Of a DNA stretch of 43,562 nucleotides, positions 1 through 43,562 are shown one piece after another. Position numbers and translations under genes: made by a program. The stretch is from positions 1-43,562 of the forward strand of contig CAMHMN010000016.1 of NCBI GenBank assembly GCA_946186245.1, read 5' to 3'. This DNA is from an uncultured Clostridia bacterium (GTDB lineage Bacteria; Bacillota; Clostridia; Oscillospirales; Acutalibacteraceae). The notes below the pieces were generated by a model, which did no database searches, was not told where the DNA came from, and saw only the letters and a list, made by a program, of their open reading frames with translations. The number at the start of each line of letters is the position of its first letter. The stretch's first letter is position 1.

Positions 1-472
1 CGATGCCGAAGTCGGTCACCTTGATGCGTCCGTTGGAGAGCAGCATGATATTCTGGGGCTTGATGTCGCGGTGGACGATTCCCTTGGAATGGGCGTGCAT
101 GAGGGCGCGCAGAATCTGCGTGGTGAAATGCACCGCTTCCTTGACTTTGACGATGCGCTGCTGTTCGATATAATCCTTGAGGGAAATGCCGTCGATGTAC
201 TCCATGACGATGTATTGCAGCGACGGACTGTTGCAGACGTCGAATATCTTGACAATATTCGGGTGATTGAGCAGGGCGATGGCACGGGATTCATTGCGGA
301 ACCTGCGGCAGAATTCCTCATTGTCGAGGTATTCCTCCCGGAGAATCTTGACCGCCACGATAGCGCCGGTGTCGAAATCCTTTGCCTTGTAAACGACAGC
401 CATGCCGCCGTTTCCGACCTCCTCCAGAATCTCGTATCTGCCGTCAAGCACTTTGCCGATATACTTATCCAT
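1..472 (-). CDS. prkC: Serine/threonine protein kinase, PrkC/PknB type (C-terminus outside window)
   Basis: The first 157 residues of a Hanks-type kinase are visible; the frame is still open at the window edge, so the activation segment and any C-terminal TM/PASTA part are not seen. Visible motifs are the glycine loop GNGGMAVVY (residues 20-28), the ATP-binding lysine in VAVKIL (K42), the catalytic loop HRDIKPQN (134-141) and DFG (154-156). The ATG at 470-472 follows AAGGAG at a normal distance. It is the last visible gene of the minus-strand operon and lies 92 bp after the PP2C phosphatase gene, the usual PrpC-PrkC pair. In Firmicutes this pair reversibly phosphorylates proteins controlling growth, cell wall and dormancy exit. 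The kinase fold is certain; the PASTA architecture is inferred from gene order only. Confidence 0.93.
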   Translation of the reverse strand, partial: MDKYIGKVLDGRYEILEEVGNGGMAVVYKAKDFDTGAIVAVKILREEYLDNEEFCRRFRNESRAIALLNHPNIVKIFDVCNSPSLQYIVMEYIDGISLKDYIEQQRIVKVKEAVHFTTQILRALMHAHSKGIVHRDIKPQNIMLLSNGRIKVTDFGI

Positions 473-564
473 ATAAATAAACACTCCTTAGCTGCCCTTC
501 GCTTATCCGGCGTCAGGGCGTGAATGTGTGATTCTCTTGTGTCGCGCTGTGTAATGAGGATTTC

Positions 565-1293
565 TCAGCAGCACACGGTAACGGCCGTCACATTGTCGCC
601 GCCGCCGTGGGCATTGGCTGTATCTACCAGCTTATCAACGGCCTCACTGCCGTTGCTTCGGTAGAGTATTCTGAACATTTCGAGGTCGTCTACATAATTG
701 GAAAGTCCGTCGCTGCACAGGAGAAGGATGTCGCCTTTTGCCACCGGACATTCGCAATGGTCGATGTCAAGCCGCGGCTTGACGCCCAGTGCCCGGGTAA
801 TGAGATTCCTTCTGGGGTGGAACCGCGCCTCCTGCTCGGTAAGCTCTCCCCGGTCCACCATGACCTGCACCACCGAATGATCCACCGTCATCTGACGCAG
901 ATCCCCTTTGGCATAAAGATAAACCCTGCTGTCGCCCGCGTGGGCTATATAAGCCGTATCCTGGCGTACGATCACCGTCACGACCGTGGTGCCCATGCCG
1001 CGCAGGGAGATATCCTCCTGCGCCTCGATGTACACCTTGATGTTGGCGGCGTTGACCGCCTTGGCTATCATATCGCGTATCTGGCTGGCACTCATGTCGC
1101 TTTTGTAATTCTCCGTCAGACGGGCGGAAATCTCCTCCACGGCTGTGCTGCTGGCGACATTGCCGCCGTTCGCGCCGCCCATGCCGTCGCAGACCACCGC
1201 CCAGGCGCTGCCGTCCTCAAAGAAGCCGTGCCTCTCCGCGTCCTGATTGGAGTGACGAACCATGCCCTTGTCAGTCCTGCTGTAAATTTCCAT
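565..1293 (-). CDS. prpC: PP2C-family protein serine/threonine phosphatase PrpC
   Basis: A 242-residue PPM/PP2C phosphatase, a normal length for PrpC/Stp. Metal-binding and catalytic motifs are all present: SNQDAE (15-20), VVCDGMGG (33-40), AHAGDSRVYL (118-127), LLCSDGLSNYV (191-201) and GGDNVTAV near the C-terminus. It should dephosphorylate targets of the adjacent PrkC-like kinase and the kinase itself. The ATG at 1291-1293 is preceded by GAAGGAGG and lies 23 bp inside the 3' end of rlmN, so translation is probably coupled. A longer in-frame extension to 1437 exists but has no ribosome binding site and encodes a non-conserved Arg-rich stretch, so it was discarded. Confidence 0.95.
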   Translation of the reverse strand: MEIYSRTDKGMVRHSNQDAERHGFFEDGSAWAVVCDGMGGANGGNVASSTAVEEISARLTENYKSDMSASQIRDMIAKAVNAANIKVYIEAQEDISLRGMGTTVVTVIVRQDTAYIAHAGDSRVYLYAKGDLRQMTVDHSVVQVMVDRGELTEQEARFHPRRNLITRALGVKPRLDIDHCECPVAKGDILLLCSDGLSNYVDDLEMFRILYRSNGSEAVDKLVDTANAHGGGDNVTAVTVCC

Positions 1294-2335
1294 CGGATTC
1301 CTCCTTCTTCTTGCGCCGAAGCTGTCCGCATGACGCGTTGATGTCCGCGCCCAGCGTCCTCCGCACGGTCGCTGTGATTCCCTTTGATTCCAGTATTTTA
1401 ATAAACCTCTGTATCTGTGCCTGTGACGAACGTTCATAGGAATTTCCTTTGACGGTGTTCACGGGAATAAGATTGACGTGACAGAGCATTCCTTTTAATT
1501 TGCCCGCCAGCTCACGCGCACATTCATCGGTGTCGTTTTTGTCCTTGATGAGCGAATATTCAAAGGAAATCCTGCGATGCGTCGCTTCCGCGTACTTCCG
1601 GCAGGCGGCGAGAAGCTGCTCTACGTTCCACTTGCGGTTGACGGGCATCATTTCGCCGCGAAGGGCGTCGTTCGGCGCGTGGAGCGATACCGACAGCGTG
1701 AACTGCGGCTTCATCTCAATGAGTTGATAGATCTTATCCACCAGACCGCAGGTAGAGAGCGATATGTGGCGCATGCCGATTCCTACCCCTTGGGTATCCG
1801 AAACAAGGGCGAGAAATCGCATCACGTTGTCGTAATTGTCCAGCGGTTCGCCCATTCCCATGAGCACGATGTTGGAAATGCGGATGTCGTTGTCCCGCTG
1901 GGCCGTCGTGATCTGGGAGAGCATTTCGGCGGGACGGAGGTTGCGGGCCAGCCCGCCCATGCCGGTCGCACAGAAGCGGCAGCCCATCCGGCAGCCCGCC
2001 TGTGTGGAAATGCAGATGGTGTAGCCGTGGTGATAGCTCATGACAACGCTTTCAATGTACTCCCCGTCGTCCAGCCGGAAAAGGTATTTTATGGTTTCAT
2101 CATACGCTGAAACGAGTTTTTTTTCAATGGTTACATTGTATATGTAATAATTTTGTAACAATACAGCCCGCAGTTCCTTGGAAATATTGGTCATTTCGTC
2201 AAAAGACACGGCACCCTTTGCCTGAAGCCAGTCATAGACCTGATTCGCCCGGAATTTTGGGAGTCCCAGCTCCTTGAAGCTCTCGGTCAGCTCGGTTTTG
2301 GTCATGCTTTTGATGTCGGCTTTGTCCTGCTGCAA
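1271..2335 (-). CDS. rlmN: 23S rRNA/tRNA adenine C2-methyltransferase RlmN
   Basis: A 354-residue radical-SAM methyltransferase that methylates C2 of A2503 in 23S rRNA and A37 in some tRNAs. The 4Fe-4S motif CRMGCRFC is at residues 115-122, followed by GGLARNL, the GMGEPLDNYD segment and the conserved C-terminal cysteine in INASCGQL (about residue 336). The best start is TTG at 2333-2335, because AAGGAC lies just upstream inside the end of rsmB; the first ATG (2305) has no ribosome binding site. It follows rsmB by 6 bp and overlaps the phosphatase gene. Both neighbours in the operon are conserved in Firmicutes. Confidence 0.95.
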   Translation of the reverse strand: MQQDKADIKSMTKTELTESFKELGLPKFRANQVYDWLQAKGAVSFDEMTNISKELRAVLLQNYYIYNVTIEKKLVSAYDETIKYLFRLDDGEYIESVVMSYHHGYTICISTQAGCRMGCRFCATGMGGLARNLRPAEMLSQITTAQRDNDIRISNIVLMGMGEPLDNYDNVMRFLALVSDTQGVGIGMRHISLSTCGLVDKIYQLIEMKPQFTLSVSLHAPNDALRGEMMPVNRKWNVEQLLAACRKYAEATHRRISFEYSLIKDKNDTDECARELAGKLKGMLCHVNLIPVNTVKGNSYERSSQAQIQRFIKILESKGITATVRRTLGADINASCGQLRRKKKEESDGNLQQD

Positions 2336-2341
2336 AAGGGT

Positions 2342-3706
2342 TCAGTCCTTTCTTCTGACAGATGAAATGAAGAATCCGTCGGTGTTGAACATATGCGGGA
2401 AGAGGGTGATTTGCCAGTCCGGCTCGTCGATGGCGCGTATTTTTTCGTCAGCCAAACTTTGCGGGCAAGGTTCGAATTCGCGGTGGTTTTGGAGAAATTT
2501 TTCAATAACGGCGGCATTCTCCGCCGGATTCAGCGTGCAGGTGGAATAAATCAGCCGTCCGCCCTTTCTGACAAGGCGGGAGGAATTCTCCAGAATGCGG
2601 TACTGCAAATCCGGAAGTCCCTGCAGCTCGGCCTGCGGCTTGCGCTTGATGTCGGGCTTGCGGCGGATGATGCCCAATCCGGAGCAGGGTGCGTCGCAAA
2701 GCACCAGATCGGCGCATTCCGGCTCACATTCCCCCAGCGCGTCGCGGACAGTCGGCTCAATGCTATGCAGTCCCAGACGTCCGGCGCCTTGGGCAATCAG
2801 TTCCACGCGGTGCGGGTGAAGGTCGCAGGAAATAATGCGTCCCCTGTCCCCCATCAGCTCGGCAATGGAAAAGCTCTTGCCGCCGGGAGCAGCGCAGACG
2901 TCGTACACCACGCCGCCCTCCATTCCGGCAGCCGCTGCCATGCAGCAGAGCTGGGAGGAAGCGTCCTGCACATGGAAGTATCCGTTTTGAAACGCCGGAA
3001 GAAGGGTGATGTCGCCGGTTTCTTCTATGGAAACGCAGTCCGGAATGATCTCCGAAGCGGATGCTTTCACGCCGGCGGCTTGGAATTCTTTCAAAAGCGC
3101 GTCGGTTGAAACGCGGGTGGTATTGACTTTTAAATAAATAGGCGGACGGCCTTCCAGACTAGCGAGAATCTTCTCGCAGATTTCGCTGCCGTAGCTTTTG
3201 TGCCAGAGCCTGACCAGCCACAGGGGGCAGGAATATTGAATGCTGAGATATTGATCGGCCTGTTTTGCCGGATCGGGGAGCTTTACCTGCTTGCCGTCCC
3301 TGATGAAGCTGCGCAGCAGTCCGTTGAGAAAGCCGGTCGCGCGGAAGAGCTTCAGCTTCTTGGCGAGATTGACGCTCTCGTTGACCGCCGCCGAATCGGG
3401 CGTGTTCATAAAGGCCATCTGATAAACAGCCATTCGCAGGATGCAGCGCACTTCGGGTTCGATGCGCGTGCCGCGGCTGGTATAGCTGCTTATGACATGG
3501 TCGAGGTATTCGGTTTTTTCCAGCACGCCGTAGACAAGGCGGGTGATGAATGCCCTGTCGCGAGGCTCCGGCTTGAACGCCAAAAGAGCCTCATTCAGGG
3601 AAATGTTGGAATAGCCATCCCTGCCTTCCACCCGCATGAGCACCTTGAAGGCGATCATGCGGGGATTGGGCTTATTGTTCTGGGATTGAATTTTGTTATC
3701 CGGCAT
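2342..3706 (-). CDS. rsmB: 16S rRNA cytosine(967)-C5-methyltransferase RsmB
   Basis: A 454-residue RsmB/Sun protein. The N-terminal ~150 residues form the NusB-like RNA-binding domain. The C-terminal SAM methyltransferase domain carries the SAM motif YDVCAAPGGKSF, the motif IV catalytic region LCDAPCSGLG and the motif VI nucleophile region YSTCTLNP. It methylates C967 of 16S rRNA. The ATG at 3704-3706 lies 4 bp after the stop of the upstream metallopeptidase gene, and its last codons provide the ribosome binding site for rlmN. Length and motif set are typical. Confidence 0.95.
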   Translation of the reverse strand: MPDNKIQSQNNKPNPRMIAFKVLMRVEGRDGYSNISLNEALLAFKPEPRDRAFITRLVYGVLEKTEYLDHVISSYTSRGTRIEPEVRCILRMAVYQMAFMNTPDSAAVNESVNLAKKLKLFRATGFLNGLLRSFIRDGKQVKLPDPAKQADQYLSIQYSCPLWLVRLWHKSYGSEICEKILASLEGRPPIYLKVNTTRVSTDALLKEFQAAGVKASASEIIPDCVSIEETGDITLLPAFQNGYFHVQDASSQLCCMAAAAGMEGGVVYDVCAAPGGKSFSIAELMGDRGRIISCDLHPHRVELIAQGAGRLGLHSIEPTVRDALGECEPECADLVLCDAPCSGLGIIRRKPDIKRKPQAELQGLPDLQYRILENSSRLVRKGGRLIYSTCTLNPAENAAVIEKFLQNHREFEPCPQSLADEKIRAIDEPDWQITLFPHMFNTDGFFISSVRRKD

Positions 3707-3710
3707 ATAA

Positions 3711-4502
3711 TTAATTTCTTCTCCTGCCGCTGCCGCTGACGATGAGGAAGATTCTCAGGAAGCTGGCGAGCGAGGTGATGAGAGCCGCGACATAGGTCAT
3801 TGCGGCGGCGGAAAGCACCTTCTTGACGCCCTTCGCGTCGGCGTCGTTGGCAATGCCGAGATTCCTGATGTGATTCATGGCGCGGTGGCTGGCGTTGAAT
3901 TCCACCGGCAGGGTGACCAGCTGGAAGATGGCGACGGTGGAATACAGCGCGACGCCTACCCATGCGAGCCAGTTGAATGCCGTGACAAACAGACCGATCA
4001 GGATCAGGATCATGGAAATATTCGAGCCGAAATTGGTGATCGGGATGACGGCGGAACGCACCTTATTGGGGAAATAATGCTCGGCGTGCTGAATGGCGTG
4101 TCCCACTTCATGCGCCGCGATGCCGATGGAGGCAATAGAGGTGCCGCTGTAGACGTCGGGTGAAAGATTGACCGTGTTGTTCCGGGGGTCGAAGTGATCG
4201 GAAAGGGTGCCCTGTGTGATATTGATCGGCACATAGGTCAGTCCGTGGTCGTCGAGAATCATCCGTGCCGCCTGCGCGCCGGTCATGCCGCGGGAATTGC
4301 CGATTTTGGAGTACTTGTTGTACGCCGACTTGACCCTTGCCTGTGCGATCAGGGCGATGATCATCGCCGGAATGACAAGAAGGATATACCACTGGTCGAT
4401 ATAGAATCCTCCGAGTCCCAGACCGCCGATGGCGTTGTTCGTGTCGCTGTAGGCGCCGTAATTTTCCATTCCGGCTGCCACGAGTGTCAGTGCTTCATAC
4501 AT
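3711..4502 (-). CDS. yugP: YugP-like membrane zinc metallopeptidase
   Basis: A 263-residue membrane protein with the zinc-binding motif HEVGHAIQH (H131, E132, H135). Hydrophobic segments lie at about 35-53 and in two stretches of the C-terminal half (about 150-200), with another hydrophobic C-terminus. This matches the neutral zinc metallopeptidase family typified by Bacillus YugP; its substrate is not known. It sits between fmt and rsmB and ends 4 bp before rsmB, a position I recall for this family in Clostridia but not in Bacillus. The start has AAAGGCAGG about ten bases upstream. Confidence 0.88.
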   Translation of the reverse strand: MYEALTLVAAGMENYGAYSDTNNAIGGLGLGGFYIDQWYILLVIPAMIIALIAQARVKSAYNKYSKIGNSRGMTGAQAARMILDDHGLTYVPINITQGTLSDHFDPRNNTVNLSPDVYSGTSIASIGIAAHEVGHAIQHAEHYFPNKVRSAVIPITNFGSNISMILILIGLFVTAFNWLAWVGVALYSTVAIFQLVTLPVEFNASHRAMNHIRNLGIANDADAKGVKKVLSAAAMTYVAALITSLASFLRIFLIVSGSGRRRN

Positions 4503-4589
4503 GTTTCAGTTACCTGCCTTTCGGTTTTGTTTTTTGCCGAATATTTTACAGAACAGGGAAAAGCTTTTTTTGGATTTTTCCTTGTCTGT

Positions 4590-4688
4590 ATTCGCCTGAA
4601 TTCCTTGCGTGTCCGGATGCGTTTTGCTTTTGGGCGGTGATGCTTCGGGATTCGCCTGAATTCCTTGCGTGTCCGGATGCGTTTTGCT
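4590..4688. repeat. Two 39-bp direct repeats with an exact 60-bp period
   Basis: Positions 4590-4628 and 4650-4688 are identical (starting ATTCGCCTGAATTCC and ending GCGTTTTGCT). The 21 bp between them is unlike the sequence before the first copy, so this is a duplicated motif and not a longer tandem array. It lies in the 319-bp gap between fmt and the yugP-like gene and directly abuts the hairpin array at 4689. No coding function is seen. Confidence 0.9.
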
Positions 4689-4815
4689 CGCTCGGCGTTG
4701 CCTCGCTCGTGAGGGCTCTGCCCTCACCCTCCCGCAAGGGTCCTGCCCTTGACCCGCCAGGGACCAGTGGGCCCCTGGACCCCATTATTGGCGCTGCGCG
4801 CTTTCCTTTTTTTTG
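4689..4815. repeat. Hairpin-array dispersed repeat, copy A
   Basis: Three GC-rich hairpins follow each other: GAGGGC/GCCCTC, CAAGGG/CCCTTG and CCAGGG/CCCTGG. They are followed by GGCGCTGCGCGCTTTCC and a T run. The same layout and several identical blocks (CCCGCAAGGG, GCCCTTGACCCGC, GGCGCTGCGCGCTTTCCT) recur at 15242-15398, so this is a dispersed intergenic repeat family. Similar arrays are, from memory, common in gut Clostridia. On the operon's strand it lies between fmt and the yugP-like gene, where it could modulate readthrough or mRNA decay (inference). Confidence 0.75.
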
Positions 4816-4821
4816 TTTTTT

Positions 4822-5748
4822 TTATCCGAGAATCGTACCTTTTTCTATCCTATGCCCTCTGAGGTATTCTTCTGACGTCATGCGCTTCTTACCTTCCGCC
4901 TGTATCTCCAGCAGTTCCACCGCACCGCTGCCGCATTGCACGGTGAACGGCTCCAGACAAATGATCTCGCCGCACTTCGCTTCGTCTGCGTCAAGCAAAG
5001 AAACCGCGCTGCGGTGAAGCTTGAGCTTCTTGCCTTCCAGCACCGCCGTCGCTACCGGCCACGGGGAAAGCCCGCGTATCTGGTTGTGAATTTCCAAGGC
5101 GCTGCGGCTCCAGTCCACCGCACAAAGCTCCTTGGTGAGCATCTTGGCATAGCAGGTCTGCGAATCGTCCTGCTTCTCGGGTCTGAGTTCCCCCTTCGCA
5201 AGCGCGTCAAGGGTCTGCACGATCAGCGCCGCGCCCATCGCGGAAAGCCGGTCGTGCAGCTCTCCCGCGGTTTCGTCCGGCGCAATAGCGGTTTCGCTCT
5301 TCATCAGCATGTCGCCGGTGTCCAGTCCCGCATCCATCTGCATGGTGGTGACGCCGGTTTTCGGCTCGCCGTCAATGACGCTCCACTGAATCGGCGCGGC
5401 TCCTCTGTACTTGGGCAGCAGGGAAGCGTGCACGTTAATGCAGCCGAATTTCGGCGCGTCGAGGATTTCCTGCGGAAGTATCTTGCCGTAGGCGATGACC
5501 ACGCCCACATCGGGCTGCAATTCTTGGAAGACGGCAAGCGCTTCGCCGTCCCGCATGCTTTTGGGCTGGTACACCGGAATGCCGTGTTCCATCGCCCTGA
5601 CCTTCACCGGAGGGGGCGTCATGGCGTACCCTCTGCCCTTCGGCTTGTCGGGCTGGGAGAATACCGCCGCGATTTCGTGCCCCGCCGCAAGGAGCGAATC
5701 GATGGCCGGCGCGGCAAATTCGGGCGTACCCATAAATATGATTCTCAT
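4822..5748 (-). CDS. fmt: Methionyl-tRNA formyltransferase
   Basis: A 308-residue Fmt, the usual length. It formylates initiator Met-tRNA with 10-formyl-tetrahydrofolate. The N-terminus MRIIFMGTPEFAAP is diagnostic. Catalytic residues are present: N105 and H107 in INVHASLLPKYRGAAPIQW and D143 in GLDTGD. The C-terminal OB-like tRNA-binding domain follows (CAVDWSRSALEIHNQIRGL). The start ATG is preceded by AGGTGAG. It belongs with def, which removes the formyl group after translation; here a small membrane-protein gene separates the two. Confidence 0.96.
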   Translation of the reverse strand: MRIIFMGTPEFAAPAIDSLLAAGHEIAAVFSQPDKPKGRGYAMTPPPVKVRAMEHGIPVYQPKSMRDGEALAVFQELQPDVGVVIAYGKILPQEILDAPKFGCINVHASLLPKYRGAAPIQWSVIDGEPKTGVTTMQMDAGLDTGDMLMKSETAIAPDETAGELHDRLSAMGAALIVQTLDALAKGELRPEKQDDSQTCYAKMLTKELCAVDWSRSALEIHNQIRGLSPWPVATAVLEGKKLKLHRSAVSLLDADEAKCGEIICLEPFTVQCGSGAVELLEIQAEGKKRMTSEEYLRGHRIEKGTILG

Positions 5749-5806
5749 CGGAACTCACCTCGATTAATTCCATTATTTTTACACGGTTTTTCAGTATTGC
5801 CTGTTA

Positions 5807-6301
5807 TCAGTATCCCAAATAGCTCAGTCCTCCGGCGATGGCAGCCGCCATCAGGGGGAACATGACCAGGCAGCCGAGCCATTTGCCGACCTGCACCTTC
5901 ACGGGGATGTAGGGCTTGAGGTTCTCAGTGCCGGGGATTTCCCATGCCTTCGTGTGTCCGACCCAGACAATGTCGATGAAGATTCTGTCGAATAACACCG
6001 CGATCATGTAGACCGCGGTCAGCTGGATAAAGCCGTCCCGGAATCCGCGGGCGCCGTTGATCAGATAAACCGCCGCCGGCACAGCCGTCAACTCCGGAAT
6101 ATACAGCGCAAGGGCAGCCCTGAGCGTAGCCTTTTTGATTTTGTCCGCGGTGGTCAGTCCCAATTGGATGACTCTCTCCTGTACGTCCTTTTCGTAGAAG
6201 CAGACCAGTCCGACCGGCCCGTTGGCAATGCCGACCACACAGATCAGCAGCAGCCAGAAGGAAAGTATCAGACCCTCCATAATTACCAACGCGATTGTCA
6301 T
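5807..6301 (-). CDS. Small conserved integral membrane protein (function unknown)
   Basis: A 164-residue protein with about four TM segments (roughly 2-30, 52-75, 82-104 and 135-160). A distinctive segment, WVGHTKAWEIPGTENLKPYI, lies between TM3 and TM4; I recall similar motifs in uncharacterised Clostridia membrane proteins, but no function. The start was placed at the ATG 6299-6301 because GGAGG stands 7 bp upstream. An ATG six codons earlier (6319) overlaps that site and has no site of its own. It lies between def and fmt, downstream of a heptamer/hairpin element. It could also be an inserted gene riding on the operon promoter. Confidence 0.75.
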   Translation of the reverse strand: MTIALVIMEGLILSFWLLLICVVGIANGPVGLVCFYEKDVQERVIQLGLTTADKIKKATLRAALALYIPELTAVPAAVYLINGARGFRDGFIQLTAVYMIAVLFDRIFIDIVWVGHTKAWEIPGTENLKPYIPVKVQVGKWLGCLVMFPLMAAAIAGGLSYLGY

Positions 6302-6320
6302 AACAAAACCTCCATTCATT

Positions 6321-6382
6321 CCAAGCGCAAAGCGCTTCCGAAATTATTCATTATTCATTATTCACTATTCATTTAGCGAGCG
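6321..6382 (-). repeat. Heptamer/hairpin intergenic element A
   Basis: Read on the minus strand this is GCTCGCTAA, then four heptamers close to TGAATAA, then TTTCGGAAGCGC-AAA-GCGCTT. It begins 2 bp after the def stop and ends just before the ribosome binding site region of the next gene. The layout (GCTCGCTAA, iterated 7-mers, GGAAG hairpin) is shared with the elements at 6903-6971, 10813-10883 and, inverted, 10741-10800. Confidence 0.7.
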
Positions 6383-6384
6383 CT

Positions 6385-6876
6385 TCAGTCTCTCGGGTGT
6401 TCCTCGCGCTCCTTCTCGACTTCCTCGGGGTCGACCATGCGGATGACCTTGTCGATGTAGAGGGTGCCGTCGAGGTGATCTGTTTCGTGGCTTGCGCAGG
6501 AGGCGAAAAGGTCTTCGCCCTCGATTTCATAGAGATCGCCGTTGCGGTCGCGGTATCTCAGCTTGACATACTGCGGGCGGTTGAGGATTCCCCACTGACC
6601 GGGAATGGAAAGACAGCCTTCCATGCATTCCTGTTCGCCGCGCTTTTCGATGATTTCGGGGTTGATCATCTCGATGGGCCCGTCGCCCATGTCGATGATG
6701 ACGATGCGCTTGAGAAAGCCCACCTGCGGAGCCGCCAGTCCGAGACCCTTTGCCTCGGCGAGCGTTTCCTTCATGTCGTCGAGCAGATCCCAGAGCTTCT
6801 GATTGAATTCGGTGACAGGGCGGCATTTCTTGCGAAGCACGCTATCCCCTTCTGTTACTATCTGTCTTAAAGCCAT
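6385..6876 (-). CDS. def: Peptide deformylase
   Basis: A 163-residue type 1 deformylase that removes the N-formyl group from nascent proteins. The three family motifs are present: GLGLAAPQVG (44-53), EGCLS with the metal-ligand cysteine C88, and HETDH (H130, E131, H134). The start is the ATG at 6874-6876, giving MALRQIVTEGD and preceded by GGAGG ten bases upstream. An in-frame TTG at 6906 would add ten non-conserved residues and lacks a site. It follows priA in the operon. Confidence 0.96.
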   Translation of the reverse strand: MALRQIVTEGDSVLRKKCRPVTEFNQKLWDLLDDMKETLAEAKGLGLAAPQVGFLKRIVIIDMGDGPIEMINPEIIEKRGEQECMEGCLSIPGQWGILNRPQYVKLRYRDRNGDLYEIEGEDLFASCASHETDHLDGTLYIDKVIRMVDPEEVEKEREEHPRD

Positions 6877-6902
6877 AAGTATCGTTCCTCCATTTATTCT
6901 TT

Positions 6903-6971
6903 CCAAGGGCGCAGCCCTTCCGAAATTATTATCTATTCTTTATTCTTTATTCTCTATTCTCTAAGCGAGCG
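6903..6971 (-). repeat. Heptamer/hairpin intergenic element B
   Basis: On the minus strand: GCTCGCTTA, heptamers GAGAATA, GAGAATA, AAGAATA, AAGAATA, then ATTTCGGAAGGGC-GCA-GCCCTT. It fills the priA-def gap and stops just before the def ribosome binding site. The hairpin bases differ from element A but the architecture and the TTTCGGAAG boundary are the same. Confidence 0.7.
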
Positions 6972-6981
6972 AACGCGAGCG

Positions 6982-9456
6982 TTACAATACGTTGTCCGGA
7001 TTGAGGTCGGCGTAGACGGTGACCTCCTTGCTCTGCGGGTCGCTGCCCGATTCGCAGAGAAGAAGGTGCATCAATTCGCGGAAACGGGCGTTGTTGCGGC
7101 ATTTGAGGATAATCTTGTAGCGATAGCGTCCGCTGACCTTCCTGACCGAAGCCGGAGAAGGGCCAAGCGCCCGTATCGGGACGTCGGAATACTCCCGCTG
7201 CGTGTGGTATTGCAGATTCCGCATGAAGGCATCCGCGGCGCGGGACACTTCCTCGTCAACGCTGCCCACAAAGCCGACCATGCAGAGATCCGCGAAGGGC
7301 GGATAGAGCATCGCCTTGCGGAGAATGATTTCATTTTCGTAGAATTTTCTGTAATCCTGACTTGCCGCCATGTCGATGACGGGATTGTCGGGGGTGACGG
7401 TCTGAATGATAGCCCGTCCCCTGCTCTCGCCGCGTCCCGAACGCCCGACCACCTGGGTCAGCAATGAAAAGGCGCGTTCGTAGCTGCGGAAATCGTCGCT
7501 GTACAGCGCCTGATCCGCCATCAGCACGCCCACAAGGGTCACCCGCGGGAAATCAAGCCCCTTGGCGACCATCTGGGTGCCGATCATGATATCGTAAAGC
7601 CCGGCGGCGAAGTCGCCCAGCTTTTTGTCGTAGGAAGAACGCCGCGTCATGCTGTCGGCGTCCATGCGGAGAATCCTCGCCTCGGGGAATAATTTGACAA
7701 GCTCCTCCTCGGCTTTCTGGGTGCCGTGACCCGCAAATCGCAGATACGGCTCACCGCACGAGGGACAGACATGCGGCACCGGCATGGAATAGCCGCAGTA
7801 GTGGCACATCAGCCGTCTGTTGTCGCTGTGGAAGGTCATGGAAACGCTGCAGTTCGGGCAGGTAATGACCTCATTGCAGGCGCGGCAGGACACAAAGGTG
7901 TTGAATCCCCGGCGGTTGTTGAGCAGGATGGACTGCCGTCCGGTTTCGAGATTGTGCCTTAATGCCTGATACAAACGGGGGCTGATGATGCCGTCCTTGA
8001 TGTCCATCTGAGAAATGTCGATCTTTTCCACATCGGGCAGAATGGCGTTGCCGTACCGGTGGGTGAGCACCTGGTAGTCGAAGCGACCTCCCTCGGTGGC
8101 GTTGTAGTAGGTTTCAATGGAAGGCGTCGCGGAGGCAAGCACCAGCAGCGCCTTGTTGTAGCCGCAGCGGAACCTCGCCGCGTCGCGGGCGTGGAACCGG
8201 GGGGAATTTTCGGATTTGTAGGTATATTCCTGTTCCTCGTCGATGATGACAAGTCCCAGCCTTCTGAATGGCGCGAAGACCGCCGAACGCGTGCCAAGCG
8301 CGATCTGGGCTTCGCCGTCGCGCACCCGCTTCCATTCGTCCATACGCTGCGCCAGCGACAGTCCGCTGTGAAAGACCGCGACCTTGCTGCCGTAACGCTC
8401 GTGGAATTTGCCGAGCGTCTGGGAAGTCAGCGCGATCTCCGGCACCATGACGATGATGCCCTTGCCGTCGCCCAGCACCTCGTCGATCAGCCGGAGAAAG
8501 ACGGACGTCTTGCCGCTTCCCGTCACGCCGAAGAGCAGGGAAACGTGGAATTTATCTTCCTTGTATAATTTGTAAAGATTTTCAAAGGCAAGCTGCTGCT
8601 GGGGTGAAAGGGTGACGCTGCCGCCGCTGCCGCTGCCCGCGTCGGAATAGGGATTGCGGTAGATTTCTTCCTCGTAGTAGCTGACGACGCCCTTCTTGGC
8701 GAGAAGGTCAACCACAGCCTGCGAAATGCCGGTGAAATAGCAGATTTCCCTGACCGAAGCGGATTGCACGTCGCTCAGGAGGTTCACAATTTCCCGCTGC
8801 TTGGGGGTAAGCTTGCCGCAGGTGTGCTTCTCCCAGTCGTCGGCAAGGGTTGCCATTTTGACGGTCGCGTCCTTGATATTGCGGACGGCGTCATCCGTAC
8901 GCACGAGCAGCCCTTTTTCCACCAGCTTATCCGGAACGGTGGAATTCTCCGGCAGGTTCATCACTTCGGCAATGTGCTTTTTCTCCAGCACCAGGCCGTT
9001 GTTGGAGAGGAACATTTCCATAATCTTGTGCTGCTGCGGGGTAATATCGCCGCGTTTCGCAAGGGTGAAGCCGTCCACTCCGTCGGCTGCCCGGTAGGAA
9101 GTCACCACCCGCACGTTGATTCCCGAAGGCAGCATCGCCTTGGCGGCTTCGTAATAGGTGCAGTAGGTATTGTCGCGCAGCCAGGTCGCCATGAGCAGCA
9201 TTTCATCCGAAAGCACGGGCGATTCGTCCAGCAGCGAGGAAACCGGCTTGACCCGGGCGAATTCCGCGCTTTCGCTCAGCCCGAAAATCACGCCCTGCCG
9301 CTTGCGGTTGCCCCGGCCGAAGGGAACCATGACCCGGCAGCCGGGCAGGGCAACGCCGATGTATTCCTCCGGTATGAGATAGTCGAACAGCTTGTCAAAA
9401 TGATAGGCGGTATTCTCCACCGCAACCTTGGCATAGGTTTTGGAAGGATAATTCAA
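6982..9456 (-). CDS. priA: Primosomal protein N' (PriA replication-restart helicase)
   Basis: An 824-residue PriA, which recognises stalled forks and reloads the replicative helicase. The N-terminal DNA-binding domain (1-110) is followed by a winged-helix region. Walker A GVTGSGKTS is at 310-318 and motif II reads DEEQ at 406-409, where the family usually has DEEH. Eight zinc-binding cysteines are at 524, 527, 533, 536, 551, 554, 564 and 567, followed by the C-terminal helicase motifs (GTQMVAKGLDFP, QVVGRSGRG). The start is TTG at 9454-9456 with GGTGAG five bases upstream. Bacillus has coaBC between rpoZ and priA; here priA starts 39 bp after rpoZ. Confidence 0.95.
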   Translation of the reverse strand: MNYPSKTYAKVAVENTAYHFDKLFDYLIPEEYIGVALPGCRVMVPFGRGNRKRQGVIFGLSESAEFARVKPVSSLLDESPVLSDEMLLMATWLRDNTYCTYYEAAKAMLPSGINVRVVTSYRAADGVDGFTLAKRGDITPQQHKIMEMFLSNNGLVLEKKHIAEVMNLPENSTVPDKLVEKGLLVRTDDAVRNIKDATVKMATLADDWEKHTCGKLTPKQREIVNLLSDVQSASVREICYFTGISQAVVDLLAKKGVVSYYEEEIYRNPYSDAGSGSGGSVTLSPQQQLAFENLYKLYKEDKFHVSLLFGVTGSGKTSVFLRLIDEVLGDGKGIIVMVPEIALTSQTLGKFHERYGSKVAVFHSGLSLAQRMDEWKRVRDGEAQIALGTRSAVFAPFRRLGLVIIDEEQEYTYKSENSPRFHARDAARFRCGYNKALLVLASATPSIETYYNATEGGRFDYQVLTHRYGNAILPDVEKIDISQMDIKDGIISPRLYQALRHNLETGRQSILLNNRRGFNTFVSCRACNEVITCPNCSVSMTFHSDNRRLMCHYCGYSMPVPHVCPSCGEPYLRFAGHGTQKAEEELVKLFPEARILRMDADSMTRRSSYDKKLGDFAAGLYDIMIGTQMVAKGLDFPRVTLVGVLMADQALYSDDFRSYERAFSLLTQVVGRSGRGESRGRAIIQTVTPDNPVIDMAASQDYRKFYENEIILRKAMLYPPFADLCMVGFVGSVDEEVSRAADAFMRNLQYHTQREYSDVPIRALGPSPASVRKVSGRYRYKIILKCRNNARFRELMHLLLCESGSDPQSKEVTVYADLNPDNVL

Positions 9457-9495
9457 TTGCGCTCACCGCCTTCCGCTGCTGATAATTCAGAATGA

Positions 9496-9807
9496 TTATT
9501 CCTCTTCGCCGTCGGATTCGGGCTGTTCCTCGTCGTCGGAGTCAAGGGTGTAATTCACGCTCTGCACCGGGAAGTCGTGGGGATGGTGTTCCTCTTCCTC
9601 CGGCTCGATGTGCTCGATGGTGGCTCTGCCGTCCAGCAGGCGGTCAATGACCATATTCACCGGCTTGCGGTAAAGCACGTCGTTGTTGGATTCGGCTTCG
9701 TCGGCGATCTCTCTCGCCTTTTTGCTGATGGCGTTGACCAGAGAATATCTGCTCTCGGTCATTTCAAAAATATCGTCAATCGTTCTGTTGATCTTCTTCT
9801 TTTCCAT
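9496..9807 (-). CDS. rpoZ: RNA polymerase omega subunit
   Basis: A 103-residue omega subunit. The conserved core is [20 protein letters not shown] followed by ISKKAREI and the KPVNMVIDRLLDG segment. The C-terminal 40 residues are strongly acidic with an EEEEHHPHDFP stretch, beyond the short core of the family. The ATG at 9805-9807 is used; an in-frame TTG three codons upstream sits too close to GAGGTG. The start lies 32 bp inside the 3' end of gmk. Omega helps assemble RNA polymerase by binding the beta-prime subunit. Confidence 0.93.
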   Translation of the reverse strand: MEKKKINRTIDDIFEMTESRYSLVNAISKKAREIADEAESNNDVLYRKPVNMVIDRLLDGRATIEHIEPEEEEHHPHDFPVQSVNYTLDSDDEEQPESDGEEE

Positions 9808-10435
9808 AAGTTGCAAGCACCTCGTCGATTTTGTATTCTATATGTCTGCGGCTGCTGAGCTCCGCACGGATGATGCAGAGCAGGTCGTCCGCCGATTCCT
9901 CGATGATCTCATTGACCAGAATGTAGTCGTACCAATGGGCCTCCGGTATCTCGTCTCTGCCTTTGGCAAGCCGGTATCGGATTTTGTCCTCGCTGTCGCG
10001 TCCCCTGTTTCTCAGGCGGTATTCCAGCTCCTGGAAGGAAGGCGGCAGAATATAGACCGTCACCGCGTCGGGATACTGCGCGAGCACCTGCTTGGCGCCG
10101 TTGACGTCGATCTCCAGAATGACGCTGCTGCCGGCGTTCAGCCAGCCCTCCAGCTTATCCTTGGGAGTGCCGTAGTATTCGCCGGCGTAGCTGTTGTATT
10201 CCACAAGGTTATTGTCTGCAATATTCTGTTCAAAATCCTCTTTGGAAACATAATAGTAGGTTTCGCCGTCCACCTCGCCCTTGCCTATGCCCCGTGTGGT
10301 CATGGAAACGGAGAGCTGCACGTCCACCCGCACATCGTCTGCTTTTGCCAGCGCACGGCTGACCACCGTGCCCTTGCCCGACGCTGACGGGCCGGAAACG
10401 ATTACGATAATTCCCCTGTTTTTGTTCTCATTCAT
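9776..10435 (-). CDS. gmk: Guanylate kinase
   Basis: A 219-residue guanylate kinase that phosphorylates GMP to GDP. The P-loop [10 protein letters not shown] is at 14-23, followed by the GMP-binding SMTTR segment, [24 protein letters not shown] and [11 protein letters not shown], and then the lid RLRNRG. The ATG at 10433-10435 gives [17 protein letters not shown] and overlaps the last 8 bp of remA; the longer frame reaching 10504 is not conserved. The C-terminus overlaps the rpoZ start by 32 bp. The remA-gmk-rpoZ order is conserved in Firmicutes. Confidence 0.95.
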
Positions 10436-10715
10436 CGGTTTCTTTGTCCTCACTTTCTTCAAAATTATCAGCCGCGTCCTCGCGGTTGTCCACTCTGCCG
10501 GCAATGTGCTTGGGCTGGATTGCCGACAGAATCACATGATCGCTGTCAGTAATGATGACCGCCTTTGTCCTGCGTCCGAAGGTCGCGTCAATAGCGGTGC
10601 CGCGTTCCTTCGCGTCCTGCACCATCCGCTTGATGGGTGCGGAATCCGGACTGACGATGGCTATGATATGGCTGACGGCAACCATATTGCCGTAGCCGAC
10701 GTTGATTAATTTCAT
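10428..10715 (-). CDS. remA: RemA/DUF370 DNA-binding regulator
   Basis: A 95-residue RemA (YlzA) protein. The core [20 protein letters not shown], then [28 protein letters not shown] and [17 protein letters not shown], is very close to the family consensus. In Bacillus, RemA is a DNA-binding activator of extracellular matrix and osmoprotection genes. The last ~20 residues are acidic and probably disordered. GGAGG precedes the ATG by seven bases. A matrix regulator in the same window as a Pel-like cluster is suggestive, but it belongs to the conserved operon. Confidence 0.93.
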
Positions 10716-10740
10716 GCACTGCCTCCGGAGGCGCTCATTA

Positions 10741-10800
10741 GCGCTCCGCTAACTGAAGACTGAAGACTGAATAATGAATAATAAAGGAGCGCATACGCGC
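10741..10800 (+). repeat. Heptamer/hairpin intergenic element D (inverted)
   Basis: Same architecture as elements A-C but on the plus strand: GCTCCGCTAAC, heptamers TGAAGAC, TGAAGAC, TGAATAA, TGAATAA, then AGCGC-ATAC-GCGCT. It lies head-to-head with element C in the 192-bp remA-yicC gap. Confidence 0.6.
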
Positions 10801-10812
10801 TGAAAATCTATT

Positions 10813-10883
10813 TCAAGGCGCTCTGCGCCTTCCAATATTTTTCATTTTTAAGTTTTCAGTTTTAAGTTTCCGGTTAGCGAACG
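10813..10883 (-). repeat. Heptamer/hairpin intergenic element C
   Basis: On the minus strand: CGTTCGCTAACC, then heptamers ACTTAAA, ACTGAAA, ACTTAAA, AATGAAA, then ATTGGAAGGCGC-AGA-GCGCCTT. The heptamer sequence is different from elements A and B, but unit length, copy number and boundaries match. It lies 25 bp after the yicC stop. Confidence 0.65.
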
Positions 10884-10907
10884 AATGTGAGCGCTATAAT
10901 GTGAGCG

Positions 10908-11786
10908 TCATTCAATGTTTTGTATCTGTTCGCGGATCTTTTCGATCTCGGCCTTGATTTCGACCACCAGGTGAGCGACGTCGGAATTCTGGCATTTGGA
11001 GCCGATGGTGTTGGCCTCGCGGTTCATCTCCTGCACGATGAAGTCCAGCTTGCGTCCGACTGCCTCGCCGGAATCCAGCATTTTCTTCATCTGGTCGAAA
11101 TGGCTTCTCAGGCGGACAGTTTCCTCGTCCACGGCGATCTTGTCGGCAAAGATGGCCACCTCGGTGAGCAGCCGCTGTTCGTCCACCGAAGCGTCGCCCA
11201 GAAGTTCCTCTATCTTGGCCCGCAGGCGGGCTCTGTAATTCTCCAGGGTCTGCGGGGAAAGGTCTTCGATTTTCTCCACCACCGAGAGAATATGTTCCAT
11301 TCTGCCCATCACATCGTCGCGCAGCTTGACGCCTTCGGCTTCCCGCATGGCGATGAAGTGCTGCACCGCCTCGTCAAGAACGGTCCGGAGATCGTTCCAG
11401 ATTTCCTCCTCGTCCTGCTCCGCCTTTTTGACGGTGAAGAGGTCGCTGTATCTCGCCACGCTGGACACCGAAATGTCGTCGGTCAGGCCGAATTCGGCTC
11501 CCAGCTCATGCAGCGCCCTGATGTACCCCTCGGCAAGCGATTTGTTGAGGATCACCTGCGCCGCCGTTTCGTCCACCGTGAGAATGGTGACGTAAACGTC
11601 GATCTTGCCCCTGGAAACGCGCTCCTTGACGAAGTTCCTGATCTTGTCCTCCACAAAGGAATATCCCCTGGGCGTCCTCACCGAAAAGTCAAAATATTTG
11701 TGATTTACAGACCGTATTTCCACGGAAAGTTCCCGTCCGTGAAGGGTTGCCTGAGCGTGACCGTAGCCCGTCATGCTTCTTACCAT
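10908..11786 (-). CDS. yicC: YicC/YloC-family endoribonuclease
   Basis: A 292-residue YicC/YloC protein. The N-terminus MVRSMTGYGHAQ and the C-terminal DUF1732 part (REANTIGSKCQNSD, VVEIKAEIEKIREQIQNIE) are diagnostic. Family members act as endoribonucleases in RNA turnover (established for E. coli YicC and Bacillus YloC). It is the promoter-proximal gene of the long minus-strand operon and directly precedes remA, as in Bacillus. The ATG is preceded by AAAGGACGGAG. Confidence 0.93.
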   Translation of the reverse strand: MVRSMTGYGHAQATLHGRELSVEIRSVNHKYFDFSVRTPRGYSFVEDKIRNFVKERVSRGKIDVYVTILTVDETAAQVILNKSLAEGYIRALHELGAEFGLTDDISVSSVARYSDLFTVKKAEQDEEEIWNDLRTVLDEAVQHFIAMREAEGVKLRDDVMGRMEHILSVVEKIEDLSPQTLENYRARLRAKIEELLGDASVDEQRLLTEVAIFADKIAVDEETVRLRSHFDQMKKMLDSGEAVGRKLDFIVQEMNREANTIGSKCQNSDVAHLVVEIKAEIEKIREQIQNIE

Positions 11787-11872
11787 ACGCTCCGTCCTTT
11801 CATATGAAAATTATGTAATTATTGCGACAATCAGAGCGCAAAAATAAAAATTAAGATATTTCTGTAAATTAC

Positions 11873-11902
11873 ATTATAGCAGTTTTCAACGGGTCTTGTC
11901 AA
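11873..11902 (-). promoter_or_regulatory. Sigma-A promoter of the yicC-prkC operon
   Basis: On the minus strand there is a perfect TTGACA (11902-11897), an 18-bp spacer and a perfect TATAAT (11878-11873). The yicC ATG is about 85 bp downstream. Confidence 0.85.
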
Positions 11903-11961
11903 TAGTTTCGGGGAGAGTTATCGCCTAAATCGTTGAAAACACGCCTCGGTCTGTTCTTTTT

Positions 11962-12001
11962 CAGTTTAAACTGCGTTCATATTGGCATAATACAATATGC
12001 C
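11962..12001 (+). promoter_or_regulatory. Two dyads upstream of the ABC transporter (possible operators)
   Basis: CAGTTTAAACTG at 11962-11973 is a perfect 12-bp palindrome. GGCATA/TATGCC arms at 11984-11989 and 11996-12001 flank six bases. The second dyad covers the only plausible -10 (CATAAT, 11986-11991), and no good -35 is present. This would suit a repressor- or activator-controlled promoter (inference). Confidence 0.35.
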
Positions 12002-12051
12002 AGGTAAAATTGAGGGTATCAAATATTTCAAAAAAAGGATATCGAAAGACT

Positions 12052-14736
12052 ATGCTGAAATTAACAGACATCGTAAAATCCTACTCCGCCGGCAGCAACA
12101 AGGTGGAAGCGCTCAAAGGCGTCAGCATCGAATTCCGCGAGAATGAATTCGTGTCCATTCTCGGGCCTTCCGGCTGCGGCAAGACCACCATGCTCAATAT
12201 CATCGGCGGTCTGGACCGATACGACAGCGGCGATCTGAGCATCAATCAGAAATCCACCAGGAAATTCAAAGACGGCGACTGGGATTCCTACCGCAATCAC
12301 TCCATCGGCTTCGTCTTTCAGAATTACAACCTGATTCCGCACCAGACGGTGCTCTCCAATGTCGAGCTTGCGCTCACCCTCTCCGGCGTTTCCAAATCCG
12401 AACGCCGCAAGCGAGCCGCCGAGGTGCTGGAGAAGGTGGGACTGGGCGACCAGCTGCGCAAGAAGCCCAACCAGATGTCGGGCGGTCAGATGCAGCGCGT
12501 TGCCATTGCCCGCGCGCTGGTCAACAACCCGGAGATTCTTCTCGCCGACGAACCCACCGGCGCGCTGGATTCCGGCACGAGCGTGCAGATCATGGAGCTG
12601 CTGAAGGAGATCGCCAAGGAAAAGCTGGTCATCATGGTCACCCACAATCCCGACCTCGCCCAGCAGTATTCCTCCCGCATCGTGCGGCTGCTGGACGGAA
12701 AGATCACCGACGACTCCAATCCCTACAATCCCGGCGAATATACCGCCACCAAAAGCGGGGATTCCGGCAAGGACAAAAGAAAAAAGGCAAACAAGCAAAA
12801 GACTTCCATGTCGATGCTCACCGCCTTCTCCCTTTCCCTCAACAACCTGATGACCAAGAAGGGACGCACCGTTCTCACCGCCTTCGCGGGAAGCATCGGC
12901 ATTATCGGCATTGCGCTGATTCTCTCCCTCTCCAACGGCTTCCAGCTTTACATCGACAAGGTGCAGGAGGACACCCTTTCCTCCTATCCGCTGACCATTC
13001 AGAAGGAGTCGGTGGACATCGGCACCATGATCTCCACCCTGCAGGAGGAACGGTCGTCCAAAGCAAATCACGACATGGACAAGGTGTATTCCTCCACCGT
13101 CATGGCCGATCTCATGAACACCATGATCACCGAAGCCAGAACCAACAACCTGGCGAAATTCAAGAAATTCATCGAGCAGGACGAAAACGGCAAAAAGATG
13201 AAGGACTACACCAGCGCGATTCAGTATTCCTACGACGCGCCGCTCAACGTATTCAGCGCCGACACATCCGACGGCGCGATTCAGGTCAATCCCAGCAAGG
13301 TCATGGAAAAAATGATGCCCCAGCAGGCGAGCAGCTCCACCTCCATCTTCACCCAGAATTCCGACAATTTCTGGAGCGAGCTGATTGAAAACCGCGCCCT
13401 GCTGGATTCGCAGTACGATATTCTCGCCGGCAGATGGCCGGAAAGCTACAACGAAGTGGTGATTGCCGTCACCAAGAAGAACGAGATCAGCGACGTCGAG
13501 CTGTATTCCCTGGGGCTCAAAGACCAGCGTGAGGTCGACGACATCATGAAGCGGGTCATGTCGGGCGAAGCGGTGGACGTTCCTTCCCTCTCTTTCACCT
13601 ACGACGAACTGCTTGACCTGCGGTTCCGGCTGCTGCTCAGCAGCGAACTCTATGCCAAAGACCCCCTCACGGGCCTCTACAAGGACCTGCGCGAGGACGA
13701 GATTCTGCTCAAAAAGGCAGTGGACGGCGGCGTTGAACTGAAGGTCGTGGGCATCGTACGGCCCAATCCCGACGCGGCTTCGGCTTCCATTACCGGCGTC
13801 ATCGGCTACACCCACGAGCTGATGGAATACGTCATTCAGGAAACCGAGAAGAGCGAGCTTGTCAGGGAGCAGAAGGCACACCCCGAAACCGACGTATTCA
13901 CCGGGCTTCCCTTCGAACGCGAAGAGGAACAAAGCGCGCCCGATTTCAGCGCCATGACCTCCGAACAGCTCGCCGAGTACCAGCAGGCGGCGGAGGAAAA
14001 ACAGCGGCAGACCGAAGCATTCATCGCCACCCTGCCGGAGGAAACGCAGCAGTATCTCGCAACGCTCCCGGAAGAGGAACGCGCCAAGCTGATTGCGGGC
14101 TATACCGAACAGGCGCAGCCCAAGACCACCTATGAAGAAAACCTCGCCAAACTGGGCGTTGCCGACCTCGATGACCCGAGCATCATCCGGCTCTATCCCA
14201 TCGACTTTGAGTCCAAAGAGAACATCGAGCAGCTCATCCGCGATTACAACAAGGGCAAGGCGGAGGAGGAACAGATCACCTATTCCGACATCGTGGGCAT
14301 CATGATGAGCTCCATTTCCACCATCATCAATATGATTTCCTATGTGCTGATCGCCTTTGTCTCCATCTCGCTGGTGGTTTCCTCCATCATGATCGGCATT
14401 ATCACCTATATTTCCGTGCTGGAACGCACCAAGGAGATCGGCATTCTGCGTTCCATCGGCGCCTCCAAGAAGGATATTTCCAGAGTCTTCAACGCCGAAA
14501 CGCTGATCATCGGCTTTGTCGCCGGCGCGCTGGGCATCGGCACGACGCTGCTGCTCAATCTCCCGGTCAACGCGCTGATCAAGTCGCTCTCCGGCATATC
14601 GAATGTATCGCGGCTGCCGGTCAGCGGCGCGGTGGTGCTGGTGCTCATCAGCATGGCGCTGACGCTCATCGCCGGACTCATTCCATCCGGACTGGCCGCC
14701 AAGAAGGATCCCGTCGTGGCGCTCAGAACGGAATGA
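12052..14736 (+). CDS. Fused ABC transporter ATPase/permease, MacB-like
   Basis: An 894-residue fusion of an ABC ATPase to an FtsX-type permease. The ATPase has Walker A GPSGCGKTT (38-46), Q-loop FVFQN, signature MSGGQMQRVAIARAL (142-156), Walker B ILLADEPTGALD and H-loop VTHNPD. After a Lys-rich linker, TM1 lies at about 274-294. A ~450-residue extracytoplasmic domain follows, with a Glu/Gln-rich insert near 620-720. Three C-terminal TM helices end the protein, with the typical LERTKEIGILRSIGAS between them. MacB-type proteins transmit force across the membrane to export peptides or lipids or confer antibiotic resistance; no substrate can be named here. ATG 12052 was chosen over an upstream TTG (12010). 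Confidence 0.9.
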   Translation: MLKLTDIVKSYSAGSNKVEALKGVSIEFRENEFVSILGPSGCGKTTMLNIIGGLDRYDSGDLSINQKSTRKFKDGDWDSYRNHSIGFVFQNYNLIPHQTVLSNVELALTLSGVSKSERRKRAAEVLEKVGLGDQLRKKPNQMSGGQMQRVAIARALVNNPEILLADEPTGALDSGTSVQIMELLKEIAKEKLVIMVTHNPDLAQQYSSRIVRLLDGKITDDSNPYNPGEYTATKSGDSGKDKRKKANKQKTSMSMLTAFSLSLNNLMTKKGRTVLTAFAGSIGIIGIALILSLSNGFQLYIDKVQEDTLSSYPLTIQKESVDIGTMISTLQEERSSKANHDMDKVYSSTVMADLMNTMITEARTNNLAKFKKFIEQDENGKKMKDYTSAIQYSYDAPLNVFSADTSDGAIQVNPSKVMEKMMPQQASSSTSIFTQNSDNFWSELIENRALLDSQYDILAGRWPESYNEVVIAVTKKNEISDVELYSLGLKDQREVDDIMKRVMSGEAVDVPSLSFTYDELLDLRFRLLLSSELYAKDPLTGLYKDLREDEILLKKAVDGGVELKVVGIVRPNPDAASASITGVIGYTHELMEYVIQETEKSELVREQKAHPETDVFTGLPFEREEEQSAPDFSAMTSEQLAEYQQAAEEKQRQTEAFIATLPEETQQYLATLPEEERAKLIAGYTEQAQPKTTYEENLAKLGVADLDDPSIIRLYPIDFESKENIEQLIRDYNKGKAEEEQITYSDIVGIMMSSISTIINMISYVLIAFVSISLVVSSIMIGIITYISVLERTKEIGILRSIGASKKDISRVFNAETLIIGFVAGALGIGTTLLLNLPVNALIKSLSGISNVSRLPVSGAVVLVLISMALTLIAGLIPSGLAAKKDPVVALRTE

Positions 14737-14872
14737 TTTCTTCCTTCACCTGCAAGAAGTGTCTTTCTGTCCGTACCTCCCTTAGTTCGGACGAACGGCA
14801 CAATCTCATAAATAACCTCACAATCTTTGGGAAACGCTGATTCGGCTGCGACAGCTCCATCAGCCAATCCCG

Positions 14873-14940
14873 GAACAATACGGGGAAGCCGCTTTTTCCA
14901 ATCCTTTTAGGCGGTCTTCTCCGTATTGTTCTTTTATTTT
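14873..14940 (+). terminator. Rho-independent terminator after the ABC transporter
   Basis: A long imperfect hairpin pairs GAACAATACGG...GCCGC (14873-14892) with GCGGT...CCGTATTGTTC (14911-14931) and is followed by TTTTATTTT. It lies 137 bp after the stop codon. Confidence 0.7.
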
Positions 14941-15077
14941 GGCGATTGTATAATAGCAAGAATGTCGGAAAACGGAGGATTGGCAGATTTGAAAACGCAG
15001 CGTTTTCTCCGCTTTTAGCAAGAGAAATTTTGATTATTCCTTGTTTCTGGTGCGCCCGGGTGCCTCTTTATCTCAGC

Positions 15078-15234
15078 GCCTGTTTAGAATCTCTCCACGC
15101 ACGTCTGGCTTGCATCTTCTCCGCCATATTTTGCCAAAATCCTCGTTAATACACAAAGTATTGCCTGCGGTTTTGGCTGCATCTGGCGAAAAATCTGACT
15201 GCGCCATCCGCACACGTGGAGATTCTAAACAGGC
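15078..15234. mobile_element. MITE-like element with 7-bp target-site duplication
   Basis: A 157-bp sequence with perfect 16-bp terminal inverted repeats, GCCTGTTTAGAATCTC (15078-15093) and its complement (15219-15234). The arms stay imperfectly complementary almost to the centre. It is flanked on both sides by TCTCAGC (15071-15077 and 15235-15241), a clean target-site duplication. It has no coding capacity, so it fits a non-autonomous element moved by a transposase encoded elsewhere. It inserted at the left edge of the hairpin repeat starting at 15242. The transposase family cannot be named from sequence alone. Confidence 0.75.
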
Positions 15235-15241
15235 TCTCAGC

Positions 15242-15398
15242 GCGATGCAGCGAAGGGCTCTGTCCCTCTTTGTCAGCTTCGCTGCCAAAGTACCCCGCAA
15301 GGGCGCTGCCCTTGACCCGCGAGGAGGTCCAGACCCCCTCGACTCCCACGCTCGCAAGCTCGCTTGTTATGGCGCTGCGCGCTTTCCTATTTTTTTTT
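15242..15398. repeat. Hairpin-array dispersed repeat, copy B
   Basis: It shares ordered blocks with 4689-4815 (GGGCTCTG, CCCGCAAGGG, GCCCTTGACCCGC, GGCGCTGCGCGCTTTCCT plus a T run), with different loops between them. It contains the hairpin CAAGGGC/GCCCTTG and GAGG/CCTC arms. With the MITE and the terminator it accounts for most of the 769-bp gap 14737-15505; the remaining bases up to 15077 show nothing recognisable. Confidence 0.7.
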
Positions 15399-15424
15399 CA
15401 ATCGCCTAGTTCAATTATTTACAG

Positions 15425-15453
15425 TTGACTTGATGGATATAATGTGCTATTAT
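15425..15453 (+). promoter_or_regulatory. Sigma-A promoter of alaA
   Basis: TTGACT (15425-15430), a 17-bp spacer and TATTAT (15448-15453). The expected start near 15460 would place a GCCGC-ACG-GCGGC hairpin at the 5' end of the mRNA. Confidence 0.75.
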
Positions 15454-15505
15454 GTAGGGAACGCCGCACGGCGGCATTGATTTTGATTACAAGAAGGTAT
15501 TCGCT

Positions 15506-16726
15506 ATGAGAACATTCCAGAAATCACACAAGCTGGATAATGTGTGCTACGATATCCGCGGCCCGGTTATGGACGAAGCCAACCGCATGATCGCAAACGG
15601 TGAAAAAATCCTGAAACTCAATATAGGCAACCCTGCCCCCTTCGGCTTCCGCGCGCCCGATGAAGTCATCGAAGCCATGCAGTCCAACCTGACCTCTACC
15701 GAGGGCTATTCCGATTCCAAGGGACTTCCCGCGGCGCGTCAGGCCATCGCCGACTACTGCGTCAATGTCAAGCACATCGCCGGCGTCACGCCCGACGACG
15801 TTTACACCGGCAACGGCGCAAGTGAATTGATCACCCTCTCCATGCAGGGATTGCTCGACAACGGCGACGAAGTGCTTGTCCCGGCTCCCGACTATCCGCT
15901 CTGGACGGCTTCGGTCACACTCGCCGGCGGCAAGGCGGTGCATTACATATGCGACGAAAGCGCCGACTGGTTCCCGGACATCGACGACATCCGCCGCAAG
16001 GTTACTTCCCGCACCAAGGGCATCGTCATCATCAATCCCAACAATCCCACCGGCGCGCTTTATTCCCGCGAGCTGCTGGAACAGATCGCCCGGATCGCCC
16101 GCGAGAATGACCTCATCGTCTTCTCCGACGAGATCTACGACCGTCTGGTGATGGACGGTCTGGAGCACACCTCCATTTCCTCCATCGCGCCGGATATCTT
16201 TTCCATTACCTTCAACGGACTCTCCAAGTCCCACCTGATCGCCGGCTACCGTTGCGGCTGGATGTCGCTCTGCGGCGAGAAATCCCACGTCAAAGGTTAC
16301 ATCGAGGGCATCAACCTGCTTTCCTCCATGCGTCTGTGCTCCAATGTGCCGGCGCAGTCGCTCATTCCCATCGCCCTGAAGAACGCCTACACCGCCAAGG
16401 AGCTGCTGGTTCCCGGCGGCAGGATCTACGAGCAGCGCCAGTTCATCTGCGACGCCATCAACGCCATCCCCGGCATGAGCGTGGTCAGACCGAAGGCGGC
16501 TTTCTACATCTTCCCCAAGATCGACACGGAGCGCTTCCACATCACCGACGACGAGAAATTCGTGCTGGACTTCCTCAAGGAGAAGAAGATTCTGCTCACC
16601 CACGGCGGCGGCTTCCACTGGGAGACGCCCGATCACTTCCGCGTGGTCTATCTGCCCTGTGTGGATGAATTGAAACAGGCCGCCGAAGGACTGCGCGACT
16701 TCCTGAAGGATTACAGGCAGATCTGA
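15506..16726 (+). CDS. alaA: AlaA-type alanine/2-oxo acid aminotransferase
   Basis: A 406-residue PLP-dependent class I aminotransferase. PLP-binding residues are visible: N180 in NPNNPTG, D208 and Y211 in SDEIYDRL, the Schiff-base lysine K241 in NGLSKSHLIAGYR, and R249. The stretch around GYIEGINLLSSMRLCSNVPAQ and the C-terminal DHFRVVYLPCVDEL closely follow AlaA, which makes alanine from pyruvate and glutamate. It is a single gene with its own promoter; AGAAGG precedes the ATG. Substrate preference within the family is inferred. Confidence 0.9.
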   Translation: MRTFQKSHKLDNVCYDIRGPVMDEANRMIANGEKILKLNIGNPAPFGFRAPDEVIEAMQSNLTSTEGYSDSKGLPAARQAIADYCVNVKHIAGVTPDDVYTGNGASELITLSMQGLLDNGDEVLVPAPDYPLWTASVTLAGGKAVHYICDESADWFPDIDDIRRKVTSRTKGIVIINPNNPTGALYSRELLEQIARIARENDLIVFSDEIYDRLVMDGLEHTSISSIAPDIFSITFNGLSKSHLIAGYRCGWMSLCGEKSHVKGYIEGINLLSSMRLCSNVPAQSLIPIALKNAYTAKELLVPGGRIYEQRQFICDAINAIPGMSVVRPKAAFYIFPKIDTERFHITDDEKFVLDFLKEKKILLTHGGGFHWETPDHFRVVYLPCVDELKQAAEGLRDFLKDYRQI

Positions 16727-16781
16727 GTGATTTTCTTTTGGATTTCAGATGGAATTTTCGTATCAATATTGACAGTATGAA

Positions 16782-16811
16782 TTGCGGTATACTACTGTAC
16801 GACAATATAAT
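16782..16811 (+). promoter_or_regulatory. Candidate promoter of the lipoprotein gene at 16840
   Basis: TTGCGG (16782-16787), 18-bp spacer, TATAAT (16806-16811). The -10 is perfect but the -35 is weak; a TTGACA at 16769-16774 is misplaced for this -10. Confidence 0.4.
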
Positions 16812-16839
16812 GACCAATACTTTATCGGAGGTTTTTGAC

Positions 16840-17748
16840 ATGAAAGCAACCAAACGACTCATCACCCTGACGGCAGTGGTCGCACTGCTGCTCTCAATGG
16901 CATCCTGCGCGGCTTTCGGCAAGAAGGCCGCTATGACCCAGAAGATCACCGCCGACAACATCGAACTGACCATCCGCGACGACATGAAGGAGGATCCCTC
17001 CATCACAGAAAAAGGCGCCACCTACATCACCTGCTATTTCTGGTCGGGCTACGGCATGAATGTGGGGGCTGTGGACGCTACCGAAATCAAATTCAGCGGC
17101 AAGACGGCCGACGAAACGCTCATGGAAACGCTCAAAAATCAGAAAAACGTGACCGAGCTTAAAAAGTACGGCAACATCGGATATGCCGAGTACACTACAA
17201 CCGACAGCGGCAAGCAGTATCTCTTTACCGACTTTATCTTTGACATGGGCAATCAGTTCTACATCGTGGAATTCTACACCATGTCAAAATCTTCGGCCAA
17301 GTACATGAATGAGTATATGACCATCGTTTCCAGCGTCAAAAAGATTCAGGAGCTTCCCGAATCGGTGGAGGCGACCCTCAACGGCATCACCATGACGCTT
17401 GACGGCGACGCCAAGGAAAGCGGCAGCAAAGCGTATATCTGCGGCAGATACATGGCAAGCGCCTACGTTTATGACGTTCCCGCCAATTATTCCGCCAAGA
17501 CCTTCTGCAAGTCGCTCGTTGAAACAAGCGGTTACAAGACGGTCGATGGAAAGCCGGTCACCAAAATCAATACAACGGCCGACGGCATTTCCTCCTTTGA
17601 ATGTTTCATGAACAATATGTACGCCTATCATTACGCCAAGACCAGGGGAAAAAAGCTGGTCTATGTCTTCTTCTTCACCACAAAACCCGCCGACGATGAG
17701 CTCCTGGCTGATTTTGCCGACATCGCTGCCGGCGCAAAGCTCGCGTAA
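16840..17748 (+). CDS. Putative lipoprotein, function unknown
   Basis: A 302-residue protein with a lipoprotein signal: basic MKATKR, hydrophobic 8-19, and a lipobox-like LLSMASC with the lipid-attachment cysteine at 23. The mature part has two related halves (about 35-160 and 180-300), each with an aromatic beta-rich stretch followed by a helical region. I do not recognise a named family. CGGAGG stands eight bases before the ATG at 16840. It follows alaA in the same direction but has its own candidate promoter, and ends at a strong terminator. Confidence 0.75.
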   Translation: MKATKRLITLTAVVALLLSMASCAAFGKKAAMTQKITADNIELTIRDDMKEDPSITEKGATYITCYFWSGYGMNVGAVDATEIKFSGKTADETLMETLKNQKNVTELKKYGNIGYAEYTTTDSGKQYLFTDFIFDMGNQFYIVEFYTMSKSSAKYMNEYMTIVSSVKKIQELPESVEATLNGITMTLDGDAKESGSKAYICGRYMASAYVYDVPANYSAKTFCKSLVETSGYKTVDGKPVTKINTTADGISSFECFMNNMYAYHYAKTRGKKLVYVFFFTTKPADDELLADFADIAAGAKLA

Positions 17749-17784
17749 TAATTTCAGATATCCTTTGAAAGAAAAGATTGAACT

Positions 17785-17846
17785 AAAAAACCGCGCACAG
17801 CCTTCCGGAATTCCGGAGCAGCCGTGCGCGGTTTTGCCATCTTTTC
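17785..17846. terminator. Bidirectional terminator between convergent genes
   Basis: CCGCGCAC (17791-17798) pairs with GTGCGCGG (17824-17831), with an inner TCCGGAATTCCGGA palindrome. It is flanked by AAAAAA on the left and TTTT on the right, so it can work on both strands for the lipoprotein gene and the convergent peptide gene. Confidence 0.8.
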
Positions 17847-17861
17847 ATTCAATCAAAAAAT

Positions 17862-18134
17862 TCAGCTTTCCAGCGCCGAGAAGAACATCTCGTAGGCGTC
17901 GTCCCAGCCGTCCGGGCCTTCCACCCCGCCGCCGTTGACACTGCGGAGCATCGCGGCGTTGAATTCCTCACCCATCGTGAAAAGCTCGCCCACCGTCACC
18001 GGATAGCCCAGCGAAGTAGCACATTCGCAGAAGGCGGCGGAAGGGTCGGCTGCCTTTCGCGTGGCAAGCAGCGCGGCCTTTATGCTCTCGTCGTGCAATG
18101 CTGCAACCAGCAGATTATTGAGCGTTTCATTCAT
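17862..18134 (-). CDS. Small protein resembling a Nif11-type RiPP leader peptide with GG motif
   Basis: A 90-residue protein. Residues 1-65 are helical and resemble the Nif11-like leader domain (HDESIKAALLA, DPSAAF, ATSLGYPVTVGELF). They end in RSVNGGG, a double-glycine-like site, followed by about 20 acidic/aromatic residues (GPDGWDDAYEMFF). This is the layout of a precursor peptide with a short core, but the core has no Cys and no modification or protease-transporter gene is adjacent. The ATG at 18132-18134 has AAAAGGA nine bases upstream; longer starts overlap that site. It has its own promoter and a shared terminator. The Nif11 assignment is from pattern memory and uncertain. Confidence 0.65.
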   Translation of the reverse strand: MNETLNNLLVAALHDESIKAALLATRKAADPSAAFCECATSLGYPVTVGELFTMGEEFNAAMLRSVNGGGVEGPDGWDDAYEMFFSALES

Positions 18135-18171
18135 ATGCATCATTCCTTTTATCATGGATTGGTTGTCTTTG

Positions 18172-18200
18172 ATTATATCACAGCATCACGGAATTTTCCA
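18172..18200 (-). promoter_or_regulatory. Promoter of the 90-residue peptide gene
   Basis: Minus strand: TGGAAA (18200-18195), 17-bp spacer, perfect TATAAT (18177-18172), about 40 bp before the ATG. Confidence 0.6.
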
Positions 18201-18220
18201 TAATATTGCCATAATTAATA

Positions 18221-18249
18221 TTGAATTTTCTGTGAGCGCAAGATATAAT
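18221..18249 (+). promoter_or_regulatory. Promoter of the membrane acyltransferase gene
   Basis: TTGAAT (18221-18226), 17-bp spacer, perfect TATAAT (18244-18249). It is divergent from, but does not overlap, the peptide-gene promoter. Confidence 0.7.
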
Positions 18250-18278
18250 AATCAGGTAGCAGATTAGGAGTGTGTGTT

Positions 18279-19070
18279 ATGCAGAACAATACAACGGATT
18301 CCATGCGGACTTCATCGCGCCGAATCATTTTCATCGATTACATTCGCGGCGCGGCGCTGATTTATATGGTCTTTTATCATATTCTGTTCGACCTCGCCTT
18401 TGTCATTCCCACCGAATGGGGCAAGGCGGCCTATTACGCCAACGACGGCATCGTGATCTTCGACACCTCATGCTTCATTCTGCTGGCGGGCGTTTCCTGC
18501 GCCTTCAGCCGGAGCAATCTCCGTCGCGGCGGGCGGCTGCTTGCCGTTGCCTTGGCCTTTACCGCGGTGACCGCCTTCTTCTTTCCCGGCGAGGCCATCT
18601 ATTTCGGCATTCTCCACCTCATGAGCGTCGGAATGATTCTCTTCGGCGCGTTTGACGAATTCTGGCAGAAACTTCCCGCGGCGGTGATGATTCCGCTGTG
18701 CGGGGTGATTTTCACCCTCACTTACCCTATCAGCAAGGGATTCGTCGGCGTGAAGGGGCTGCTGGAATGGGAATTGCCTTCCGACCTGCTGCTCAACAAC
18801 CAGCTCTATCCCTTCGGCATCATCAAGGCAGGCTTTCTGTCGGTGGATTATGTGCCGCTGCTGCCCTGGTTCTTCCTCTTTCTCGGCGGCGCGTACATCG
18901 GGGGGTTGATTGTCAGATACCGCGAAAAGCTGCCTTCCTTCTGCTACGCCGATCCGCTGCCCTGGCTGGGATTCATCGGACGGCACACGCTGATTGTCTA
19001 CATTCTGCACCAGCCCATCATTCTGGCGGTGCTGTATGCGATGAATTTTATTTTCGGTTCACAATTATGA
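18279..19070 (+). CDS. Membrane protein with heparan-glucosaminide N-acetyltransferase-like (DUF1624) domain
   Basis: A 263-residue polytopic membrane protein with about seven TM helices. The N-terminus RRIIFIDYIRGAALIYMVFY, with a following H in YHILFDL, is the signature of the DUF1624/HGSNAT-like acyltransferases, in which the membrane His is catalytic. A second conserved part is the C-terminal WLGFIGRHTLIVYILHQP. It may acetylate a surface sugar, but no substrate is indicated. TTAGGAG stands eight bases before the ATG at 18279; a GTG three codons upstream is inside that site. Confidence 0.78.
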   Translation: MQNNTTDSMRTSSRRIIFIDYIRGAALIYMVFYHILFDLAFVIPTEWGKAAYYANDGIVIFDTSCFILLAGVSCAFSRSNLRRGGRLLAVALAFTAVTAFFFPGEAIYFGILHLMSVGMILFGAFDEFWQKLPAAVMIPLCGVIFTLTYPISKGFVGVKGLLEWELPSDLLLNNQLYPFGIIKAGFLSVDYVPLLPWFFLFLGGAYIGGLIVRYREKLPSFCYADPLPWLGFIGRHTLIVYILHQPIILAVLYAMNFIFGSQL

Positions 19071-19130
19071 CCGTTTTCTATGTTATAATTATATTTTAAG
19101 ACACATAAGAAAAGGATGACGACAAAAATA

Positions 19131-21302
19131 ATGAATTTCGCACAGGCATTGGCCGCCGAATTCGGCATCAAGCCCGAATACAGCGAGAATATCCTCAAGC
19201 TGATCGACGACGGCAACACCATTCCCTTCATCGCCCGTTACCGCAAGGAAATGCACGGCTCGATGGACGACCAGAAGCTCAGAGAAATTTCCGAGCGCTA
19301 TCAATATCTCCAGAATCTCGACAAGCGACGCAGTGAAGTGCTGGCCTCCATCGAGAATCTCGGCAAGCTCACCGACGAAATCTCCGCCGCGCTGGACAAG
19401 GCGGCGACCCTCACCGAAATCGAGGACATCTACCGTCCCTACAAGCCCAAGCGCAAGACACGCGCCTCGGTTGCCCGCGAAAAAGGGCTGGAACCGCTGG
19501 CCGCCGCCATCTTCGCGCAGGAAACGCGGGAATATCCCATCGACATGGCGGTCGCCTTCGTGAACCCCGAGAAGGAAGTGAACACGCCCGAGGAAGCGCT
19601 GCAGGGCGCGCTGGACATCATCGCGGAGGACATTTCCGACAATGCCGAAATCCGCAAGCGCCTGCGCACCGTGGCATTCGAGCACGGCAGCATCGTTTCC
19701 AAAGCCGCCGACCCCGAAGCCCAGTCGGTGTACGAAAATTACTACGATTACACCGAACCGATGAAGAAGGCAGCCGGCTACAAAATCCTCGCGGTTGACC
19801 GCGGCGAGAGGGAGAAATTCCTCAAGGTATCCATCGACTTCGACCGTTCCCGCGGCGTGGACATCATTTGCAAGGCGGTGCTGAAAATGGGCGACACGCC
19901 CTGCACCGACGCGGTTCGCACCGCCGCCGAGGACGCTTACGACCGACTCATCTTCCCCTCCATACAGAATGAACTGCGCGGCGAACTCACCGACGCGGCT
20001 GTCGAGAACGCCATCAAGGTATTCTCCGAAAACCTGCATCAATTGCTCATGCAGCCGCCCGTCAAGGGCAAGGTGGCGATGGGTCTTGACCCCGGCTACA
20101 GAATGGGCTGCAAGGTCGCCGTCGTGGACGCGACAGGCCGGCTGCTGAATACGACGGTCATTTACCCCGTGCGCCCCATGCATTCCGAAGCCAAGGTCGC
20201 CGAGGCCAAGCGCATTGTCGCCAAATTCATCAGGGCCTACGGCGTGGAAATCATCGCCATCGGCAACGGCACCGCCGGCAAGGAGACCGAAATCTTTGCC
20301 GCCGAACTCATCAAAGAGGAGAAGCTCAACGTCGCCTACATGGTGGTGAGCGAAGCCGGCGCGTCGGTCTATTCCGCCAGCAAGCTGGCCGCCGAGGAAT
20401 TCCCGGACTACGACGTGAACGTGCGTTCCGCCATCTCCATTGCCCGCCGGCTGCAGGATCCGCTGGCCGAGCTGGTCAAAATCGACCCCAAGGCCATCGG
20501 CGTGGGACAGTATCAGCACGACATGCCGCAGAAGCGGCTTTCCGAAGCGCTGGACGGCGTGGTGGAGGACTGTGTGAATTCGGTCGGCGTTGACCTGAAC
20601 ACCGCTTCCCCTGCCCTGCTCAGCAAGGTGGTGGGCATTTCCTCCGCCGTATCCAAGAACATTGTCGCCTACCGCGAGGCAAACGGCGCATTCAAGAGCC
20701 GCAAGGAATTATTGAAGGTCGCCAAGCTCGGCCCGAAGGCCTTCGAGCAGTGCGCCGGCTTCATGCGGGTCAGCGAAAGCAATAATCCCCTGGACGGTAC
20801 GGCCGTTCATCCCGAAAGCTACGCGGCTGCCGAAGCGCTGCTGAAGCTCTGCGGCTTCACGCCCGCCGACATCCGGAACGGTTCGCTCGGCAAGCTCAAG
20901 GAAACCGTCGCCCGCATGGGCTACGAAAAGACCGCCGGGCAGCTCGGCATCGGCGTGCCGACCCTCACTGACATTATCAGCGAATTGATGCGTCCCGGTC
21001 GTGACCCCCGCGACGAGCTTCCCAAGCCCATGCTCCGCACCGACGTCATGGACATCAAGGACCTGAAAGTCGGCATGGAAATGCAGGGAACCGTCCGCAA
21101 CGTCATCGACTTCGGCGCTTTCGTGGACATCGGCGTGCATCAGGACGGACTGGTGCATATCTCCCAGATCGCCAACCGCCGCATCAAGCACCCCTCCGAG
21201 GTGCTGAAGGTAGGCGACATCGTGAAGGTCTGGGTGCTTTCCATCGACCAGGCCAAGGGAAGAATCGGCCTTACCATGAAAGGAGAACCCAAGAAGCAAT
21301 GA
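19131..21302 (+). CDS. tex: Tex-family RNA-binding transcription accessory protein
   Basis: A 723-residue Tex protein. It shows the N-terminal helical Tex domain (IPFIARYRKEMHGSMDD), a YqgF-like RNase H fold (GLDPGYRMGCKVAVVD), a helix-hairpin-helix part (SVGVDLNTASPALLSKV) and a C-terminal S1 domain (GTVRNVIDFGAFVDIGVHQD, DGLVHISQI). Tex proteins bind nucleic acid and affect transcription and virulence-factor expression; the exact role is unclear. ATG 19131 was preferred because the in-frame ATG at 19116 directly abuts AAAAGG; the first is 15 bp from it, so the start is not certain. A TATAAT at 19084-19089 may be its -10. The stop overlaps the next ATG (ATGA). Confidence 0.93.
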   Translation: MNFAQALAAEFGIKPEYSENILKLIDDGNTIPFIARYRKEMHGSMDDQKLREISERYQYLQNLDKRRSEVLASIENLGKLTDEISAALDKAATLTEIEDIYRPYKPKRKTRASVAREKGLEPLAAAIFAQETREYPIDMAVAFVNPEKEVNTPEEALQGALDIIAEDISDNAEIRKRLRTVAFEHGSIVSKAADPEAQSVYENYYDYTEPMKKAAGYKILAVDRGEREKFLKVSIDFDRSRGVDIICKAVLKMGDTPCTDAVRTAAEDAYDRLIFPSIQNELRGELTDAAVENAIKVFSENLHQLLMQPPVKGKVAMGLDPGYRMGCKVAVVDATGRLLNTTVIYPVRPMHSEAKVAEAKRIVAKFIRAYGVEIIAIGNGTAGKETEIFAAELIKEEKLNVAYMVVSEAGASVYSASKLAAEEFPDYDVNVRSAISIARRLQDPLAELVKIDPKAIGVGQYQHDMPQKRLSEALDGVVEDCVNSVGVDLNTASPALLSKVVGISSAVSKNIVAYREANGAFKSRKELLKVAKLGPKAFEQCAGFMRVSESNNPLDGTAVHPESYAAAEALLKLCGFTPADIRNGSLGKLKETVARMGYEKTAGQLGIGVPTLTDIISELMRPGRDPRDELPKPMLRTDVMDIKDLKVGMEMQGTVRNVIDFGAFVDIGVHQDGLVHISQIANRRIKHPSEVLKVGDIVKVWVLSIDQAKGRIGLTMKGEPKKQ

Positions 21303-22306
21303 TCCGCTCACGGGTATTATTGAAATTATCCAGCGTATTCAGCGTATTCACCCTTCTGACCGCCCTGCTTCTTCTGTCGCTTTCCGTTACCTCCTGTCAG
21401 AAGAAAATGCCCGGGCGGCTGGACGGGCTGTATTCCTCCGACGAGACTTCTTCCGGCGCGGTTTTCTCCGGGACAGAATCGGAAGAATCCTCCGAGCCTG
21501 AAAGCGCCGACGACAAAACAACTTCCGCCTCCGCCAAGGCGAAAAAATTCGCCGCGCCGAAATTCAAATCCGGCAGCTACACGATGGAATCGTCCTCCGT
21601 CAGCGAGCAGTATTTTTACAGCGGAAAGTCGGTTGTTTCCTACACCCGCATGACCCAGACCTACTATTACGGCATCAAGCTGGCCGTCAAAAAAGACGGG
21701 GCGATGACGGCGGTCTACACCTTCAACAGAATCCGCACGGGCTACGAAACCGACGAAGGCGCCATCGCCACCGACACAAGCGATAAATCCGGCAGGGATG
21801 AGGACAACGCGGTCTATTACGACCTCATCGGGCAGAGCTTCACGGTGCATATTTCCAAGGATTACAAAATCACGGTCAGGGGCATCGACGCGATTCATCA
21901 GAAATTTCCCTACACCGCCGACATCGTGACCGACGAAAACATGAAGGACGTCGCCGCCGATCTTTTCTACAGGATAGACGGCAGTCTCAGGCAGGGCAGC
22001 TCGTGGAAGCTCCGTCAGGTAGGACTGAAAAACACCTACACCGTCAGCAGCATCAAGGACGGAAGCGTGTATGTCAATATCAAGGGCGAAAAGCTCGACC
22101 TTCCCAAGCCTTACACCAGCAACGGCATGAAATACACCTACAAGAAGCGGGATCCGCTCAGCGGTTCGCTGGTGATTTCCCTGGACAACCGGATGTTGCA
22201 GGAGCAGTCATCCTACCAGGAAAACGCCGGCGTAATAGAGTCGGGCGACAAAAAGTACACCTTTACAGAATCGGCAGCATCGATCTGTAATATAAAGCAA
22301 AAATAA
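21299..22306 (+). CDS. Putative lipoprotein coupled to tex
   Basis: A 335-residue protein with a signal sequence and lipobox SVTSC (lipid cysteine C33). A Ser/Glu/Thr-rich linker runs to about residue 85, then a beta-rich domain with repeated aromatic strands (about 90-335). No family is recognised. The ATG overlaps the tex stop by 4 bp and the ribosome binding site AAAGGAG lies in the tex 3' end, so translation is coupled. A functional link with Tex does not follow from that. It is followed 24 bp later by the DUF1292 gene. Confidence 0.8.
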   Translation: MIRSRVLLKLSSVFSVFTLLTALLLLSLSVTSCQKKMPGRLDGLYSSDETSSGAVFSGTESEESSEPESADDKTTSASAKAKKFAAPKFKSGSYTMESSSVSEQYFYSGKSVVSYTRMTQTYYYGIKLAVKKDGAMTAVYTFNRIRTGYETDEGAIATDTSDKSGRDEDNAVYYDLIGQSFTVHISKDYKITVRGIDAIHQKFPYTADIVTDENMKDVAADLFYRIDGSLRQGSSWKLRQVGLKNTYTVSSIKDGSVYVNIKGEKLDLPKPYTSNGMKYTYKKRDPLSGSLVISLDNRMLQEQSSYQENAGVIESGDKKYTFTESAASICNIKQK

Positions 22307-22330
22307 TTCATTGAAAGGAAGCACACCCAC

Positions 22331-22687
22331 ATGATCGATCTCAACGAAAACATCACACCCGAAAACGAAGAAGAGGACGCACACATCTATCTGACCGACG
22401 AGGACGGCAAGGAATATCCCTTTGACCTGCTGGACGTCATTCCCTACAGCGGCGAGGAATACGCGGTCTTCTTCCCGGCGGACGAATCCGACGAGGACGA
22501 CAGCGAGGATACCGAGGTGGTCATTCTCAAGGTCATCCGCCACGAGGACGACTCGGTAGAATTCGAGGGCACCGACGACGAAGAAGCACTCGACGCCGTA
22601 TTCAATCAGTTCATGGAGAATATGCGTCAGGCATTTGAAGAGGATGCGCACGGCGACGGCTGCGGCTGCGGTCATTGCCACGACTGA
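22331..22687 (+). CDS. DUF1292 (YrzB-like) acidic protein
   Basis: A 118-residue, very acidic protein with the DUF1292 core (IYLTDEDGKEYPFDLLDVIP, then EEYAVFFPADE and VVILKVI). The family is widespread in Firmicutes and uncharacterised. The C-terminus ends HGDGCGCGHCHD, with three Cys and three His in 12 residues, which looks able to bind a metal ion. GAAAGG lies 13 bp upstream of the ATG. It is the third gene of a tex-lipoprotein-DUF1292 unit that ends at the hairpin near 22737. Confidence 0.85.
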   Translation: MIDLNENITPENEEEDAHIYLTDEDGKEYPFDLLDVIPYSGEEYAVFFPADESDEDDSEDTEVVILKVIRHEDDSVEFEGTDDEEALDAVFNQFMENMRQAFEEDAHGDGCGCGHCHD

Positions 22688-22736
22688 TTTTTTCCGTTCA
22701 TCACGCAAACAGACAAACCAATGGACCAATCAATAC

Positions 22737-22795
22737 ACCGCACGCGGCAGTCCCCTTCCTTCAGCCATCGGGACGCGCGTGCGGTTTGTACTTTC
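22737..22795 (+). terminator. Terminator-like hairpin after the DUF1292 gene
   Basis: ACCGCACGCG (22737-22746) pairs perfectly with CGCGTGCGGT (22776-22785). The following TTGTACTTTC is only moderately T-rich, so efficiency is uncertain. Confidence 0.55.
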
Positions 22796-22948
22796 ATGGG
22801 TGTATTGCACAATTGATTCATTAATTATTTATGCATGTATACAAATCGAAAAAAATCCGTTTTTTTTTTCAAAAAAAGCGATCCTTTTTTGACCTCTGAA
22901 ACGTGTTATCTATGAAAGGCAAAAACGCAAAGGAAAAAGGACAAAATC

Positions 22949-23173
22949 ATGCGGCGCCGCCATAAGTCATCATTTCCCCATTACTTGTCCGCGGCAAAGC
23001 ACAGACAGAAAGCCCTCCGCTGCGTTGACCCGAATCACATGATCCTGCACCCGCCGATCTGTTATCTGCCTATGGCGGGAATCTTCTTACACATTTTTCA
23101 TAAACCCAATATTACCAAAAAACCAAAAACTCTTTACAGCATCACTTCATTTGTCAACTGTCATGCGGTATAG
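22949..23173 (+). CDS. Possible small ORF, 74 residues, unknown
   Basis: A basic 74-residue frame (MRRRHKSSFPHY at the N-terminus) with a good ribosome binding site, AAAGGAC seven bases before the ATG. A weak promoter-like pair lies upstream (TTGACC 22889, TATGAA 22911, 16-bp spacer). No homologous family is recognised and its composition is unlike neighbouring genes. It is the only plausible gene in 22688-23463; the rest of that AT-rich gap shows a 7-bp hairpin (ATGCTCC/GGAGCAT near 23247) and nothing else I can name. Confidence 0.25.
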   Translation: MRRRHKSSFPHYLSAAKHRQKALRCVDPNHMILHPPICYLPMAGIFLHIFHKPNITKKPKTLYSITSFVNCHAV

Positions 23174-23420
23174 TGTACAAACGCGGGAACAGGATCGTGC
23201 AAAAGAAAAGGAGATGATACTTCCACCTACGCCGCGCAGGTCAGAATGCTCCGGGGGAGCATGGAATGGGACATTATTCATAACGGAACGATATAAAAAC
23301 ACACAAATCATCACTTTACATTATTTTCATCACATGAAATCACAATCAAACATTCTTTCACACAAATAACAACCTTCATGCAAGAGCGGTTTCTTCATCA
23401 CTGACCCATTCCGCCGCTCG

Positions 23421-23462
23421 AAAAAACCGCGTTGAGCCATCAGCACTCAACGCGGTTTTTTT
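23421..23462. terminator. Strong bidirectional terminator downstream of gatB
   Basis: AAAAAACCGCGTTGAG (23421-23436) is perfectly complementary to CTCAACGCGGTTTTTT (23446-23461) with a 9-base loop. It ends the gatCAB transcript about 40 bp after the gatB stop and could equally end any plus-strand transcript from the preceding gap. Confidence 0.88.
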
Positions 23463-23499
23463 ATTGTTGATCAGGTTCTGTGTCAAGGCGCCGCCCCGA

Positions 23500-24942
23500 T
23501 CACAGTATCTCTTTCAGAATCGCCGTGACGGTCTGCGGATCCGCCTTGCCGCGAAGGGCGCGCATCGACTGACCGATGAGGTATTGCAGCGCTTTCTCCT
23601 TGCCGGAACGGTATTCGTCCACCGACTTCTGATTGGCGGCGACCACTTCTTCAATGGCTGCCCTGACAGCGCCGGTATCGGTAACGGTGCGGAGGTTGTG
23701 CTCCTCGACGTACTTCACCGGGTCGCAGCCTTCCTCAAACACCGCCTTGAAGACCTTCTTGGCGGTGTTGCGGGTGATCTCGCTGCGCTGCACCATGCCG
23801 ATGAGCGAACCGAGATAGCCGTAGTCAAAGGTCATTTCCTCCGGCTCCTTGCCGCTGTCGCTGAGCATATGCATCACTTCGCCCATGATCCAGTTGGCAA
23901 GCTCCTTGGCGGGACAGCCCGCCGCGAGGTTCTGTTCAAACAGATCGACCAGCGCCTTGGAATTGGTGAGCTGCGATGCGTCATATTCCGAAAGCCCCAG
24001 CTCGCTGACGTAACGCTTTTGCTTGGCTTCGGGCAGCTCGGGCAGGGAATTTCTGGTCTGCTCAATGGTTTCCTCGCTGATCTCGATGGGAATGATGTCC
24101 GGCTCCGGGAAGTACTTGTAGTCCTGCGCGTCCTCCTTGGAACGCATGGCGAAGGATTCGCCCAGATTGTCGTCCCAGCGGCGGGTTTCCTGCATGACCT
24201 CCCCGCCGTGCTCCAGCACGTTGATCTGTCGGTTGGATTCGTACTGAATGGCGCGCATGATCGCCTTGAAGGAATTCATGTTCTTCATCTCGGTGCGGGT
24301 GCCGAATTTCTCCGAACCGGCGAGGTGCACCGAGAGATTCACGTCGGCGCGGAGGGAGCCTTCCTGCATCTTGCAGTCCGAAACGCCGATGTATTGCAGG
24401 ATGGCCTTGAGCTTTTCGAGGTAGCGGATGACCTCATTCGCCGAGCGGAAGTCGGGCTCGCTGACGATTTCGATCAGCGGAACGCCGCAGCGGTTGTAAT
24501 CCACCAGCGTGGAATTGGTGTGCGGGTCGTGCACCAGCTTGCCGGCGTCCTCCTCCATGTGGATTTCGTGAATGCCGATGACCTTCCGGCCGCCGTCCTC
24601 GGCTTCAATCTCCACGCCTCCGTTGCGGCAGATGGGCAGGTAGAGCTGGCTGATCTGATAGGCCTTGGGCAGGTCGGGATAGAAGTAGTTCTTGCGGTCG
24701 AATTTGTTGTAGCGGGTAATCTCGCAGCCCAGTGCCAGGCCGGCTTTGGTGGCGTATTCCACCACCGCCTTGTTGAGCGAAGGCAGCACGCCCGGCATGC
24801 CGGTGCAGATGGGGCAGCAGTGGGTGTTGGGAGCGCCGCCGAATTCGGTGGTGCAGGAGCAGAAGATCTTCGTCCTGGTGGCAAGCTCGACATGAACTTC
24901 CAGTCCCATGACGGTTTCCCATTTTGCGTGTGTCATTTTCAT
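23500..24942 (-). CDS. gatB: Asp-tRNA(Asn)/Glu-tRNA(Gln) amidotransferase subunit B
   Basis: A 480-residue GatB, full length. It binds misacylated Glu-tRNA(Gln) or Asp-tRNA(Asn) and activates the acyl group. Signature segments are ETVMGLEVHVELATRTKIFC, the zinc-site cysteines (CSCTTEFG, CCPICTGMPG), KFDRKNYFYPDLPKAYQISQ and a C-terminal YqeY-like helical domain. AAGGAG precedes two possible ATGs at 24942 and 24936; the first is given. It follows gatA by 12 bp. Confidence 0.96.
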   Translation of the reverse strand: MKMTHAKWETVMGLEVHVELATRTKIFCSCTTEFGGAPNTHCCPICTGMPGVLPSLNKAVVEYATKAGLALGCEITRYNKFDRKNYFYPDLPKAYQISQLYLPICRNGGVEIEAEDGGRKVIGIHEIHMEEDAGKLVHDPHTNSTLVDYNRCGVPLIEIVSEPDFRSANEVIRYLEKLKAILQYIGVSDCKMQEGSLRADVNLSVHLAGSEKFGTRTEMKNMNSFKAIMRAIQYESNRQINVLEHGGEVMQETRRWDDNLGESFAMRSKEDAQDYKYFPEPDIIPIEISEETIEQTRNSLPELPEAKQKRYVSELGLSEYDASQLTNSKALVDLFEQNLAAGCPAKELANWIMGEVMHMLSDSGKEPEEMTFDYGYLGSLIGMVQRSEITRNTAKKVFKAVFEEGCDPVKYVEEHNLRTVTDTGAVRAAIEEVVAANQKSVDEYRSGKEKALQYLIGQSMRALRGKADPQTVTAILKEIL

Positions 24943-24954
24943 TCCGCTCCTTTC

Positions 24955-26424
24955 TTAATCCAATTCCGTCGGTTTACGCCGGTGCCAGTCGGTGACCTGC
25001 TGATAGGCGTGCGCCGCGCCGAGGATTTTTTCTTCGTCGAAGTAATGGCCGATCAGGTGCATGCCCACCGGCATTCCCTTGGCGTCGAATCCGCAGGGCA
25101 CCGAAGCCGCCGGAAGTCCCGCGAGGTTGATCATGACGGTGTAGATATCGCCGAGATACATTTTCAGCGGATCGGCAAGATTCTCGCCGATTTTCAGCGC
25201 GGTGGTCGGGGCAACCGGGCCGAGAATGAGGTCGTATTTCTCAAACGCCTTGTCGAACGCCGCCTTGATGAGCGCCTTCGCCTGCAGGGCCTTGCGGTAG
25301 TAGGCGTCGTAATAGCCCGACGAAAGCACGAAACAGCCCAGCATGATGCGGCGTTTGACTTCCATGCCGAAGCCCTCGCTGCGGCTCTTGGTGTAGAGGT
25401 CGAGCAGGTCTTCAAAATCGTCGGCGCGGTAGCCGTATTTGATGCCGTCGTAGCGGCTGAGGTTGCTGCTGGCTTCCGCCGAAGCGATGATATAGTAGGC
25501 CGGAATGGCGTATTTCACAATCGGCATATCGAATTTCTCTACCGTCGCGCCCATGGATTCGAGCTGCTTGGCGGCGGCTTCGATAGCGGCGGCGACGTCC
25601 TTGTCAAGGCCTTCCCCGAAGAAATCGGCGGGAATGCCGATCTTCATGCCCTTCACGTCGGTATGCAGGACCTTTTGCAGGTCCATTCCTTTTGTGGCAA
25701 CGGAAGTGTTGTCCCGCTTGTCCTGCTTCATGATTTCGCCGAGAACCGCGGCGCAGTCGGCAGCGTTGCGGGCGATGGGTCCGATCTGGTCGAGGGAACT
25801 GGCGTAGGCCACCAGTCCGAAACGGGACACCGAGCCGTAGGTGGGCTTGATGCCCGTCACGCCGCAGAAGGAAGCCGGCTGACGGATGCTTCCGCCGGTG
25901 TCGGAACCGAGGGAATAGAAGCATTCTCCCGCCGCCACGGCCGCCGCCGAACCGCCCGACGAACCGCCGGGGACACATTCCACATTCCACGGGTTTTTGG
26001 TGACGCCGAACCAGCTTGTTTCGGATGTGGAGCCCATGGCGAATTCATCCATGTTGAGCTTGCCCAGCGGCACGGCTCCCGCCTTCATAATCTCCTCCAC
26101 GGCGGCGGCGGTGTAGGTGGGTTTGAAATTGTAGAGCATATGCGAGCCGCAGGAGGTCTGGATGCCCTTCTGGCACATGTTGTCCTTGATGCCCATCGGC
26201 ACGCCGGCCAGAGGCGAAGTGTATTCGCCCGAAGCGATGCCCTTCTGCACTTCTTCGGCTCTCCGCAAGACGTCCTCCTGCACGGTGACGAAACAGGAGA
26301 ATTTTCCGTCGTATTTTTCTATCTGAGCGAGCGAGAATTGTGCCGCTTCCACGGCGCTGATCTCGCCCTTTCTGATGGCCGCGCCGAGCTCAAGCGCGGT
26401 CAAGTCCTTGAGTTCCATTTTCAT
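24955..26424 (-). CDS. gatA: Asp-tRNA(Asn)/Glu-tRNA(Gln) amidotransferase subunit A
   Basis: A 489-residue amidase-signature enzyme that releases ammonia from glutamine for the amidation done with GatB. The Ser-cisSer-Lys triad is visible as K80 (GIKDN), S155 (PGGSSGGSAA) and S179 (DTGGSIRQPA). The N-terminus and overall length are normal. It lies between gatC (18 bp upstream) and gatB (12 bp downstream), the standard operon order. Confidence 0.96.
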   Translation of the reverse strand: MKMELKDLTALELGAAIRKGEISAVEAAQFSLAQIEKYDGKFSCFVTVQEDVLRRAEEVQKGIASGEYTSPLAGVPMGIKDNMCQKGIQTSCGSHMLYNFKPTYTAAAVEEIMKAGAVPLGKLNMDEFAMGSTSETSWFGVTKNPWNVECVPGGSSGGSAAAVAAGECFYSLGSDTGGSIRQPASFCGVTGIKPTYGSVSRFGLVAYASSLDQIGPIARNAADCAAVLGEIMKQDKRDNTSVATKGMDLQKVLHTDVKGMKIGIPADFFGEGLDKDVAAAIEAAAKQLESMGATVEKFDMPIVKYAIPAYYIIASAEASSNLSRYDGIKYGYRADDFEDLLDLYTKSRSEGFGMEVKRRIMLGCFVLSSGYYDAYYRKALQAKALIKAAFDKAFEKYDLILGPVAPTTALKIGENLADPLKMYLGDIYTVMINLAGLPAASVPCGFDAKGMPVGMHLIGHYFDEEKILGAAHAYQQVTDWHRRKPTELD

Positions 26425-26442
26425 GTCATTCCTTTCTTCCGC

Positions 26443-26730
26443 TTATTCAAACGAACGAGGCACGAGGAAGTAGCCGTCCTTCTTCACGGGTGCGTTGGCC
26501 AGCACTTCCTCCGTGGGAACGGAAGGCTGCACCTCGTCCTCCCTCATGACGTTGGTGAGCGGCAGGGCGTGACTCATAGGTTCAATGCCCTCCGTGTCCA
26601 GCTCGGACAGCGTGTCAATATACTGCAATATCTCCTGCAGGTCGCTCTGTGCCTTGGCGCGGCTCTCCTCCGGCAGCTTAATCCTGCCGAGAGCCTCCAG
26701 ATAAGTGACCAGTTCGTCGGTGATAACCAT
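26443..26730 (-). CDS. gatC: Asp-tRNA(Asn)/Glu-tRNA(Gln) amidotransferase subunit C
   Basis: A 95-residue GatC, which wraps around and stabilises the GatA-GatB interface. The conserved features are LGRIKLPEES near the N-terminus, QYIDTLSELDTEGIEPMSH and the C-terminal VLANAPVKKDGYFLVPR. The ATG at 26728-26730 has AGAAAGGAG ten bases upstream; the longer frame to 26766 adds a non-conserved segment that contains that site. It is the first gene of gatCAB. Confidence 0.94.
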   Translation of the reverse strand: MVITDELVTYLEALGRIKLPEESRAKAQSDLQEILQYIDTLSELDTEGIEPMSHALPLTNVMREDEVQPSVPTEEVLANAPVKKDGYFLVPRSFE

Positions 26731-26817
26731 TTTGTTGTGTCTCCTTTCTGCGGAAAATCCATCCATTCAGAAAAAACCCGCGTGCATACGCATCTGTTCT
26801 GAATTTTTTTGTCAAAT

Positions 26818-26847
26818 AGTATAGCACCAATCCTACCCCAACGTCAA
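26818..26847 (-). promoter_or_regulatory. Sigma-A promoter of gatCAB
   Basis: Minus strand: TTGACG (26847-26842), 18-bp spacer, TATACT (26823-26818), giving a leader of about 80 nt before gatC. Confidence 0.75.
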
Positions 26848-26981
26848 GAGATTTGCGTTATTTTTTACCTTATTCTTCACAGATTTTTCCGAATCCGGCG
26901 GCGATACGACTGACTGCCGGTCATTTAATTAAACATTTAATGAATTTTTTGTTTACTATATGAGAATTCACCCAAGGTCGA

Positions 26982-27011
26982 TTGACAAGGGCGTTTTTCG
27001 GGGTGTAAAAT
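26982..27011 (+). promoter_or_regulatory. Sigma-A promoter of the LCP gene
   Basis: Perfect TTGACA (26982-26987), 18-bp spacer, TAAAAT (27006-27011), about 50 bp before the GTG start. It is divergent from the gatCAB promoter. Confidence 0.75.
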
Positions 27012-27061
27012 TGATGAGTAGAAGATGATTGCAATCTGAAAAGCCGGAACGGGGTGATTGG

Positions 27062-28420
27062 GTGGAAAATGAAAAGGAGTACATTTCCGAAGACGCGATT
27101 GTGTTAGGCGGCGAAGGCGAAGGCGCAAGGCAGTGCGTTTCGGCGGCTTCCTATAACGTCAAGCTGGAGGTTCTGCCGGAGATCAACGAGCTGACCGAAC
27201 TGATCACCGGCAGCGGAACACCGTCCGAAAACGTCGGGAACGAGCCGGCGGTCCAGCCGACCGTTGAAGCAGCCGCTTCGGCTCCCCAGACTTCCTCCAT
27301 CCGGGTTTCAAAAAGATCGGAGCTCAAAAAAGAACCCCAAAGCTCCGGGACCAAAAAGGCGGACAAAAAACGGAAACCCATCGGCAAAATCATCGCCGCG
27401 GCTGCGGTGGTGCTGTTTGCCGCGGTTGCTGTCTTCGCCGGGTATGAAGTCTACAAAATGATGAGCATTGCCGATTCGGTCAATTACGTATCCGGCAGCC
27501 TGAGCTTTGACAAAGTGAACGTGCTGGTCAGCCAGTCCGAAATCACCGGATTGGTGTCCCATTCCGACGAGGTGAAGAATATTCTTCTCTGCGGCAGCGA
27601 CATTGACAAATACGGCGTTTCCCGCACCGACAGCATGATTATTCTCACCATTGACCACAAGCACAACAAAATCAAGATGACCTCGCTCATGCGCGACATG
27701 TACCTGAAGATTCCGGGTTATCAAAAAAACAAGCTCAACGCGGCTTACACCTATGGCGGCTGCAATCTGCTGCTCAAAACCATCTATTCCAATTTCGGCA
27801 TGAAGATTGACCGCTATGTCTGCGTCGATTACGCGGTATTCGCCACGGTGGTGGACGACATCGGCGGCGTGGAAATCGAAATCGAGGAGATGGAGCTGGA
27901 GCAGTTCAACAAGTACGTTTCCGGCGGCAAAAAGAACAAGATCACCAAAGCCGGCAAATACAATCTCAACGGCAAGCAGGCGCTTTCCTACTGCCGCATC
28001 CGCAAGGTCGGCACCGATACCGCCCGCACGGCCCGTCAGCGCAAGGTGCTTCGGGAGATCATGAAGAAATGCCGCTCGCTTTCTCCCTTTGAAGCGCAGC
28101 AGATTCTCGCCGTGGTTGCCCCCAGCGTCACGACCAACATGACCCGCGACGAAATGACGAACCTCCTTCTGGAAGGGCTGGGCAGTCTGAATTATGACAC
28201 CATGGGACTGCGCATACCTATGGACGGCGCTTGGACAGACAAAAAGGCCAATAACGTCTGGTATGTGGAAATTGATCTCAACAAAAACGCCCGTTATCTG
28301 CATCAGTTCATCTACGGCGACGACGAAACGGCACAGCCGCTTGTCGACCGTCAGCAGAAGATTGACAACAAGAAGGCTGAAAACGACCGAATCAATTACA
28401 AAAGGAAGAAAAAGAAATAA
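27062..28420 (+). CDS. LytR-CpsA-Psr (LCP) family protein
   Basis: A 452-residue single-pass membrane protein. A ~105-residue cytoplasmic N-terminus, partly low-complexity, precedes TM 108-131. The extracytoplasmic LCP domain starts near 170 with NILLCGSD, the RTDSMIILTID segment, SLMRDMYLKIPG, KLNAAYTYGG and VDDIGGVEIEI, and the later RIRK/RTARQRKVL arginines. LCP enzymes transfer undecaprenyl-linked polymers such as teichoic acid or capsule to peptidoglycan. The GTG start at 27062 has GGGGTGA just upstream; a TTG at 27029 has none. A role with the polysaccharide cluster at 31-43 kb is possible but not shown. Confidence 0.9.
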   Translation: MENEKEYISEDAIVLGGEGEGARQCVSAASYNVKLEVLPEINELTELITGSGTPSENVGNEPAVQPTVEAAASAPQTSSIRVSKRSELKKEPQSSGTKKADKKRKPIGKIIAAAAVVLFAAVAVFAGYEVYKMMSIADSVNYVSGSLSFDKVNVLVSQSEITGLVSHSDEVKNILLCGSDIDKYGVSRTDSMIILTIDHKHNKIKMTSLMRDMYLKIPGYQKNKLNAAYTYGGCNLLLKTIYSNFGMKIDRYVCVDYAVFATVVDDIGGVEIEIEEMELEQFNKYVSGGKKNKITKAGKYNLNGKQALSYCRIRKVGTDTARTARQRKVLREIMKKCRSLSPFEAQQILAVVAPSVTTNMTRDEMTNLLLEGLGSLNYDTMGLRIPMDGAWTDKKANNVWYVEIDLNKNARYLHQFIYGDDETAQPLVDRQQKIDNKKAENDRINYKRKKKK

Positions 28421-28432
28421 TTCTGTAAAAAG

Positions 28433-28475
28433 ACTCAGCCGTTCCCCAAAAAAGACCGGCTGAGTTATTGCTTTC
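28433..28475 (+). terminator. Terminator-like hairpin after the LCP gene
   Basis: ACTCAGCCG (28433-28441) pairs with CGGCTGAGT (28457-28465); the tail TATTGCTTT is moderately T-rich. Confidence 0.6.
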
Positions 28476-28518
28476 CATTGGAGTCATTCCACACACAACG
28501 ATAAGGAGCTGATGATCA

Positions 28519-28893
28519 ATGCCCGACCGCATTTCCATCAAAAATCTCAAGGTTTTCGCCTATCACGGCGTGCTGCCCGAAGAAAAACGCAAGGGGCAGT
28601 ATTTCTATCTGGATATCGAGCTGATGGGTGACTACTTCCTTGCCTGCATGACCGATAATGTGGAGGACACCGTCAATTACGACGAGGTGTGCAACTGTGC
28701 TTACAGAGCAATGACCGCGCAGTCCTTCGACCTCATCGAACGAGCCGCGCATGTGGTGTGTGAAACGATCCTCAAAGAATTCGACAAGGTCACCGAGGTG
28801 GAGGTCACACTCAAAAAGCCGCACGCGCCGGTGAAATGCGACATCGAGTACGCCGCCGTCACCATCCGCAGAGGAAGGGAGCGATTCAGATGA
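28519..28893 (+). CDS. folB: Dihydroneopterin aldolase
   Basis: A 124-residue FolB. It cleaves 7,8-dihydroneopterin to 6-hydroxymethyl-dihydropterin in folate synthesis. Typical segments are RISIKNLKVFAYHGVLPEE, the VNYDEVCN region and the C-terminal VTLKKPHAPVKCDIEYAAV, where the catalytic lysine belongs. AAGGAG lies ten bases before the ATG. Its stop overlaps the folK start, so the two consecutive pathway enzymes are translated together. Confidence 0.93.
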   Translation: MPDRISIKNLKVFAYHGVLPEEKRKGQYFYLDIELMGDYFLACMTDNVEDTVNYDEVCNCAYRAMTAQSFDLIERAAHVVCETILKEFDKVTEVEVTLKKPHAPVKCDIEYAAVTIRRGRERFR

Positions 28894-29390
28894 AAGCCAT
28901 TCTCGGCCTTGGCGGGAATCTGGGGGATCCCTGCGGGAATATCCGCGCCGCGCTGTGGGCGGTTGCCAATCTCTGCGGCACCCGGCTGCTGAGAATCTCC
29001 CGCTTTTACCTCTCCGAAGCGGTGGAAGTGGACGGGCCGCAGCCGCCCTACCTCAACTGTGCCGCCGAAATTGAAACCCGCCTTTCGCCCGACGCCCTTC
29101 TGGGCGCCTGCCTGGGAATCGAATCGGCGCTCGGCCGGACGCGCCCCGGCTTCAAATTCCCCCGCACGGTGGACATCGACCTGCTTTTATACGAAGGAGC
29201 CGCTTCCGGCACCGACGAGCTGACCCTTCCCCACCCCGGCATCCTGCGCAGGGCCTTTGTGCTGTACCCGCTGCTGGATCTCTTTCCCGAAGGCCACGCG
29301 CTGGGGCTTTCTTTTGGCAATGCCCTGGAAAAGGTCGCGGATCAGCAGATTCAGCTCACCCTTCCCGACGGCCTCGTGGGTGAATGGTGA
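28890..29390 (+). CDS. folK: 6-hydroxymethyl-7,8-dihydropterin pyrophosphokinase (HPPK)
   Basis: A 166-residue HPPK using the FolB product. Family motifs are AILGLGGNLGDP at the N-terminus, FYLSEAVEVDGPQPPYLN, ALGRTRPGFKFPRTVDIDLL with the metal-binding DID, and LPHPGILRRAFVL. The ATG overlaps the folB stop (ATGA), and GAGGAAGGGAG is just upstream in folB. folP is not adjacent here. The 237-bp gap downstream to ilvE shows no clear terminator, only the ilvE promoter. Confidence 0.94.
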   Translation: MKAILGLGGNLGDPCGNIRAALWAVANLCGTRLLRISRFYLSEAVEVDGPQPPYLNCAAEIETRLSPDALLGACLGIESALGRTRPGFKFPRTVDIDLLLYEGAASGTDELTLPHPGILRRAFVLYPLLDLFPEGHALGLSFGNALEKVADQQIQLTLPDGLVGEW

Positions 29391-29510
29391 ACACACAATC
29401 CGGCGCTCTGACGCTCCTTGAATGTTCTCTCTTCTTTGAGCCAGCGTATGCGAGCCTTCAGTGTCAAACACTAGTTGCTAGTTGTGTTATGAATTCTTTA
29501 TACAAAAAAC

Positions 29511-29539
29511 TTGCAAAACAGGCAATCGGGTGTTATAAT
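29511..29539 (+). promoter_or_regulatory. Sigma-A promoter of ilvE
   Basis: TTGCAA (29511-29516), 17-bp spacer, perfect TATAAT (29534-29539). The leader of about 80 nt is too short for a T-box and none was recognised. Confidence 0.75.
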
Positions 29540-29627
29540 TGAATGTAATCAGCGAATCAGACGGCTTTTGACTGTCAATCATTCGTTTATCCAATCGGAA
29601 AATCAATTTTTGAGGAGTGTTTTTACC

Positions 29628-30695
29628 ATGGAAGAAATCAAGGTTCAGCTTACCACAACCCCCAAGCAGAAGCCTGCTGACGAGAGCAAACTCGGCTTCG
29701 GCAAGATATTCACCGACCATATGTTCGTCATGGATTACACCGACGGACACTGGCATGATCCCCGCATCGTTCCCTACGGCCCGCTTGATCTCACACCTGC
29801 CTGCATGTGCCTGCACTACAGCCAGGAAGTCTTCGAGGGTATGAAGGCTTACCGCGGCGTGGACGGCAAGATCAGACTTTTCCGCCCCGAACAGAATTTT
29901 GCCCGCCTCAACAGCTCCAACGACCGTCTGAGCATTCCGCTCATCGACGAGGAGCTTGCCGAGAAGGCACTGGAAATGCTGGTTGACATCGACAGCGACT
30001 GGGTTCCCCACACCGACGGCGCTTCGCTCTACATCCGTCCCTTCATCATCGGCACCGAGGACGCTCTCGGCGCACATACTTCCACCGAATACAAGTTCAT
30101 CATCATCATGAGCCCGTCAGGTTCCTACTACGCAGGCGGTCTGGCTCCTGTCAAGATTTATGTGGAAACCAAGTATGTCCGCGCTGTCATCGGCGGCACA
30201 GGCTACGCAAAGACCGGCGGCAACTACGCCGCTTCCCTCAAGGCACAGGATATCGCGGCCGAGCAGGGCTACAGCCAGGTTCTGTGGCTGGACGGCGTGG
30301 AACGCAAGTACATCGAGGAAGTCGGCGCGATGAATGTCTTCTTCGTGCTGGGCGATGAAATCGTCACCCCCATGCTGCGCGGCTCCATTCTTCCCGGCAT
30401 CACCAGAAAGTCGGTCATCGAAGTTCTCAAGCACATGGGCTATAAGGTTTCCGAGCGCCTGATCACCGTGGAAGAGCTGATCGAAGCCAACGCAAAGGGC
30501 GAATTCAAGGAGATGTTCGGCACCGGCACCGCCGCTGTCATTTCCCCTGTCGGCGAGCTCAAGTGCGGCGACACCATCATTCCCATCAACAACGGCAAGA
30601 TCGGCGAGATCTCCCAGATGCTCTACGACAAGATCACCGGCATGCAGTTCGGCAAGATTCCGGACGAATTCGGCTGGACTGTCGTCGTGAAGTAA
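29628..30695 (+). CDS. ilvE: Branched-chain amino acid aminotransferase
   Basis: A 355-residue class IV PLP aminotransferase of the longer (type II, eukaryote-like) BCAT kind. It interconverts Leu, Ile and Val with their 2-oxo acids. Visible motifs are CLHYSQEVFEGMKAYRG, the Schiff-base lysine K195 in GTGYAKTGGNYAAS, the GSILPGITRKSVIEVL cofactor-binding loop and FGTGTAAVISPVGEL. GAGGAG precedes the ATG at 29628; a longer frame back to 29511 runs over the promoter. It is a single gene with two terminators behind it. Confidence 0.95.
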   Translation: MEEIKVQLTTTPKQKPADESKLGFGKIFTDHMFVMDYTDGHWHDPRIVPYGPLDLTPACMCLHYSQEVFEGMKAYRGVDGKIRLFRPEQNFARLNSSNDRLSIPLIDEELAEKALEMLVDIDSDWVPHTDGASLYIRPFIIGTEDALGAHTSTEYKFIIIMSPSGSYYAGGLAPVKIYVETKYVRAVIGGTGYAKTGGNYAASLKAQDIAAEQGYSQVLWLDGVERKYIEEVGAMNVFFVLGDEIVTPMLRGSILPGITRKSVIEVLKHMGYKVSERLITVEELIEANAKGEFKEMFGTGTAAVISPVGELKCGDTIIPINNGKIGEISQMLYDKITGMQFGKIPDEFGWTVVVK

Positions 30696-30728
30696 TTTTT
30701 CAATTACCAAACGTATTTCTCACAAAAA

Positions 30729-30768
30729 AATCCGCAGCTTTTCCGTCTGGAAGGGCTGCGGATTTTGT
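30729..30768 (+). terminator. Terminator 1 after ilvE
   Basis: AATCCGCAGC (30729-30738) pairs with GCTGCGGATT (30755-30764) with an inner CTTTTCC/GGAAGG helix, followed by TTGTCT; an A run precedes it. Confidence 0.75.
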
Positions 30769-30771
30769 CTG

Positions 30772-30826
30772 AACGGACAGCGCGAATGCTTCACCCCATG
30801 CGGTGAACGTACGCTGTCCGTTTTTG
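30772..30826 (+). terminator. Terminator 2 after ilvE
   Basis: AACGGACAGCG (30772-30782) pairs with CGCTGTCCGTT (30812-30822) with an inner TTCACC/GGTGAA helix, followed by TTTTG. It lies directly after terminator 1 and before the convergent lipoprotein gene. Confidence 0.7.
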
Positions 30827-30859
30827 ATCTGGCATGTTGTTCCCTTTTCGATAATGGAT

Positions 30860-31189
30860 TTATCGCTTGGAAGCCGGCGCGCGTGTGGTCGTGGTGGTCG
30901 TGGTGGTCGTGGCATAGGTGGTGGAAGTGGTGGAACTGTCTGTCATACCGTCGTCCATATCATCCAGACCGCGGCGGATGCCGTCGGCGCCTCTTTCGAT
31001 GGCGTCGCCTGTGTCGTCGATCAGCTGACCGGCGCCGTTAAGGGCATTGCGGCCGTTGGAGCCGTCGTAAATGCCGTTCTGATTCATACCGTCAGAAGTT
31101 GCTCCGTTGCGTGTCGATCCGCAGCTCACGGGGAGAACCATGAGCGACAGAGCGGCAGCAGCGCACATAATGCGGAATTTCCTGTTCAT
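30860..31189 (-). CDS. Small Thr-rich putative lipoprotein
   Basis: A 109-residue protein with a signal sequence and lipobox LPVSC (lipid cysteine C23). The mature part is hydrophilic with an Asp/Gly-rich middle and a C-terminal run of nine threonines followed by RAPASKR, encoded by a near-repeat of ACC/ACG codons. No family is recognised. The ribosome binding site is weak (GGGACGG). It is convergent with ilvE and lies 204 bp downstream of the polysaccharide cluster on the same strand. Confidence 0.7.
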   Translation of the reverse strand: MNRKFRIMCAAAALSLMVLPVSCGSTRNGATSDGMNQNGIYDGSNGRNALNGAGQLIDDTGDAIERGADGIRRGLDDMDDGMTDSSTTSTTYATTTTTTTTTRAPASKR

Positions 31190-31312
31190 TGTCGTACCGT
31201 CCCTTGCAGTTTGATACCGGGTATTTTCAATGCGGCAAGTCGTTTGAAGGACGAGCCGCGAAAAAAATTACCCGTAATATTTTTATCCGAATGGCTTGAA
31301 TCATTCAGACAA

Positions 31313-31375
31313 CCTGCGTGCAATTTATGACGGACGCGGGAGTTTTTTCTTTTTTTCTTTTTTTTCTTTTTTTCA
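31313..31375 (+). terminator. Hairpin with long T tract (plus-strand terminator-like)
   Basis: CCTGCGT (31313-31319) pairs with ACGCGGG (31334-31340, one G-T) and is followed by a 33-bp tract of T runs separated by single Cs. On the plus strand it faces the 3' end of the glycosyltransferase gene at 31393. The rest of the 203-bp gap 31190-31392 shows only a small TTACCCGTAA dyad beside a T run, which might end the minus-strand cluster. Confidence 0.45.
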
Positions 31376-31392
31376 TTACAATCGCCTGATCA

Positions 31393-32169
31393 TTACGTCA
31401 GGTCCAGATCTTCGGTGATGTCCTTGTGTCCCTTTTTGATGAGATAGAACTGCATGACCACCACCAGAATATTCAGCGTGACGGTGAGCATATACTCGAT
31501 ATTCTTCCGCAGACCGCTGTGCATGCTCTCGCCTGTCAGACGCTCGTGCATGACCGAAGGCACTTCGCGCATCCAATAGCCGTTGAGCAGCATCTTGGTG
31601 ATGATGTTGGCGTCGGGGTAATTCGTGTCGAAGTTGTCGTAGAGGGAATACGCCGTGAACGCGCGTCGGCTGAGTCCCTGCAAACCGGAAGTCGGATCGG
31701 TAAAATGCTTGCGCGTCACCAGCCGGATCGCCATGTTGAAAAAGCCGATCGCCACCTTCTTGGCCAGTCCCACCTTCATGCTGCTGTGGCGTTCTCCGAT
31801 GAATCGGGAACCGATGACGATATCATACGGGTGCTTCCCGTGTGTCAGCTTGTCGTAGATGGTGCCGATATTGCAGACGTCGTGCTGACCGTCCGCATCC
31901 ATCTGAATGATGAATTCGTAGTCGTGATCGACGGCGTACTTGTAGCCGGTCTGAAGCGATACGCCATAGCCCATATTGAAAATATGCGAAACCACGATCG
32001 CTCCGGCCTTCTCCGCAACCTCGACGGTGTGATCCCTCGATCCGTCGTTGATAACCAGAATGTCGACGTCGCCGCATTCCGCCTTGATATTGTGAATGAC
32101 GCCTGCAATACTGCCCTCTTCGTTGAAGGCCGGTATCAGTATCAGCGTTTTTCTGTCGAGGCATATCAT
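31393..32169 (-). CDS. Family 2 glycosyltransferase, polyprenyl-phosphate sugar synthase-like
   Basis: A 258-residue GT2 of the dolichol-phosphate mannose synthase type. The N-terminus LILIPAFNEEGSI, NDGSRDHT, the metal-binding MDADGQHD (D91, D93) and GSRFIGERH are typical, and it ends in one hydrophobic segment (about 222-246). Such enzymes load a sugar from a nucleotide donor onto a polyprenyl phosphate for GT-C transferases acting outside the membrane. GGAGG precedes the ATG. It is the last gene of the cluster, 40 bp after the GT4 gene. The sugar is unknown. Confidence 0.87.
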   Translation of the reverse strand: MICLDRKTLILIPAFNEEGSIAGVIHNIKAECGDVDILVINDGSRDHTVEVAEKAGAIVVSHIFNMGYGVSLQTGYKYAVDHDYEFIIQMDADGQHDVCNIGTIYDKLTHGKHPYDIVIGSRFIGERHSSMKVGLAKKVAIGFFNMAIRLVTRKHFTDPTSGLQGLSRRAFTAYSLYDNFDTNYPDANIITKMLLNGYWMREVPSVMHERLTGESMHSGLRKNIEYMLTVTLNILVVVMQFYLIKKGHKDITEDLDLT

Positions 32170-32209
32170 GAAATGCCCACCTCCGGGTGATTATTGGGTT
32201 GCTTGATGA

Positions 32210-33430
32210 TTAATCCGTCAATGCGTAAAGCATTTCGAGATCCTTTTTGAAATCCAGCGCAATGCCGCTGAGATTCCGGGTGAATTTTGCCCTGCGTTCG
32301 GGCGATGTGATCAGCTTTTCCATGCCTTCCACAATATTTTCCACCGAAAGATCGATCAGCACGCCTGTTTCGCCGTCGGTCACCTGTTCCTCATTGCCCG
32401 CGCATCTGGAAGCCAGCACAGGCCGCGCCAGCACCAGCGATTCGGCAAGGGCAATGCACCAGCCCTCAAAGCGTGAAGCCTGGGAATAAATGTCGCATTC
32501 CGCGATGAACGGGTAGGGATTCGGCGTGGTTCCCAGCAGAATGAAGCTGTCCTCGACGCCGTTCTGCCTGATCAGGGCGCGGAGATTGTCTTCCTCGGCT
32601 CCCTCCCCGATGACGTACCAGCGTACATTATGCCCTCTGCGGCGAAGCTCGGCGAGCGCCGGGATCGCAAGGTCGTAAGCCTTCTGATAATGCAGTCTGC
32701 CGACGGTGAGAATCCGCAGGCCGTCAAATCCGTCGGTGAAGCCTTCGCCTTCCTTGGACAGCCTGATGATCCGTTCTCTCGGCACCATATTGTGGAAGAA
32801 GAAGGTCTTCCCGCCGTATTCGGGATAGGCCTGCAGAAAGACCTTCCGCACGGTGTCCGACACGCAGAAAACGCGGTCGAACTTGTCGTAGTATTTTTTG
32901 TCCAGCTTGGGAGAATATCCCGCCGCCAGATAATCAATGTGGACATAGGTCGCTTTTTTCTTCGCCTTGACGTAATTGGCGACGTAGTAGGTGGCGGCGC
33001 CTTCGATAAAAGCGACGGCGAGATCGTATTCCTCGTCAAAGCGCCTGGCATTCCTCGCCAGCAGCATCCAGAAGAGCTTGCTGAAATCGAGGCGCTTTAT
33101 CCTGATCTGATGAAACAGCACGCGGAAGAAATAGGGCATATAAGTAAGGAAGCTGCATTTTTTTACAAGGCTCCAGAGTATCTGCCGTCCGATGGCGGCA
33201 AGTCCGGCGCTGTCCAGCACCGATTTTGTGCAGGGATTTTGGTTGAGGATATGCACATAGGCCGGCATATCGCTGTAAAGCTCGCCCCGGTTGATGATGG
33301 AATAGACCGAAAGGTCGTATTTCTCCGGGTCAAGCAGCTCCAGCAGCGCCTGAAGGCATTTTTCCGCGCCGGCGCGTCCCATTGTGTTGGTGACAAAGAG
33401 TATCTTCTTCTTTGAAGCCATTTCCCCCAT
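32210..33430 (-). CDS. Family 4 (GT-B) glycosyltransferase
   Basis: A 406-residue GT-B enzyme. The N-terminal domain begins KKILFVTNTMGRAGAEKCL. The C-terminal donor-binding domain has LRILTVGRLHYQKAYDLAI, WYVIGEGAEEDNLR and the E-x7-E type SRFEGWCIALAESLVLARPV, so it is a retaining GT4. It should transfer a sugar from a nucleotide donor at the cytoplasmic face. It does not look like PelF, whose N-terminus differs. AGGAAAGGG precedes the ATG at 33430. Gene spacing is 18 bp after the upstream GT2. Confidence 0.88.
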   Translation of the reverse strand: MGEMASKKKILFVTNTMGRAGAEKCLQALLELLDPEKYDLSVYSIINRGELYSDMPAYVHILNQNPCTKSVLDSAGLAAIGRQILWSLVKKCSFLTYMPYFFRVLFHQIRIKRLDFSKLFWMLLARNARRFDEEYDLAVAFIEGAATYYVANYVKAKKKATYVHIDYLAAGYSPKLDKKYYDKFDRVFCVSDTVRKVFLQAYPEYGGKTFFFHNMVPRERIIRLSKEGEGFTDGFDGLRILTVGRLHYQKAYDLAIPALAELRRRGHNVRWYVIGEGAEEDNLRALIRQNGVEDSFILLGTTPNPYPFIAECDIYSQASRFEGWCIALAESLVLARPVLASRCAGNEEQVTDGETGVLIDLSVENIVEGMEKLITSPERRAKFTRNLSGIALDFKKDLEMLYALTD

Positions 33431-33448
33431 ATGCTTTCACCCTTTCCT

Positions 33449-34456
33449 CTATATAAATTTTCTCACCGTTCTGACCGCCAGCCTGAACACGCCGAATCCC
33501 ATGGTGAAGAAAACGGCGCTCATGCGGTAGCTCAGCGGTATGCGGCTCATTTTCATGTATTTTTTCCGGAGCGGCTTGAATTCGGCGTAGTACTCCCTGA
33601 AAAGCTGCCTGTCATAGGGGCCGTATTCCGCCATCACGTCCGAAACCCACAGAATGGTCGTGCCAAGCAGTCCGTTGCCCGCGTCGGCAAGCTGCGGGGA
33701 TTCGCCCGCCAGCTCGTCGCGGATTTCCCGGGCGGTTTCCACCATTTTGCGGTGCTCCTCGCCGAAGCTGCGGTGCATTGCGCTCTGACCGCGCTGGATG
33801 TAGTGGTATGTCCTGTGCTGTGTGACGGTCATCTTTTCCACCCGCCGGAACACTTCGTAGTTGAAGCGCAGATCCTCGAGAATCCTGATGTCCCCGCGGA
33901 ACCGCACGCCCTCCAGCAATTCCCGGCGGTAGAGCTTATTCCACACATAACCGCCGACAGCGCCGCCGGCGAGTAATTCGCAGACGGCGCTGTCATGGTC
34001 AAAATCACAGCATACTTCATTCGCAGCATCGTTTGAATCAGAGCATGAATGCGTCAGCTGTCCGGAGACGTTTTTCTCGTCCTCGCTGATGAAGCCGCAG
34101 GCAGCCACATCGCAGTCATGCTGCCTGATCAGCCTCAGCAGACCTTCAATATGTCCGGAATCCACATAGTCATCCGCGTCGGCAAACGTGATAAATTCGC
34201 CCTTTGCCGCCTCGATTCCAGCGTTGCGGGCGGAAGACACGCCGCCGTTTGCCTTATGCACCACGGCAATGCGGCTGTCGGATTGCGCCAGCCTGTCGCA
34301 GATTTCGGAAGTCCGGTCGGTAGAACCGTCGTCCACCAGAATAATCTCCAGGCTGCGGACTGTCTGGGCGGTAAGAGAATTCACGCATCTCGGCAAATAA
34401 TCCCCGCAGTTGTAGACGGGAATGATGATACTAACGGTATCCATTTTATTCTCCAT
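33449..34456 (-). CDS. Family 2 glycosyltransferase
   Basis: A 335-residue GT2 of the common inverting type found in capsule and EPS loci. Motifs are VSIIIPVYNCGDYL, VDDGSTDRT, the NGGVSSARNAG loop and the metal-binding FADADDYVD (D93, D95). The C-terminal ~30 residues are hydrophobic/amphipathic and may touch the membrane. AAGGAG lies eight bases before the ATG. It follows the 804-residue membrane protein by 23 bp. Confidence 0.9.
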   Translation of the reverse strand: MENKMDTVSIIIPVYNCGDYLPRCVNSLTAQTVRSLEIILVDDGSTDRTSEICDRLAQSDSRIAVVHKANGGVSSARNAGIEAAKGEFITFADADDYVDSGHIEGLLRLIRQHDCDVAACGFISEDEKNVSGQLTHSCSDSNDAANEVCCDFDHDSAVCELLAGGAVGGYVWNKLYRRELLEGVRFRGDIRILEDLRFNYEVFRRVEKMTVTQHRTYHYIQRGQSAMHRSFGEEHRKMVETAREIRDELAGESPQLADAGNGLLGTTILWVSDVMAEYGPYDRQLFREYYAEFKPLRKKYMKMSRIPLSYRMSAVFFTMGFGVFRLAVRTVRKFI

Positions 34457-34479
34457 GCTGCCAGCTCCTTCGCCTTGCG

Positions 34480-36894
34480 TTACGGCGTCGCGGTGGCATT
34501 GCCTGCCGATTCAGCGGATTCAGTTTCCGTTGAGGTCAGGTCGCTGTCCGAAACGGTGGGAGTGGTCTGTCCCAGCGCATCGGGATGCTCTATGAGCCAC
34601 TGCTCCATCGTGATGTTATTGTAACCGTAATCAATGGCGAAATTATTGAGGGCGTACATATTCTGCTTGACCTCATAGATAATGACATCCATGTCCTCAT
34701 AATAAATGCTCATCTGATCCGGGAAGTACGACATGTACTTCTCCGCCCAGAAATAGGCCTTGGACATGATGGCATGCCGGTTTTCATAAATGCCGTAGTA
34801 GTCGCTCTTTTTCTTTGTACGGACGGTCTGCTCTGTGAGCAGCTGATTGGCGGCGTCCTTGGAGATTCTCGGATAAAGCGTTTCCGGCTCTCCCATATAG
34901 GTCGTGTCAGCGTATCTCAGCGGACGCTTTTCAATCACAAAGTAGACATATTCTGTCGGAATCTGAATAACTCTGGTGGGATCGTACTGTTCCATACGGA
35001 AAACGAATTCCCAAAGCTCGTAGTGCCAGCCCTTGTTTCTGGTCAGCGCAAGCTCGTCAACCGTTGACACGATGGTCCATGTGTCCTTGCGGTGCGTTGC
35101 CTTGATTCTGTAGTAATTCTCCGTGACGGATGAATAGGACAGCCTGAAATAGGCGCTTGTATTATACGTGGAGCCGGCAAATACGATGACGAACGCAGCC
35201 GCCAGCATAATGGCAACGGAACCGACCCAGCGCACCGGCTTGAATCGCTCCTCGAAGATGATCCAGAAAAGACCGAACGGAACGCCGATCATGATGGCGC
35301 CGAGATAAACGAGGTAGACGGGGGAACGGTCGCCTGTAATCAGCGCAGGCAATCCGAAGGTGCCGGGATTCATGATGATATAGTTGAAAAGCACCATATT
35401 CAGCCCCAGGCCGATCGCCACTTTTCCCTGTTTCCTCTTGGATGTGGCAAACAGCACCACTGCGCCCAGCACGATGGCAATCGCCGAACAGACGTAAATC
35501 ACATAGCCCCAGTAATCCGTGACGCTCTTCATGGTGAACTTGAAGGAATTAACGGATTTCTCGATGAAATTGGGACCTTCTTCCCCGTCTTCCGCCTTGC
35601 TTTCGTTCTGCTTTTGCTTTTCGACGCCTTCAGCGCCTTCCTCTTCGGAAGAAGCGCTGCCTTTTTCCATCATGCTGACAGCCCAGTCAAGGGAGCCCTG
35701 CCAGTGATAGCCCAGCGACAGACCCGCAAACATCGGGCCGATGCTGATGATGGCGGCCAGAATCACGCTCAGCACCATCTTGACAAAGACCTTTTTCTGG
35801 AACAGCACCGGAATATAGGGCAGAACCAGACAAAAACAGAGAGGTACCGAGAAAAACGCGTTGTAAAAGTGGGCCGAAACCGTCATGGACGCGGCAAAGG
35901 CAAAGGCAATGCCGTCGATATTCCTCTGATCCTCCAGGAACTTCACCATGAAGTAGCCTGTGGGGATGATGAACATCATGCCGTATTCCTGAGGAAGCGA
36001 GAAGAACACACGGTCAATGACCGCGCCGGTGCCTAAGCTGCTCAGGCAGTAAATCATACCTGTCACAACAGAAGCCGCCGGGCTCTTGAAGATCCTGGAA
36101 ATGACCGCCATCAGCACAATGCCCATAAACATCGCGTTGAGAGGGCCGATGAATCTCATGACCGTCACCACGTCGATAAATGTGATCTTGGAAAACGCGG
36201 AAACGATATTGTGCATGGCAAAGGGATAGATGCCGTCGCTGAAAATGAAGTCAGCGTCCAGGAAGTTGATCCATGATGTGTGAACCGAAACGTCCGAGGT
36301 CGGGAATGCCTGACTGGTCATGGCAAAATAACCGCGGCGAATCATCAGAACCAGTATGCAGATCGTTCCGACCACGTGATAGGCGACATTTTTGTCAAAA
36401 TACCACCTGCCGAATCTTTTCAGTCCGTGAGAGATGTTGGCGATTTTTTCACTGAAGTAATCGCGCACCATCAGCGGGAATTTCAGCTGTCCGCTCAGAA
36501 TGTCGGACAGCGTAAACACAAAATCATTCGCCTTTTGACGGAAACTGATTCTGTTTTTGAATTTCACATAGAACAGAATGATGAATATGATGGATAGCCC
36601 CAGGGTAAGCCTGCTATAGATTTTCATAAAGCCCAGGACGTACACGATCGAGGCAAGCGTCACCTGACTGATGATGATGCTGATCATGGCATTGTCCAGG
36701 AATTCACCCTCGCAGAGCTTCAGCTTGAGTACCTTGGCCGGGATGATGATAAAGATGATCGCATATGCCACCACAAACCATATAAACGACCAAATGTTGT
36801 TCATTACCTTCTGGTCAAAGAAGCCCTCCATCATCATATTGGAGATAAATGGAAGATTGGACAGATTGGCTAGTGCGTCCGATAATGATAACAT
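34480..36894 (-). CDS. Large polytopic membrane protein, GT-C glycosyltransferase-like
   Basis: An 804-residue protein with about 12 TM helices (from residue 33 to 575) and a soluble C-terminal domain of ~230 residues. Between TM helices lies SDVSVHTSWINFLDADF (D201, H205) and GIYPFAMHNI (H228), resembling the acidic first loop and YPxxxH pattern of GT-C-like polyprenyl-sugar-dependent transferases. An acidic, Lys/Glu-rich loop spans about 410-445. A Ser/Thr-rich tail ends the protein. The GT-C call is inference; it could instead be a polymerase or ligase of the cluster. GGAGGG precedes the ATG by six bases. It sits 39 bp after the PelE-like gene. Confidence 0.7.
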   Translation of the reverse strand: MLSLSDALANLSNLPFISNMMMEGFFDQKVMNNIWSFIWFVVAYAIIFIIIPAKVLKLKLCEGEFLDNAMISIIISQVTLASIVYVLGFMKIYSRLTLGLSIIFIILFYVKFKNRISFRQKANDFVFTLSDILSGQLKFPLMVRDYFSEKIANISHGLKRFGRWYFDKNVAYHVVGTICILVLMIRRGYFAMTSQAFPTSDVSVHTSWINFLDADFIFSDGIYPFAMHNIVSAFSKITFIDVVTVMRFIGPLNAMFMGIVLMAVISRIFKSPAASVVTGMIYCLSSLGTGAVIDRVFFSLPQEYGMMFIIPTGYFMVKFLEDQRNIDGIAFAFAASMTVSAHFYNAFFSVPLCFCLVLPYIPVLFQKKVFVKMVLSVILAAIISIGPMFAGLSLGYHWQGSLDWAVSMMEKGSASSEEEGAEGVEKQKQNESKAEDGEEGPNFIEKSVNSFKFTMKSVTDYWGYVIYVCSAIAIVLGAVVLFATSKRKQGKVAIGLGLNMVLFNYIIMNPGTFGLPALITGDRSPVYLVYLGAIMIGVPFGLFWIIFEERFKPVRWVGSVAIMLAAAFVIVFAGSTYNTSAYFRLSYSSVTENYYRIKATHRKDTWTIVSTVDELALTRNKGWHYELWEFVFRMEQYDPTRVIQIPTEYVYFVIEKRPLRYADTTYMGEPETLYPRISKDAANQLLTEQTVRTKKKSDYYGIYENRHAIMSKAYFWAEKYMSYFPDQMSIYYEDMDVIIYEVKQNMYALNNFAIDYGYNNITMEQWLIEHPDALGQTTPTVSDSDLTSTETESAESAGNATATP

Positions 36895-36933
36895 TCGTTT
36901 CCCTCCTACTGCGTCAATTTTTGCATAGCCGCA

Positions 36934-37893
36934 TTACTTGCGGTTCCAGAAACGAACGACGCCTATGCCCTTCTGTGAAAGCTGCGCGCCGGATTTGAGC
37001 ATTTTGTCGAGAACGATCTTGAAATCTTCCCACTGCTCGGTCTTATACTTGACGTTGAGCGCGTTGAGATAGGACTGCTCCATATTTGGCTGGCGCTCGA
37101 TGGAGAGATTGGCCCATCTGTCGGCGTCGTCGTATTTGCCTATGTTGATCAGGCATTCCACCACGTTTTTGTAATGCTCGGTATCAAGCAGATCGGGATG
37201 GAAGGTGTTGAGATTGTCGATCAGATCCACATAAAGATGGGAGTACTTCTTGACCTCTATCTCACCCAGAACGCCGCTGCTGATATACTCAAAGGTCGTA
37301 TCGGCATATTCTCTGTTGATGTCGGCGTCCTGCGGGTTCTCCTGATATTTCTGCTGGAGTCCCGCGAGCTTCTTGGAATATTTCTGCAGGATATCCATGA
37401 GAGCCGCCGCAGCGTAGTGGGCGGTTTCAGGGTCCTCGTTGTCCAGCGCCTTGACCAGAGACTTCATGTTGTTGGAAACGTCGGCTTTCAGCACGTTGAG
37501 CAACGCCCGGCGCTTATCCTGGACATCCGAAATGATAAGCGCTTCCTCGAGCGGAACGAATTCCTTTTCGGTCTCGTAGTCGGTCTGCTTGGCAAATTCT
37601 TTCTTTTCCTTGCTGAATGTCAGTTCCAGGTAGTCGATGTCCGACTTGCGGTCAAACAAAGATACGATGAAATTGACAAAGAAGCATATGACGCCGAAAG
37701 GAGGTGTCAAAAGCATGACCAGAGACTTGCAGATAGCGGGTCGGAACTTGCCCAGCAGAGTGAAGACGATCAGATATGCCACCACCACCACGGTGTTGAC
37801 AAAGATTATCTGGAAGATGAAGTTGGGATCTCTGGCGTTGAGCGTGAAATGAAATCCGTTGATTATGCGTTCAAGGTTAATTCCTGTATTCAT
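36934..37893 (-). CDS. pelE: PelE-like membrane protein with helical repeats
   Basis: A 319-residue protein with two TM helices (about 25-47 and 56-80) followed by a cytoplasmic, all-helical region. The region includes VPLEEALIISDVQDKRRALL, ETAHYAAAALMDIL and TPR-like helices to the C-terminus. Two TM helices plus TPR is the layout of PelE, the partner of PelD in Pel export. The start overlaps the last 17 bp of the PelD-like gene, so the pair is translationally coupled, as expected for interacting subunits. The name rests on architecture and position, not on a database match. Confidence 0.72.
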   Translation of the reverse strand: MNTGINLERIINGFHFTLNARDPNFIFQIIFVNTVVVVAYLIVFTLLGKFRPAICKSLVMLLTPPFGVICFFVNFIVSLFDRKSDIDYLELTFSKEKKEFAKQTDYETEKEFVPLEEALIISDVQDKRRALLNVLKADVSNNMKSLVKALDNEDPETAHYAAAALMDILQKYSKKLAGLQQKYQENPQDADINREYADTTFEYISSGVLGEIEVKKYSHLYVDLIDNLNTFHPDLLDTEHYKNVVECLINIGKYDDADRWANLSIERQPNMEQSYLNALNVKYKTEQWEDFKIVLDKMLKSGAQLSQKGIGVVRFWNRK

Positions 37894-40102
37894 CTAATGA
37901 CACCACCTCTGCCTCCAAATCAATGCGGGCGATCTTTTTGTAAACAAAGGGCAGATCCTTCTCGGTTGTATTGTTAAGCAGCATAAGCAGCTCGTTGGGA
38001 TCCTTCTCGCTCAGACCGACATAGTCGTTGTCGCGGAGAATACCGCCGAGAGCGGCTCCCTTTTCCATAAGCTGCGAGCTGTCTTCCACCCTTGTACGCA
38101 GCACGGCGAAATCGGCGATATTGTGGCCGGTGCCGTCCAGCTTGGTCTTGACGATATCGGTAAACGCGCTGGCAAGCAGTACGTTTGAACCGGGTACATA
38201 ACGGGTATCCTTGGTATCGCTCTGATAGCGGTAGGCCTTCTCGAAGCTGGAAGCGATGATCTTGGAAAGAACAGAGAAGAGGTTTTCCTGATAGAGCGTC
38301 ATCTTGTCGAAATCCATGTTGAACAGCATGATCATATAAATCATGTTCTGCTCGGAGAAAACAGGCGCGACCATGGAAGGCAGATTGGGATCGAGCTTGC
38401 GGTTGACAAAAATTCTCTCCTCAAGCAGCACGCCTTCGAGCTGTTCGTAATCTTCGAGATTGATGATGTTGCGCATCTTCTGGGCGCGTCTGGAAGAAGC
38501 ACCCGACAGACGGTACAGACCCTCGTTGCTCTTGACATAAATCGCCACATCCTGCACGCCCATGATCTGAATGATAACGTCCAGAGCCGAATTGACGATC
38601 TTTTCGGAATCCAGCAGGTCGAGCTGTGATACGATGGAGTACACCTTTGCGATGGAGTTGTCGTAGTTGATCAGACGCTCTTCGAACATCTTCTTGATCT
38701 GGATGTGTCTCTCGGAGATGTCGTAGATTCTGGCGAGCTCCTCCTGCAGGGCGGCTTTTTCTTCGGTCAGCTCGGTGTTTCTCAGCTTGAGTCTGTCCTT
38801 GCTGTAGCCGACCAGAATACCGACCAGGAAGAAGAAGAGGATCTTGATCAGCGTCCCGTAATCCAGTACGACCTCGGAGAATTCCATACCGGAAATCATC
38901 TTCATGACGACATACATGATGGACGACAGGAAGATCGAGATGTAGGAATGGGTGACGCTGTAAACGACCGACATGATGATGATGTAAATGACAAAGAAGT
39001 CGAGCGACTTGAGCATGGTCAGGTCGTTGGCAAAATAAGTGCCGAGACAGGCAATGGCGCAGAGCGCAAGACTTTCGACATAGGCCAGCAGACCCTTGCC
39101 TATTTCCTTCATGCGCTTCTTGCTTTCATTCCATGCCGCGCTGTCGCCGCGCTTCTTCTTGGCGGCGTAATTCTCCTGCAGTGTGCCGAGGTTGCTGGTG
39201 ACCCACTTGTAGTTGCGTTCCATGCCCTTTTCGAGGGTGACGATCGGATTGTATCCGGTTGCCTTCTGGAAGAGGGTGCCGACGGGGTTACAGGTGCAGC
39301 CCTTGCCTGCCGACTTGGTATCCACGACGTTGATCTTGGAACCGCTGATCTTCTCCGCCATCTCTATGAGGTTTCTGTTGGAAACATACTCGTTGCCTTC
39401 GACATTGTAGGTGCCGTTGGGGATGGAGGTGTTGGCAATGGCTCTGTAGGTCGCGTCCACCGCGTCGCCGATGAAGATGGTCTTGTATTCCATGTCGAGG
39501 TCGCACTCGAAGGGAACGCCCATCTTGCCAAAGAGGAAGCAGTTGCTGACGAAATTGAGCTTCTCGTCGGTGTTGGCCTGCGGGCCGTAGACCATAGGCA
39601 GACGGAGAATGACCGACTTCAGACCGGTGTTGTCGTTATAGATCTTGCACTGACCCTCGCCGTTGAGCAGGGTAAGTCCTCTGATGGAAGAAGGTGCGGG
39701 CTTGTTCTTCTCGGTGACCGGCGTCTCGTAATCCGTGCCGTAAACGTCTGTGGAGGACAGATAAATCATATGTCTGACGCCGGCGTTGCTGGCGCAGGTC
39801 AGCACATTGGAGATGGCTGCGTTGAAGACAGCCGCGTCGGAGTTGCTGTTCCACGAGAAAGCGTTGTCCTGAGAGCCGATGAATACCATGGCGTCCGGAC
39901 CGATAGAGTCGATGATGTTCTGGATCAGCGGATCGTCCAGCGCAAAATCGTAGTTGATGTGTCTGGGCAGACCTCTGCCCTTCAATTTGGTATTTTTTCC
40001 TGTTATCATATAGATTTCGCAGCCTTCCTTGGCAAGACGCTGCACCAATGAATTGGTAAAGAAACCATATGAACCTACAATCAAAACTTTAATTGTACCC
40101 AC
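37877..40102 (-). CDS. pelD: SDR/epimerase-like domain fused to a PelD-like c-di-GMP receptor
   Basis: A 741-residue fusion. Residues 1-310 resemble an NAD-dependent epimerase (IYLSSTDVYG 113-122, LRLPMVYGP), but the glycine motif reads GSYGFFT (10-16) and the YxxxK dyad is missing (R141, L145 by alignment to the following Glu). Residues 338-433 hold four TM helices, then a coiled coil (440-475), a GAF domain (about 478-625) and a GGDEF-like domain. There R690-D-N-D693 forms an intact RxxD inhibitory site while the GGDEF site is replaced by DPNEL. TM-GAF-degenerate GGDEF is PelD, which activates Pel synthesis on binding c-di-GMP. The GTG start has AAGGAAGG upstream. A fused epimerase-like domain is unusual. 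Confidence 0.82.
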   Translation of the reverse strand: MGTIKVLIVGSYGFFTNSLVQRLAKEGCEIYMITGKNTKLKGRGLPRHINYDFALDDPLIQNIIDSIGPDAMVFIGSQDNAFSWNSNSDAAVFNAAISNVLTCASNAGVRHMIYLSSTDVYGTDYETPVTEKNKPAPSSIRGLTLLNGEGQCKIYNDNTGLKSVILRLPMVYGPQANTDEKLNFVSNCFLFGKMGVPFECDLDMEYKTIFIGDAVDATYRAIANTSIPNGTYNVEGNEYVSNRNLIEMAEKISGSKINVVDTKSAGKGCTCNPVGTLFQKATGYNPIVTLEKGMERNYKWVTSNLGTLQENYAAKKKRGDSAAWNESKKRMKEIGKGLLAYVESLALCAIACLGTYFANDLTMLKSLDFFVIYIIIMSVVYSVTHSYISIFLSSIMYVVMKMISGMEFSEVVLDYGTLIKILFFFLVGILVGYSKDRLKLRNTELTEEKAALQEELARIYDISERHIQIKKMFEERLINYDNSIAKVYSIVSQLDLLDSEKIVNSALDVIIQIMGVQDVAIYVKSNEGLYRLSGASSRRAQKMRNIINLEDYEQLEGVLLEERIFVNRKLDPNLPSMVAPVFSEQNMIYMIMLFNMDFDKMTLYQENLFSVLSKIIASSFEKAYRYQSDTKDTRYVPGSNVLLASAFTDIVKTKLDGTGHNIADFAVLRTRVEDSSQLMEKGAALGGILRDNDYVGLSEKDPNELLMLLNNTTEKDLPFVYKKIARIDLEAEVVSLDEYRN

Positions 40103-40258
40103 AACCTTCCTTTTTATATTTTGAAAATAATTCGCTTGTTTGTCGGGAACCGTCCGATTGATTTTGCTTCGATGAATTCCCGCTATAAACCCCGAAGGCT
40201 GCCCGCAAGCGCACGACGGGGATTATGGATGAATTGATTTGACCGGTCAGGGATTGCT

Positions 40259-41185
40259 CTATTTGCCCGGTCGCTGCACATGAAGGATCATGCAAACCAC
40301 CGTCAGCACATATCCGCACACCGCCACAACCGGACGGAACGGACAGAGCAGCCTGTACCCCAGGGGGGCAAATTCCCGGTAGACCTCCTGGTATTCAAAG
40401 CAGTACTTGTTGCGGTAGTGAATGCTCCAGGGCTTGACCGGACCCATGAAGTGCACAATGATGGGATTTTCGCGCCGCCTGTACTTCTTGCTAAGCCCCC
40501 ATTTCACCACCTCGTTGGCAAGCAGTCCGGGGTTGTAATTGTACAGGTTTTTCCAGATCTTTATGCTGTCCTGAAAATAGATGTTGATCGCATCCTGGTC
40601 GGGATAGATGAGATCCTTTTTCTTTGCCTCGATGATCTCGAATATGCTGTTTACGTCGAAGCCCTTTTCCCGCATCAATTTCAGATTCATCAGCAGCACG
40701 CCGCTGTTGATGTACCGGCTGCCCTCCGGCATGCCCAGCCGGATGTAATGGGGGCGGTTGTCGGGACATTTCGGATCGTTCATCTGGGGCGGATCGGCCA
40801 TCGCAATCAGCATGTTCCCGTCGAAGGGCAGATGGTAGAATTCCTCCACCGAACCCCTGATCAGAATGTCGGGGTCCATGTAGAGCACACGCTCTTCGCT
40901 CTCGGGAAGCATCCGGCTTGCCAGCAGCCGGTAATACATTTCCTTGGTGAAGTGCATATTGACCGGCGCGTCGTCGAACATGTCGTCCGCAACCCTGAGC
41001 GGCTCGAAGCGGTTGCCCGCCGACTCGATGTTGGCTCTCATTTTTTCCAGCGTGGGGTCGTCGATTCTGGAATACATGAGATAAACCGTGACAGGGCATT
41101 TGTTGTGCTTAAAAAGGGACTTGAGCATGGTCAGAGAATACCTGCAGTAATTCTGTGACACCGTGATCAGAACATTCAACCTCAT
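40259..41185 (-). CDS. Family 8 glycosyltransferase (second of two)
   Basis: A 308-residue GT8 retaining transferase. Motifs are NVLITVSQNYCRYSLTML, KEMYYRLLASRMLP, the metal-binding YMDPDILI (D104, D106), YINSGVLLMNL, YPDQDAINIYF and HFMGPVKPW. A C-terminal hydrophobic segment (about 280-300) probably anchors it. GT8 enzymes use UDP-Gal, UDP-Glc or related donors; which is unknown here. Its ATG overlaps the stop of the preceding GT8 (ATGA). The 156-bp gap to the PelD-like gene shows no promoter I can support. Confidence 0.9.
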   Translation of the reverse strand: MRLNVLITVSQNYCRYSLTMLKSLFKHNKCPVTVYLMYSRIDDPTLEKMRANIESAGNRFEPLRVADDMFDDAPVNMHFTKEMYYRLLASRMLPESEERVLYMDPDILIRGSVEEFYHLPFDGNMLIAMADPPQMNDPKCPDNRPHYIRLGMPEGSRYINSGVLLMNLKLMREKGFDVNSIFEIIEAKKKDLIYPDQDAINIYFQDSIKIWKNLYNYNPGLLANEVVKWGLSKKYRRRENPIIVHFMGPVKPWSIHYRNKYCFEYQEVYREFAPLGYRLLCPFRPVVAVCGYVLTVVCMILHVQRPGK

Positions 41186-42096
41186 CCCTCCTTAAATATG
41201 ACTCTCCACGCCGCCGCGACAAGCGAATGGAAGACCAGCCACGGTCTGCGCCGCAGCTCACGCTTTTCGTCCGGCGTGAGATATGGATTCAGATAGGATC
41301 TGTATTTGCGGTAGTATTTATAGTAGTAAGACGGCTTCCACGGCTTGCATTTGCCCATGTAGTGCGCAATGACCACCCGCTCCCGCTCTGAACGCCTGTA
41401 ACGGGGACTGAAAATGTATTGCAGGAAATCGCCCGTTCCCACGTATTCGGTGGTGAAATTGTACTCGCGGGGAGCGTATTGGATGCTGTCCTTGAAGTAG
41501 ACGTTGATCAGATCCTGATCGGGGAATTCCAGCGTCAGCCCGCATTCGCCCATGAACCGGAACAGTTCGTCGAGCTGAAAGCGCTCCTTCATCAGCGGAA
41601 TGTTGAAAAGGATCACGCCGGAATTGATGTATCTGTAGTTCTCCCCCAGTCCCAGATTCTTCTTGCGCTCCGGATAATAGCTGTCGCCGAGGTAATCCGG
41701 CACCGCGATCATCTGCCTGCCTTCAAAATCCGAAGCGTAGAATTCCCTGATCGACCGGAAAATGATGATGTCCGGGTCGAGGTAGAGCGCTCTTTCTTCC
41801 TCCGGCAGAAGCTGGGGAATCAGCAGACGGTAGTACATTTCCTTTGTAAAATACTTTGTCACCGTCGCGCCGTCGAACAGCTCCGGCGGCACCGGAATGT
41901 CGGTAAATTCGCCGCCGTATTTCGCAATGTGGTCGGAAAGCCGTCTGAGATTTTCCTTGCATACGTTGGAGTGCAGCAGATAAACATGAATTCCTGCGCC
42001 GTTGTGCTCAAAAAGCGATTCCAGCATGATCAGCGCCGGTCGAATGTAGTTGTCGTCCACTGTAATGACGACATTCATCTCGCTTGTCATCGCCAT
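41182..42096 (-). CDS. Family 8 glycosyltransferase (first of two)
   Basis: A 304-residue GT8 closely similar to its downstream neighbour: MNVVITVDDNYIRPALIML, KEMYYRLLIPQLLP, YLDPDIII (D107, D109), YINSGVILFNIPL, FPDQDLINVYF and HYMGKCKPW. The two look like a tandem duplication that has diverged. The ATG at 42094-42096 follows AAGGAGG by 12 bases; an in-frame TTG at 42144 has no site, and the ATG at 42078 is also possible. It lies 165 bp after the PelG-like gene. Confidence 0.9.
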   Translation of the reverse strand: MAMTSEMNVVITVDDNYIRPALIMLESLFEHNGAGIHVYLLHSNVCKENLRRLSDHIAKYGGEFTDIPVPPELFDGATVTKYFTKEMYYRLLIPQLLPEEERALYLDPDIIIFRSIREFYASDFEGRQMIAVPDYLGDSYYPERKKNLGLGENYRYINSGVILFNIPLMKERFQLDELFRFMGECGLTLEFPDQDLINVYFKDSIQYAPREYNFTTEYVGTGDFLQYIFSPRYRRSERERVVIAHYMGKCKPWKPSYYYKYYRKYRSYLNPYLTPDEKRELRRRPWLVFHSLVAAAWRVIFKEG

Positions 42097-42261
42097 GTCC
42101 AGCCGCTGCCTCCTTATCGTCATGGTTTTTATGCGGATTGTCAAACTGTCAAGCGCTGTAAATCGTGGAAAGGAAGTTTTTTCTCCGGTCGGAGCAAAGG
42201 ATGGCTTTGATTAACGCCGGATCTGTTGCGCCCTTCCCGTTTTCAATCACCTTGCAGTTGT

Positions 42262-43562
42262 TTATTTCTTTGCCTTTGCGGCAATTTCCTTCATCTGGGC
42301 TTCGCGTTCCGCTTTCTGCTGAGCGAACATCTTCTGCTTCTGCTGCTCTGCCTCTTCCTTTACCTTGTCTTCCTTGGTGTGCTTGAGGTTGGCAAGCATT
42401 TCGTCGGCTTCGTCGATGCGTCTCTTGGTCATCTTGCCGGCGGAAGTGGTGTTGACGATCATGCCGCGGCAGAAAATCTGCTCGTCGATCTTGTTGATCA
42501 CCCTGCGCAGGCGCAAGTAGCCGATGGTCCAGCCGATGAATGCACCCAAGAACAGGCCGAGACCCGCGAAAACGACGTCGAAGTAGGTGGTGATGATGGA
42601 TCCGATCAGCGTACCCAGGAAGAAGCCTATGGTCACCATGCAGGTGCCTATGCCGTCATCAAAGTAGAAGAGGAAGATGACTTCGCAGTACATGATGAAG
42701 GTGACAAAGTAGGCAGCCGCCAGCGCCGGATAGATGGAGAGGATAACGCCTTCAAATCCGAAGTCGGGCAGGAAGATCATCGCCAGTATGAAGAGAATGA
42801 TGGTGATGATGAACTGGAAGCGGATAATGTAGAAGAGCTCGCTCTTGAGCGTGCGGAACATGTTCTTCTTGGCAAGCTCGATATCCTCGCCGCCGCCGCC
42901 GTTGACCGTCTCAAGATAGGCCTGGTAAGAGCCGAAGAAGGAAGTCTCGGCCTTGACGACGAATATAACCAGTGTGGAAATATTGGTGAAAAGGGCAAGA
43001 CATGTCGCCATATCGTAATCAGGCGCCGTCCAGAACACGTTGCCGATATAGGCGCTGCGGTCGGTGGTCCAGTAGACGAAATTGTGGACGTAAAGTCCGA
43101 ATGTGTAAAAGAAGTTGGTGATAAACAGCGGCTTGAATCGCAGGAAGTACTTCAGCGCCTCGGTGTAATTCTTGCTCGACACCTTGAAGTAGGTCTTCAG
43201 GTTGGCGTAGAGCATGGTGGAGATGATGGAGAAGCAAAGCACCATGGAGCCGAGAATCGCGTAGGAAACCGCGTTGTGGAATACATACACGCTGACAATG
43301 GCGAATACCAGCGCGGCGAGTATTCCCAGGAAGTAAGCCATACCGATCTTGCCGTAGTCCTTCAGAGCCGAAACATAGGTCATCAGGTAGAGCGACATAT
43401 TGATGACCATGAAGAACCAGTAGGACAGGAACGTGAAGAAGGGGTCGATGCCGACTTCGATCTCTCTGAATACGATGTAGAGCGAAGCGAGGAAGGCAAG
43501 CACCATGTTGAGTGCCAGACCGACATTGATAGCCGGCATGATGTCGGTTATCTGCTCCTGAT
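42262..43562 (-). CDS. pelG: PelG-like exopolysaccharide exporter (N-terminus outside window)
   Basis: About 433 residues are visible and the frame is open through the window edge (QEQITDI precedes the first ATG), so the true start lies beyond. It is a polytopic MOP-type transporter with roughly ten TM helices here. The segment LFITNFFYTFGLYVHNFVYW, then TAPDYDMATCLALFTNISTL and KAETSFFGSYQAYLETV, matches the pattern of PelG, which moves Pel polymer across the membrane with PelD, PelE and PelF. The last ~75 residues form a charged, Lys/Glu/Gln-rich coiled-coil tail not expected in PelG. PelF would be expected upstream, outside the window. Confidence 0.82.
   Translation of the reverse strand, partial: QEQITDIMPAINVGLALNMVLAFLASLYIVFREIEVGIDPFFTFLSYWFFMVINMSLYLMTYVSALKDYGKIGMAYFLGILAALVFAIVSVYVFHNAVSYAILGSMVLCFSIISTMLYANLKTYFKVSSKNYTEALKYFLRFKPLFITNFFYTFGLYVHNFVYWTTDRSAYIGNVFWTAPDYDMATCLALFTNISTLVIFVVKAETSFFGSYQAYLETVNGGGGEDIELAKKNMFRTLKSELFYIIRFQFIITIILFILAMIFLPDFGFEGVILSIYPALAAAYFVTFIMYCEVIFLFYFDDGIGTCMVTIGFFLGTLIGSIITTYFDVVFAGLGLFLGAFIGWTIGYLRLRRVINKIDEQIFCRGMIVNTTSAGKMTKRRIDEADEMLANLKHTKEDKVKEEAEQQKQKMFAQQKAEREAQMKEIAAKAKK

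Follow-up and report, generated by a model that had tools for sequence, protein, structure and literature searches.

PelD proteins extended by an epimerase domain have been described before. In their main text, Whitfield et al. (2020; PMC7112168) reported that, in the PelDs of clostridia, streptococci and actinobacteria, the added epimerase domain is altered at its cofactor and catalytic residues and is likely inactive; among the extended PelDs found there, that of Brevibacillus has an apparently active SDR domain and all the others are degenerate. PelD classes were defined by Whitfield and Howell (2021; PMC7890745), as told by Raju et al. (2025; PMC12345266), whose account of the degenerate SDR on PelD gives its role as unknown. 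Here we describe a gene of this kind in the window, by which we mean the whole stretch of 43,562 nucleotides that was analysed, and compare it with its relatives.

An SDR-pelD gene in a reordered pel cluster

The gene is a single open reading frame of 741 residues with a GTG start, directly preceded by a purine-rich, ribosome-binding-like stretch. The first-pass annotation had claimed that one frame joins an SDR domain to a PelD module, and this holds: the frame is present, there are Pfam and structural matches on its SDR part and structural matches on its PelD part, and the motifs quoted for the SDR part are in place (GSYGFFT at residues 10-16, together with SST and VYG). Helices are predicted at residues ~341-440, ahead of the GAF domain, where PelD has four transmembrane (TM) helices. 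We conclude that the 741-residue fusion is real and lies among pel genes, as follows.

31393..34456, minus strand: genes for three glycosyltransferases (GT2, GT4 and GT2), downstream of pel (Pfam, locus comparison)
34480..36894, minus strand: 804-residue hydrophobic, apparently polytopic protein; no Pfam match; homologues after pel in some other Oscillospiraceae
36934..37893, minus strand: pelE-like gene, 319 residues, adjoining pelD; homologues in other pel loci; TPR matches weak and below cut-off
37877..40102, minus strand: pelD-like gene, 741 residues (SDR ~1-305, linker, TM ~341-440, coil, GAF ~486-630, degenerate GGDEF ~631-741)
37880..38659, minus strand: GAF and degenerate GGDEF module, residues 482-741, with RxxD (R690, D693) and K723 (alignment, Foldseek)
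39188..40102, minus strand: apparently non-catalytic SDR/epimerase-fold domain, residues 1-305 (PF01370, Foldseek, VIA-align, replaced catalytic residues)
40259..41185, minus strand: second GT8 glycosyltransferase (PF01501, E 2.9e-34); like position in the genus loci that reach it
41182..42144, minus strand: GT8 glycosyltransferase between pelG and pelD (PF01501, E 5.6e-34); like position in the genus loci that reach it
42262..43562, minus strand: pelG-like gene, truncated where the contig ends (PF16933, E 9e-80, profile positions 102-452)

In the window, pelD and pelE overlap by 17 nt; pelF was found on another contig (C78). All 11 genus loci with enough flank share the order PelA-like (DUF2194)-PelF-PelG-GT8-GT8-PelD-PelE-804-residue-type protein-GT2-GT4-GT2, in which we take the DUF2194 gene, from its position, to fill the PelA slot. 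Outside the genus, the order is D-E-A-F-G in 11 of 11 complete clusters, and no GT8 homologue was found within the span of these loci, some of which end less than 2 kb upstream of pelD. The pel cluster of the genus is reordered around two GT8 genes, whose products may decorate the polymer with a side group or contribute a second sugar to it. On a 5.6-kb contig (L118), a homologue of the 804-residue protein directly follows pelE, as in the window, and thus the genus may not be alone in having a reordered cluster.

The surroundings of the cluster gave several further observations. In L112-L116 and L120, too, a homologue of the 804-residue protein is found after pel, accompanied by GT4 and GT2 genes. 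The window's GT2 at 31393-32169 is similar to polyprenyl-phosphate sugar synthases, and together with the 804-residue protein it could be a GT-C-type pair. One locus departs from the genus order, with an extra epimerase-family gene (L104:18066-19160) among the glycosyltransferase genes downstream of pel. Beyond the last GT2 gene of the window, an open reading frame of 109 residues (30860-31189, minus strand) is lipoprotein-like, with an N-terminal signal with a Cys, judged by eye, and a Thr-rich end tract. Known RNA families gave no hit at the gathering threshold within the window, and promoter and terminator scans (15 and 15, against shuffle means of 9.8 and 11.6) are not used as evidence.

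The receptor module and the former active site of the SDR domain

When the model of residues 482-741 was searched with Foldseek, 8 of the 9 best matches were P. aeruginosa PelD chains (E 6e-9 to 5e-7), with low whole-length TM-scores (0.41-0.43) that are presumably due to a different placement of the two domains. The RxxD I-site motif (R690, D693) is invariant in 30 of 30 aligned rows. The third c-di-GMP contact is Arg in 26 of the 29 rows that reach the position and Lys in the remaining three, all from the window's genus (K723, window 37934-37936). This contact is Arg402 in P. aeruginosa and Arg395 in B. cereus, and according to the main text of PMC7112168 an Ala mutant of the latter shows no detectable binding; the Lys raises the question of whether the window's genus still reads c-di-GMP. 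The PelD_GGDEF profile (PF16963) has no match in the window's own genome and none in any control genome either, and is uninformative. Six GGDEF matches over the cut-off in the genome make a source of c-di-GMP likely. The earlier claim of a full TM-GAF-GGDEF module thus stands for the PelD-like C-terminus but has to be qualified for the GGDEF part, which is short and degenerate and has Lys instead of Arg at one of its three c-di-GMP contacts. The GAF and degenerate GGDEF fold, the RxxD motif and the pel context support a PelD-type receptor, and we infer that it binds c-di-GMP.

The SDR part matches Pfam Epimerase (PF01370) at residues 6-234 with an E-value of 2.3e-20. The predicted structure points to an extended-SDR fold: the best matches by Foldseek and by VIA-align, which was run on the full model and probed the SDR part only, are SDR nucleotide-sugar enzymes, mostly UDP-sugar epimerases. 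In a profile search of the PDB with a 22-row alignment, all 60 matches listed, of 190, fall within the SDR part. To compare residues, 42 PelD SDR rows were aligned with 34 free epimerases; four of the PelD rows were duplicate fetches, and counts refer to the 38 distinct rows, many of them close kin. The free epimerases came from a search with a profile made for this analysis, and only those with GxxGxxG near the frame start were kept (34 of 37 for the residue alignment and 32 of 37 for the SDR tree). Because the set was chosen by GxxGxxG, its glycine motif is not evidence; its Tyr and Lys played no part in the selection.

In this alignment, the window's domain lacks both the cofactor-binding and the catalytic signature of a UDP-sugar 4-epimerase. 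The third Gly of GxxGxxG is T16 and the NAD-binding Asp is T34. The catalytic Tyr and Lys of YxxxK are R141 and L145, as also found when the domain was aligned to solved epimerases, including pairwise to PDB 6wjb, and the absence of this dyad had been noted in the first-pass annotation. An Arg conserved in 34 of 34 free epimerases, presumably a diphosphate contact, is Y206. The catalytic Lys is present in 1 of the 38 distinct PelD rows (L068) compared with 34 of 34 free epimerases, and the catalytic Tyr in 2 of the 38 (L068 and L073) compared with 33 of 34. Of 43 columns defined as at least 85% conserved in the free epimerases, these retain a median of 42 (minimum 25), L068 retains 38, the window 23 and the other PelD rows 7-25. 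The active site is wholly intact in L068, which is a PelD from a different class of the phylum, and L073, which keeps the glycine motif, Asp and Tyr and has lost the Lys and Ser, resembles an intermediate. Judged by its residues, the window's SDR domain is a pseudo-enzyme.

What the degenerate SDR domain may do

We favour a reading in which the protein is a c-di-GMP-gated synthase receptor and its SDR domain a non-enzymatic adapter, at a probability slightly above even (about 0.55). In this scheme, an ancestral active epimerase of the GalE/PelX type would have been fused in front of PelD and would later have lost NAD binding and catalysis while staying under selection. c-di-GMP would bind the I-site of the degenerate GGDEF domain (R690-x-x-D693, with K723) and the bound form would activate the PelD-E-F-G synthase, as in Pseudomonas and Bacillus; the SDR domain would lie on the cytoplasmic face, and its rebuilt cleft would be the docking site for a partner, with PelF and PelE as the most plausible candidates. 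Among the solved-structure matches is MAT2B, a regulatory subunit with an SDR fold, which we take as a precedent for such a non-enzymatic role.

The proposed cleft is suggested by the pattern of replacements. Among the 17 distinct rows of the window's clade, residue 141 is basic and residue 93 aromatic in all 17, and D79 and W84 are each found in 16; among the clade's 10 rows from outside the genus, the corresponding counts are 10, 10, 9 and 9. We assume from knowledge of the family that positions 79, 84, 93 and 141 line the cleft. At two of them the clade has bulkier residues than the free epimerases (Ser-84 to Trp and Asn-93 to Phe or Tyr), and S116/S117, Y172 and P174 are mostly retained. 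Such shared replacements suggest reuse, not decay, and we read the former active site as a rebuilt cleft, which may accept a different ligand or a protein partner.

The pattern would also fit a ligand sensor that holds a nucleotide, a sugar nucleotide or some other metabolite unchanged and adjusts PelD output. The replacements are shared in the clade and not random, basic 141 being found in every distinct row, and the retained S116/S117, Y172 and P174 fit such a role. We nevertheless regard a sensor as the less probable reading, possible but somewhat unlikely, since the third Gly, the NAD-binding Asp and Arg206 are lost and the residues at 84 and 93 have become bulky. These same changes speak against the sensing of NAD or a UDP-sugar (the first-pass annotation had proposed a nucleotide- or UDP-sugar-sensing domain), and one common ligand is unlikely because other clades have lost different residues.

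That the domain is a relic decaying by drift appears improbable. Long branches in the SDR tree and the many rows that keep few of the 43 conserved columns would fit decay, but the median dN/dS among 14 genus sequences is 0.091 for residues 1-305, near that of the GGDEF part (0.087; GAF, 0.041), and the frame is uninterrupted in 14 of the 17 same-genus genomes. The SDR domain is under purifying selection, and drift is disfavoured accordingly. More improbable still is that the domain remains an enzyme, either with a changed chemistry or with its Tyr/Lys pair at other positions. It retains the Ser pair and the overall fold, and a Tyr or Lys nearby might in principle take over, but cofactor and catalytic residues are both gone and the genome has a separate, strong GalE elsewhere (437 bits, above its cut-off). 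The last alternative, an assembly or sequencing artefact joining two genes, has in its favour an in-frame TAA in the fragmentary match of one same-genus genome and is rejected with near certainty by the one-frame fusion in 14 of 17 same-genus genomes and in genomes of other families.

Distribution, origin and HD-GYP fusions in relatives

The protein query matches all 17 same-genus genomes among the 118 genomes searched. In one of the 14 with an uninterrupted frame, a contig end cuts off the first 6 residues; the remaining three have only pieces at contig ends, of which one (G015) is 41 residues long and another (G004:C308:2-1666, L023) contains the TAA mentioned above. A separate observation is that the pelD match in G674:C37 (L074) falls into two frames (536 and 248 residues); the breaks in G004 and G674 are either genuine or due to misassembly. 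Records that share 80-94% identity over the protein are labelled as uncultured Clostridia, Clostridiales, Ruminococcus or Bacillota, some of them from goat gut or RUG-numbered, the latter presumably rumen genomes; these records are largely the genomes already included in the 118. A like layout occurs at ~25-28% identity in records of Acutalibacter, Pseudoflavonifractor and other Oscillospiraceae, and the SDR-PelD layout is also present in other families of the order and phylum. The fusion thus recurs in Clostridia beyond the genus, as was to be checked from the earlier annotation.

Trees were built from alignments that include only a few same-genus representatives and exclude L074 and the fragments L023, L024 and L028. 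The three PelDs that have no SDR domain group together in one clade of the C-terminal-module tree (30 rows); therefore, one fusion is enough to account for the 27 with it. The SDR tree (59 rows) separates the 32 free epimerases from the 27 PelD domains with support of 87/89, and of the latter L068 lies closest to the free enzymes. The position of L068 differs between the trees: the C-terminal one joins it, with modest support (82/78), to a degenerate group of 12 rows, and the SDR one sets it next to the free epimerases (93/87). Long branches were also flagged. For these reasons we claim at least one loss only; read cautiously, the trees indicate a single capture, after which catalysis was lost at least once. 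The capture of an ancestral active epimerase, also suggested in the first-pass annotation, gains support from L068, a distant relative with a whole active site.

In three genomes (G040, G1033 and G273) from two families, an HD-GYP domain (HD_5; motif HHE..DGTGYP) precedes SDR-PelD in a single frame, and the SDR domain in these fusions is degenerate. In three others (G034, G946 and G1007), a separate gene with a C-terminal HD_5, apparently encoding a membrane protein, adjoins SDR-pelD upstream. The window protein itself has no HD-GYP domain.

L129:1501-4314: HD-GYP-SDR-PelD frame, 938 residues stop to stop
L130:303-3122: HD-GYP-SDR-PelD frame, 940 residues stop to stop
L135:1501-4329: HD-GYP-SDR-PelD frame, 943 residues stop to stop
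L131:163-1995, L132:2-1504 and L133:3561-4898: separate HD_5 genes upstream of SDR-pelD, final Pro of the GYP motif absent

These arrangements suggest that a phosphodiesterase is tied to the receptor, and the fusions would directly exemplify c-di-GMP control exerted locally, at the synthase of a polysaccharide; we found no HD-GYP and PelD fusion in the open-licence literature. Taken together, a wider picture, which we put forward as doubtful, would be that a dead epimerase was rebuilt into a second regulatory input of PelD: its active site would be reused with replacements shared across the clade (D79, W84, aromatic 93, basic 141), catalysis having disappeared, perhaps repeatedly, after a single ancestral fusion, and in another branch a canonical-looking HD-GYP phosphodiesterase would have been fused in front, so that the receptor of the signal and the enzyme degrading it would be linked in one protein.

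Comparison with known systems

The Pseudomonas protegens UDP-GlcNAc C4-epimerase (PDB 6wj9 and 6wjb), which we take to be PelX, has the same fold as the SDR domain (residues 1-305; Foldseek ranks 4 and 7) but is a separate active enzyme, whose Tyr and Lys correspond to R141 and L145 in the window. P. aeruginosa PelD (PDB 4dn0, 4dmz and 4etz), the best structural match of the C-terminal model, likewise has a GAF domain and a degenerate GGDEF domain with RxxD, at 12-14% identity over the aligned region; according to the main text of PMC7112168, it has no SDR domain. Brevibacillus PelD, as described in PMC7112168, and L068 have the same SDR-TM-GAF-GGDEF layout as the window protein and, in contrast to it, intact active-site residues.

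Closest of all are the degenerate-SDR PelDs as defined in the main text of PMC7112168, in which an N-terminal altered epimerase domain precedes TM and GAF domains in a pel cluster; the window protein agrees with that definition, having an SDR domain in one frame before TM-GAF and altered cofactor and catalytic residues. The fusion, presented as new in the first-pass annotation, was already published there in 2020. Residue details may also be in print, in S2 Fig of that article, which gives residues for some PelDs, and the word GT8 does not occur in its main text. Compared with the streptococcal degenerate-SDR forms described there, which are without a GGDEF domain, the window protein keeps one with RxxD. 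It further differs from the published degenerate-SDR PelDs, as the main text presents them, in the Lys at the third contact and in a cluster ordered A-F-G-GT8-GT8-D-E as opposed to D-E-A-F-G. Overall, we conclude that SDR-PelD fusions are already known and that the window protein adds a further example of the published degenerate-SDR PelD, one whose residue pattern offers a concrete place, the former active site, to look for the role of the domain.
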